Positions 1 through 46,790 of a stretch of DNA of 46,790 nucleotides are shown piece after piece. Position 1 is the stretch's first letter; every line of letters begins with the position of its first letter. Below the pieces are notes generated by a model. That model was not told where the DNA came from and did no database searches. It saw only the letters and a program-made list of their open reading frames with translations. A program made the translations under genes and the position numbers. Origin of the DNA: Thomasclavelia cocleata (GTDB taxonomy: Bacteria; Bacillota_I; Bacilli_A; Erysipelotrichales; Coprobacillaceae); contig NZ_FOIN01000020.1 of NCBI RefSeq assembly GCF_900102365.1, positions 1-46,790 on the forward strand, in the 5' to 3' direction.

Positions 1-95
1 ATTTATCACCAAATGAGTATGAGATGAGATACATGTTAGAGTAAACTAACTAAATTTCTTACATTTAGTTAGTCCGAATTCTTGACATAGGACCA
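1..95 (+). mobile_element. IS3-family (IS150-like) element, right end only
   Basis: The window opens inside the last codons of an IS3-family transposase (frame 3-44, ending ..LSPNEYEMRYMLE-stop). The rest of the element lies outside the window. The segment is nearly identical to 18870-18959, where the same C-terminus, hairpin and terminal sequence TTGACATAGGACCA occur. It ends at 95 and the TnpV-like reading frame begins at 96, so the element sits inside that gene. IS identity rests on the transposase C-terminus and the second copy. Confidence 0.8.
45..73 (+). terminator. Hairpin after IS transposase stop
   Basis: An 11-bp perfect stem (ACTAACTAAAT / ATTTAGTTAGT) directly follows the transposase stop. 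It has no good U-tract. The same hairpin is at 18909-18937 in the other copy. It probably ends or insulates the transposase transcript. Confidence 0.5.
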
Positions 96-179
96 GATCA
101 AATGAAGTGGGTACGAGAAATGAATAACATTCAAAATTGTGTTGAGGAAGTTATTTTGAAAGAATATATTTATGAATAA
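96..179 (+). pseudogene. TnpV-like transposon protein, C-terminal fragment
   Basis: An open frame with no start immediately after the IS end reads DQMKWVREMNNIQNCVEEVI and continues ..LKEYIYE-stop. The WVxxMNNIxxxxEEIV pattern matches the C-terminus of TnpV-type small proteins found in Tn4451-like and other Firmicutes mobile elements (from memory of the family). The N-terminal part has been replaced by the IS, so the gene is dead. It marks an older mobile-element insertion next to the prophage. Confidence 0.55.
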
Positions 180-186
180 AAATACA

Positions 187-217
187 GAAGATCAGTTTAT
201 CTTGATCTTCTTTTTTT
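187..217 (+). terminator. Rho-independent terminator
   Basis: The stem GAAGATCA / TGATCTTC with an 8-nt loop is followed by seven T. It closes the TnpV-like gene and isolates the phage module downstream. Confidence 0.85.
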
Positions 218-347
218 ATAAGATATACAGTTTGCTTGGATAAATATGTGAATTTAATAGAGAAAAAATGTAAAAAAACAGAAAATGGAATTCTATAATT
301 GATGACAGTAGATGCAAAAATTAAAATAACTTTAACTTTGTGAAGAA

Positions 348-402
348 AAGCACAATCGTGCTTAAAAAGTTTTATAAAATAATTTTGTAAAACGTTTTAC
401 AA
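348..402. promoter_or_regulatory. Two operator-like palindromes before the phage regulator
   Basis: AAGCACAATCGTGCTT (348-363) is an inverted repeat with a 4-nt centre. TTGTAAAACGTTTTACAA (385-402) is a perfect 18-bp palindrome 20 bp before the start at 423. The first is repeated at 2054-2070, before the 750-residue protein, again followed by TTAAAAA. Neither is followed by a U-tract on the plus strand, so protein binding is more likely than termination. The binding protein is unknown; the ArpU-like product of 423-764 is one candidate. Confidence 0.45.
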
Positions 403-422
403 GGTGTAGGAAAGGTAAGTGA

Positions 423-764
423 TTGAAAATGATTTATTCATTTGATGAGATTGAACTTACTTTGAAAATGTATCCTATTGCTAAAAATCATTTGTTAGAA
501 TTAGAACAAAGTTTTAATTTAAGTAATTTTCAAACAGATTTTTCAAGGAACTATTATTACTATTCCTATATTGTCGATAAAGTTAATTTATGGATTGATA
601 ATCTTTTGCCAGATGAAAAAGAAGTAATAATGAGGCGTATCTTCTTAAAACAAACATTTGACTATATATCTATACAATTAGGTTATGCTAATCATAGTTC
701 TGTTGATAGGAAATATAAGAAAATCATTAATAAAATAAGAGATTTAGGAGGAAATGATGGATAA
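423..764 (+). CDS. ArpU-like phage late-gene regulator (sigma-70 region 4-like)
   Basis: The 113-residue protein has a C-terminal half (LLPDEKEVIMRRIFLKQTF..YISIQLGYANHSSVDRKYKKI) that resembles the helix-turn-helix of sigma-70 region 4 and of ArpU/RinA-type late regulators, which switch on phage lysis and packaging genes. The N-terminal half is aromatic-rich and not recognised. The TTG at 423 has AGGAAAGG seven bases upstream; the in-frame ATG at 429 is the alternative. It overlaps the holin gene by a few bases, so the two are co-transcribed. Two strong palindromes lie just upstream. Assignment is from position and HTH pattern; exact family uncertain. Confidence 0.6.
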   Translation: MKMIYSFDEIELTLKMYPIAKNHLLELEQSFNLSNFQTDFSRNYYYYSYIVDKVNLWIDNLLPDEKEVIMRRIFLKQTFDYISIQLGYANHSSVDRKYKKIINKIRDLGGNDG

Positions 765-1212
765 TATATTTGAATATTTGAAATATGTATATTCATTAAT
801 TATTGCGATGTTATCGTGTTTCTTAGGGGAACATTGGATTTTGTTTATACTCTATCTTACTTTAAATATTATTGATACTTTTACAGGTTGGGCAAAAGCA
901 AGAATATTAAATAAAGAAAGCTCTAAAGTTGCAATGATAGGTATAATTAGGAAAATGTGTTATTGGGTTTTAATTCTAGTAGCTTTTCTTATACCAATCA
1001 TTTTCCAAGAAATTGGAAGTGTTATAGGCATTGATTTTTCAGTAACTATTATTCTAGGGTGGTTTGTAGTAGCTAGTCTTATTATTAATGAATGTCGCAG
1101 TATATTAGAAAATTTAGTTGAAGCTGGATGTCAAGTGCCTAATTTCCTTATTAAAGGATTAGAAGTAACGGCAAAAAAATTAGAAGAAATAGAGGAAAAA
1201 GAAAATGAGTAA
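757..1212 (+). CDS. Phage holin (holin_4 / TcdE-like)
   Basis: About 151 residues with four hydrophobic segments (near residues 8-25, 27-45, 68-90 and 95-113) and a charged tail (EEIEEKENE). The pattern GEHWILFILYLTLNIIDTFTGWAKARI is typical of the phage_holin_4 family, which includes TcdE: membrane proteins that form lesions letting endolysin reach the wall. AGGAGG at 746-751 fits the ATG at 757 better than the ATG at 754. It overlaps the regulator upstream and the endolysin downstream, a standard lysis cassette. Confidence is high from family pattern plus neighbours. Confidence 0.85.
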   Translation: MDNIFEYLKYVYSLIIAMLSCFLGEHWILFILYLTLNIIDTFTGWAKARILNKESSKVAMIGIIRKMCYWVLILVAFLIPIIFQEIGSVIGIDFSVTIILGWFVVASLIINECRSILENLVEAGCQVPNFLIKGLEVTAKKLEEIEEKENE

Positions 1213-2050
1213 ATATATTATAGATGTATCATATCATAACGGAAAAATAGATTTAAATGAAGCAAAAAATATGATAGCGGGAATTGTTGCTAGATGTTCT
1301 TATGGCTGGAGCAAGAGTAATATAGATAAACAATGGAATGACAATGCAACACAGGCAAACACGTTGAATATACCGTTATTTGCATATCATTTCTGTTATG
1401 CAAAAAATGCAAGTCAAGCTAAACAAGAAGCAAAATTAGCATTGAAAGCGTGCTCTGGTTATGATGTCAAAGTTATTTATTATGATATGGAGTATAGCAA
1501 AACACAAGGAGACCTTAGTAATGAATTATATTATGTTATAGCCAAATCTTTTTGTGATGAGATTGAAAAAGCAGGTTATTCAGTAGGAATTTATGCTAAT
1601 CAAGATTGGTTTAAAAACAGATTAACTCATAATGGTTTTTCTGCATGGACACTGTGGTTAGCTAATTATGGAAAAAATGATGGATATGATAATTGGAATG
1701 GGAATTTGCAATATAATCCGTTCAATCATGTCCATCTTCATCAATTTACTTCAAGAGCAAAACATGGTGTTCTAAAAGAAATAAAAGGAATTAGTTCAAG
1801 TGGATTAGACTGTAGCTTGGATTATGGAGTGTTAGATATATTTGTGAAAAAAAGTGAAGATAAAGTTGAGTATAAAGTCGGAGATATAGTAAGAGTAAAA
1901 AAAGGATCTAAATGGTATGATGGTGAAAGTATAGCTAGTTTCGTTTATGAGAATGAATATGAAATTATTCAAATAAATGATGATAGGGTAGTAATAGGAA
2001 TTAATGGTAAAGTAACAGGAGCAATTTCAAAGAAAAATTTATTTAAATAA
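1205..2050 (+). CDS. GH25 lysozyme-type phage endolysin with C-terminal SH3-like domain
   Basis: 281 residues. Residues 1-210 are a GH25 muramidase: IDVSYHNGKIDL at the N-terminus, YYDMEYSK near residue 95 (acidic active-site region), GIYANQDWF near 130 and HQFTS near 180. Residues about 222-281 (KVGDIVRVKKGSKWYDG...) look like a small SH3-type wall-binding domain. The enzyme cleaves the MurNAc-GlcNAc bond of peptidoglycan at the end of the lytic cycle. No signal peptide is present, as expected for a holin-dependent lysin. Its start overlaps the holin gene by 8 bases, with AGAGGAAAAAG upstream. Confidence 0.92.
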   Translation: MSKYIIDVSYHNGKIDLNEAKNMIAGIVARCSYGWSKSNIDKQWNDNATQANTLNIPLFAYHFCYAKNASQAKQEAKLALKACSGYDVKVIYYDMEYSKTQGDLSNELYYVIAKSFCDEIEKAGYSVGIYANQDWFKNRLTHNGFSAWTLWLANYGKNDGYDNWNGNLQYNPFNHVHLHQFTSRAKHGVLKEIKGISSSGLDCSLDYGVLDIFVKKSEDKVEYKVGDIVRVKKGSKWYDGESIASFVYENEYEIIQINDDRVVIGINGKVTGAISKKNLFK

Positions 2051-2053
2051 AAA

Positions 2054-2119
2054 GGCACAATTGTGCTTAAAAAAGAGTATATGATAAAAATGTAGAGAAA
2101 ATACCGGTATTAATCTACA
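2054..2119. promoter_or_regulatory. Operator-like palindromes before the 750-residue protein
   Basis: GCACAATTGTGC (2055-2066) is a perfect 12-bp palindrome sharing GCACAAT(C/T)GTGCTTAAAAA with 350-368. A second nested element, AATACCGGTATT (2100-2111), is flanked by TGTAGA (2091) and TCTACA (2114), also an inverted repeat. The first overlaps a possible -35 (TTGTGC, with TAAAAAT about 18 bp downstream). The two sites upstream of two transcription units suggest coordinated control, which is inference. Confidence 0.4.
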
Positions 2120-2142
2120 AAATGAATTAGGAGGAAAATACA

Positions 2143-4395
2143 ATGGCAGATGAAAATGTAAAAAAAGCGCAAAGATATTTAAACAGTATGTATGGTCATC
2201 GTTCGGAATGGGTAAAATTGGAAGAAGATGGTATTACAGGAACAGGTACATGTCAAGGAATTATTAGAGCGTTTCAAATTGAAAATGGAGTTACACCAGT
2301 TACAGGTAATGTTGGTGATGTTACATTAGATAAAATGAGATCATTACCAAAAATTTCAAAGATGAATGCTAATGATAAAAGTAATGCAAATGTTTGTATT
2401 TTACAATGTGCATTATTTGCAAAGGGATTTAATGCAGGTGGTATTACTGGAATTTATTATACTACAGGTGTTAATGCAGTTACTCAATTTCAAGCATATG
2501 CTAATCTAGAACAAACAGGAATTATTGATTGGAAAGTATGGATGGGATTAGTTTCACTTAACTGGTTTACTATGTCTAGTGGAGGAGATACTAATATTAG
2601 GACTATTCAAAGACAATTAAATGCTGACTGGTCTGATATTATTGGTGTAGGTCCTTGTGATGGTGTTGTGTCAAGATTTACTGCTTACGCATTAATTGCA
2701 GCATTACAAGCTGCAGAAGGTATTTACACAGATTTTATAGGAAGCCTTGATGGGACTAATTTTGGTAATCAGACAACAGATAAATTTCCAGATGTATTAA
2801 AAGAAAACCAGAATGGTGATTTTATAAAATTTAACAAATTAGTACAATATGGTCTATATACAAATGGTTATAATCCTAGAAGATTTGATGGGATTTTTGA
2901 TTCAACAACTAAAGAAAGAGTATCAGAATTTCAAGAGTTTTATGCACTTACCGGAATAGGGCTTGTAACACAAGGTGAAGTAAACTGTGCAACTATGAAA
3001 TCATTGCTTACTAGTAAAGGTGATACAAGCAGAAAGGCAAAAGCATGCGATTGTTCAACAGTTTTAAATAAACAGCAAGCTTTAGACTTAAAAGCAGCAG
3101 GATATCAAGTTGTAGGTAGATATTTAACTGGAACTGTTGGTTCAAGTACAAGAAAGTTTATTACTTTTGAAGAAATTGAAAATATTAAAAATGCAGGATT
3201 AAGAGTATTCCCTATTTATCAAGATGGAGGATACAGATTAGAGTATTTTCAAGATTTAAGACAAGGAACAGTGGATGCTCATACTGCAATTGCATCAGCA
3301 AAGCGTATTGGTATCCCAAGTGGAACTACTATTTATTTTGCGGTTGATTTTGATTGTTATAGTTATCAAATGTCGTCATTTATTGTACCTTATTTTAGAA
3401 AATTGAACTTAGTATTTAATAGTTCTACAAACTCAAAGAAATATAAAGTAGGAATTTATGGTCCAAGATATGTGTGTTCGTATATTAGCGATTTAGGACT
3501 TGCAAAATATTCATTTGTAGCAGATATGTCTAGTGGTTTTAGTTGTAATTTAGGCTATCCTATTCCGAAAAATTGGGCTTTTGATCAGTTTTTTGAATTA
3601 AATGATAATAATGGTGGTAAATTCCAATCTAGTCCTTCTTTTGATTTAGATAAAGATGGATACTCAGGAAGAGATACTGGTATTTCTACTTTTGATGATG
3701 TTCCATATTTAACACCAGATCAATTAGCAGAAAAGAATTCCAATATTATGTTAGATGCTCAAAGAGATCAATATGTTTATAATGTATTTGAACCTTTAGG
3801 TTATTTAGATGTAGTTAATAATGGTAGTCTTACTTATAACGAAGAATTTTTGTTGAATACTATTTTATTAAATGGTTTGACAATTAAAATAACAGCAGAA
3901 GTATCTGATACATTAACTACTGATTTTGATAGTACTCCGATTACAATCGATTTAAACAATGAAGGAGAATTATCGACATCTTGTGAAGCAGAAATAGAAG
4001 GTATGATTGCAGGTATAGAAATTGGTGATTTTGAAAATATTGATATTATTAATTCTACTATCAATGATTTAAAAGATGTTGCTGTATCAGTGACATCAGG
4101 ACAAATAGGTGTGAAAGTGAATTTGAATGGAACTTATCCAAAATTAACATTTGTTATCACTTCAGATGATATTTTTCCAGATTCTGTTTCTGTAGATCAA
4201 GAAATCACAGTTGAAATAAGTTTTGAAATTATTCCAACCCCAACACCTGATGTGGATTATGAATTGGTTTTAGAAACTCTAGCTATTAGTGCACTATCTG
4301 TTGCAGCTGTTATTGGATTAATAGCATTGCTATCTAATCCAGGAACTGCATCATTAGCTCCAGAATATTTAATAGCTTTAGGTGTTTTTGCATAA
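2143..4395 (+). CDS. Large peptidoglycan-binding protein with DUF1906 glycoside-hydrolase-like domain
   Basis: 750 residues. Three peptidoglycan_binding_1-like segments lie near residues 1-75, 80-145 and 150-290 (patterns such as RAFQIENGVTPVTG..VTLDKM and SEFQEFYALTGIGLVTQGEV). A DUF1906 (Rv2525c-like TIM-barrel) domain spans about 300-512: DCSTVLNKQQALDLKAAGYQ, VGRYLTG, IYFAVDFD, GIYGPRYV, AFDQFFE. Residues 513-700 are an unrecognised beta-rich region, and the last 40 residues contain a hydrophobic segment (ALSVAAVIGLIALLS). No signal peptide. Related Firmicutes proteins are thought to act on the wall, but enzymatic activity of this family is not firmly shown. Here it is the last gene of the lysis region, behind AGGAGG and ahead of a terminator. 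It could be a second lysin or a virion-associated wall hydrolase. Confidence 0.75.
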   Translation: MADENVKKAQRYLNSMYGHRSEWVKLEEDGITGTGTCQGIIRAFQIENGVTPVTGNVGDVTLDKMRSLPKISKMNANDKSNANVCILQCALFAKGFNAGGITGIYYTTGVNAVTQFQAYANLEQTGIIDWKVWMGLVSLNWFTMSSGGDTNIRTIQRQLNADWSDIIGVGPCDGVVSRFTAYALIAALQAAEGIYTDFIGSLDGTNFGNQTTDKFPDVLKENQNGDFIKFNKLVQYGLYTNGYNPRRFDGIFDSTTKERVSEFQEFYALTGIGLVTQGEVNCATMKSLLTSKGDTSRKAKACDCSTVLNKQQALDLKAAGYQVVGRYLTGTVGSSTRKFITFEEIENIKNAGLRVFPIYQDGGYRLEYFQDLRQGTVDAHTAIASAKRIGIPSGTTIYFAVDFDCYSYQMSSFIVPYFRKLNLVFNSSTNSKKYKVGIYGPRYVCSYISDLGLAKYSFVADMSSGFSCNLGYPIPKNWAFDQFFELNDNNGGKFQSSPSFDLDKDGYSGRDTGISTFDDVPYLTPDQLAEKNSNIMLDAQRDQYVYNVFEPLGYLDVVNNGSLTYNEEFLLNTILLNGLTIKITAEVSDTLTTDFDSTPITIDLNNEGELSTSCEAEIEGMIAGIEIGDFENIDIINSTINDLKDVAVSVTSGQIGVKVNLNGTYPKLTFVITSDDIFPDSVSVDQEITVEISFEIIPTPTPDVDYELVLETLAISALSVAAVIGLIALLSNPGTASLAPEYLIALGVFA

Positions 4396-4403
4396 AATTA
4401 CTT

Positions 4404-4447
4404 AAGAATTGTATCTATCTTTAAAAGATAAATACAATTCTTTTTAT
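4404..4447 (+). terminator. Rho-independent terminator
   Basis: The 11-bp outer stem AAGAATTGTAT / ATACAATTCTT encloses an inner stem ATCT/AGAT and runs into TTTTTAT. It ends the lysis transcript. Confidence 0.9.
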
Positions 4448-4528
4448 ATTGCCTAAATTTAGTATATAAAAATAGTTGACAGATAATGATGATATGATAA
4501 TATTCTCTTATTAAAGGGGGAATATCGA

Positions 4529-5050
4529 ATGAGGATTGAAGTTAAAAATAATGTAATTAACAAAGAAGTTCTTGAAAGGAATAAAAATTATTTAATACCT
4601 AATTGGAAGAATTATTTGGCAAGAATATCTATTACATTTTTTCTTGTATTATCTATAATCTGTTTAATACAAGGAACTTTTAAAATGAGAATATATGCAT
4701 TTGCAGCTTTTACAGTTGCAGTAGTGTTTTTCTTCGTTTATATTTACGTTACTAAAAGAAACATCAATTTAATTTTATCTAAACAAATTGAGGTGTCAGG
4801 AAAAGAAGAATTTTTTTATTCGTTAATCTTTGAAAATAATAGTGTCAATACAATTTTATCCAGTGATAAAAAAAGTCAAATAAAGTATGAAGATATTAAC
4901 AAGATAATTGATACCCCAAAAGATTTTGTGTTTATCAGTAAACATAACTCTTTTATTATTTGTCAAAAAGATAATTTAAAAAGCGATGAAAAAGAAAAAA
5001 TATATGAAATAATAAAGCATATGAATATAAAATTGGTAAAGGGAAAATAA
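4529..5050 (+). CDS. YcxB-like membrane protein
   Basis: 173 residues with two adjacent membrane helices (about 31-50 and 54-73) followed by a basic cytoplasmic turn (TKRNINLIL) and a C-terminal beta-rich domain (..YSLIFENNSVNTILSSDKK..IKYEDINKIIDTPKDFVFIS..), the layout of YcxB-family proteins (PF14317). The function of that family is unknown. GGGGGA precedes the ATG. It has its own likely promoter region (TTGACA near 4476) after the phage terminator, so it may be a prophage cargo gene rather than a lysis gene. Confidence 0.6.
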   Translation: MRIEVKNNVINKEVLERNKNYLIPNWKNYLARISITFFLVLSIICLIQGTFKMRIYAFAAFTVAVVFFFVYIYVTKRNINLILSKQIEVSGKEEFFYSLIFENNSVNTILSSDKKSQIKYEDINKIIDTPKDFVFISKHNSFIICQKDNLKSDEKEKIYEIIKHMNIKLVKGK

Positions 5051-5180
5051 ATGTTATATTCAATATATTGGGGAATGTTGTTTTGAAGATGAGGAATTAA
5101 ATTTGTAAAAGAATTATTTTAAAAAAGTTGTTTACTAGAGGATTGTTTAAAAATATATAAAATATAAGGAAGTGTCTTAT

Positions 5181-5822
5181 ATGAATAAAAAAATATATAA
5201 TTTATCTTTAAAAAAAGTATTATTGGTTATTTCTTTATTGATGATAATTGTAGGGTGTAAATCAAAAACAATAGAAATTCCATCAGTAGAAACTTCAGAA
5301 AATGAAAAAACACCTGTAGCAGATAATCATATCTTGCCTGTTTCTCTTAATGATGATGAAGCTTCAATATCTAGTGCTTATTTAATGAGTGAAGAAAATG
5401 AATTTTCTTCTACGTTTGTGTGCAAATATGATATTGGAGTTCATTCAAATTCATATAAAATAATAATTAAATCTAAATATCAAGAGATAGTTGAACATTT
5501 AGAAATGGATATCCCTTCTTCATTGAATATAACTAATCTGTATATTACAATGGATAATTATACTTTTATAGTTGCTTTATTTAATGGAACTGAATTGATT
5601 TCAAAACAAACATTAGATATCAGTAAGTACAATCAAGAAAGTGAAAATTTTGTATGTAAAGGAAGCACTAATAACAAGACACTTGTTACTGGACTTAGTA
5701 AAAAATTAAATAATGATCTTTCTATTTTTGATACAACTTTATTGATGGTGCATGGTGATGAAAAATGGAATGAGGATAATGAGGAGCGGATAAGATTAAC
5801 AGTTACTTTGGAGGAACAGTAG
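5181..5822 (+). CDS. Putative lipoprotein, function unknown
   Basis: About 213 residues from ATG 5181 (AAGGAAGTG at 5167-5175); a GTG at 5172 is in frame but overlaps that site. A basic N-terminus, a hydrophobic stretch (VLLVISLLMIIVGC) and a lipobox-like IVGC near residue 26 predict lipidation and attachment to the outer face of the membrane. The mature part is acidic at first, then beta-rich; no domain is recognised. The stop is one base from the next gene's start, so the two secreted proteins are co-expressed. Possible prophage cargo. Confidence 0.6.
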   Translation: MNKKIYNLSLKKVLLVISLLMIIVGCKSKTIEIPSVETSENEKTPVADNHILPVSLNDDEASISSAYLMSEENEFSSTFVCKYDIGVHSNSYKIIIKSKYQEIVEHLEMDIPSSLNITNLYITMDNYTFIVALFNGTELISKQTLDISKYNQESENFVCKGSTNNKTLVTGLSKKLNNDLSIFDTTLLMVHGDEKWNEDNEERIRLTVTLEEQ

Positions 5823-6335
5823 ATGAAAAAGATAATGATGTTTATAATGGTATTTTGCATAAGTCAAACATTTATTTTTGCTACTTCTGATAATATTAGT
5901 ATTTATACCGTTGAAACTGAATCAGAAATTATAATTGATCAATTATATGAAAATAAAAATGTTGAAACATATAAATTTATAATTGAAAATGCGATTGAAG
6001 ATGGTTGTATTAATATAACATATTCTATTGATAATCAAGTGGTTAAAAATGATAACAATATACTCGTCTTTCAAGAGAAAACAAGTTATTTTTTTATAGC
6101 CACAACACCAAAACATCTCTTTTTACGTCCTGATAAGAAGCATAAAAAACTTGTGAAAGGAAAAGTAGATGTAAGTAGTATTGATGAAGGATTTGTATAT
6201 GCTATGCAAAATGTTGGATATATAAGAGAAGATAAATCTATGATTAGAAATGATGATTTAATTATGCGGTTTGAAAATGTTTATAATGATCATAATTATA
6301 AAATTGAATTTAAGTATAACGTGGCTACTAAGTAA
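5823..6335 (+). CDS. Secreted protein, function unknown
   Basis: 170 residues beginning with a clear signal peptide (MKKIMMFIMVFCISQTFIFA, likely cleaved near residue 20). The mature region is beta-rich and charged (YKFIIENAIEDGCINITYSI..; TSYFFIATTPKHLFLRPDKK). No family recognised. GGAGG lies nine bases upstream inside the preceding lipoprotein gene, so it is translated with it. No terminator is seen directly after it. Confidence 0.55.
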   Translation: MKKIMMFIMVFCISQTFIFATSDNISIYTVETESEIIIDQLYENKNVETYKFIIENAIEDGCINITYSIDNQVVKNDNNILVFQEKTSYFFIATTPKHLFLRPDKKHKKLVKGKVDVSSIDEGFVYAMQNVGYIREDKSMIRNDDLIMRFENVYNDHNYKIEFKYNVATK

Positions 6336-6459
6336 TAAAATCAGAGTTTAAAATTAAAAGTGGGTATTTTAGAAGTGTAAAGTATAATATTGTACCAATA
6401 TATGATGGATTTAGTTTTATTGTTGATTATGTATATTAAACGAGTATGGAAAGGTTTAG

Positions 6460-6479
6460 TGACATCAATTTGACATCAA
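6460..6479 (+). repeat. TGACATCAA direct repeats, possible phage integrase arm sites
   Basis: TGACATCAA occurs at 6460 and again at 6471, spaced 11 bp, in the otherwise gene-free 6336-6786. Short direct repeats like this are typical of arm-type sites of tyrosine integrases near prophage ends. Together with the switch from phage genes to unrelated genes, it suggests this is the old right attachment region. The opposite end is not in the window. Confidence 0.35.
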
Positions 6480-6603
6480 AAAATGTTTGAAATTAAAATA
6501 ATAACTGTAAATTCACGAAAAAAGTATAATAAATCGACTAAAAATTGACGAAAATAATACTTATAAAATAAAGGTTATCATACGTTGGTGATTAATTGAT
6601 ACT

Positions 6604-6639
6604 AAAAACCCTTGATAAATTCAGGGGTTTTTCTTTTTT
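6604..6639 (+). terminator. Rho-independent terminator
   Basis: AAAAACCCTTGA pairs with TTCAGGGGTTTTT (one T-G wobble) and is followed by a T-rich tract. No intact gene lies immediately upstream, so it probably closes the 4529-6335 cargo transcript or is a remnant of the gene at the insertion site. Confidence 0.7.
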
Positions 6640-6786
6640 GTAGATGGTTCTGGTACTATTATAAAATAAATGTATATTTTGTTATGAAACGATTTATGAA
6701 ACATGGGAATTTTTAAAAACATGAATACTTTTATATATTGTGAATATAATAAAAATTACGTATAATAAATAAGGAGAAATTCTACA

Positions 6787-7598
6787 ATGATATTTAAAAG
6801 AAAAATCTATAAAAAATTATTAGAATGGAAAATGAATGTAATGGAGAAAAAGCATTATTAATAGAAGGAGCAAGACGTATAGCAGATGGAGGCATGCCAC
6901 AAGCAGTTAAAGCAAATATGAAAGGAAATAATTTTTCTACTATAGATAATATAAAACGTCAGATTATTAATCTATATGAGGAAGATTAATAAAAATAGGT
7001 ACTTCTGGAAAAATATCATTCAATACATAGACAGTTAGCTAAGGGTCAAAAAATATCGTATTTCATCTACATTAGGAAAAATAGTTACAGTTAGAAAAGA
7101 ATTATTATTTGATTTAAGTGATTCTAAAACTGTAGTACCAAGCTATAATTCTACAGATCCTAGAGTGAATTTGTTATTAACCAAAGATTTAGATAGTTAT
7201 AAACTTTATTTATCTGATATATGGTTATTTGTAACAAAATAGACCTATTATAGAAAACTAAATTGCTATCTGATAAATTGCCAGCGAATTTGGGATATTT
7301 ATATGAAAATTTAATAGCACAATTGTTAGTTTCAATGAATAGAGGACTATATTATCATACATAAGAAAAAGAGGGGAGCACCCATTATTATGAGGTGGAT
7401 TTTTTAATTTCAGAAGAAACTAAGATTTCGGCTATAAAAGTCAAATCATCAGCTTTAGGAAAATATAAATCAATTCAGGAATTTGTAAAAAAATATTCAA
7501 AGCATATAAATAATTGCTATGTTTTTTCACAAAAAGATTATCAGCAAGAAAAAATATATAGTGCCTATATATTTATTACCATTTATATAATTAAATAG
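6787..7598 (+). pseudogene. Decayed DUF4143-type AAA ATPase
   Basis: It starts at ATG 6787 behind AAGGAG and then breaks repeatedly. Recognisable pieces, in order: MIFKRKIYKKLLEWK, GEKALLIEGARR (Walker region; the P-loop GKS and the Walker B part are deleted), DGGMPQAV with NIKRQIINLYEED, LLTKDLDSYKLYLSD, KLLSDKLPANLGYLYENLI, and a C-terminal part in 7395-7598 (YEVDFLISEETKISAIKVKS..KYSKHINNCYV). These follow the order of the AAA_14/DUF4143 family. At least five frame changes or stops and a large internal deletion make it non-functional. Confidence 0.75.
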
Positions 7599-7887
7599 GA
7601 ATTAAGAATAATAAAATGTGGTAGAAGAAGTATAAACATTATAAATATATTCATGTTTATTGATGACAAAATTATTAAATTCAATATCAACTAAGTAACA
7701 CTATTTAGGTACTAAAAAGTTCTTAAGGTTGTCCAAATTTAAAGACATATGTTTTTTAAAATCAATAAAGTTAAGCTTAGAGGATACAGTTCTAATGTAT
7801 TTTGGAAAAATAAGATTTTAAATTTATTTCTTTAATTAATTTTGCTATTTTCATAGTTAAGTATAGTATAATATATGAACTAGAGGA
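7599..7887. other. Intergenic region with promoter of the AlbA_2 gene
   Basis: No coding capacity seen. Near its right end, TATAAT at 7866-7871 with a TTGCTA-like sequence 19 bp upstream is the likely promoter for the following gene. Confidence 0.45.
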
Positions 7888-7896
7888 GTGATGATA

Positions 7897-9543
7897 ATGA
7901 ATAGTTGTGAATTATTAGAATTAATAGAGCAGGGTGAAACTGAAACTACTGAATTTAAATCGTGGGTTAAGACGCCAGATTTTAAGAAATTTATAAAATT
8001 ATGTGTAAAAGAAATAGTTGCTTTATCAAATTCTAGTGGAGGATATTTATTAGTTGGAGTTGAAGATGATCAAAGTATAACTGGTTGTATGGGTTATGAT
8101 TTGCAAAATATTATAGAAAGTATTTATGATAGAACAATGCCTAATATATTTACTAAAGTTGAAGTTGTAAATATAGATAATAAAGATGTAATTGTTATTA
8201 CAGTTGAAAAAGGAAATCAGTTGTATGGTACAACTTCGGGTGAGTATTTTAAACGACTAGGTAAAAATTCAAAACCTTATAATCCAATTAGTATTAAAGA
8301 AGATTTTATTGTAGATAAAGACTATTCAGCTCAAATCATAGGTCAATCAACTATAGATGATATTAATATGTTGGAAGTTTATAAGTTAAAAGAAAAATTA
8401 AAAATGAGGGATAAACAATCGACATTAGTTGAATTAGATGATTTGTCTTTTTTAAAGGACTTATCATTGTTAATAGATACTGAAGATGGACTTAAATTAA
8501 ATGTTGCAGGTATGCTGTTTGTAGGAAAAGAGGAATCTATAAAAAGATATTTGCCACAAGCAGAATGTATATATTTACATTATAGTGATAGTAATCGTGA
8601 TGAGTACGATAATAGATTAGATTTAAAAATACCAATTATTTCTGTTTTAGATAGATTAACTGAAAAAATTCAGGACTATAACCATTTGACTAATGTTCAG
8701 GTAGGATTGTTTAGATTAGAAATATATGATTTCTCAGAAAGAGTATTTCAAGAAGCACTGTTGAATGGATATACACATCGTCGATATGATAGTCCTGGAT
8801 CAATTTATGTAAAGCATTATTCAGATAAATTGGTAATTGAGAGTCCAGGTGGCTTTATGGCAGATATTACTGCTGATAATATTATTACTCATCCATCATT
8901 ACCTAGAAATAAATTAATTGCAGAAACATTGCAAAGGTTACGTTATGTTCAAAGATCAGGACAGGGTATTGATATTATGTATAGAGAGATGGTTTCTATG
9001 GGAAAACCATATCCTGAATATACAGTTTTCAATGATGCTATTCGTTTAACTTTATATAGTGTATTAGAAGATGAAGGATTTGTAAGGTTCATAACTGAAA
9101 CACAAGATAAGAATATGTTCACATTTTCATTACCTGAATTGATGATATTAAGGTATTTATTTGAAAATAAAACTATTAATTTATCAACAGCAAAAGTACT
9201 TACTCAACAATCATTAAATGAAGTTAAACATGCACTTATAAGTTTAGAAAAGTATGGATTAATTGAATTGTCTGGGCGAGTATATATGATGACACCAAGT
9301 TCTTATCATAAAGTAAAATCAGATGTTCAATATACACAAGACAAAACTGTGACTTATTTAAAATCAAAATCACTCATTTTGGATTATTTATCAACACATG
9401 ATAGTATCAATAATGAAACGATTAGAGAGTTATGTAGATGTACAAAAAAACAAGCAACAACTTTTTCAAGAAAAATGAGAGATGAGGGAATTATTGAAAT
9501 GATAGGTAAAAGTACTGCTACAAGATATAAAAAAATAGATTAA
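7897..9543 (+). CDS. AlbA_2 / Schlafen-type ATP-binding transcriptional regulator
   Basis: About 548 residues. The N-terminal AlbA_2 (Schlafen-like) domain (about 5-120: ETTEFKSWV, EIVALSNSSGGYLLVGVEDD) is followed by an HATPase_c_4-type region (about 275-385: FQEALLNGYTHRRY, LVIESPGGF, RSGQGIDIMYREM) and two C-terminal winged-helix segments (about 400-470, 490-548). Such proteins are widespread in Firmicutes and are usually annotated as putative regulators; some Schlafen-domain proteins act in phage defence, but nothing here proves that role. GAGGAG at 7883-7888 selects the ATG at 7897 over the in-frame GTG (7888) and ATG (7891). It lies between a decayed ATPase and an unusual 11-bp repeat. 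Confidence 0.8.
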   Translation: MNSCELLELIEQGETETTEFKSWVKTPDFKKFIKLCVKEIVALSNSSGGYLLVGVEDDQSITGCMGYDLQNIIESIYDRTMPNIFTKVEVVNIDNKDVIVITVEKGNQLYGTTSGEYFKRLGKNSKPYNPISIKEDFIVDKDYSAQIIGQSTIDDINMLEVYKLKEKLKMRDKQSTLVELDDLSFLKDLSLLIDTEDGLKLNVAGMLFVGKEESIKRYLPQAECIYLHYSDSNRDEYDNRLDLKIPIISVLDRLTEKIQDYNHLTNVQVGLFRLEIYDFSERVFQEALLNGYTHRRYDSPGSIYVKHYSDKLVIESPGGFMADITADNIITHPSLPRNKLIAETLQRLRYVQRSGQGIDIMYREMVSMGKPYPEYTVFNDAIRLTLYSVLEDEGFVRFITETQDKNMFTFSLPELMILRYLFENKTINLSTAKVLTQQSLNEVKHALISLEKYGLIELSGRVYMMTPSSYHKVKSDVQYTQDKTVTYLKSKSLILDYLSTHDSINNETIRELCRCTKKQATTFSRKMRDEGIIEMIGKSTATRYKKID

Positions 9544-9559
9544 ATTTTTTAGAATTATA

Positions 9560-9614
9560 ATGGACCGCAAATGGACCGCAAATGGACCGCAAATGGACCG
9601 CAAATGGACCGCAA
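9560..9614 (+). repeat. Five perfect tandem copies of an 11-bp unit
   Basis: ATGGACCGCAA is repeated five times without mismatch, starting 16 bp after the AlbA_2 gene's stop. It is far more GC-rich than its surroundings. Because 11 is not a multiple of 3, coding through it would cycle all frames (MDRKWTANGPQ...). It is not a CRISPR: units are contiguous with no spacers. Confidence 0.95.
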
Positions 9615-9759
9615 AGAGGATTCAAGTTATCATTTATATGTTAAAAGTATTATTCTTTTATTTTTTTATAATATATAGGAGAGGAAATGTTATGATAATT
9701 ATTGTTAAATAAGTAGGTATATTAAAACATGTGATATGTATTTAAATGGAGGTATGTTT

Positions 9760-10044
9760 ATGGCTTTGTTTGATGATTTAAGTAAAAAAGCAGCTAAGTT
9801 TACAGAAAAAACAATTGAAAAATCTTCTGAATTAGCAGATACTGCTAAATTGAAGATTAGCATTAAAAGTGCACAATCAGATTTAGATGAACAATTTATT
9901 AAATTAGGGAAAGTTTATTATGAAATGATTTGCAAAGATAATGTATTTGATGAAGATACAGCAAAAATTGTTCAAGAGATAGATAGTATTAAAAGCAGGA
10001 TAGATAAATTAGAAGATGATTTAAAAAAAGTTAAAAGAGATTAA
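9760..10044 (+). CDS. Small coiled-coil protein
   Basis: About 94 residues from ATG 9760, chosen because GGAGGT (9748-9753) lies six bases upstream; ATGs at 9736 and 9754 are poorly placed. It is nearly all helix, with an amphipathic N-terminus (MALFDDLSKKAAKFTEKTIE) and a heptad-like C-terminus (IVQEIDSIKSRIDKLEDDLKKV). No signal peptide. It resembles small 'zinc ribbon-less' stress/envelope helical proteins common in Firmicutes, but I do not recognise the family. It is monocistronic and closed by a strong terminator. Confidence 0.6.
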   Translation: MALFDDLSKKAAKFTEKTIEKSSELADTAKLKISIKSAQSDLDEQFIKLGKVYYEMICKDNVFDEDTAKIVQEIDSIKSRIDKLEDDLKKVKRD

Positions 10045-10047
10045 TAT

Positions 10048-10091
10048 AAAAAACTATACTAATTAATAGTCGATTGTTAGTATAGTTTTTT
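10048..10091. terminator. Bidirectional terminator
   Basis: AAAAAACTATACTAA pairs perfectly with TTAGTATAGTTTTTT. T-runs exist on both strands, so it can end both the coiled-coil gene (plus) and the thiamine operon (minus). Confidence 0.9.
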
Positions 10092-10142
10092 GCATATTCC
10101 TTTATATTTTGACAAATCACTTCATTAAAAGTGTGTTAAAAA

Positions 10143-10946
10143 TCAACGTTTATGTGAGTTTGAAAAATTCATATTCCAACAATGATTTAGTGGGCCGCTA
10201 CCTTTTCCTAAATCTAAATTTGTATTTAATGCACCGGAAATATATTTCTTGGCTCTAACAACACTTTCGTTCATTGGATACCCGATTGCTAAATTTGATG
10301 CAATAGCTGAGGAAAGAGTACAACCAGTGCCATGTGTATTAGGATTATTAATTTTTTTACTTTCCAACCAGGTAATATTTCCCTGGTAATATAATAAGTC
10401 ATCTGCTCTATCTTCAAAATGTCCGCCTTTTATTAAAATATAGCCATTATAAAAGGTGCTTATCTTTTGGGCAGCTTTAATCATTTTATTTTTGCTATCT
10501 ATTATTATATCAGTTAGTACTTGAGCCTCGGGAATATTAGGCGTGATAATACTAGCAAGAGGAATAAGTGATTCTTTCAAAAGCTTTACAGCACTATCTG
10601 CCAAGAGTTGTGATCCACTAGTTGAAACCATAACTGGATCAATAACAATATTTTTTACTGGATACTGTTTTAGTTTAGTAACAATGGTTTTAATTAAAAC
10701 AGGGCTTGAAACCATACCTATTTTAATAGCGTCAGGATAAATATCTTCAAAAACACAATCAAACTGTTCATTTAAAAATTGAGGTGTAACCTCCATAATA
10801 TCACGTACACCAGTTGTATTTTGAGCAACTAGAGCTGTAATGATGCTCATTCCATATACTTTATGAGCAGTCATAGTCTTTAAATCTGCTTGTACACCTG
10901 CTCCACCAGTAGGATCAGTTCCAGCTATTGTTAATACTTTTTTCAT
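10143..10946 (-). CDS. thiD: Hydroxymethylpyrimidine / HMP-phosphate kinase
   Basis: 267 residues, the usual length. The substrate loop near the N-terminus (IAGTDPTGGAGVQADLKT), VIDPVMVSTSG near residue 100, and the ribokinase-fold anion-hole motif NTHGTGCTLSSAIASNLA near 200 identify ThiD. It phosphorylates HMP and HMP-P to HMP-PP, the pyrimidine half of thiamine phosphate. Last gene of the thiM-thiE-HAD-thiD operon; its start overlaps the HAD stop by one base. With no thiC or thiG nearby, the operon looks like salvage of HMP and thiazole. Confidence 0.95.
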   Translation of the reverse strand: MKKVLTIAGTDPTGGAGVQADLKTMTAHKVYGMSIITALVAQNTTGVRDIMEVTPQFLNEQFDCVFEDIYPDAIKIGMVSSPVLIKTIVTKLKQYPVKNIVIDPVMVSTSGSQLLADSAVKLLKESLIPLASIITPNIPEAQVLTDIIIDSKNKMIKAAQKISTFYNGYILIKGGHFEDRADDLLYYQGNITWLESKKINNPNTHGTGCTLSSAIASNLAIGYPMNESVVRAKKYISGALNTNLDLGKGSGPLNHCWNMNFSNSHKR

Positions 10947-11587
10947 TATAGCACCTCCATAAATTTCATATTTTTAAATGCTAAGTCACATATAGATTTA
11001 ATTTTTATCCAATCATTTAAATTACTACGATCAGCAACTCCCCAAACAATGAATCCAGCTTTTTTTGCAGTGTTTATAGCATGTAAAGCATCTTCAATTA
11101 CAATACATTCATTAATATTTAAATTAAGTTTTTTCATAGCGTAAATGTAAATATCACTATCCTGTTTTGTTAGATTGGTATCATCACATGTAATAATTTG
11201 ATCAAAATAACTTATTAATTTGTGTCTGGTTAAAGTTTTGATAGTTAAATCACGTTTATTAGCAGTTAATAAACACATTTTTTTGTTTAAAATTGTGCAT
11301 TTATTAATAAATTCCCTAACTCCTGTTTTTAAACTAACTTCATTTAAATATTGATACTCAATTAAATCAAAAAGCTGCTTTTGAATTTCTGACACAGTTT
11401 CATTGAAACAGTATTTGTTTTTTAGATAATTAATGGCATCTTTAATTGATAAAGGAGCTAAAATTCTTTTTAAATCATCGCTAACAATAATACCTCTATT
11501 CTTTAATAATGTTATAGCTACATTTTCCCAAATATTCATAGAATCAATAAGAGTTCCATCCATATCAATGATATATCCTTTAATCAT
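10946..11587 (-). CDS. HAD-superfamily phosphatase in thiamine operon
   Basis: 213 residues of HAD subfamily I: motif I DMDGTLIDS (residues 8-16), motif II LLTANKRD (about 108), and motif III/IV region around K..DSDIY and IVIEDALHAI (about 140-166), with a helical cap between. Such enzymes hydrolyse small phosphoesters. Its place inside a TPP-controlled operon, overlapping thiE by 8 bases and thiD by one, suggests a thiamine-related substrate such as TMP, but sequence alone does not show substrate. Similar HADs are annotated as phosphoglycolate phosphatase or beta-phosphoglucomutase by default; I would not use those names here. Confidence 0.8.
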   Translation of the reverse strand: MIKGYIIDMDGTLIDSMNIWENVAITLLKNRGIIVSDDLKRILAPLSIKDAINYLKNKYCFNETVSEIQKQLFDLIEYQYLNEVSLKTGVREFINKCTILNKKMCLLTANKRDLTIKTLTRHKLISYFDQIITCDDTNLTKQDSDIYIYAMKKLNLNINECIVIEDALHAINTAKKAGFIVWGVADRSNLNDWIKIKSICDLAFKNMKFMEVL

Positions 11588-12194
11588 GATTTAACTCCCT
11601 AACTAATTGACCACTAGCAGCAGTGATATCATTAGCTTTCATAATTGCAGAAACTACTGCTATACCAGCAATATTAATATCTTTTAGTTTAGAAATATTA
11701 TCTAAGTTGATTCCACCAATTGCAACAACAGGAAGATCAATATTGTCACATATTTTTTTTAAACTATCTAATGTTACATTAGTAGCGTCATTCTTAGTTT
11801 CTGTAGAAAATATAGCACCAACTCCTACATAATCAGCTCCATCAATTTTAGCTTGAAATGCTTCTTTTAAGTTGTGAACTGAAACTCCTAATATTTTATC
11901 TGGTCCAATTTGTTTACGTACAATTGAAGCAGGAATATCATTTTGACCAATGTGAATACCATCACTATTTGTGGCTAAAGCAACTTCAAGGTTATCATTA
12001 ATAATTAAAGGGATATGATACTTTTGACAAACTTTTTTTACATCTTTGGCAATACTTATAAATTCTTCGTTACTTAAATTTTTCTCTCGTAATTGAATTG
12101 TTGTTACACCACCTAAAATAGCTTTTTCTAAATCATCAGTAAGTTTACGTCCATTAAGCCATTTACGATCAGTAACAAGATACAATTTCAACAT
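11580..12194 (-). CDS. thiE: Thiamine-phosphate synthase
   Basis: About 204 residues from the ATG at 12194, which follows the thiM stop directly; an upstream in-frame start at 12221 would overlap thiM. TIM-barrel motifs: LYLVTDRKWL, GVTTIQLREKN (about 27-37, pyrophosphate binding), LIINDNLEVAL, GIHIGQNDIP, YVGVGAIFST and PVVAIGGIN. ThiE joins HMP-PP and thiazole phosphate to give thiamine monophosphate. The order thiM-thiE-HAD-thiD supplies both substrates from salvaged precursors. Confidence 0.94.
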   Translation of the reverse strand: MLKLYLVTDRKWLNGRKLTDDLEKAILGGVTTIQLREKNLSNEEFISIAKDVKKVCQKYHIPLIINDNLEVALATNSDGIHIGQNDIPASIVRKQIGPDKILGVSVHNLKEAFQAKIDGADYVGVGAIFSTETKNDATNVTLDSLKKICDNIDLPVVAIGGINLDNISKLKDINIAGIAVVSAIMKANDITAASGQLVRELNHD

Positions 12195-12198
12195 TTCT

Positions 12199-13044
12199 TT
12201 ATAAAACATCAATTTTAACACCTGCTTTTAAATCTTTATATTTAATAGTGCTTAAAGCATCAATTAAATAAGTTCTAAAACTACTAGTTCCTTCATCACG
12301 ATTTCTGATTTTTTGACTAGCAAGCTCACCGCAATATCCCATTAATGCAACTGTATAAGCAGTAGTTTCCAATAATGAACTTTGACCAACTGCAATAAAC
12401 GCTCCAAGAATTGCTGAAAGCATACATCCTGTTCCAGTGATTTTAGACATTGTTGAACATCCATTATAAATTGCATATGCTTTATCTTTTGATGCAATGA
12501 TATCAATAGCGCCAGTAATTGCAATAATAGCATTTGTTTCTTGACTAAATTTTTTTGCAAACTTAACTACTTCATCAAGGTTATCTTTTGTAACTATATC
12601 GTTTATACTGGCATCAACGCCTTGGGTTGTAGATGTATTTATGGCTAATGCTTTTATTTCAGAAATATTTCCTCTAATTACACTAAAACTAATATTTTTT
12701 AATAATTTTTTAGCACTTTCTGTACGGAATTTACTAGCACCAGCACCAACTGGATCAAAAATAATAGGGTGATTTAAATTATTAGCCATTTTACCTGCTG
12801 CTATCATTGATGTAATTGTACGTTCATTAAGAGTACCGATGTTTATTACCAATGAATTACAAATTGTTGTAATATCTTCAACTTCGTTAATATCATCTGC
12901 CATAATAGGACTTCCATTAACTGCTAAAATTGCATTTGCACAGTCATTAACAGTAACATAATTTGTAATACAATGAACTAATGGATTTCTTAACTTGATT
13001 TCATTATTTCTTAACTTGATTTCATTTAAAATATTCTCAAACAT
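12199..13044 (-). CDS. thiM: Hydroxyethylthiazole kinase
   Basis: About 281 residues. Motifs NPLVHCITNYVTVNDCANA (about 22-40), GSPIMADD, VFDPVGAGASKFR-like (IIFDPVGAGAS near 120), and GTGCMLSAILGAF near 205 (catalytic Cys/anion hole) identify ThiM, which phosphorylates the thiazole alcohol for salvage. ATG 13044 with AGGAAG upstream is preferred to the GTG at 13056. A 21-bp tandem duplication (12986-13027) repeats NEIKLRN twice near the N-terminus. First gene after the TPP riboswitch. Confidence 0.94.
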   Translation of the reverse strand: MFENILNEIKLRNNEIKLRNPLVHCITNYVTVNDCANAILAVNGSPIMADDINEVEDITTICNSLVINIGTLNERTITSMIAAGKMANNLNHPIIFDPVGAGASKFRTESAKKLLKNISFSVIRGNISEIKALAINTSTTQGVDASINDIVTKDNLDEVVKFAKKFSQETNAIIAITGAIDIIASKDKAYAIYNGCSTMSKITGTGCMLSAILGAFIAVGQSSLLETTAYTVALMGYCGELASQKIRNRDEGTSSFRTYLIDALSTIKYKDLKAGVKIDVL

Positions 13045-13067
13045 TTTCTTCCTCACTTTCCTTTAAA

Positions 13068-13098
13068 TAAAAAGAGAATATGCCAATAAAACATATTC
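13068..13098 (-). terminator. Riboswitch expression-platform terminator
   Basis: On the minus strand GAATATG, a 9-nt loop and CATATTC are followed by TCTTTTTATT, 25-30 bases before thiM. It lies just downstream of the TPP aptamer, so ligand-bound RNA most likely folds this terminator and shuts the operon off. Confidence 0.85.
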
Positions 13099-13120
13099 CC
13101 TATACTTATATAAGTAACTA

Positions 13121-13202
13121 TGTTCCCTACGTTGGCATTATCCAAATCAGGTAATCGGTCGAAGTTCACAACTTCCTCTCAGCCTGTTTACAAGCTCCCG
13201 TG
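13121..13202 (-). promoter_or_regulatory. TPP riboswitch (THI element)
   Basis: Read on the minus strand, the aptamer begins with CACGGGAGCTTG, has GGCTGAGAGGAAG (conserved CUGAGA of the pyrimidine-binding arm), then ACCTGATTTGGATAATGCCA and ACGTAGGGAA (conserved pyrophosphate-binding arm and closing stem). This is an almost textbook THI box. It controls thiM-thiE-HAD-thiD in response to thiamine pyrophosphate. Confidence 0.97.
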
Positions 13203-13213
13203 ATTTCTTTTAT

Positions 13214-13242
13214 ATCATAACATTATTAAAACATTAGAGCAA
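13214..13242 (-). promoter_or_regulatory. Promoter of the thiamine operon
   Basis: On the minus strand TTGCTC (13242-13237) and TATGAT (13219-13214) are separated by 17 bp, starting transcription a few bases before the TPP aptamer. Confidence 0.7.
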
Positions 13243-13299
13243 TAATTAGAGTAATATAAGTAATAATTTTGTGAAATTTGTTGATAATAATAGAAAGAA

Positions 13300-13328
13300 T
13301 TGAATTTGTAAATGTTATAGAGTATAAT
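13300..13328 (+). promoter_or_regulatory. Promoter of the FAD oxidoreductase
   Basis: TTGAAT (13300) and TATAAT (13323) have a 17-bp spacer. The short leader contains a small GGGTTT/AAACCC hairpin at 13334-13351. Confidence 0.75.
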
Positions 13329-13367
13329 TAATAGGGTTTGCGATAAAACCCAGAACGGAGCGATAGA

Positions 13368-14786
13368 ATGAAAGAAAATTATGATGTTGTGGTTGTCGGT
13401 GCTGGTCCAGCAGGGATTATGGCATGTTATGAATTGTATTTAAAACAACCAGAATTGAAAGTATTGCTTATAGATAAGGGGCAAGATGTTATGAATCGTC
13501 ATTGTCCGATTAAAGAAAAGAAAATTAAATCATGTCCGATTATAAAAAATGATGAACCAGGATGTTTACCAGCTTGTTCAATTACATCTGGATTTGGTGG
13601 GGCAGGGGCTTATTCAGATGGTAAATTCAATATCACAAGTGAGTTTGGTGGTTGGCTAACTGATTATTTATCAAATGATGAAGTTGAGGATATTATTAAT
13701 TATGTTGATAATTTATATTTAAAACATGGAGCAACTAAAGATATTACAGATCCTACTACAGATAAAGTTAAAGATATTGAACATAGAGGCTATGCAGTTG
13801 GTTTGAAAATGCTAAGAGCTAAAGTAAGGCATTTAGGAACCGAAGAAAATTTACGTATTATGACAGAAATGTCTAATGAATTAAAACAACATGTAGATGT
13901 GGCATTTAGAACATCTGTTAAAGAAGTGGTAGTAGAAGATGGACATGCTACAGGAATAGTTTTAGAAAATGGAAAAATTATAAATGCTAAAAAAATTGTC
14001 TTAGCACCAGGACGTGATGGTTCTGCTTGGTTGACAAAGGTATTGAAACAACATGGTTTAGAATTATATAATAATCAAGTTGATATTGGGGTACGTGTTG
14101 AAACAAGTAATATCGTAATGGAAGAGATAAATAATAATTTATATGAAGGAAAGTTTATTTATAATACTAGTGTTGGAACAAAAGTTAGAACATTCTGTTC
14201 AAATCCCTCAGGACATGTGGTTATTGAAAATCATAGTGGGACTATGTTGGCAAATGGGCATGCTTTTCATGATCCAAAATTAGGTAGTAAAAATACTAAT
14301 TTTGCATTACTGGTATCACATACTTTTAGTGAACCATTTAATCAGCCTAATGAATTTGCTCATGAGGTAAGTCGTTTAGCTAATAAATTGTCTAATGGAA
14401 GTGTTATTGTTCAGCGATATGGTGATATTAAAAGGGGACGGAGAACTACATATAAACGTTTAAAAGAAGGGTATACTGTTCCTACATTACCTGAAGCAGT
14501 TCCAGGTGACTTAGGGCTAGTATTACCTTATAATACTATGAAATCAATTATTGAAATGATTGAGGCATTGGATAATGTAACTCCAGGTATTGCTAATGAA
14601 CACACATTATTATATGGGGTTGAAGCTAAATTTTACTCAGCTCGTCCTAAAGTAAGAGAAGGTTTTGAATGTGAAATTGATGATTTATATGTAGCGGGTG
14701 ATGGTGCGGGTTTAACTAGAGGATTAGCCCAGGCAGGTGCAAATGGTATTATTGTGGCTCGTCATATAATTGAAAACATTAAATAA
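13368..14786 (+). CDS. FAD-dependent oxidoreductase (COG2509-type)
   Basis: 472 residues. The Rossmann FAD motif VVVGAGPAGIMACYELY is at residues 7-23. A cysteine-rich insert (HCPIKEKKIKSCPI..GCLPACSITSGFGGAGAYSDG, about 45-85) is typical of the COG2509 'uncharacterized FAD-dependent dehydrogenase' group. A second FAD contact, DLYVAGDGAGLTRGLAQAGANG, lies near residue 440. Cytosolic; the substrate is unknown for the family. Single gene with its own promoter and GGAG site. No change in base use from its neighbours. Confidence 0.85.
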   Translation: MKENYDVVVVGAGPAGIMACYELYLKQPELKVLLIDKGQDVMNRHCPIKEKKIKSCPIIKNDEPGCLPACSITSGFGGAGAYSDGKFNITSEFGGWLTDYLSNDEVEDIINYVDNLYLKHGATKDITDPTTDKVKDIEHRGYAVGLKMLRAKVRHLGTEENLRIMTEMSNELKQHVDVAFRTSVKEVVVEDGHATGIVLENGKIINAKKIVLAPGRDGSAWLTKVLKQHGLELYNNQVDIGVRVETSNIVMEEINNNLYEGKFIYNTSVGTKVRTFCSNPSGHVVIENHSGTMLANGHAFHDPKLGSKNTNFALLVSHTFSEPFNQPNEFAHEVSRLANKLSNGSVIVQRYGDIKRGRRTTYKRLKEGYTVPTLPEAVPGDLGLVLPYNTMKSIIEMIEALDNVTPGIANEHTLLYGVEAKFYSARPKVREGFECEIDDLYVAGDGAGLTRGLAQAGANGIIVARHIIENIK

Positions 14787-15129
14787 TTAAATATGTTACT
14801 ATTTATATTTAATTTGCTGATAAAAAGATATTATATATTATGAAATTTATTTTATGTAGTATACATTTTCATGTTTTTTTGCTAATTTCAAGGTTTTATT
14901 AGAGATAGAGAATAGTAACTTAAATATTTATATGTTTTATATTGTTTTTGTAATAAGAATTGATTCTTTAATTAGACAAGGATCAATTTTTTTTAATTGT
15001 TTTATTATTAAAGAATAAAAGTAATGGATATGGAAAAATTAGAACATATTTATAAATTATATAATTATTAAGAGGTTGAACTAGCTTTAAAGGGCAATTC
15101 TAAAGTATACTATAGTGGGGTGATATATA
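14787..15129. other. Intergenic region with one terminator
   Basis: About 340 bp, very AT-rich. It holds the terminator listed at 14959-14994 and, near the right end, a probable promoter for the Cdd1-like gene around 15095-15115 (TATACTAT). No RNA gene or coding remnant was recognised. Confidence 0.6.
14959..14994 (+). terminator. Rho-independent terminator
   Basis: AATTGATTC pairs with GGATCAATT (one wobble) and is followed by eight T. It is 170 bp after the FAD oxidoreductase stop. Confidence 0.75.
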
Positions 15130-15375
15130 ATGAGTGATCTTTTAAAAATACCATATGTTGGTAAAGCAACGGAAGCATCGTTAAAGTTGATTGGTTATGA
15201 TACATTAGAGTCATTACAAGATGCAGATCCAGAATTGATGTATGAAAAAGAATGTGAAATAAGAAAACAAAAGATTGATCGTTGTCAATTATATATGTAT
15301 CGTATGATAGTTTACTATGCAAATACCTCTAATCCTGATTCTAGTAAATTAAAATGGTGGTATTGGAAAGATTGA
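15130..15375 (+). CDS. Cdd1-like helix-hairpin-helix protein
   Basis: 81 residues. LLKIPYVGKATEASLKLIGY resembles a helix-hairpin-helix (PYVGKATE being the hairpin), followed by LESLQDADPELMYEKECEIR; this pattern matches the 'pathogenicity locus' Cdd1 family (PF11731), first named beside the C. difficile toxin locus. Likely binds DNA; function unknown. The C-terminus ends KLKWWYWKD. GGGGTG precedes the ATG by eight bases. It is followed at once by the lysS promoter. Confidence 0.75.
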   Translation: MSDLLKIPYVGKATEASLKLIGYDTLESLQDADPELMYEKECEIRKQKIDRCQLYMYRMIVYYANTSNPDSSKLKWWYWKD

Positions 15376-15377
15376 TA

Positions 15378-15406
15378 TTGACAAGAATGGCTAGATAAGT
15401 TAAGAT
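15378..15406 (+). promoter_or_regulatory. Promoter of the lysS T-box transcript
   Basis: TTGACA (15378) and TAAGAT (15401) are separated by exactly 17 bp, placing the start near 15413. Confidence 0.75.
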
Positions 15407-15412
15407 TACAAC

Positions 15413-15666
15413 GATAAATAAAGGCGATGAATAGAGGAGTAATTATATTAGTACATTTTAGAGAGTCTCGGTTGGTGAAAAGAGATAATGTAGGGTATAA
15501 TGAAAAAAGACTAGGAGCTGTATCTAGGATATTAACATTGATTAGATAACGTAGGCCACGTTATAGGCAAAACTATTATTTGATAGTTGATGAGGTTAAT
15601 AAGGTGACTTATTAATGAAATAGGGTGGTACCACGATGACTTTCGTCCCTTTGGGATGAGAGTTTT
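15413..15666 (+). promoter_or_regulatory. T-box leader controlling lysS
   Basis: The T-box core AGGGTGGTACCACG is at 15622-15635. The terminator has stem CTTTCGTCCC / GGGATGAGAG (15640-15662) followed by TTTTTT. Upstream, GAGAGTCTCGGTTGGTGAAAAG (15461-15482, given in part) has Stem I features. A candidate specifier, AAA within the A-rich bulge near 15500-15507, would match tRNA-Lys. Uncharged tRNA-Lys would stabilise the antiterminator and switch lysS on. Bacterial lysS under T-box control is less common than for other synthetases. Confidence 0.92.
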
Positions 15667-15677
15667 TTATATATTAG

Positions 15678-17177
<1,500 letters not shown>

Positions 17178-17194
17178 TCATATCCTTATATAAG

Positions 17195-17206
17195 TGCTGT
17201 ACAGCA
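17195..17206. promoter_or_regulatory. 12-bp palindrome downstream of lysS
   Basis: TGCTGTACAGCA is a perfect palindrome in an AT-rich gap. It could be a protein-binding or recombinase core site; no function can be assigned. Confidence 0.3.
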
Positions 17207-17291
17207 TATATATAATTGGAATTTATGCGATATAATCAATGCTTTTTACATTGTATAAGTATCATACACATAGTAGATAAAAATCATTGAT

Positions 17292-17343
17292 TTTTCCGTA
17301 AAAATGGATTTTTTCCATAAATTTCCGTAAATTTTCCGTGAAA
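17292..17343 (+). repeat. Four TTTCCRTRAA iterons, arm-site-like
   Basis: TTTTCCGTAAAA (17292), TTTTCCATAAA (17311), TTTCCGTAA (17322) and TTTTCCGTGAAA (17332) lie in the same orientation within 52 bp. Direct repeats of this kind are typical of tyrosine-integrase arm sites or of DNA-binding regulators. No integrase gene is in the window. Confidence 0.55.
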
Positions 17344-17346
17344 AGT

Positions 17347-17376
17347 AAGCAGATTTCATAGATGATATCTGCTTTT
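17347..17376 (+). terminator. Rho-independent terminator
   Basis: AAGCAGAT pairs with ATCTGCTT, followed by TTTATTTT. It lies 170 bp after lysS. Confidence 0.8.
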
Positions 17377-17592
17377 TATTTTGAAAAATAATTTGAAGAA
17401 TGGATGTAATTGTTGGTATAAATTTTCTGTGTTACAATAATAAAAAAAGAATTTCATAAATTGAAAATTGGCAAAAAGTTCTATTTTGATGGATGTCAGT
17501 AAGATGAATTTAATTGTTAAAGATTTAGAGATATAGTAATATAGAAGAAGGAAGTTAATAAATTGGAATTTTACTGAAAGGAGTAAACAACC

Positions 17593-18003
17593 ATGAAAAT
17601 GCCAGAAAAAATTGATATAAGCATGTTTGCTCCATGTGGAATGAATTGTGAGGTTTGTTATAAGCATTGTTACAATAAAAAAACTTGTGCTGGGTGCTTA
17701 AACAGTGACAAAGGGAAACCTGAACATTGTCGTAAATGTAAAATAAAGGACTGTATCAAAGCAAAAGCATTATCCTATTGTTTTGAATGTACTGAATATC
17801 CATGTAAATTGATTAAAAATCTTGAAAAAAGCTATAACAAACGATATCAAGTAAGCCTCATAGAAAATAGTCATTTTATTCAAGAACAAGATTTGGATCA
17901 TTTCATGGAACAGCAGAAAATAAAATATACTTGTTCTAAATGTGGTGGAATTATATCTATTCACGATAGAGAATGTAGTGAGTGCCAAGAAAAAATGAAA
18001 TAG
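17593..18003 (+). CDS. DUF3795 cysteine-rich protein
   Basis: 136 residues with 18 cysteines. The N-terminal CGMNCEVCYKHCYNKKTCAGC and CRKCKIKDCIKAKALSYCFEC match the DUF3795 pattern (metal-binding, function unknown). The C-terminus adds a zinc-ribbon-like pair CSKCGG..CSEC near residues 116-132. Cytosolic, probably zinc- or iron-binding. AAAGGAG precedes the ATG. Single gene between the lysS region and a mobile-element junction. Confidence 0.8.
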   Translation: MKMPEKIDISMFAPCGMNCEVCYKHCYNKKTCAGCLNSDKGKPEHCRKCKIKDCIKAKALSYCFECTEYPCKLIKNLEKSYNKRYQVSLIENSHFIQEQDLDHFMEQQKIKYTCSKCGGIISIHDRECSECQEKMK

Positions 18004-18128
18004 CAGAATTCTAGTTTATCTAAATTTAAGAAACTACTATGTTAACTCTAACTGATTAATTATACAAGACTAGATATTTTATTATTTTTAAAAGATAATG
18101 TTGCTGAAAATATTAAGGAGTCTAGTAT

Positions 18129-18173
18129 ATGGATAAAAGTACTAATATAAAAACAAAAACAGTTACAGTGATC
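18129..18173 (+). pseudogene. Start of an unknown gene cut by an IS
   Basis: AAGGAG followed by ATG 18129 opens MDKSTNIKTKTVTVIW, then the IS chimera begins at 18174. The sequence just after the chimera continues open for a short stretch (..LYLKDMWQNVKEIEK-stop, 18959-19015), which might be this gene's end, though the middle is missing. The N-terminus suggests a basic, membrane-entering protein, but no family can be named. Confidence 0.45.
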
Positions 18174-18227
18174 TGGTCCCAGTCAAGTGGACACACAAAA
18201 TAAATAAAGTTGATGACCCAATTGGTA

Positions 18228-18612
18228 TTACTCTGATTGGGTTTTTAAGTTGTTTAGTAATTCATGATACTTTGCTATTCTTGGATTAAATGCAATCGGA
18301 TATTGTTTAGGCTTTACTGTATTCATAGCTTCCATTCTTATTTCCATTGGTGCTTTTGAATTATAACGTTCCTGATAACGCTGGTAATTATAAAAATTTA
18401 TATAATTACCAATTGCCTCTATTAAACTTTCTTTGTCATATATCTCATACATCTTATACATCTCTGTCTTGATTATCCCCCAAAGTCCTTCTGTTGGTCC
18501 ATTATCCAAACAACATGCTACTCTTGACATTGACTGTATCATTCCTGTTCTTTTAGTTGGTTCTGAAATACAGGACTCGTGTATTGATAGCCTCGATCAC
18601 TGTTATACCGAA
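18228..18612 (-). pseudogene. IS3-family transposase OrfB C-terminal fragment (type 1)
   Basis: The minus strand reads YNSDRGYQYTSPVFQNQLKE, then a one-base loss near 18545 shifts the frame into MIQSMSRVACCLDNGPTEGL..FYNYQRYQERYNSKAPMEIR. These are rve-domain motifs of IS3/IS150 OrfB: second D in SDRG, and catalytic E expected in GPTEGLWGIIKTE. The fragment is truncated at the GAATTC junction and frameshifted. Confidence 0.85.
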
Positions 18613-18908
18613 TTCAGTATAATTCTGATCGTGGAGTACACTATACATCACAAAAATATAAAGAATTGACAAAGGGGATGATACGAAGCTATTCAGGAAA
18701 AGGGAATCCATGGGATAATGCATGTATAGAATCATATCATGCAGTAATAAAAAGAGAGTGGCTAAACAGATTTAAGATAATGAACTATAAACATGCATAC
18801 CAGCTGGTGTTTGAATATTTGGAGGGATTCTATAATACAGTAAGAATCCATTCGCATTGTGATTATTTATCACCAAATGAGTATGAGATGAGATATGTGT
18901 TAGAGTAA
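18612..18908 (+). pseudogene. IS3-family transposase OrfB C-terminal fragment (type 2)
   Basis: Open without a start from the junction: IQYNSDRGVHYTSQKYKEL, then MIRSYSGKGNPWDNACIESY..KREWLNRF..YNTVRIHSHCDYLSPNEYEM. The catalytic E is in NACIES. It is the C-terminal part of an IS3/IS150 OrfB of a different subtype from the minus-strand half. The last 14 codons match those at the window start. Confidence 0.85.
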
Positions 18909-18937
18909 ACTAACTAAATTTCTTACATTTAGTTAGT
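18909..18937 (+). terminator. Hairpin after IS transposase fragment
   Basis: Same 11-bp stem as at 45-73 (ACTAACTAAAT / ATTTAGTTAGT). Confidence 0.5.
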
Positions 18938-19085
18938 CCTAATTCTTGACATAGGACCAACCTTTTCTTATATTTGAAAGACATGTGGCAAAATGTAAAA
19001 GAAATTGAAAAATAGAACAATATCCACATCATTTTGTTATATGAATAAGGTTGTTTCAACAACAAAATTGCGTATGCAGGTTAAA

Positions 19086-19129
19086 GAAGCGAGGTCGCTT
19101 CACAGCACATCAACGGGCAATGCCCGTTG
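19086..19129. other. Two GC-rich inverted repeats, oriT-like
   Basis: GAAGCGAGGTCGCTTC (19086-19101) and CAACGGGCAATGCCCGTTG (19111-19129) are near-perfect and perfect inverted repeats, only nine bases apart, and much more GC-rich than the surroundings. Such paired hairpins are typical of relaxase-nicked transfer origins, and RHH proteins of the type encoded at 19727 and 20599 often accompany relaxases. No relaxase is in the window. The rest of 18960-19207 shows no gene. Confidence 0.4.
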
Positions 19130-19294
19130 TTTCAAGGCTTTTTCCAACAAAAAAAGACGTCATGTTGTAACCTAGATGGTTATAACTGGCGTTATACTTT
19201 AAAAAATATGAGTGTTTAAGCCTTAACAAAGGTTGTTATATGTGACTCATTCAAAAAAATTGAGCAAAAATATGTAGAATAATGTAGATTGTAA

Positions 19295-19303
19295 TGCTAT
19301 AAT
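19295..19303 (+). promoter_or_regulatory. Toxin mRNA promoter, copy 1
   Basis: TGCTATAAT is an extended -10 (TGnTATAAT); the -35 is weak. Transcription would start near 19310, giving a leader of about 110 nt with several small hairpins before the toxin RBS. Confidence 0.65.
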
Positions 19304-19422
19304 CAAAGACGGAACAGCCATAACGGTAGGTGGTTATACCTTGGTCGATAGACCAGAGGTCGGAAACTCTGTTTATATAGATATCTCTTTAAGAGAAATT
19401 TGTTTAGACGGAGGTGGTGTAC

Positions 19423-19515
19423 ATGAGCGATTTTGAAATACTTTCATTAGTATTGATAATCCTATCAATTGTTGTAACACTACTCCTTGAGATAATCAAA
19501 GGAAACAAAAAATAA
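19423..19515 (+). CDS. Type I toxin-like hydrophobic peptide, copy 1
   Basis: Thirty residues: MSDFEILSLVLIILSIVV, then TLLLEIIKGNKK. A short polar N-terminus, one membrane helix (about 7-25) and a basic tail match the holin-like toxin group (Hol_Tox / TxpA-BsrG-like) of Gram-positive type I systems. GGAGGTG at 19410-19416 gives strong translation. The leader folds (GGTC/GACC, AGAG/CTCT, TCTCT/AGAGA), which could mask the RBS. Its 3' end overlaps a convergent antisense RNA. Too short for ordinary gene calling but conserved in the second copy with one change. Toxicity is inferred. Confidence 0.75.
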   Translation: MSDFEILSLVLIILSIVVTLLLEIIKGNKK

Positions 19516-19597
19516 CTACCTTTAACTTTGACGAGTGAGGTAGTTATTTCTGCTTCATAAATCCAGGGCATAACCGCTTATCGGTTGTTCCTTTTAC
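19505..19597 (-). ncRNA. Antisense antitoxin RNA, copy 1
   Basis: Predicted transcript of about 93 nt from a consensus minus-strand promoter. It begins with a 5' hairpin (GGAACAACCG..CGGTTATGCC) and ends at the 11-bp stem AATAACTACCT / AGGTAGTTATT (19511-19521 / 19538-19548) followed by six T on the minus strand. That stem lies in the toxin mRNA's 3' region, so the two RNAs are fully complementary there, as in convergent type I loci. RNase III-type degradation or translation block is the usual outcome. Confidence 0.72.
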
Positions 19598-19603
19598 ATT
19601 TAT

Positions 19604-19632
19604 ATTATAGTTTATGTCAAAAACTATGTCAA
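19604..19632 (-). promoter_or_regulatory. Antitoxin RNA promoter, copy 1
   Basis: On the minus strand TTGACA (19632-19627), a 17-bp spacer and TATAAT (19609-19604): a perfect sigma-A consensus, much stronger than the toxin promoter. This is the expected imbalance for a type I antitoxin. Confidence 0.88.
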
Positions 19633-19726
19633 CATACATTTGATTTTATAATTTAAAATATATTAAGATGAAATGACTACTTAATTTAATAAGTAGTTTT
19701 TTGTTTTATAAAGAATGGAGAGTGTT

Positions 19727-20002
19727 ATGGAAAAGATACAGAGAACTACAATATGGTTATCACCAAATATTATGAACAGTCTTGATGATATGAAATCAAA
19801 AGCAAACTGTAAAAGCAGAAGTGAATTTATTGAACAGACAATAAAATTTTATAGTGAATATAATGATTCCATGAATAAAGAACAGTATCTTCCATTATCG
19901 ATATCATCTGCAATGAATGGAATGATTAAAGTAAGTGAAGATAGGATTTCAAAACGTTTATTTAAGAATACTGTTGAATTATCTATGATGACCTCCCAGT
20001 AG
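19727..20002 (+). pseudogene. Ribbon-helix-helix protein, copy 1, truncated by IS3 remnant
   Basis: From ATG 19727 (GGAGAG at 19717; the ATG at 19715 overlaps it) the frame gives MEKIQRTTIWLSPNIMNSLD.. and continues like copy 2 to ..TVELSMM, then enters IS sequence and stops (TSQ). The RHH fold (TTIWLSPNIMNSLDDMKSK, then CKSRSEFIEQTIKFY) is intact; the C-terminal third is lost. CopG/MobC-like RHH proteins bind DNA as dimers and serve as relaxosome or partition factors. The truncated form might still bind DNA and interfere with copy 2. Confidence 0.75.
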
Positions 20003-20081
20003 ACAGCGTAAATAATTAAACACTGATACAGGAGGCTTTTATAATGGAAAGAAAAAATAAATATTCAAAAGAATTAGAACT
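19988..20081 (+). mobile_element. IS3-family left-end remnant
   Basis: About 94 bp: TGACCTCCCAGTAGACAGCG as a left terminal sequence, then AGGAGG and ATG 20044 opening MERKNKYSKELEL, the start of an IS3 OrfA helix-turn-helix. It breaks into cassette copy 2 at 20082. It sits exactly at the boundary between the two cassettes. Confidence 0.7.
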
Positions 20082-20166
20082 ATGAGTGTTTAAGCCTTAA
20101 TGAGGGTTGTTATATGTGACTCATTCAAAAAATGAATAAAAATATGTAGAATAATGTAGACTGTAA

Positions 20167-20175
20167 TGCTATAAT
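20167..20175 (+). promoter_or_regulatory. Toxin mRNA promoter, copy 2
   Basis: TGCTATAAT extended -10, identical to copy 1; start near 20182. Confidence 0.65.
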
Positions 20176-20294
20176 CAAATACGGAACAGCCATAACGGTA
20201 GGTGGTTATGCTTTGGTCGATAGACCAGAGATCGAAAACTCTGTTTATATAGATATCTCTTTAAGAGAAATTTGTTTAAATGGAGGTGGTGCAC

Positions 20295-20387
20295 ATGAGC
20301 GATTTTGAAATATTATCATTAGTATTGATAATTATATCGATTGTTGTAACACTACTCCTTGAAATTATAAAAGGAAACAAAAAATAA
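20295..20387 (+). CDS. Type I toxin-like hydrophobic peptide, copy 2
   Basis: Thirty residues differing from copy 1 by a single Leu-to-Ile change at position 14 (MSDFEILSLVLIIISIVV..). Same RBS (GGAGGTG), same leader hairpins, same convergent antisense arrangement. Most DNA differences inside the peptide are silent (for example TTATCA for CTTTCA), which suggests selection on the peptide. Probably membrane-active; toxicity is inferred from the family pattern. Confidence 0.75.
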   Translation: MSDFEILSLVLIIISIVVTLLLEIIKGNKK

Positions 20388-20469
20388 CTACCTCTTGCCT
20401 GGAAAACTGTGAGGTAGTTATTACTTCATAAAAACCCAAGGCATAACCGCTTATCGGTTGTTCCTTTTC
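20377..20469 (-). ncRNA. Antisense antitoxin RNA, copy 2
   Basis: Same layout as copy 1: consensus promoter, 5' hairpin, and 3' terminator stem AATAACTACCTC / GAGGTAGTTATT (20383-20394 / 20411-20422) with a T-run on the minus strand. The loop (TTGCCTGGAAAACTGT on the plus strand) is unrelated to that of copy 1, so loop-loop contact would be copy-specific. Confidence 0.72.
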
Positions 20470-20475
20470 AATTAC

Positions 20476-20504
20476 ATTATAGTTTATGTCAAAAACTATG
20501 TCAA
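20476..20504 (-). promoter_or_regulatory. Antitoxin RNA promoter, copy 2
   Basis: Minus-strand TTGACA (20504-20499), 17-bp spacer, TATAAT (20481-20476), as in copy 1. Confidence 0.88.
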
Positions 20505-20598
20505 CATACATTTGATTTTATAATTTAAAATATATTAAGATGAAATAACTACTTAATTTAATAAGTGGTTTTTTGTTTTATAAAGAATGGAGAGTGTT

Positions 20599-21003
20599 AT
20601 GGAAAAGATACAGAGAAGTACAATATGGTTATCACCAAATATTATGAACAGTCTTGACGATATGAAATCAAAAGCAAACTGTAAAAGCAGAAGTGAATTT
20701 ATTGAACAGGCAATAAAATTTTATAGTGAATATAATGATTCCATGAATAAAGGACAGTATCTTCCCTTGTCTATTTCATCGGCAATGAATGGAATGATTA
20801 AAGTAAGTGAAGATAGGATTTCAAAACGTTTATTTAAGAATACTGTTGAATTATCTATGATCATGAATGTCTTATCAGCAACAGTAGATATAGATAATGA
20901 TACACTTAAAAAATTAAGAGTAAAATGTATCAGAGAAATTAATGGAATAAATGGAAAACTTGATTTTGAAGAAATTAACAGATACCAAAAAAGTTGGTGC
21001 TAG
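20599..21003 (+). CDS. Ribbon-helix-helix DNA-binding protein, copy 2
   Basis: 134 residues from ATG 20599 (GGAGAG ten bases upstream; the in-frame ATG at 20587 overlaps it). The N-terminal RHH motif STIWLSPNIMNSLDDMKSKA + CKSRSEFIEQAIKFYSEY is followed by a helical C-terminus (MNVLSATVDIDNDTLKKLRV..LDFEEINRYQKSWC). CopG/MobC-like proteins act as relaxosome accessory or plasmid-control factors. The intact copy of the gene cut at 19989. It directly follows the toxin-antitoxin locus in both cassettes. Confidence 0.75.
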   Translation: MEKIQRSTIWLSPNIMNSLDDMKSKANCKSRSEFIEQAIKFYSEYNDSMNKGQYLPLSISSAMNGMIKVSEDRISKRLFKNTVELSMIMNVLSATVDIDNDTLKKLRVKCIREINGINGKLDFEEINRYQKSWC

Positions 21004-21006
21004 AAT

Positions 21007-21084
21007 GACGAAGCTATTGATATAGAACCGGAAGATATTAGTGCAAGCGGTTCAGTGGTGTTTATTTGGAAAATAGAATCATAA
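21007..21084 (+). other. Possible C-terminal remnant of a mobile-element gene
   Basis: An open frame without a start just after the RHH stop reads DEAIDIEPEDISASGSVVFI then WKIES-stop. The composition looks protein-like but it is only 25 codons and I do not recognise it. It may be the tail of a deleted element gene. Confidence 0.25.
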
Positions 21085-21122
21085 AATAAATTTGATTTTT
21101 TATTTTATAATATAACTAGATG

Positions 21123-21161
21123 TTGGATAGGAGAAGAAGACTCATATCCAGCTGTTTTTTT
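21123..21161 (+). terminator. Rho-independent terminator
   Basis: TTGGATAGGAG pairs with CTCATATCCAG (one mismatch, one wobble) and is followed by seven T. It ends the mobile-element remnant ahead of the ars operon. Confidence 0.8.
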
Positions 21162-21196
21162 ATGTTAGAAAGTATGAGATATTAAATATATAAACA

Positions 21197-21233
21197 TTGA
21201 CATTTATCGATATGTTTGATAAGATTATATCGA
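21197..21233 (+). promoter_or_regulatory. ars promoter and ArsR operator
   Basis: TTGACA (21197), 17-bp spacer, TAAGAT (21220). TCGATAT (21207-21213) and ATATCGA (21227-21233) form an inverted repeat bracketing the -10. The decamer TTATCGATAT (21205-21214) recurs at 21585-21594 before the permease, supporting it as the ArsR site. Confidence 0.75.
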
Positions 21234-21257
21234 AGAATATGAATGTGAGGTGGATTC

Positions 21258-21530
21258 GTGGAAAAAGATTATGAGAAAGATGCTAGAATTTTTAAAGCAT
21301 TTTGTGATCCAAATAGACTAAAAATTTTAGACATATTAAAGGTAGGAGAATATTGTGCATGTAAACTTTTAGATATATTAGATGTTAGTCAATCAACATT
21401 GTCACATCATATGAAAATATTAACAGACTCAGGAATTGTTAATGTTAGAAAAGAAGGAAAATGGTCACACTATTCTTTGTCAGAAGATGGGATCCAAATA
21501 GCTATTGATTATCTTAGTCAAATGAAATAA
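21258..21530 (+). CDS. arsR: ArsR-family metalloregulator
   Basis: 90 residues, GTG start behind GAGGTGG. Winged helix: IFKAFCDPNRLKILDILK, then GEYCACKLLDILDVSQSTLS and HHMKILTDSGIVNVRKEGKW. The CAC pair (about residues 34-36) at the start of the recognition-helix unit corresponds to the As(III)-binding CxC of ArsR. It represses the operon until arsenite binds. A hairpin (AGCCACC/GGTGGCT, 21541-21559) and a second operator-like site separate it from the permease. Confidence 0.9.
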   Translation: MEKDYEKDARIFKAFCDPNRLKILDILKVGEYCACKLLDILDVSQSTLSHHMKILTDSGIVNVRKEGKWSHYSLSEDGIQIAIDYLSQMK

Positions 21531-21540
21531 ATAGAAAGAA

Positions 21541-21594
21541 AGCCACCAAAACGGTGGCTAAAATAAAAAAATATAAATCGAAAATTATCGATAT
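21541..21594 (+). promoter_or_regulatory. Hairpin and second ArsR-like site between arsR and permease
   Basis: AGCCACC / GGTGGCT with a 5-nt loop (21541-21559) has no U-tract, so it may be a processing or attenuating hairpin. TTATCGATAT at 21585 repeats the promoter operator. Together they could tune permease expression separately from arsR. Confidence 0.5.
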
Positions 21595-21606
21595 AAGGAG
21601 AGCGGT

Positions 21607-22611
21607 ATGGAACAATTATGGTTATTTATTCAAAATCAAGTTCTAGGAATGAAATGGCTGAATGATTTAATAGGAACAGTTCTTATGTCTTTAGGATTTG
21701 ATATAACAAGTCATATAGGCGGAAGTATTCAGTTTTTTATTTATGATGTATTAAAAATAACTTATTTATTATGTTTATTAATTTTTATTATTTCATATAT
21801 TCAAAGTTATTTTCCACCAGAAAGAAGCAAGAAAATATTAGGAAAATTTCATGGAATAACTGCAAATATTGTTTCGGCTTTGTTGGGGACAGTTACTCCA
21901 TTTTGCTCATGTTCATCAATTCCGTTATTTATTGGATTTACAAGTGCAGGGTTACCATTAGGAGTTACTTTTTCATTTTTAATTTCATCACCTATGGTTG
22001 ATTTAGGAAGTCTTGTATTATTAATGAGTGTTTTTGGAGTTAGGGTTGCTATTGCTTATGTTATTATTGGTTTAGTGATAGCGGTTGTTGGAGGAACAAT
22101 TATTGAAAAATTGCATATGGAAAAACATGTAGAAAGTTTTATTATGAATGCTAGTGCTGTAGATATAAATTCTCCTGCACTTACTTATAAAGAACGTATG
22201 ATTTATGCAAAAGATCAGGTTGTTGAAACACTTAAAAAAGTTTTTCTGTATATATTAATAGGTGTTGGTATAGGTGCAGTCATTCATAATTGGATACCTG
22301 AAATTTGGATAGAGAGTGTTTTGGGAGGAAATAATCCATTAGGAGTTATATTAGCAACGATTGTTGGTATACCAATGTATGCTGATATATTTGGTACAAT
22401 TCCTGTTGCAGAAGCTTTACTTGCAAAAGGAGCTTTACTAGGAACAGTTTTATCATTTATGATGGGAGTTACAACATTAAGTTTACCATCAATGATTATG
22501 TTGAAAAAAGCAATAAAACCACAGTTATTGGGCTTGTTTATAGGAATTTGTACTGTAGGTATAATTTTAGTTGGATATTTATTTAATATCTTTTCATTTT
22601 TATTAATTTAG
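21607..22611 (+). CDS. arsP: ArsP/DUF318-type permease
   Basis: 334 residues with about eight to ten membrane helices. The hallmark TPFCSCSSIPLFIGFTSAGL (about residues 98-117) and, near residue 250, a second IVGIPMYADIFGTIPVAEALL, are those of the PF03773 permease family, which includes the methylarsenite exporter ArsP. The CSC cysteines are the proposed metalloid site. In this operon it most likely exports trivalent (methyl)arsenicals; selectivity for arsenite cannot be read from the sequence. GGAGAG site before the ATG. Confidence 0.85.
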   Translation: MEQLWLFIQNQVLGMKWLNDLIGTVLMSLGFDITSHIGGSIQFFIYDVLKITYLLCLLIFIISYIQSYFPPERSKKILGKFHGITANIVSALLGTVTPFCSCSSIPLFIGFTSAGLPLGVTFSFLISSPMVDLGSLVLLMSVFGVRVAIAYVIIGLVIAVVGGTIIEKLHMEKHVESFIMNASAVDINSPALTYKERMIYAKDQVVETLKKVFLYILIGVGIGAVIHNWIPEIWIESVLGGNNPLGVILATIVGIPMYADIFGTIPVAEALLAKGALLGTVLSFMMGVTTLSLPSMIMLKKAIKPQLLGLFIGICTVGIILVGYLFNIFSFLLI

Positions 22612-22626
22612 ATTGGAGATAAAATA

Positions 22627-22887
22627 ATGGTTAATGTTGTGAACTTTAATATGGTTGTTGAAATAAATCAACTTTTAAAGGAACAGGCAATAGAATATTC
22701 ACTTCATGCTTTAGGTGGATGTACTTGTACAGGTTTAAGATTAAGGAGAGATGGGGAAGAGTATCAAATTAAAAAAATTATTGAAATCATTAATGATTAT
22801 CTTGATCAAAAATGGATGAGGGTCAAACAAGATGAAAAAGATTCATATATATTAAATGTTGAATCAAAATTTGATTTTGAAAAGTAA
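22627..22887 (+). CDS. Small CxC protein of the ars operon, function unknown
   Basis: 86 residues; GGAGAT site. A GGCTCTGLRLRRDG stretch near residues 31-44 carries a CTC pair that could bind a soft metal; the rest is charged and helical (YQIKKIIEIINDYLDQKWMRV). No signal peptide. No family recognised. It lies between permease and thioredoxin-like gene with 14-15 bp gaps, so it is part of the operon and perhaps a metalloid chaperone (inference). Confidence 0.6.
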   Translation: MVNVVNFNMVVEINQLLKEQAIEYSLHALGGCTCTGLRLRRDGEEYQIKKIIEIINDYLDQKWMRVKQDEKDSYILNVESKFDFEK

Positions 22888-22900
22888 AGGAGAAAGCGTT

Positions 22901-23218
22901 ATGAAATTATTTAAAAAGAAGAGTTGTTGTCAATGTTCAGTGGATGAAATAAAACAAGCAGAAGAAATAAAAAATGAACTAGGGATTAAGATTTTAGGAT
23001 CAGAATGTGCAAAATGTAATAAACTAGAGGAGTCTGTAAGACAAGCTATATTAGAAATGAATATAGAATTACCAATAGACCATATAACAGATTTTGCCCA
23101 AATTGCATCTTATGGTATAATGTCAACACCAGCATTGGTCTTAAATGGAGAAGTTGTATCTTTTGGTAAGGTATTATCTGTAGCTGAAGTTAAGCACATA
23201 TTGGAAGTGAAATTATAA
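22901..23218 (+). CDS. Thioredoxin-like redox-active disulfide protein
   Basis: About 105 residues from ATG 22901 behind AAAGGAGAAAG. The core IKILGSECAKCNKLEESVRQ (CxxC at about residues 36-39) and the cis-Pro region GIMSTPALVLNGEVVSFGKV match the small 'redox-active disulfide protein 2' (MTH895/TM0996) group. The N-terminus adds a second Cys cluster (KKSCCQCS, residues 7-12). It commonly accompanies ArsP-type permeases and may reduce or relay thiols for arsenate reductase or bind As(III). Confidence 0.82.
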   Translation: MKLFKKKSCCQCSVDEIKQAEEIKNELGIKILGSECAKCNKLEESVRQAILEMNIELPIDHITDFAQIASYGIMSTPALVLNGEVVSFGKVLSVAEVKHILEVKL

Positions 23219-23224
23219 AAGAAT

Positions 23225-23617
23225 ATGGAAAAGAAATTAAAGGTTGCATTTATATGTGTTCATAATTCATGTCGCAGTCAAATTGCTGAAGCATTAGGTA
23301 AAAAATTAATGAGTAATAAGTATGATTTTTATTCATGTGGTACAGTATTAAAAGATCAAATAAATCAAGATGCAGTGAGAATTATGAAAGAACTTTATCA
23401 AATCGATATGGAAAAAACACAATACAGTAAATTAATTACTGATATTCCAGAAGTTGATGTTGCTATATCAATGGGATGTGATGTAAAATGTCCATATATT
23501 GGTAGAAATTTTGATGAAAGTTGGGATTTGGCTGATCCTACTGGTCGTGATGATGAATTTTTTAAAAATATAATTAAAGAAATTGAAAATCATGTTATAA
23601 ATTTAAATTACAAATAA
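23225..23617 (+). CDS. arsC: Arsenate reductase, LMW-phosphatase type
   Basis: 130 residues. The P-loop CVHNSCRSQIAEAL (CX5R, residues 11-17), the Cys pair in SMGCDVKCPYIG (about 82-87) and the DPTGRDD acid loop (about 101) are those of thioredoxin-coupled ArsC. It reduces arsenate to arsenite; the preceding thioredoxin-like protein and permease complete detoxification. Last gene of the operon. RBS weak (AAAAGAAT), perhaps coupled to the upstream gene six bases away. Confidence 0.9.
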   Translation: MEKKLKVAFICVHNSCRSQIAEALGKKLMSNKYDFYSCGTVLKDQINQDAVRIMKELYQIDMEKTQYSKLITDIPEVDVAISMGCDVKCPYIGRNFDESWDLADPTGRDDEFFKNIIKEIENHVINLNYK

Positions 23618-23645
23618 TAGGTCTTTTTGATCTGTTATTTTTTTG
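23613..23645 (+). terminator. ars operon terminator
   Basis: AATAATAGGTC pairs fully (with wobbles) with GATCTGTTATT and is followed by TTTTTTT; it overlaps the arsC stop codon. Confidence 0.85.
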
Positions 23646-23806
23646 AATTAAATATATAAATGAATTTAAAGTGTAATTTAGTACTAAAATATTATTAAAT
23701 AGATAAAGTCTGTTTGTAAAGTAACTTAATTTTTTGAAGAATTTTATAACTAAATAATTGATAGATTTATGCAATGACCTATCTAGAAATGATGTAATTA
23801 GTATAT

Positions 23807-23847
23807 AAAAAGCTAAACTATAATTAACACAATAGTTTAGACTTTTT
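23807..23847. terminator. Bidirectional terminator
   Basis: AAAAAGCTAAACTAT / ATAGTTTAGACTTTTT with a 10-nt loop, T-runs on both strands. It serves the minus-strand gene ending at 23852. Between 23646 and 23806 nothing was recognised. Confidence 0.85.
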
Positions 23848-23851
23848 ATTT

Positions 23852-24769
23852 TTATAAATTAAATTTTTTAGATAGTTTCTCTATTTGTGATTTAGAAACC
23901 CCAAATTTAGTACATAAATCTTCTATATACTGATTTAATTCTGCAGGTGATTTTCCTTTTAACTCTTCTTCATTAATACCCAAAGCTTTCATCATTCCTT
24001 TAATTAAATTTAACGTGTCTGGATTACCTTCTTGATATCTATGTATCATATCATCATAATATTTTTCGGCTCCCTCAAACATTTGTTCATCTTGCTTATT
24101 TTTATCATTAAATTCCTTTTGAAGCTCTAAAAGTACATCAATTTCTTCACTATCTAGATCAAGGGCATTAAAAAAATCTAAAGCTTGATTACATAAAAGT
24201 TCTAATTCTAACAGTTGATTTTCAGGATCAAGTTTTTTTATTAATTCAAGATCATGATAAAAATCTTTAATTTTTTGCTGATCCTGGTTTGTAAGAATAA
24301 TATCTTCATATTCATCATTTATAATATCTTCTAAAATAATTGGTATATAATAAGCAACTTTCTCATGACTAGTTAATATCATTTTGACATCTAAATCTGT
24401 TATAGCTGCTAATAGTTCAATAAATTTATTTTTGTTGATAAAAGAATTATCAAAACAATATTTACAAATATCAGTGGTAATATAAGCTAGTGATTTAGAG
24501 TTTTCTAACTCTAATTTAGTAATATTATCGTACTTAAAACAGCCTTTAATATCAAATTGGAAGTAAACTTTATTAGTAGTAATAATCATTCCTTTACTAC
24601 CGTCTAACTCTTTACTGTTATCAATAAACGCAACAAGTTCTAAAATATCACTATCTCCATACAGATATATTGCATTACCAATTTGACTAGGGATATTGTC
24701 ATTAAAATATATTACACCATTTGTTACAAAATCATTATTTAAAAAAGTTAAAATCTGTTCTTTATTCAT
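23852..24769 (-). CDS. Hypothetical cytosolic protein
   Basis: About 305 residues from ATG 24769 (GGAGG eight bases upstream). Residues 1-95 look like a small beta domain (GMIITTNKVYFQFDIKGCFKYDNITKLEL, PH/GRAM-like pattern, given as impression). The C-terminal half is helical and very acidic, ending LNQYIEDLCTKFGVSKSQIE, like a small helical bundle. No signal peptide or membrane helix. Homologues of this style occur beside other envelope-stress genes, but I do not recognise the family. Confidence 0.6.
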   Translation of the reverse strand: MNKEQILTFLNNDFVTNGVIYFNDNIPSQIGNAIYLYGDSDILELVAFIDNSKELDGSKGMIITTNKVYFQFDIKGCFKYDNITKLELENSKSLAYITTDICKYCFDNSFINKNKFIELLAAITDLDVKMILTSHEKVAYYIPIILEDIINDEYEDIILTNQDQQKIKDFYHDLELIKKLDPENQLLELELLCNQALDFFNALDLDSEEIDVLLELQKEFNDKNKQDEQMFEGAEKYYDDMIHRYQEGNPDTLNLIKGMMKALGINEEELKGKSPAELNQYIEDLCTKFGVSKSQIEKLSKKFNL

Positions 24770-24910
24770 AATTGCCTCCAAATATATTTTATAGAAAATG
24801 TCTACTTATTTAATTTCGTCTTTATTGTATCATAAGTTGAAAATGTATGTTTATTTATCACTTTAACAATTACTTAATGATTAATACAAAAATACTAATA
24901 AGTTATGAGC

Positions 24911-26292
24911 TTATTGTTTCGTTTTTAATTGTTGATAGAAGGATTTAGTATCTTCAATATCATCATCATTTATTATATAGATATCATCTTTAGTGTAAAT
25001 GATAATATAACATTTATGTAAGCTGGCAAGATAAACCTTACAATCACCATATTTTTCAAATCTATACTCTCCTTTAGCATAAATTCCTGTATCAGTGCCA
25101 TTTATACGTTTTCCATCACCTAAATTATTTGTAATTTCAAGTCTTTCTATTTTAGCTATATCAATATCAAAGTTATAAAATTCACTAGTAACGATAATTT
25201 TATTATTTTGAAGTGACAAATCAACTATATTATTTGTTACATCTAAATAGTATGGATATCCAAATATCCAGATTAAAAAACAAAGGATAACAGAAATAAA
25301 TCCAATAATAAAATACCGATAACCCTTTTTTGCAGTGTTAAAAGTTAATTGCATACCACCAGGCATTGAAACTAGTGTCCGAGGATCATAAGGGTTGTAA
25401 TAAGCAGGTCCCATTAAACCGATTTTCCAACAATCATCACTAGATAAGCTATAGCTACATTCATTATAGTGTGAAAGTAGTTCGGTTTTTTTATTATGAT
25501 AGTCTTTTATTTTATATAACATAAGAATAGTAGTGATAAAGGACAAGATAGTTACAAATATTATATATATAAACTTAAACATTTCTAATAGATATAATTG
25601 TATTACTAAATTAAATAAAGCATCACTTAAAGTTAAACAAAAAAGACAGTCATAGAAAACTTGTTTGCGATTTAAATTAATCATGATATTTGCTTCATTA
25701 TTTTCACAAAATGTCTGAATTCTCAGTTTTTTAATAAAAATTAGACCAGTTAATAATATAATCATTTGTAAAATTATAAAGGGATATATTATAACATCAG
25801 CTTTATATTTTATCATTAAAAAAAAATATAAATATCAATTATAATAACACAATAGAAATGCTTTAATTTAAAAGTAGATTGTTCTATATAAGGAGAAGAA
25901 GCTTTTAAATCAATTTTATATTTTATGTCATTTAAAATTAACCAACTATTTTGCTTTTTAATTTTAAGTAATTTTTCTCTAGCTTTTTTAAAAGGAATTT
26001 GCATGATAACTGTATTTATAAAAATTAACACAAAAAATATAAATACAGTTATTAATGGTGAAAATAAATTAAATAATAAAATTGAGATTATAGATATAAT
26101 AAAAGAGATATTTAATAATATATTTAGTTGTCTATTATAAGATATAATTATTTTTTGAACATCAATCGATTCAATTGTATATTCAGGGATAGTTACTAAA
26201 AATAAATTACCCTCTTTATATTTGGAATCTCTTTTTGATGAGTAGTAAAATACAATATTAATAAACATAAGTATTAAAGCTAAATACCACAT
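24911..26292 (-). pseudogene. DUF5808-like membrane protein split at an A9/T9 tract
   Basis: Two overlapping frames. 26292-25816 has two central membrane helices and ends IDIYIFF-stop at a run of nine T (25826-25818, minus strand). 25816-24911 starts MIKYKADVIIYPF, has further helices and the motif SDDCWKIGLMGPAYYNPYDP typical of DUF5808, then a C-terminal PH-like beta domain. One extra T would fuse the frames (..IFFLMIKYK). The whole would be about 460 residues, as expected for a DUF5808 membrane protein. Start ATG 26292 has AAAGG upstream. Either a real frameshift, slippage-controlled expression, or a base-call error. Confidence 0.7.
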
Positions 26293-26478
26293 ATAAGTTA
26301 CCTTTCTGCTGTTTGTATAACGTATTGTAATATAAATGGTATACTTAATCAATGTATTTTAACTATAAAATAATTTAGTTATATAACATAATTTTTAAAA
26401 AACAGTTGTAATAATACAAAAAGCTATTTCTTTATCACTAAAATTTATCCTTTTTTTGGTAAAAAATTACTAAAATTA

Positions 26479-26507
26479 TTGTTAAAAAAGCGCTTACGTG
26501 GTAGGAT
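26479..26507 (+). promoter_or_regulatory. Promoter with CcpA (cre) site for the GH2 gene
   Basis: TTGTTA (26479), 17-bp spacer, TAGGAT (26502). The spacer holds AAAAAGCGCTTACG (26485-26498), close to the CcpA cre consensus (TGAAAGCGCTTTCA). A cre between -35 and -10 would repress in the presence of preferred sugars. Confidence 0.65.
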
Positions 26508-26562
26508 TTATATGTAAGATAATGAAAGTTATTTACGGGAAATTTTGAAAAGGAGGAAAATT

Positions 26563-29500
26563 ATGAAGAAGAGTTGGGATAAGAAGATTTCAGCTGTATT
26601 AACTGCTACGTTAATTTTAACAGTAGCGCCAGTCAGTACTCTGGCACAACCAAATGCTAGAATTACTCAGTCAAATCTAGAAGATGTTTATGTTGATATC
26701 ATTGGAGAAGGTGAACGCTCAACATTATTTAATGAAAATTGGAAATTTCATCGTGGAGATGTTGAAAATGCTCAAAATGTAGATTTTAATGATAATTCAT
26801 GGGATAATGTTAACTTACCACATGATTATAGTATCGATCAGGAATTTACAACAAGTGGAGAAGCTGAAAGTGGATTTTTACCAGGTGGTGTAGGATGGTA
26901 TCGTAAGACATTTGTAGTGCCTGAAAAATATCAAGGTAAACAATTAATGATTGAATTTGATGGTGCTTATATGAATGCTGAAGTATATCTTAATGGTAAA
27001 AAATTAGGTGAACATCCATATGGATATACAGCGTTTGCTTTTGATCTAACTGATGAGTTAGTTTTTGATGGAAAGACTGAAAATGTTTTAGTTGTAAAAA
27101 CTAATAATAAGATTCCAAGTAGTAGATGGTATTCAGGTAGTGGTATTTATCGTGATGTAACATTAACTGTTACAGATAAAGTACATGTTGGATATAACGG
27201 TACTCAAATAATTGCCAAAGATTTAGAAGCAAATAGGAATGGAACTGTTGAAGTTGATGTAACAACTACAGTTGAAAATGATAGTGATACTAATAAAACA
27301 GTAACTGTAAAGAATACATTACTTGATGAAAACGGTAATGTGGCAAGTGATACAACTGCTAGCGAAGTTCAAATTGCTGCTGATGGAAGTCAGGATGTAA
27401 AACAAAGCGTGTCTGTTGAATCACCAGAATTATGGTCAGTAGATGATGCTAATATGTATAAGATGAAAACAGAAATAGTAGAAGGAAATAAAGTCTTAGA
27501 TACATATGAAACTGATTATGGATTCCGTTATTATAATTTTAATAACAATACTGGTTTTTCATTAAATGGCGAAAACATGAAGTTAAAAGGTGTTTGTATG
27601 CACCATGATCAAGGAGCATTAGGAGCAGTTGCAAATCGTGACGCTATTGAACGCCAAGTAAAAATTTTAAAAGAGATGGGATGTAATGCGATTCGTGTTA
27701 CTCATAATCCAGCTGCTTCAGCATTATTAGATATTTGTAATGAGTATGGTATATTAGTAATTAATGAAGCTTTTGATGGTTGGACAGAATATAAAAATGG
27801 TAATATTAATGATTATACAGCTCATTTTGAAGAAACAATTTCTGCTGATAATCAAATTATCAATGGTGAACCAGGTATGCAATGGGGAGAATTTGATGTA
27901 AAAGCAATGGTTGATGGTGCTAAAAATGATCCTAGTGTAATTATGTGGTCAATTGGAAATGAAATTGATGAGGGTGTTTCAACAAGTACTTCACATTATT
28001 TACAAGTGGCAGAAAGTATTATTGATTGGATTCAAGAAGTTGATATAACTCGCCCAATAACTAATGGAGATAACCGTAAAAATACTGATTCTAGTGCATT
28101 GATTAGTCAAATTAATCAAAAGATATATGAATCTGGTGGTGTAGTTGGAATGAACTACGCAAATAATAGCCAAACAGTTTCAATGCATAATACATATGGT
28201 AATTGGCCGTTATATGGTTCTGAAACAGCTAGTGCTGTACATAGTAGAGGTGTATACAGTACAAGTGGAAGAGATAATTCTATTTTACAGATGTCAGAAT
28301 ATGATAATGATTCTGCGAAAGTAGGATGGGGACATTCAGCTAGTGATGCATGGAGTTTTGTTATTCAAAATGACTTTAATGCAGGTGAATTTGTTTGGAC
28401 AGGATTTGATTATATTGGAGAACCAACACCTTGGAATGGTGTAGGAACTGGTAGCGTAAGTGGTCAAGGCGCTAAACCTAAATCATCTTTCTTTGGTATT
28501 GTTGATACTGCAGGATTCCCTAAAGATACATATTATTTGTATAAGAGTCTTTGGGATGAAAACAGTACAACATTACATTTAATGTCTACATGGAATAATA
28601 ATGAAATTGTTAAAAATTATAATGGTACAGTAAAAGTTGATGTATTCACTAATGCTGCTAAAGTAGAGTTATATTTAAATGGTGAAAAAGTTGGTGAAGA
28701 TACAGCAACTAAACATACTACAGATTTAGGGTATACATATCAAACTTTCTCTAATGGTGAATTTTACCCAAGCTTTAATATTAGTTGGGCATCTGGTACA
28801 TTAAGTGCAAAAGCATATGATGAAGCTGGAAACTTAATCAGTGATACTGAAGGAAGAGATAGTGTATCAACTAATGAAGCTGCTGCTAAATTAGATGCTT
28901 ATGCTGATAAAACAGAAATTGCAGCTGATGGAAGTAGTTTATCTTATATTACTGTAGATGTAAAAGATGCAAATAGTAATATTGTTGCAGGTGCTAATAA
29001 TAGAATTGATTTTAGTATTGAGGGTGATGGAAAAATCGTTGGAGTTGATAATGGAAATGCCTCAGATACTGATAGTTATAAAGGAAGTTCAAGAAAAGCT
29101 TTTAGTGGAAAAGCTTTAGTAATTGTTCAATCTACAAAGAATGAAGGAGCATTTACACTAACAGCAAGTTCTAGTGGTTTAACTTCATCAAGTGTTACTG
29201 TAAATACAAAAAGAGCAACTGTTGAAGGAACAGCTTATTTACAAAGTTATAAGATTTCTAAAAATATGTATGTACCAGTGGGACAAGAACCTCAATTACC
29301 ACAAACAGTAGAAGGAACTTATAATAATGGTGAAACAAAAGATCTTGCAATTGTGTGGGATAGTTATGATAAATCATTATTAAATGAAGCTGGTGAATTT
29401 ACAGTTACTGGAAAATTACAAGATAGTGATGCAATTGTATCTGTAACAGTTCATGTAATTGGTGATATTGTTGTGATGGAAGGTTATTCAACAGTAACTA

Positions 29501-31494
29501 ATGTTGGAGTAACACCAAAATTACCTCAAACATTGCGAGGTATCTATGGAAATGGTGAATATAGTGAAGCATTCCCAGTAACTTGGGATATTCCTGAAAA
29601 TGCATTTGATAATGAGGGAATTGTAACAATTACTGGAACAGCTAGTGTTTTAGAAGATAGTAAGGATGTAAAAGCAACTGTACGAGTAGAACCAAGGGCT
29701 GATGAATCTACTAATATTGCATCTAAAAATTATGCTGATGCTCCAACATTTACTAATGGTAAAATGCAAAATGGTGTACCTACAGATCCTTCTACATCTG
29801 CAATTAGTGATTCATTGCTTAAGTTAAATGATGGAATTACTAATGATAGTAATGATACAAATGCTAGATGGACAAATTGGGCAATTAGAAATGAAAGTCC
29901 AGCTACTGATACATATGTTCAGTTAGAATGGCAAAAAGAATATAAAATGCAAAATGTAAAGTTATGGCATTTTACAGATAGTGCTTATAGTGTTTTACCA
30001 GGTGATGATAATGTTCGTTTTGAATATTATGATAGTGCAACTAATCAATGGATAGAAATTGAGTCTTCTCATATTACACAAGTTTCATACTTAGCTGGGG
30101 ATACTCCTTATGGATTTATTAATCCTGTTACAACAAGCAAATTAAGAATCTGGATGAAAGCTCCACAAGTAGGTAAGTGTATAGGTTTAACAGAAGTTGA
30201 AGTTTATAATTATGTAGAAAAAACACCAGTTAATACAACTGCTAACATTGATGAGTTGAAATTAAATGGTACAGCAATTGAAGAGTTTGAAGGTTTTGAA
30301 GGATATGATGAACAAACAAAAACTTATACTGTTAATTTAGGGAATAATGATTATCCAAGTGTTGAAGCTTTAGCTAACAATAATGAAGCAATTACAATTC
30401 TACCAGTTTATGAAAATGAAGTTAAAATTATTGTTAGATCTGAAGATGGTAATACTACAGAAATTTACAAAGTTAAATTTATTAAGGATACTTCACCAGT
30501 AGTTGATAAAGAAGAATTAGCAAATTATGTGGCTAGTCAAGAAATTACTACTGCAATTAATTCAGAAGATAAATATACAGTTTCTTCATATCAAGCTTTC
30601 AAAAACGCATATGATAATGCTGTTAATATGTTAAATAATGATACTGCAACCCAAGAAGAAGTTGACAGTGCATATCAAGATTTACAAACTGCTTATACTA
30701 ATTTAAAAGTTGTTTCAGTAGAAGAGGAAGCAAATAAGTTGGCATTACAAATCGCAATTGAAATGGCAGAAAATGCAAGCTTAGAAAATGTAGTACCAGC
30801 AGTAGTAGAAGAATTCAATGCAGCATTAGAAAACGCTCAAACAGTTTATGCTAATGCTAGTGCTACACAAGCTGAAGTAGATAATGCATTTACTAGATTA
30901 GCAAATGCAATGCATATGTTGGAATTCTTCAAAGGAAATAAGGAATTATTACAAAAACAAGTAGATCAAATCAATGGATTAGAATCAGATAAATATATTG
31001 AATCGTCGTGGAATGCAATGTTACCAGTATTAGAAAAAGCAAATGAAGTATTAGGTAACGAAAATGCAATGCAGGAAGAAGTAGATGAAGTATATAGTGA
31101 ATTAGTAAGAGCATTTGTCAATTTAAGATTAAAACCAAATAAAGATTTATTAAGTGGTTTAATCAATCAGGCAAATGGACTAAATAGAGCTAATTACACA
31201 GCAGCATCATTAAAGGTGGTAGATGCTGAAGTAGAAAAAGCAAATGTGGTATTAAATAATCCAGAAGCAACAAAAGAAGAAGTAGAAACTGCAATCAATG
31301 CTTTAACAAAAGCCCTTGAAGGATTAGTAGCTAATCCAATTAATCCACCTGTAGATACAAGTGTACCTGAAATAAAACCAGGTGATACTACAGTAGGTGT
31401 AAAAACAGGGGATAATAGTTTAATTGGAATCTTTGCAAGCTTATCAGTATTAAGTGTGGCAGGATTAAGTTTATTAAGAAAAAAAGAGAATTAA
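26563..31494 (+). CDS. Surface-anchored GH2 beta-galactosidase-like enzyme
   Basis: 1643 residues from ATG 26563 (AGGAGG; a TTG at 26545 is in frame but lacks an RBS). Signal peptide to about residue 29 (..VAPVSTLA). GH2 sugar-binding, Ig-like and TIM-barrel domains span about 45-640: acid/base in WSIGNEIDEG (E467), probable nucleophile in LYGSETAS (E554). Then DUF4982-type and Ig-like domains (to about 880), two Big_4-like domains (about 890-1045), an F5/8-type carbohydrate-binding domain (about 1050-1220), a cadherin-like sandwich, and four FIVAR-type helical repeats (about 1320-1600). The C-terminus is VGVKTGDNS, a hydrophobic stretch and RKKEN: a sortase signal with VKTGD in place of LPxTG. 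Likely degrades host or dietary beta-galactosides at the cell surface; exact substrate unknown. Confidence 0.9.
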   Translation: MKKSWDKKISAVLTATLILTVAPVSTLAQPNARITQSNLEDVYVDIIGEGERSTLFNENWKFHRGDVENAQNVDFNDNSWDNVNLPHDYSIDQEFTTSGEAESGFLPGGVGWYRKTFVVPEKYQGKQLMIEFDGAYMNAEVYLNGKKLGEHPYGYTAFAFDLTDELVFDGKTENVLVVKTNNKIPSSRWYSGSGIYRDVTLTVTDKVHVGYNGTQIIAKDLEANRNGTVEVDVTTTVENDSDTNKTVTVKNTLLDENGNVASDTTASEVQIAADGSQDVKQSVSVESPELWSVDDANMYKMKTEIVEGNKVLDTYETDYGFRYYNFNNNTGFSLNGENMKLKGVCMHHDQGALGAVANRDAIERQVKILKEMGCNAIRVTHNPAASALLDICNEYGILVINEAFDGWTEYKNGNINDYTAHFEETISADNQIINGEPGMQWGEFDVKAMVDGAKNDPSVIMWSIGNEIDEGVSTSTSHYLQVAESIIDWIQEVDITRPITNGDNRKNTDSSALISQINQKIYESGGVVGMNYANNSQTVSMHNTYGNWPLYGSETASAVHSRGVYSTSGRDNSILQMSEYDNDSAKVGWGHSASDAWSFVIQNDFNAGEFVWTGFDYIGEPTPWNGVGTGSVSGQGAKPKSSFFGIVDTAGFPKDTYYLYKSLWDENSTTLHLMSTWNNNEIVKNYNGTVKVDVFTNAAKVELYLNGEKVGEDTATKHTTDLGYTYQTFSNGEFYPSFNISWASGTLSAKAYDEAGNLISDTEGRDSVSTNEAAAKLDAYADKTEIAADGSSLSYITVDVKDANSNIVAGANNRIDFSIEGDGKIVGVDNGNASDTDSYKGSSRKAFSGKALVIVQSTKNEGAFTLTASSSGLTSSSVTVNTKRATVEGTAYLQSYKISKNMYVPVGQEPQLPQTVEGTYNNGETKDLAIVWDSYDKSLLNEAGEFTVTGKLQDSDAIVSVTVHVIGDIVVMEGYSTVTNVGVTPKLPQTLRGIYGNGEYSEAFPVTWDIPENAFDNEGIVTITGTASVLEDSKDVKATVRVEPRADESTNIASKNYADAPTFTNGKMQNGVPTDPSTSAISDSLLKLNDGITNDSNDTNARWTNWAIRNESPATDTYVQLEWQKEYKMQNVKLWHFTDSAYSVLPGDDNVRFEYYDSATNQWIEIESSHITQVSYLAGDTPYGFINPVTTSKLRIWMKAPQVGKCIGLTEVEVYNYVEKTPVNTTANIDELKLNGTAIEEFEGFEGYDEQTKTYTVNLGNNDYPSVEALANNNEAITILPVYENEVKIIVRSEDGNTTEIYKVKFIKDTSPVVDKEELANYVASQEITTAINSEDKYTVSSYQAFKNAYDNAVNMLNNDTATQEEVDSAYQDLQTAYTNLKVVSVEEEANKLALQIAIEMAENASLENVVPAVVEEFNAALENAQTVYANASATQAEVDNAFTRLANAMHMLEFFKGNKELLQKQVDQINGLESDKYIESSWNAMLPVLEKANEVLGNENAMQEEVDEVYSELVRAFVNLRLKPNKDLLSGLINQANGLNRANYTAASLKVVDAEVEKANVVLNNPEATKEEVETAINALTKALEGLVANPINPPVDTSVPEIKPGDTTVGVKTGDNSLIGIFASLSVLSVAGLSLLRKKEN

Positions 31495-31544
31495 AAAGAT
31501 AGTTTTTAAGAAAGCTATTTGTAATTAGATATTTAAACAATAAA

Positions 31545-31590
31545 AAGAGAATAGATTATTATGAAATATTCACAATAATTTATTCTCTTA
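31545..31590 (-). terminator. Terminator of uracil permease gene
   Basis: A long stem (AGAGAATA..ATTATT / AATAAT..TATTCTCT) is followed on the minus strand by TTTTTATT. It also lies after the GH2 gene but the plus-strand T-run is poor. Confidence 0.75.
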
Positions 31591-31643
31591 TATGTTTTAT
31601 TTACTAATTATTAAGTATGAATCTTAAAGTAATACTATCTTTT

Positions 31644-32897
31644 TTAATTATCATTTGTTAAATTGAACTTTTCTAGAGTATAGAAAAGTAGTGATAAAAT
31701 CATTGCTATAATGCAAGCTAATACCATTCCAGTTAATTGAATACCTCCAAAGTCCAAAGTAATGCTGCTTAAACCAGTTACAAAAACTATAGAAGTTAAA
31801 ATAAGATTTTTATTTATAGAATAATCAACATGTTGATCAACTAAAATTCTAAGACCACTAGTACCAATCATACCATAAAGTAAAAAGCTAATTCCACCAA
31901 TAACTGGTCCAGGTATTGTTTGAATTAAAGCAGATAATGGTCCTACAAAAGAACAAATAATAGAAATAATAGCAGCACCAGCTATAACTTGAACACTATA
32001 TACACCAGTAATTGCCATTACACCAATATTTTCTCCATATGTAGTAGTTGGTACAGAACCAATTAAACCTGAAATCATAGTTGAAAAATTATCTCCAAAT
32101 AATGAACGATGTAAACCAGGCTCTTTAATTAAATCACGATTAATTATTTTACCAGTTACAACTTGATGACCAATATGTTCTGAAGTTATTACTAAAATTA
32201 CAGGAAGTATCATTAAAATTGCATTAATATCAAATTTTGGTGTCGTAAAATTAGGTAAAGCAAATAATGGAGCATCAATAACTGCAGAAAAATCAACTAA
32301 TCCAAAACATATTGCAGCGATATAACCACAAATAATAGCAATTAAAATTGGAATAACACTTAAAAATTTTCTAAAACAAATATTTCCTAAAACAGCTACA
32401 CCTAATGTGATTAAAAATACACAAACATTAGATATTTGAATATTGTCTCCTAATAGACCAGCATTATTAGCAGCAGTAGCACTAAGTTCTAAACCAATTA
32501 AGGCTACTACAGGACCCATAGCTGCAGGTGGCAATACTATATCAATCCATTTGGTACCACATTTTTTAATTATAAAAGCTAATAGACAGCCACAAAAACC
32601 TACAGCAACGAATCCTCCTAAGGCATATGGATAGCCAAATTTAGAAATTACAATATTTGCAGGTGCTATAAAAGCAAAACTAGATCCTAGATAAGCTGGT
32701 GCTTTACCTTTAGTAATTAAGATAAATAATAATGTTCCTATACCGTTCATAAAAAGAACGATAGCTGGATTTATTCCAAATAAAAATGGAACTAAAACAC
32801 TAGCACCAAACATTGCAAACATATGTTGTAATGATAAAGGCAGTAGTAGTTTTCCAGGAACTTTTTCTTCTACTTGAATAATATGTTTTTTTGACAT
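31644..32897 (-). CDS. uraA: Uracil/xanthine permease (NCS2)
   Basis: 417 residues, about 12-14 membrane helices. Opening LLLPLSLQHMFAMFGASVLVPFLFGI, then GKAPAYLGSSFAFIAP, and near residues 235-300 ITSEHIGHQVVTGKII..GLIGSVPTTTYGENIGVMAI, where the conserved Glu/His and SxPxTxYGEN motif of UraA occur. Imports uracil by proton symport. GGAGGAGAAA before the ATG. Alone on its strand; control is not visible. Confidence 0.92.
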   Translation of the reverse strand: MSKKHIIQVEEKVPGKLLLPLSLQHMFAMFGASVLVPFLFGINPAIVLFMNGIGTLLFILITKGKAPAYLGSSFAFIAPANIVISKFGYPYALGGFVAVGFCGCLLAFIIKKCGTKWIDIVLPPAAMGPVVALIGLELSATAANNAGLLGDNIQISNVCVFLITLGVAVLGNICFRKFLSVIPILIAIICGYIAAICFGLVDFSAVIDAPLFALPNFTTPKFDINAILMILPVILVITSEHIGHQVVTGKIINRDLIKEPGLHRSLFGDNFSTMISGLIGSVPTTTYGENIGVMAITGVYSVQVIAGAAIISIICSFVGPLSALIQTIPGPVIGGISFLLYGMIGTSGLRILVDQHVDYSINKNLILTSIVFVTGLSSITLDFGGIQLTGMVLACIIAMILSLLFYTLEKFNLTNDN

Positions 32898-33040
32898 TTT
32901 CTCCTCCTTCTAACCTAATGTATTATGGCATTTTTTTTATATGATGTCTAGCGTATTTTTATGATATACTTTTAAGTAGATGATTTAAATAAAATATTAG
33001 AAAAATAATGATTTTTTAAATTGAAAGGACTGTGATTAAT

Positions 33041-33532
33041 ATGAATATACGTAAAGCAACATTAAAAGATTTAGACAAAATAACAGAGATAGAAGCAATA
33101 TGTTTTCCTAAAAGTGAAGCTGCTTCAAAAGAAAGTTTTAAGGAGAGATTAGAAGTTTATTCTGATTGTTTTTGGTTATTAGAAGAAGATGGAGAAATAG
33201 TTTCCTTTATTAATGGAATGAAAACAGATAAAATAACGATTGATGATGAAATGTTTGCAAATGCAAAACTTCATAATCCTAAAGGTAAATGGTTAGCTAT
33301 TTTTGGAGTAAATACTTTACCAGAATATCGTAATAGAGGATTAGCTGGTAAATTAATGGAAACAGTAATTTTAGAAACAAAAAAACAAGGATGTAAGGGA
33401 TGTATACTTACTTGCAAGGATAAATTGGTACATTATTATGAAAAGTTTGGCTATAAAAATAAGGGAATTTCAAAATCTGTTCATGGTGGAGCAGTTTGGT
33501 ATGATATGATCTTGGAGTTTAAAGATGAGTGA
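33041..33532 (+). CDS. GNAT N-acetyltransferase
   Basis: 163 residues from ATG 33041 (AAAGGA upstream; an in-frame GTG at 33032 is too close to it). GNAT motif A is FGVNTLPEYRNRGLAGKLMETVI (about 90-112), with CILTCKDKLVHYYEKFGYKNKG as motif B near 130. The N-terminus IRKATLKDLDKITEIEAICFP is typical. Close to predicted amine/aralkylamine-type acetyltransferases; substrate unknown. Its end overlaps kptA by eight bases. Confidence 0.88.
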   Translation: MNIRKATLKDLDKITEIEAICFPKSEAASKESFKERLEVYSDCFWLLEEDGEIVSFINGMKTDKITIDDEMFANAKLHNPKGKWLAIFGVNTLPEYRNRGLAGKLMETVILETKKQGCKGCILTCKDKLVHYYEKFGYKNKGISKSVHGGAVWYDMILEFKDE

Positions 33533-34079
33533 TTTAGTTAAACTTGGTAAATATTTAAGTCTTATTTTAAGACATAAACCTGAAGTAATTGGGATAAAAC
33601 TTGATGAGCATGGATGGGCTGATATTGATGAATTGCTTGTTGGGATGAATAGACAGGGGAGGTTTATTAATCGTGAGTTGCTTGATGAAATTGTAAAAAC
33701 AAACAATAAAAAACGTTATCAGTATAATGATGATTTAACTAAAATAAGAGCTAATCAAGGACATTCAATTAATGTGGATGTTAACTTACAAGAAAAAGTA
33801 CCTCCAAATACTCTATATCATGGTACAGCATTAAGATATTTAGATGAAATAAAATTATTTGGAATAAAGAAAATGAATCGTTTATATGTTCATTTATCAA
33901 AAGATAAAGAAACAGCTATAAATGTTGGAAAGCGTCATGGTAAAGCAATTATATTAGAAATAGATACTAAAAAGATGTTAAATGATGGTCATAAGTTTTA
34001 TTATTCAAATAATGGGGTATGGTTATGTGATGATATTGATTTTAAATATGTAAGAAGAATATTTGATGATAAAAAGTGA
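33525..34079 (+). CDS. kptA: RNA 2'-phosphotransferase
   Basis: 184 residues, usual length. LGKYLSLILRHKPEVIGIKL at the N-terminus, a winged-helix-like region to about 80, then the ART-fold half: LYHGTALRYL (about 100), LYVHLSKDKETAINVGKRHG and YYSNNGVWLCDDI. The conserved Arg-His-x-x-Arg/Glu (RHKP, HGT, HLS) groups of Tpt1/KptA are present. It transfers a 2'-phosphate from RNA to NAD. In eukaryotes this finishes tRNA splicing; the bacterial substrate is unknown. Translationally coupled to the GNAT gene. Confidence 0.92.
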   Translation: MSDLVKLGKYLSLILRHKPEVIGIKLDEHGWADIDELLVGMNRQGRFINRELLDEIVKTNNKKRYQYNDDLTKIRANQGHSINVDVNLQEKVPPNTLYHGTALRYLDEIKLFGIKKMNRLYVHLSKDKETAINVGKRHGKAIILEIDTKKMLNDGHKFYYSNNGVWLCDDIDFKYVRRIFDDKK

Positions 34080-34146
34080 ATAGAAAAATAGTATTTAAAT
34101 GATTTAAGAAGTATAATATAGATAAATTAAATAAAGGAGGAAATAT

Positions 34147-34701
34147 ATGAGTAAGGAATTTTTAATTATTATTATAATAGTAGTAATAATCGTGATTTAT
34201 TGTATTATGGCTTATAATACTTTAGTAAAGCTAAAAAACAGAGTTAAAACTAATTGGGCACAGATTGATGTGGTTTTAAAAAGAAGAGCCGACTTGATAC
34301 CAAATTTAGTAGAAACAGTAAAAGGGTATGCAAGTCATGAAAAAGAAACGTTAGAAAATGCTATTAAAGCTAGAAATACGTATGTAAATGCTGGAACATT
34401 GCAGGATCAATTAGTTGCTTCTAATGAGTTAAATCAAGCATTAAGTCGTTTAATGATGTTAAGTGAGGCATATCCTGATTTGAAAGCAAATGTTAATTTT
34501 ATTGAATTACAAAAGGAATTAACCGTAACAGAAGATAAGATTACTTATGCTAGACAGTTTTATAATGATTCAGTTAATAAGTATATAAATAAGACTGAAG
34601 TTTTTCCTTCAGTAATTATTGCAAAGCTTTTTGGATTTAAACCTTTTGCTTATTTTGAGATTCAAGAAGTTGATAAAGAAGTACCAAAGGTGAAATTTTA
34701 A
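34147..34701 (+). CDS. lemA: LemA family membrane protein
   Basis: 184 residues. One N-terminal membrane helix (IIIIIVVIIVIYCIMAYNTL) followed by the LemA core LKNRVKTNWAQIDVVLKRRA..LIPNLVETVKGYASHEKETL and YARQFYNDSVNKYINKTEVF. Very conserved; exact role unclear (envelope-associated). AGGAGG eight bases upstream. Next gene starts one base after the stop, so it forms an operon with the DUF2207 protein, a common pair. Confidence 0.93.
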   Translation: MSKEFLIIIIIVVIIVIYCIMAYNTLVKLKNRVKTNWAQIDVVLKRRADLIPNLVETVKGYASHEKETLENAIKARNTYVNAGTLQDQLVASNELNQALSRLMMLSEAYPDLKANVNFIELQKELTVTEDKITYARQFYNDSVNKYINKTEVFPSVIIAKLFGFKPFAYFEIQEVDKEVPKVKF

Positions 34702-34702
34702 A

Positions 34703-36439
34703 ATGAAACTAAAGAAAATAATTTTAATAGCTTTTATTTGTCTAATAAATTTAATTCCTCAAGCAGTATTTGCTGCTAGTAATGATTTAGAAGTAATAGA
34801 TATGCACATATATATCAATCAAAATGGAACTGCCACAATAAAAGAAACGTGGCAAATGGAAACAGTTGAAGGAACAGAGAATTATAAAGCCTTTAATAAT
34901 CTTCATGGTTTTACAATTACTGATTTTTCAGTTATTGATGAAAAAGGAATTAAATATGACTTTGTTGATCATTGGGATATTGATGCTAGTCGTCAAGAAA
35001 AGAAGAATAAATGTGGAATTGTAGAAACAGATACAAGTTATGAGTTGTGTTATGGAATTGGTGATTATGGTAAACATACTTATACAATGACATATACAAT
35101 TAAGCCATATGTAACACAATATGATGATGCTCAGGGAATTAATTGGCGTTTAGTTAATGAAAATATGGATCCTAAACCAACTGAATTTAAAGCAACAATT
35201 GAATCAGATTATAAATTTTATGATCAAGATTGTGATATTTGGGGATTTGGTTATGAAGGACGAGTAGTTTTTGATGATAATGGTGCAATTGTTTTATCTA
35301 ATCGTGATTTAGATACAAATCAGTTAGGTGATATTGATTATGTTAATCTTTTGGTTAGGATACCTGATGGAACATATAGTGAGGGAATTACAGTGGATGA
35401 ATCATTTGCTGCAGTACTTGATGATGCTCGTGATGAATCTAGTTATGAAGAAGATATGACAGGAATAATTGCAGTTGCAATGATTGTTATTGGGATGATA
35501 GTTTTTGTTGTTGTTATTGTAATAGTAGCTAATAATTCTAATAAAAGTAAAAAATTATATTTTAGTGATGGTAAAGATGAATTACCAACAATAAAAGAAG
35601 TCAATCCATTTAGAGATATTCCTTGTAATAAAGACATTTATTATTTTTATTATGTTGCTAATAAAATAGGTTTAATTGGACAAGATGATCGTTCAGGTAT
35701 TTTATGTGCCATGTTATTAAAGTGGATTCGTGATGGATATGTTGATTTTTCTAGAGAACCTGGCACTGGATGGTTTAAAAAGGATAAGTATGAAATTGAT
35801 TTTAGTAATGAGATTCCAACTAGTATGCCTTTTGAAGAGAAAATGTTAGGTTATTTTAGAGAAGCTAGTGGTTCTAATCAAATACTTGAAAATAAAGAAT
35901 TTGAACGTTGGTGTCGAAAAAATTATGAGGAAATTGAAGATTGGTTTAAGGATTTAAATAAATATTTTGATAAAAAACTTCAAGAACAAGGAATTAAACA
36001 TAAAGAAATAACATATAAAAAGGTTTTAGGAATTGATGTTAAGCAAGTTAACGTTGTTTATGAACCTTCGTTTAGAGATGATATTTTATATACAATGGGA
36101 TTAAAACGTTTTTTACTTGATTTTAGTAGTATTGAAGAAAAAGAAGTAATTGAAGTAAAATTGTGGGAAGAATATTTAATGTTTGCTTCAATTTTAGGAA
36201 TTGCTGATAAAGTAGAAAAACAAATTGGAACCCTTTGTCCAGAATTTAATCAATATTCAAATATTGATTACACATATACAATGTATGCAACCCGAACTTT
36301 TATGTATGGTGGAATCCGAAGTGCCAGTGCAGCTTATAGTGCAGCTCATAGTTCATCATATAGTGGTGGTGGCGGTTCTAGCTCCTTTGGAGGAGGCGGT
36401 GGAGGCTTCTCTGGTGGAGGAGGAGGCGGCAGCCGATAG
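34703..36439 (+). CDS. DUF2207 membrane protein with Gly-rich tail
   Basis: 578 residues. Signal peptide (MKLKKIILIAFICLINLIPQ..FA), extracellular DUF2207 domain (about 28-240: VIDMHIYINQNGTATIKETW, YTMTYTIKPYV), a membrane helix (about 252-276), a cytoplasmic helical domain, and a tail of SGGGGSSSFGGGGGGFSGGG. This architecture is standard for DUF2207 and is usually next to lemA, as here. It may act with LemA in envelope quality control; the function is not established. Confidence 0.88.
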   Translation: MKLKKIILIAFICLINLIPQAVFAASNDLEVIDMHIYINQNGTATIKETWQMETVEGTENYKAFNNLHGFTITDFSVIDEKGIKYDFVDHWDIDASRQEKKNKCGIVETDTSYELCYGIGDYGKHTYTMTYTIKPYVTQYDDAQGINWRLVNENMDPKPTEFKATIESDYKFYDQDCDIWGFGYEGRVVFDDNGAIVLSNRDLDTNQLGDIDYVNLLVRIPDGTYSEGITVDESFAAVLDDARDESSYEEDMTGIIAVAMIVIGMIVFVVVIVIVANNSNKSKKLYFSDGKDELPTIKEVNPFRDIPCNKDIYYFYYVANKIGLIGQDDRSGILCAMLLKWIRDGYVDFSREPGTGWFKKDKYEIDFSNEIPTSMPFEEKMLGYFREASGSNQILENKEFERWCRKNYEEIEDWFKDLNKYFDKKLQEQGIKHKEITYKKVLGIDVKQVNVVYEPSFRDDILYTMGLKRFLLDFSSIEEKEVIEVKLWEEYLMFASILGIADKVEKQIGTLCPEFNQYSNIDYTYTMYATRTFMYGGIRSASAAYSAAHSSSYSGGGGSSSFGGGGGGFSGGGGGGSR

Positions 36440-36442
36440 AAT

Positions 36443-36467
36443 AAGGTGATAGTTAGACTATCACTTT
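36443..36467 (+). terminator. Rho-independent terminator
   Basis: AAGGTGATAGT / ACTATCACTTT with a 3-nt loop, followed by TATTTT. Confidence 0.85.
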
Positions 36468-36555
36468 TATTTTAATTCTAACAATGTTGTAAGATTGTTT
36501 AAATTATTATGTGATTTTAAATGATAATAGTATAATTATTAAAAGGGGTGAAAAA

Positions 36556-37227
36556 ATGAAAATTATGATTATTGAAGATGATTTGATTTTAGCACGTGAA
36601 TTAAAGCTATTATGTAATAAATGGAATTTTATAGCTAAATATATTAAGAATTTTAAACATGTTGATCAAGAATGTTATGATTATCAGCCAGATTTAATTT
36701 TATTAGATATAAATTTACCATTTTATGATGGTTTTTATTGGTGTCAAAAGATTCGTAGTAATTCAACAGTACCAATTCTTTTTATTTCTAGTCGTGAACA
36801 AAATTCTGATAAAATTATGGCTTTAGCATCAGGTGGTGATGATTATATTGAAAAACCCTTTGATTTAGAACTATTATTGATGAAAATTAAAGCAATGTTG
36901 CGTAGAACATATGAGTATAAACATTTAGATAAAGAATATCTTGATGAAGATATTAGTTATGATATTGCTAATGGTAGTCTTACTTATAAAAATCAAGTTT
37001 TAGAATTAACTAAGTCAGAAGCTAAAATAATGACAACATTAATTCAACATCGTGCTAGTCCAGTTACAAGAGAACAATTGATGATGGTATTATGGAATAC
37101 TAATGAGTTTATTACTGATGCTACTTTATCAGTACATATTTCACGTTTACGTTACAAGTTAAAAGATTTTACTAATGGAAAAGATATTATTAAAACGAAA
37201 AAAGGAGTTGGTTATTATATTGATTAA
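36556..37227 (+). CDS. Bce-type response regulator (OmpR family)
   Basis: 223 residues from ATG 36556 (AAAAGGGGTG). Receiver domain: MIIEDD acid pair, phospho-acceptor D in LILLDINLPFYDG (about residue 53), K in IEKPFDLELL (about 102). Winged helix at about 130-223 (LTKSEAKIMTTLIQHRASPV, SVHISRLRYKLKDF). Overlaps the kinase gene by eight bases; four genes in a row form a Bce-like antimicrobial-peptide response module. Confidence 0.92.
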   Translation: MKIMIIEDDLILARELKLLCNKWNFIAKYIKNFKHVDQECYDYQPDLILLDINLPFYDGFYWCQKIRSNSTVPILFISSREQNSDKIMALASGGDDYIEKPFDLELLLMKIKAMLRRTYEYKHLDKEYLDEDISYDIANGSLTYKNQVLELTKSEAKIMTTLIQHRASPVTREQLMMVLWNTNEFITDATLSVHISRLRYKLKDFTNGKDIIKTKKGVGYYID

Positions 37228-38218
37228 TTATTTAAAAGAGCATATGTTACAAAATATTATTTATATTCTAATAATAGTATTTATAAATGTTTATTTTATT
37301 TATTTATGTGGTAGAAACTTATACATGGATGATTTGTTATATTTAGATATTATTTTAGTTTTTTTAGGATTTGTTTTATTAGTGATTAGTTATTTAAGGT
37401 ATCAACAAGTTGAAAGGATATATCAAAGAAACAGCTTTTTAACAAGTAATAAACTTAAAGAGTATTTACCAAAACAAACAATAAAAATTATTGAAAAAAA
37501 TAATTTTTATTATAGTAATGAAAATAATTATTTAAGAGGACAAATACAAGAATTATCCGATTATATTACAAAATGGTCACATGAAACAAAGTTACCAATA
37601 GCTTCATTACGTTTAATGAATGAAAGAAATAATGATCTAATATTAAAAAAAGAAATGCGTTTAGTAATAGAACAAATTCAGCTATTAGTAAATATAATGT
37701 TAATATCAAGCAAGTTAAGAAATCCTGAAAATGATATTAAAATTGAAAAAATATTAATATCTCAAGTTATTAAAGAAGCAATAAAACATCATTCTTATTT
37801 TTTAATTAATGATCACTTTACAATCAATTTAAAAGTAGAAAATGAGTATGTTTATAGTGATCGACGTTGGTTAACATATATGTTAGATCAATTTATTACG
37901 AACTCGATAAAGTATAAATCAAACAATCCTAAGTTAACATTTGTAGTTAAGCAAAATGAAAAAAAATTAACTTTAATTATTGAAGATAATGGAATTGGAA
38001 TTTCTAAAGAAGATGTTCCATATATTTTTGATTGTGGATTTATTGGACATAATCTTCGTGATGGAGATTATCGTTCTACAGGAATGGGTTTATATTTTGT
38101 TAAAGAAATAGCTAAGAAATTAGAGATTAGAGTTTTAATTGATGAAAATTTTAATTCAGGTAGTCGTTTTATTTTGGAATTTGTAGATAATGCAAAGTAT
38201 TTCTTACTAGATTACTAA
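37220..38218 (+). CDS. Bce-type intramembrane-sensing histidine kinase
   Basis: About 332 residues if TTG 37220 is used (AAAGGAG at 37201, 12 bases away); ATG 37244 is an alternative. Two membrane helices with almost no external loop (about 13-30 and 38-58), then H-box WSHETKLPIASLRLMNE, N-box LDQFITNSIKYKS, G1 DNGIGISKEDVPYIF, G2 RSTGMGLYFVKEI. The short loop means it does not sense peptide directly; Bce kinases get the signal from their ABC permease, which lies downstream. Confidence 0.9.
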   Translation: MINYLKEHMLQNIIYILIIVFINVYFIYLCGRNLYMDDLLYLDIILVFLGFVLLVISYLRYQQVERIYQRNSFLTSNKLKEYLPKQTIKIIEKNNFYYSNENNYLRGQIQELSDYITKWSHETKLPIASLRLMNERNNDLILKKEMRLVIEQIQLLVNIMLISSKLRNPENDIKIEKILISQVIKEAIKHHSYFLINDHFTINLKVENEYVYSDRRWLTYMLDQFITNSIKYKSNNPKLTFVVKQNEKKLTLIIEDNGIGISKEDVPYIFDCGFIGHNLRDGDYRSTGMGLYFVKEIAKKLEIRVLIDENFNSGSRFILEFVDNAKYFLLDY

Positions 38219-38310
38219 AATGTTAGATTAATAAAATAATTGTTAGCTAGATGTTAGGATTTTTATTGAATAAATTGTTAAACTTTAGTTGTAATCAAGG
38301 AGGATTTTAG

Positions 38311-39066
38311 ATGAAAAAAGTATTAGAGATTAAAAATCTTGTTAAAAGTTATGGACGTAAAGATTATCAAACTAAAGTTTTAAAAAATATTAATCTTGAT
38401 ATTTATGAAAATGATTTTATAGCAATTATGGGATCTTCAGGGGCTGGAAAGTCAACTTTATTGAATATGTTATCAACATTAGATAAACCAACTTATGGAC
38501 AAATTATGATTGATGGTGAAGATATTACTAAAGTTAATAACAAACGTTTATCAAAAATTCGTCAAGAAAAGATAGGATTTATTTTTCAAGATTATAACTT
38601 ATTAGACAATATGACATTACAAGATAATATTGCTTTGCCGTTAAGTTTAAATGGTAAAAAAAGTAGTAAAATTATTGAAAGAACTAAGCAAATAGCAAGT
38701 TTGTTTGGCTTAAATGAGCATTTAAATAAATATCCTTATCAGTTATCAGGAGGTCAAAAGCAGCGTGGTGCTAGTGCTCGAGCCTTAATTACAAATCCAC
38801 AAATTATTTTTGCTGATGAACCAACTGGAGCATTAGATTCAAAATCAAGTAAAGATTTATTAGAGTCATTAAAATATGCTAATGAACACGGTAAGGCAAC
38901 AATCTTGATGGTAACTCATGATGCTTATAGTGCAAGTTATGCTAAACAAGTATATATGCTTAGTGATGGAGAGATTAAATGTCGTTTAAATCATAGTGGT
39001 AATCGTCAAAAGTTTTATGATGAGATTTTAAGCTTGTTATCTTCGATGGGAAGTGATCAAGAATGA
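38311..39066 (+). CDS. BceA-like ABC transporter ATPase
   Basis: 251 residues. Walker A GSSGAGKST (about 41-49), Q-loop FQDYNLL, signature LSGGQKQRGASARALI, Walker B IIFADEPTGALDSKSS, H-loop MVTHD. MacB/BceA subgroup. AAGGAGG before the ATG. Its stop overlaps the permease start by four bases. Together they form a peptide-sensing and -removal ABC transporter. Confidence 0.94.
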   Translation: MKKVLEIKNLVKSYGRKDYQTKVLKNINLDIYENDFIAIMGSSGAGKSTLLNMLSTLDKPTYGQIMIDGEDITKVNNKRLSKIRQEKIGFIFQDYNLLDNMTLQDNIALPLSLNGKKSSKIIERTKQIASLFGLNEHLNKYPYQLSGGQKQRGASARALITNPQIIFADEPTGALDSKSSKDLLESLKYANEHGKATILMVTHDAYSASYAKQVYMLSDGEIKCRLNHSGNRQKFYDEILSLLSSMGSDQE

Positions 39067-40961
39067 GTTTATTAAAATTAGCTTATTCAAATTTTAAACG
39101 GAGCGTTAGAAATTATGTATCATTGATTGCTTCGTTGTCATTTTCGATTTTTATATTTTTTAATTTTCAAAATCTTGTTTTTTCTAATGCTATGGATGTA
39201 TTAAAAGAACGTAATAGTGATTATATTACGATCATTATTGAAGTTATTTCAGTTGTTCTTGTGATTTTTGTTTTTTTCTTTATTTGGTATGCAACAAATG
39301 TTTTTTTAGCACAACGAAAGAAAGATATTGGAATTTTTACTTTTATGGGGTTAGATAATGCCAAGATAGGTAAGATGTATGTAATTGAAGTAGGAATAAT
39401 AACAGTATTATCATTAGTTATTGGACTTTGTAGTGGAATAATATTTTCAAAGCTATTTACAATGATTTTATTAAAGTTATCAGATATTAGTGTTGATGTT
39501 TCTTTTTCGTTTAGTATTTTTCCAGTAATAATAACGATAGTTTTATTTATGGGAATTTTTATTATAATGATTATTAAAGGTTATCTTAGTATTTTAAGAA
39601 GTAGTGTTTTAGAGATGATATCAGCTAGTAAGCAAAATGAATTAAAAGAAGAAAAGGGAATAATTACTTTAATAAAAGTAATTATTGGAATTGGATTAAT
39701 AAGTGGGGGATATTATTGTGCTTTACTTGTTGGAGATATGTCGTCATTTATTTATATTTTCTATGCAGTAGTTTTAGTGATTGCTGGAATTTATTTTCTT
39801 TATGATGGATTGATTCCTTTTGTAATTAATAAGTTATCAAAGAATAAACAATATCTTTATCAAAAAGAACGTTTATTATGGATTAACAATCTTGCTTTTC
39901 GTTTAAAAAAGAATTATCGAACTTATGCAATTGTTACAATTTTAATGATCTGTTCGGTAACTGTACTGGCAACATCTTTTGCAATGAAGCAACGATATGA
40001 TAGCATTACTCATTTTAGAAATACTTATTCTTATGTTATTATGGCAACTAAACAATTAAATGAAGATGAAATAAATCATGGTATTAGTAAAACTAATGCA
40101 GTAGATTATCATAATAGTTTTAATTATCTTATTTTAAATAAAGATATAGTTAAAACTAAGTATATTTATAGTCAATATGGTGTTATTTCATATAGTCAAT
40201 TAGAAAAGGCAGCTAAAGATGCTAAAATGAATTTTGATATTCCTGAATTAAAGGATAATGAAGTAGTTAATTTAACTAGATTATATTTAATGGATATATC
40301 TAATCCAGTAAGTAATCCTACTATAGAAATTAATAAAGAAATGTATCAAATAATAGATGAAACATCAGAATCTTATTTAGGTTTAATTCAGGAAAATATT
40401 AATACTTATATAGTAAGTGATAGTGTCTATGAAAAATTAAAAAATATTGGTCAAGAGTATTATATGTATAATTATAAAATAAATAATCCTGATAATTATC
40501 AAGCATCAATAAGTTATTTAGATAATTTGGTTGAAGAGAATTCAATTAGTTATTTAGTAAATGATCCTAATGGTGGTGATATTGCTTGGGTAAGGGTAAT
40601 GTATTCTATTTGTATTTTTTTATTTTTAGTATTTATTTTAGCTAGTGGTAGTATTATTTTTATGAAGTTAAATAATGAAGCGTTTGAGGATAAAGAACGT
40701 TATGTTATTTTGAAAAAAATGGGAATTAGTAATAATACGCTGGTTAAATCAATTAAAAATGAAATTCGTTTTGCGTATTGTTGTCCATTTATTTTAATGT
40801 TGATATCTTCGTATTTTTCAGTTCATGCACTTGCTAATGTGATGAAAACAGAGTTATATATAATTAATGTAGTTAGTACAATTGTAATTTTAGTAATGTT
40901 TTATATTATTTATAAAATTTCAGTTTTAATGTTTAAAAGAAAGGTATTGAATGGAGACTAG
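39063..40961 (+). CDS. BceB-like ABC permease
   Basis: 632 residues, about ten membrane helices in the 1-1-2-... FtsX-domain order (helices near 18-40, 58-80, 110-135, 150-172, 205-225, 230-250, 285-305, then a large external loop of about 310-510, then helices near 520-545, 570-590, 600-625). The large loop between helices 7 and 8 is the peptide-binding part of BceB transporters. Closest to the BceAB group (bacitracin and other cell-wall antibiotics); the actual inducer is not readable. Confidence 0.92.
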   Translation: MSLLKLAYSNFKRSVRNYVSLIASLSFSIFIFFNFQNLVFSNAMDVLKERNSDYITIIIEVISVVLVIFVFFFIWYATNVFLAQRKKDIGIFTFMGLDNAKIGKMYVIEVGIITVLSLVIGLCSGIIFSKLFTMILLKLSDISVDVSFSFSIFPVIITIVLFMGIFIIMIIKGYLSILRSSVLEMISASKQNELKEEKGIITLIKVIIGIGLISGGYYCALLVGDMSSFIYIFYAVVLVIAGIYFLYDGLIPFVINKLSKNKQYLYQKERLLWINNLAFRLKKNYRTYAIVTILMICSVTVLATSFAMKQRYDSITHFRNTYSYVIMATKQLNEDEINHGISKTNAVDYHNSFNYLILNKDIVKTKYIYSQYGVISYSQLEKAAKDAKMNFDIPELKDNEVVNLTRLYLMDISNPVSNPTIEINKEMYQIIDETSESYLGLIQENINTYIVSDSVYEKLKNIGQEYYMYNYKINNPDNYQASISYLDNLVEENSISYLVNDPNGGDIAWVRVMYSICIFLFLVFILASGSIIFMKLNNEAFEDKERYVILKKMGISNNTLVKSIKNEIRFAYCCPFILMLISSYFSVHALANVMKTELYIINVVSTIVILVMFYIIYKISVLMFKRKVLNGD

Positions 40962-41039
40962 TTTTATTTTATGTTCAAATAATGATATAATTATATACAG
41001 GTAGTATGAATTTTGTTAAAAAGGTAGAGGATATAGAAT

Positions 41040-41497
41040 ATGAAAAAGAAACTAGGAATTATTGAAGAATTTAAAAAATTTATTACTCATGGTAATGTTA
41101 TGGATATGTGGTTGGGGTAATTGTTGATAGTGCATTTACTGCGGTTGTGACATCTTTAAATACAGATATTATTTCACCAGTTTTAGGAATATTTGGAGGG
41201 GTTGATTTTTCAGATTTACAGATTACGTTAGGTACAAGTAAGAATGCACCAGTGTTAAAATATGGGAGTTTTATTACAGCGGTAATTAATTTTTTGATTA
41301 TCGCCATGATTATTTTTTTGATTATTAAAATAATGAATAAAATAAATGAGGGCATTAAAGCGAAAATAGATGATGAAGAGGAAATATTAGTTGATGATAC
41401 TAAAGTATGTCCATATTGTATGGAAAAGATTGCAAAGGAGGCATCTAGATGTCCTCACTGTACATCAATTATAAAAGAAACTGATGATAATAATTAA
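41040..41497 (+). pseudogene. mscL: Large-conductance mechanosensitive channel, frameshifted
   Basis: The first frame (41040-41120) reads MKKKLGIIEEFKKFITHGNV MDMWLG then stops. Deleting one-base register near 41107 continues as VVGVIVDSAFTAVVTSLNTD with ISPVLGIFGG, TM2 FITAVINFLIIAMIIFLIIK and a C-terminal zinc-ribbon-like CPYCMEK..CPHCTS. The expected join is NVMDM(V/A)VGVIV, so a single G is missing near 41108. Downstream start GTG 41108 would lose the essential first helix. Likely dead or a sequencing error. Terminator follows at 41514. Confidence 0.85.
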
Positions 41498-41513
41498 GAT
41501 AGGGGATTTTATT

Positions 41514-41543
41514 AGAACCATATTTAATGATGGTTCTTTTTTT
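41514..41543 (+). terminator. Rho-independent terminator
   Basis: AGAACCAT / ATGGTTCT with TTTTTTT. Confidence 0.85.
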
Positions 41544-41743
41544 GCATATTATTTGTTTAATATTAAATTATATTGTAAAATAGCGACGAAATATAACATA
41601 GTTATATTTTTGAAGTAAAGAATGTAGTTTTTTTACTATATTATAAATTATTTATAATGTACAATTGAATGTTTTATTAGTTGTTTATATAAATATTATT
41701 AAAATTAGATAAAATAAATTTTTAAAAGAAAGGAAAAATAAAA

Positions 41744-42517
41744 ATGGAAATGTTAATAGGGATTTTGATTCCATTTATTGGAACAGTTGCAGGTTCAGCT
41801 TGTGTCTATTTTATGAAAAATAAATTGAATCTGTTGGTACAAAAATTATTATTAGGTTTTGCTTCTGGAGTAATGATTGCAGCTTCAATTTGGTCACTAT
41901 TAATTCCAGCAATGAATATGTCTGAAAATATGGGGGATTTAGCTTTTGTTCCAGCTGCAGTTGGTTTTTTGTTAGGAATAGCTTTCCTGCTTCTATTAGA
42001 TCGTAATATTCCACATATACATTTAGATAATGAAGAAGAAGGTCCAAAGAGTCAATTAAAAAAGTCAACAATGTTAGTATTAGCAGTAACTTTACATAAT
42101 ATTCCTGAAGGTATGGCAGTAGGGGTTATATTTGCAGGATTAGCATCAGGAAGTCAGGGAATTACTTATGCAGGTGCACTAGCGTTGGCTATTGGAATTG
42201 CAATTCAAAATTTTCCTGAAGGAGCGATAATATCAATGCCATTAAAAAGTTCAGGACTATCTAAGAATAAATCATTTATTTATGGTATGTTATCAGGTAT
42301 AGTAGAACCAATTGGAGCAGCAATTACTATTTTAATGTCTTCATTTGTTGTACCAATTTTACCATATCTTTTGTCCTTTGCAGCTGGAGCAATGGTTTAT
42401 GTTGTAATAGAGGAATTAATTCCTGAATCTTCACAAGGACATCATAGTAATATTGCTACAATTGGCTTTGCAATTGGTTTTGTAGTAATGATGATTTTAG
42501 ATGTGGTTTTAGGTTAA
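41744..42517 (+). CDS. ZIP-family metal transporter
   Basis: 257 residues, eight helices. Metal-site motifs: LHNIPEGMAVG (about 117-127, helix IV) and IAIQNFPEGAIISM (about 147-160, helix V); a His-rich stretch PHIHLDNEEEG in the loop between helices III and IV. This is the GufA/ZupT branch of ZIP, importing zinc, iron or manganese. AAAGGAAA before ATG. The 246 bp before it (41498-41743) hold the mscL terminator and AT-rich promoter sequence. Confidence 0.9.
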   Translation: MEMLIGILIPFIGTVAGSACVYFMKNKLNLLVQKLLLGFASGVMIAASIWSLLIPAMNMSENMGDLAFVPAAVGFLLGIAFLLLLDRNIPHIHLDNEEEGPKSQLKKSTMLVLAVTLHNIPEGMAVGVIFAGLASGSQGITYAGALALAIGIAIQNFPEGAIISMPLKSSGLSKNKSFIYGMLSGIVEPIGAAITILMSSFVVPILPYLLSFAAGAMVYVVIEELIPESSQGHHSNIATIGFAIGFVVMMILDVVLG

Positions 42518-42628
42518 TTCTGGTTTTAAAATTTAACATTTTGTTAACAAAATAGTGATACTATTTAACTATAAAATTGGTATTATAAGGGTATACATAA
42601 TCATATATTTAATGAGGAGGCGGTTTTA

Positions 42629-42802
42629 ATGAACAAATTAGCTTTAGTTGCGGTAAGCTTATTTGTAATTGTAGAAGTTTTAATTGGAGATTGTGTCATC
42701 CAGGGAATTCCGCTTTGGTTAATAGGATTAATTTTATTTAGTTTTATCTGGATGGGAATAATCTGTGTAAAAGAAAAAGTTAAAATAAAAGATTCATATT
42801 AG
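42629..42802 (+). CDS. Small membrane protein
   Basis: 57 residues, two hydrophobic segments (about 3-19 and 28-47; second GIPLWLIGLILFSFIWMGII) and a basic tail (KEKVKIKDSY). Strong RBS GAGGAGG and a proper terminator afterwards support a real gene. Function unknown; the pattern could be a small transporter-associated or stress peptide. Confidence 0.6.
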   Translation: MNKLALVAVSLFVIVEVLIGDCVIQGIPLWLIGLILFSFIWMGIICVKEKVKIKDSY

Positions 42803-42817
42803 TGTGTTAAGTAAAAT

Positions 42818-42858
42818 AGATAGGATAAGTCTTGTATGGGAATATTCCTATCTTTTTT
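42818..42858 (+). terminator. Rho-independent terminator
   Basis: AGATAGGA / TCCTATCT, 20-nt loop, then TTTTTT. Ends the small membrane protein gene. Confidence 0.75.
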
Positions 42859-42869
42859 AATATCTTAAA

Positions 42870-42890
42870 AGGTGGAAATAATTTCCACCT
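42870..42890 (-). terminator. Terminator of minus-strand membrane protein gene
   Basis: AGGTGGAAAT / ATTTCCACCT, an almost loop-less palindrome, followed on the minus strand by TTTTAAG. Confidence 0.65.
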
Positions 42891-42903
42891 AGTCTTTGAA
42901 CCT

Positions 42904-43377
42904 TTAATTACTATTTGGATTTAGTTTATCCTTTTTCCATTTTCGATATAAATAAATTAATAAAACAATTATACAACCAAGCCCCAAACTGTTCATACAT
43001 CGTTTAAAATGGGCTAAATCATTTATATCGTAAATATTAACAGTCATGAATCTGGCTTGAAAAATAACGACAAATCCAAGCGTTAATAACAAGACATTCT
43101 TTATATAATTCCAGACATTATTTTCCTTAATATAAATATATATTAAGACAATAGCATATAATATAACTAAAAAATATATTACAGAAGATAAAGCCGTAAC
43201 TACATTAGGAATAAAGTCAATACTTAGCTTTTCACTTTCACTAAAGCCGTTTGGAAAAACTTCTTCATAAACTACTGCTACTAAATAATTATTAGTAATC
43301 ACAAACTCAAAAAAACACCAAAGACCTAAAATAATATATCTCATAACTATATTAAATATATTTTGATACTTCAACAT
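42904..43377 (-). CDS. Four-helix membrane protein, function unknown
   Basis: 157 residues with four membrane helices (about 10-30, 58-80, 88-108, 130-150). GAGGGG precedes the ATG. It lies 26 bp downstream of a broken secreted-protein gene, mirroring the 45523/45018 pair, where a membrane-anchored and a secreted protein are also adjacent. No family recognised. Confidence 0.6.
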   Translation of the reverse strand: MLKYQNIFNIVMRYIILGLWCFFEFVITNNYLVAVVYEEVFPNGFSESEKLSIDFIPNVVTALSSVIYFLVILYAIVLIYIYIKENNVWNYIKNVLLLTLGFVVIFQARFMTVNIYDINDLAHFKRCMNSLGLGCIIVLLIYLYRKWKKDKLNPNSN

Positions 43378-43403
43378 AACTATTCCCCTCTCTAAATTAA
43401 ATC

Positions 43404-44045
43404 TTATTCACCATGAATTGTGCTTGTATAATATGGAGTTCTATAAGTAGTAGCCATACCATAACTACCAGCTTCAACTCTTTCATAACCATATCTATAA
43501 GTAAAATCAATACTACGATGTGCTGCAGATCCCCACTTATAAGATGTATTGATATCATATAGTTTTTCTGATATTGCTCCACCACCTGCTGGTGAATACA
43601 TGCTTACACTAGGACCACTAAATGATGTTATTACACCAGTACTCTCATTTACTCGAATAACAGCATAGCATTCTACTCCAAACGTTATTGCTTTTTCAGA
43701 ACTAAAACGATACTAGTGGGTAAATATTTTGGTAAGATTCTTTGTATTACTACTTCTGCTAGCTGTCACTTTTGACATAACCAAAACTAATTCATTATCA
43801 ATAATATAATTATAAATATTTTCGTAATTGCCTAATTCATAATTCACTTGATTTTCAGCTATAAAATTATCTTTAATACTAACACCATTGTTATTAATAA
43901 TATCGTAATTAAAATCACTACTATAGATACAATCAATTTGTTTAGTCACAAAATCTGGTACTTGTTCACTAAACGCATAACAACTACCAATTGTACTAAC
44001 TAATAATTATAATGAAAACATGACTACCATTATAATTTTTTTCAT
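43404..44045 (-). pseudogene. Secreted protein with two in-frame stops
   Basis: From ATG 44045 the frame MKKIIMVVMFSL-stop-LLVSTIGSCYAFSEQVPDF continues through a second stop (TAG at 43713-43715) between ..NLTKIFTH and YRFSSEKAITFG, then ..YAVIRVNESTGVITSF..SVSMYSPAGGGAISEKL and ends ..TSTIHGE. No frameshift is needed. The signal peptide region, the VIRVNESTGVI(T/S)S(F/Y)SGP motif and the size show it is related to 45018-45512. The TAA lies inside the signal peptide. Broken unless the stops are suppressed. Confidence 0.7.
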
Positions 44046-45017
44046 AATTAATCACGGTTATGAAGTAATCTTTGTCAAGACATAAATTCACAATTCATAA
44101 TTTTTTATTAATTTGTGCCATCATGGGCATACAAAGACTCCTTAATCAAGATTTTGCGACAGTTAACCACTCTGTTATTTGGGGATTACCAATAGGTTAA
44201 TGATTCGTCGTCAGACTCTATAATCTTCATGTGTGAATGGTATTGCGTATATATAAACTTGTGATTAATTATATTTACATTCATTGTCATAAGAAGTATA
44301 TATTTGATAGTTGAATCTGTTTTCTTATTTTGAGGTCAATCTATGCCTTTGATGTTAATGTAATGCCTGTTTTTTTATCTACTTCATAACTTCTCCTTTC
44401 TTTTTTATTTTATATATGACTTATTTCTATTCCCCATACAAAACATGACAAGCTCTTGCTATTTTAGTAATAGCGACACTCCTATTGCTTTTTCTTTAAA
44501 ATGATTTGTCATTCTGATGTGTTCTTTGATTTGAACGTCATGATCAGTAGGAACATAGGCTGATTTATAGGAATTGTTTCTAAGAATAGTTACAATCATT
44601 TGAACATTTTTCTATAGTTTTTGACAACCTTGTTTTAACTGAGCGTTGTATAGTTTATGGTGCTAAGATATAATTTTTCTTTTAACTGTCAATAGAGTGA
44701 ATATCCAAGAGACCCAGCTTCATAGTCGGTTAAAATTTCTACTTCTTCATCTTCAAATTTTTTCTTTATATTTTTGATGAATTTTTTGATAAGCTTTGTA
44801 TCTGGTTCAATTTTAGTTTCTCCTAAAATTAAACCATTTTTCTATAACTTGCGCATAAAGTATATGTTTTTTTATGGGTATCCGTTTTAATATAGATTAT
44901 GCTTTTTATAGTGACCTCCAATTGTCATTATGGAAATGATTCTATAATTTGTTTTTACATCCTAATTATGAATTTAAATCCACGTTTTAACAACTAGGGA
45001 GCACTTTATATTATCTT
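44046..45017 (-). mobile_element. Decayed IS110-family element
   Basis: Minus-strand pieces between about 44930 and 44430 read KTDTHKKTYTLCASYRK (DEDD domain start, catalytic D expected in IDxHK), ILGETKIEPDTKLIKKFIKN, VEILTDYEAGSLGYSLY, then fragments of ..NKVVKNYRKM and ..IKEHIRMTN. These match IS110-type transposase order, with many stops and shifts. The remaining flanks (44046-44430, 44930-45017) hold no coding. The stretch 44130-44260 looks like the non-coding end of such an element. Confidence 0.65.
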
Positions 45018-45512
45018 TTAACCAGCATCTAGATTAATTGTAAATTCTTTGCTAATATGTTCATCAAATCCTGTTGCTGTACGAGCATATATTTTAAATT
45101 TTCCAGTACAATGTAGAGTTCTTCTTGATGCAGAATAAGTTGCATTTGTTGAAACATCTATCAAATAACCTTCATAGGCTCCTGCATCAATCCAATTTGA
45201 ATTCAAATATGGTCCACTATATGAACTGATTACACCTGTACTCTCATTTACTCTTATTATTACCTTTAATGTGACATTTGCTTGTAGTTTCTTTCCTTTA
45301 ACTGTGTCAACAAATGTATCCACATTATGTCTTTGATATGTAACTGATGCAAATGGTGTTATATCAATAGAATTACTATCAATGTTTAAAATTATTTCTT
45401 TTTCAATGATTTTTTTATTATCTAATTCACTTGCATTAACAATTCCTATATTAATCATCATCAAGACACCACATAATACAATAGTTGTAAAATATTTTAT
45501 TCTTTTTTTCAT
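45018..45512 (-). CDS. Secreted protein, function unknown
   Basis: About 164 residues from ATG 45512 (AAGGAG six bases upstream; the ATG at 45515 is too close). Signal peptide MKKRIKYFTTIVLCGVLMMI.. cleaved near residue 28 (IVNAS). Mature protein is beta-rich with VIIRVNESTGVISSYSGP near residue 85, shared with the broken gene at 43404-44045, and STNATYSASRRTLHCTGKFK. No known domain. Follows the membrane protein gene 45523-46080 by ten bases. Confidence 0.65.
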   Translation of the reverse strand: MKKRIKYFTTIVLCGVLMMINIGIVNASELDNKKIIEKEIILNIDSNSIDITPFASVTYQRHNVDTFVDTVKGKKLQANVTLKVIIRVNESTGVISSYSGPYLNSNWIDAGAYEGYLIDVSTNATYSASRRTLHCTGKFKIYARTATGFDEHISKEFTINLDAG

Positions 45513-45522
45513 CATTTTCTCC

Positions 45523-46080
45523 TTAACCTTGTATTTTTTTCATTTTAATCAATAATAAATTTTTTAATGTTACTTTCTTTACACTTTCTAAGATTTTTGC
45601 ATCAATTATAAATGAAAATTCATCCCCATCTTTAAAATTCAATCCCGAAAATGAATAATTTTGACATTCAATATCATCTATAAAGCAGGAAGTGTATATT
45701 TTATCTTCAATTTTTTTATTTGGTAAAATTTTGTGTTCCACCCCAGTAATTAGTTTACCAAATTGCTGATTATAAGTACCATGACTTGAAAAGTATATGA
45801 TATATTTATCATTTTCTTTTATTATTGAATCAATCATAATTGTACATCCATCATTTTCATAAATAATTTTATGAATATTTGAATCTAATTTATTGATATC
45901 AATATCAAAATTCACATCACTATCAATCGTTTGAAATGAGATTGAATAATTCATGTTAAATAATTGATATCTTAAACCCTCCTGCATTAATTTTATTTTA
46001 TCAATATTATAGAAAATGCATACAGATACCACCTGTAATATTAATAGAAATATAATTAATATATTCTTTCTTCTATTCAT
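45523..46080 (-). CDS. Membrane-anchored extracellular protein, function unknown
   Basis: About 185 residues from ATG 46080 (AGGTGG site; in-frame ATG 46098 is farther). Basic MNRRKN, one N-terminal membrane helix (ILIIFLLILQVVSVCIFYNI) acting as anchor or signal, then a beta-rich external part (MNYSISFQTIDSDVNFDIDI, FSGLNFKDGDEFSFIIDAKI). It is upstream of and probably co-transcribed with the secreted protein. No family recognised. Confidence 0.6.
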   Translation of the reverse strand: MNRRKNILIIFLLILQVVSVCIFYNIDKIKLMQEGLRYQLFNMNYSISFQTIDSDVNFDIDINKLDSNIHKIIYENDGCTIMIDSIIKENDKYIIYFSSHGTYNQQFGKLITGVEHKILPNKKIEDKIYTSCFIDDIECQNYSFSGLNFKDGDEFSFIIDAKILESVKKVTLKNLLLIKMKKIQG

Positions 46081-46098
46081 AGTACCACCTACCTTCAA

Positions 46099-46402
46099 AA
46101 TATAATTATTATTTTAAACGAAATTATATCACTTTCCCAATATCCCCCTTTCCTTTTTTATAAATAATTCTATTACTTATATAACTAATTGGATAATATT
46201 AATAATTATTTTTGTTTTTTCAATATTTTATCTAATATTTTACATTTTATGTCTAACTATATTATCCTATTTATAAAAAATAAATTTTTTCATATTCTTT
46301 CTTTCGTTTATTTAATAATAATTATATATACTTAAGTGTTATATTTTCCTCCTTTCACTAAATATTTATAAATGTAATTCTATGAGTAAAATATAACATA
46401 AC
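46099..46402. other. Intergenic region
   Basis: About 300 bp, over 85% A+T by eye, holding the likely promoter of the minus-strand 46080 gene. No other gene seen. Confidence 0.5.
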
Positions 46403-46434
46403 AAAAAAGGATACATTATTATATATCCTTTTTT
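46403..46434. terminator. Bidirectional terminator
   Basis: AAAAAAGGATA / TATCCTTTTTT, perfect 11-bp stem with a 10-nt loop; T-runs on both strands. The ISL3 end starts directly after it. Confidence 0.88.
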
Positions 46435-46449
46435 GGGCTATTCAAATAA

Positions 46450-46505
46450 TTTAGGGGGCACAAGTTTAGGGGACAACTTTGGGGGTCAACTTTAGGGGGA
46501 TGACC
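46450..46505 (+). repeat. Four G-run repeats, possible G-quadruplex
   Basis: TTTAGGGGGCACAAG, TTTAGGGGACAAC, TTTGGGGGTCAAC and TTTAGGGGGATGACC follow one another. Four runs of four or five G separated by 8-10 bases, in a genome where G-runs are rare. Lies inside the ISL3 left end, before the transposase. Confidence 0.75.
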
Positions 46506-46611
46506 TTACAAAAAAGACATTAAAAAAACAACAGCTGGAATTAACTAGTTGTTGTTTCTTTTTATAGTTCTTTTATCATTGATATTGTCTAGATACTATG
46601 AAAGGAACTAT

Positions 46612-46790
46612 ATGATTAATGATATCATGAATTTTTTAAACATTGAAGATAAAGATATAATTATTACCAAAATTTTAACTGATGGAAATATTAAAGAGGT
46701 TCATCTGGAAAAATCTCTTAAAGCTGAATATTGCCCTGCCTGTTCTTCGAGAATGTATTCAAAAGGCAAATACTTTAGAAAAATCAATCA
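46612..46790 (+). CDS. ISL3-family transposase, N-terminal part (runs off window)
   Basis: ATG 46612 behind AAAGGA. The visible 59 residues read MINDIMNFLNIEDKDIIITK and, after a charged stretch, YCPACSSRMYSKGKYFRKIN. The CPACSS zinc-finger half (partner cysteines expected just past the end) and the LxIxD..I start are those of ISL3 transposases (DDE domain downstream). Cut by the window edge. Confidence 0.82.
   Translation, partial: MINDIMNFLNIEDKDIIITKILTDGNIKEVHLEKSLKAEYCPACSSRMYSKGKYFRKIN

Follow-up and report, generated by a model that had tools for sequence, protein, structure and literature searches.

Recombinase-in-trio (RIT) elements have been known since 2009 and were described mainly from proteobacteria between 2009 and 2013 (PMC2864759, PMC3414803). 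Their hallmarks are three adjacent, overlapping tyrosine recombinase genes ritA/B/C, a length of ~3.4-3.5 kb, and terminal inverted repeats (PMC3414803; PMC2864759). Insertions of RITs within transposase genes are already on record (Van Houdt 2012, PMC3414803; PMC2864759; and Ricker 2013, as cited in PMC10214605), and a mention of a palindrome close to ritA and ritC dates from 2012. The target specificity of RITs is given as untested in the available RIT papers. The locus described here lies in the window, that is, the whole 46,790-nucleotide stretch of Thomasclavelia cocleata DNA that was analyzed. It is likely the scar left by a RIT element, with the RIT itself gone and parts of two different insertion sequences (IS) fused through a palindrome at a catalytic Asp codon.

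The unit occupies exactly positions 18174-18959 and, as an earlier note on this sequence had claimed, consists of the right ends of two distinct IS3-family elements, here called IS-X and IS-Y, placed head to head around GAATTC (Table 1). Its 786 bp contain two right ends but neither a left end nor a complete transposase, with inverted and similar outer ends (TGGTCCCAGTCAAG and TGGTCCTATGTCAAG) that correspond to two similar IS3 right ends, and no target duplication was found at its edges (ATC / ACC). Each arm encodes the C-terminal half of a DDE transposase (Pfam rve_2 in each case, and rve_3 in the right arm), and both start with the second catalytic Asp codon (SDRG). The IS-X arm, whose protein begins SDRGYQYTSPVFQ, matches rve_2 with E=2.4e-9, and the IS-Y arm, which translates as SDRGVHYTS...VLE*, matches rve_3 with E=3.3e-10. 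Each arm has the orfB DDE C-terminal half and the right terminal repeat of the IS3 family; the left end and the complete orfA/orfB of an intact IS3 element are absent from the unit. The 38-bp imperfect palindrome noted previously at 18594-18631 is also present, with 30 of its 38 positions self-complementary around the central GAATTC. The two arms are indeed cut at one and the same protein position, but this is SDRG and not YNSDRG as first thought: on contig C22, intact IS-Y has ...VVIQSDRGVHYTS, so that the Y-N codons and GAATTC lie outside the IS. The right-end fragment at the contig edge indicates that IS-Y is repeated in the genome.

Table 1. Features of the fused unit and of the related fragment at the contig edge (window coordinates)
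Feature	Position	Strand	Remarks
IS-X right part, IS3-family (IS150-like) orfB 3' part	18174..18598	-	Frameshifted; from second catalytic Asp codon GAT (18596-18598) to right terminal repeat (18174)
Spacer N5 ACAGT, palindrome to IS-X	18599..18603	-	Junction alignment
18-bp palindrome TATACCGAATTCAGTATA, putative RIT attachment module	18604..18621	.	Recurs in the genome, and outside RIT terminal repeats elsewhere
GAATTC, module centre; in effect no EcoRI ligation scar	18610..18615	.	
Spacer N5 ATTCT, palindrome to IS-Y	18622..18626	+	Junction alignment; AAAGC in the intact IS-Y copy on C22
IS-Y right part, different IS3-family orfB 3' part	18627..18959	+	97% identical to IS-Y on C22; from second catalytic Asp codon GAT (18627-18629) to right end GGACCA (18959)
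Second IS-Y right-end fragment, contig edge	1..95	+	97% identity to 18865-18959

Several other features were seen in or near the unit. The IS-X coding region contains a near-perfect 30-bp palindrome (18382-18411), and the IS-X copy on contig C16 has one too. Beyond the unit, a 30-aa hydrophobic ORF at 19423-19515 (MSDFEILSLVLIILSIVVTLLLEIIKGNKK) follows a GGAGG motif and is similar to small holin-like or type I toxin peptides, and a duplicated gene (MESVMEKIQR[T/S]TIWLSPN..., 19715-20002 and 20587-21003), with its first copy truncated, lies in a duplicated stretch.

GAATTC stands in the middle of an 18-bp palindrome, TATACYGAATTCRGTATA, which is not IS sequence; the longer 38-bp palindrome consists of this 18-mer together with the likeness of the IS-X and IS-Y coding sequences (GATCG on either side). 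Its strength is ordinary: the arms are 10 bp long with no more than one mismatched pair, and 20 Markov shuffles of the window reached maxima of 10-15. The genome contains five copies of the 18-mer core, four exact and one with 1 mismatch, and no match to a control pattern consisting of the 18-mer read backwards. The palindrome by itself is unexceptional, and its recurrence is beyond chance. All four copies outside the window (C16:4996, C38:14161 and C43:36930, exact; C28:21475, 1 mismatch) abut an IS3 right part that starts at the same Asp codon. A native feature of the IS is ruled out by the intact IS-Y at the start of contig C22 (97%), where VVIQSDRG is read through and the palindrome is missing. 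The palindrome also occurs in related species and across Clostridia, just outside one RIT terminal repeat. When 85,000 species genomes were scanned for the 18-mer, 81 stretches were obtained, of which ~40, nearly all from Bacteroidota, were set aside as coding sequence for YTEFGI rather than insertions (L048, L050, L052, L061 and about 35 more carry the identical coding 18-mer). At the one Bacteroidota locus examined, YTEFGI lies inside an intact 271-aa ORF of KilA-N/RhuM appearance, and the presence of the 18-mer in this type of gene is probably convergence.

Contig C16 of the source genome carries a RIT element, with its trio of overlapping tyrosine recombinase genes, and the palindrome stands just beyond one end. 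The element's three adjacent, overlapping ORFs (1737-2939, 2911-3894 and 3878-4909 of L047) encode proteins of 400, 327 and 343 aa, all matching Phage_integrase (PF00589), and the 3374 bp between the RIT ends, with a ~71-bp terminal inverted repeat, fit the RIT size of ~3.5 kb. The candidate catalytic Arg/His-x-x-Arg/Tyr motifs, picked out by eye only, are HFLRH/LGHSDPNSTNVYI in RitA, YDLRHH/MGHSNLESTYYYL in RitB, where Tyr replaces the first His, and HMLRK/LGHESMSTTSGFYAF in RitC. This complete RIT sits in a copy of IS-X, the right half of which is 93% identical to the IS-X part in the window. The IS-X left part, ending FHSD, abuts the terminal repeat opposite the palindrome (left junction FHSD/YAEEKTIPKF, right junction palindrome/SDRGYQYTS). 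The assembly contains only three RIT ends, and the RITs of C16 and C38 both carry the palindrome at the ritC end. The C38 element (L151 of G000, about 8430-10061) lacks its front part, and a group II-type reverse transcriptase ORF leads into a truncated, broken ritC. Searches of the genome with RitC and with the RIT ends placed neither a RIT end nor a recombinase in the unit 18174-18959; the window locus is probably a RIT product and is not itself a RIT.

A common insertion rule emerges from seven RITs, among the remaining stretches and in related genomes, for which both ends were readable (C16, L041, L055, L079, L085, L114 and L126), from a search that located RIT loci via the palindrome and would therefore miss RITs without it. 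All seven interrupt a transposase gene at its second catalytic Asp codon. The host left part, ending in that codon (HSD, HTD, LTD or VD), abuts one RIT end (7/7), and the palindrome and host right part stand at the other end whichever way the RIT points (7/7), the palindrome adjoining ritA in four cases and ritC in three. The order is IS-left - N5 - GAY - TATGCCGAAG...ritABC...CTTCGGCATA - RTC - N5' - TATACYGAATTCRGTATA - N5 - GAY - IS-right. When the flanks of five insertions were joined, a continuous DDE transposase reading resulted, with the second Asp codon restored. Hosts are mainly IS3 elements, and also include IS21-like (PDNLKTG), IS30-like (TDNGSEF) and another DDE type (VDNGGPYKND), the latter three named by motif recognition and only some of them confirmed by Pfam. 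Among 29 palindrome/right-half junctions, picked for having that form, GAY is common to spacer positions 6-8, and the 5-nt spacer is variable. Two other roles for the palindrome were considered. Two RITs in one Clostridium genome, related to the C16 element, identical over 3385/3385 bp and inserted in two targets, carry it at opposite ends, which rules out a fixed RIT end; a pre-existing IS target is disfavoured, as it would predict RITs to either side of the palindrome, which is always on the IS-right side.

In IMG/VR, no match was found to the palindrome plus GAY, and there were two matches to the RIT end, both with the palindrome beside the end. In an Acetobacterium MAG (L127:7748-7806), a more distant RIT and palindrome lie against a match to the group II intron catalytic domain (Rfam RF00029), and other RIT lineages may target introns.

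Considered together, these junctions suggest that the palindrome serves as a symmetric attachment module, and that an integrated RIT keeps one live site. In the proposed scheme, the simplest that accounts for them, the RIT would form a circle (RIT end - RTC-N5' - palindrome - N5-GAY - RIT end) containing two inverted crossover sites, one on each side of the palindrome, each comprising half palindrome - N5 - GAY - RIT end. Recombination of one circle site with an IS target (IS-left - N5 - GAY - IS-right) would produce the IS-left/RIT and palindrome/IS-right junctions, and the unused site (RIT end/palindrome) would stay competent for attachment in the chromosome. Such a scheme would place the palindrome on the IS-right side, allow both RIT orientations and leave the other site intact. 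At the window locus, a RIT presumably once sat in IS-Y, and its remaining site would have reacted with the corresponding codon in a second element, IS-X. This would attach IS-X-right to the palindrome's other side, giving right half-palindrome-right half, and the RIT would have departed with the two IS-left halves, by inversion, deletion or exchange, and later been lost. The earlier suggestion of recombination at the palindrome is retained in this scheme; the accompanying idea that the palindrome was common to both IS is not, since it is foreign to both, RIT-borne, and inserted at SDRG.

The same chimera had been proposed as something to look for in related genomes, and right-half/right-half fusions around the same palindrome were found in three other genomes: Erysipelatoclostridium sp. 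An173 (L124; TDRGNEF / ADRGAHY, one arm supported by Pfam), a eubacterium MAG (L115; NDQGCQF / NDRGCQY, both arms supported by Pfam), and a Ruminobacter MAG (L116; SDKGCHY / SDNSCQF). In addition, the complete plasmid of Arthrobacter sp. U41 (L168:2640-6130) has the palindrome and IS3-right on both sides of one RIT, an arrangement expected as the other rearranged product of reactions among RIT and palindrome sites; in the IS3 copy on the left, identity extends for 57 bp, after which the copy breaks off. Palindrome-only insertions (L105, L039, L057 and L067) look like scars after RIT loss. The lone palindrome at L067:1497-1514 (Clostridia MAG RGIG3519) lies in the YADD active-site motif of a group II intron reverse transcriptase, a gene recognized by motif only, and reads RFVRYAD / YTEFGIV / ADDCVITV, with a near 8-bp duplication. 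A RIT flanked by two IS-left halves, which would be the reciprocal product, did not turn up when the source genome and its family were searched with the RIT-end pattern. In a relative (G002), the flanks of the window locus are on different contigs with other neighbours.

Homologous recombination offers a different route to the same structure. Two RIT-bearing IS copies, with opposite RIT orientations relative to the IS, could recombine through the 3.4-kb RIT to form right half-palindrome-RIT-palindrome-right half, from which the RIT and one palindrome were deleted later. Exactly this arrangement is present on the Arthrobacter plasmid, and both RIT orientations occur. However, the route requires a second event that removes the RIT together with exactly one palindrome, and in the source genome the C16 and C38 RITs both have the palindrome at the ritC end, with no oppositely arranged copies seen. 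As the whole explanation it is rather improbable; the data are also compatible with homologous recombination between RIT-bearing copies as an intermediate step. Palindromes promote template switching, and the junction is a palindrome, so that replication slippage or fold-back could be imagined to have joined the IS right halves without a site-specific recombinase. This is very unlikely: each arm derives from a different IS element, and the right-right geometry is repeated between further IS pairs elsewhere, without exception at the same codon.

The junction also coincides with an EcoRI site, and the earlier note raised an EcoRI ligation artefact. The junction lies on one contig of a draft genome of 88 contigs, several of which end in IS copies. 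Yet IS homology ends ~11 bp from GAATTC on each side, and the conserved unit that separates the IS sequence from GAATTC is the 18-mer plus spacers. Conservation extends over the full 18-mer, the module is found in many independent assemblies, among them single-contig genomes and a complete plasmid, and a repeat of 18 bp is too short to mislead the usual assemblers. An EcoRI artefact is effectively excluded and an assembly error in the window contig is unlikely, leaving ligation or assembly artefact together with scarcely any probability.

The most general proposition, for which the balance of evidence is about even, is that RITs in general possess a symmetric palindromic attachment module with two live crossover sites and home to the catalytic-Asp codons of other mobile elements' enzymes, namely IS3, IS21-like, IS30-like and other DDE transposases, and perhaps the group II intron YADD codon seen in L067. 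If true, by keeping one live site, RITs would fuse halves of the elements they parasitize, and so rearrange genomes. There is a simple reason for a catalytic codon to be the target of another mobile element, since it is multi-copy, conserved and dispensable, and the same anatomy offers a simple reason for a tail-to-tail IS fusion. In the available papers, the RIT ends, the target rule and mobility are unresolved; the anatomy offered here, with its palindromic module, its active-site-codon target in other transposases and its predicted circle junction, makes all three testable. The role and position rule of the palindrome, the catalytic-codon targeting and the IS-IS fusions appear undescribed in the accessible papers, and part may stand in Ricker 2013.

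Compared with the IS3 family (IS150-like), both arms of the window unit are orfB right halves with SDRG, and IS-Y also has the WDNACIES motif, but the unit differs in having no complete copy, two right ends and no target duplication. Tn554-type transposons and strand-biased circularizing elements (SEs) have a short spacer beside the element end, as do RITs. They are likewise multi-recombinase and target-specific elements (PMC10214605). They differ from RITs in their gene content, and the available literature mentions no 18-bp palindromic module in them. The closest relatives are the known RITs, which share the recombinase trio, the length, the terminal inverted repeats and insertion in transposase genes. 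To these features the present elements add a palindrome on the host right-half side irrespective of RIT orientation, insertion at the DDE transposase codon for the second catalytic Asp, and fusions of two right halves that stand without a RIT.
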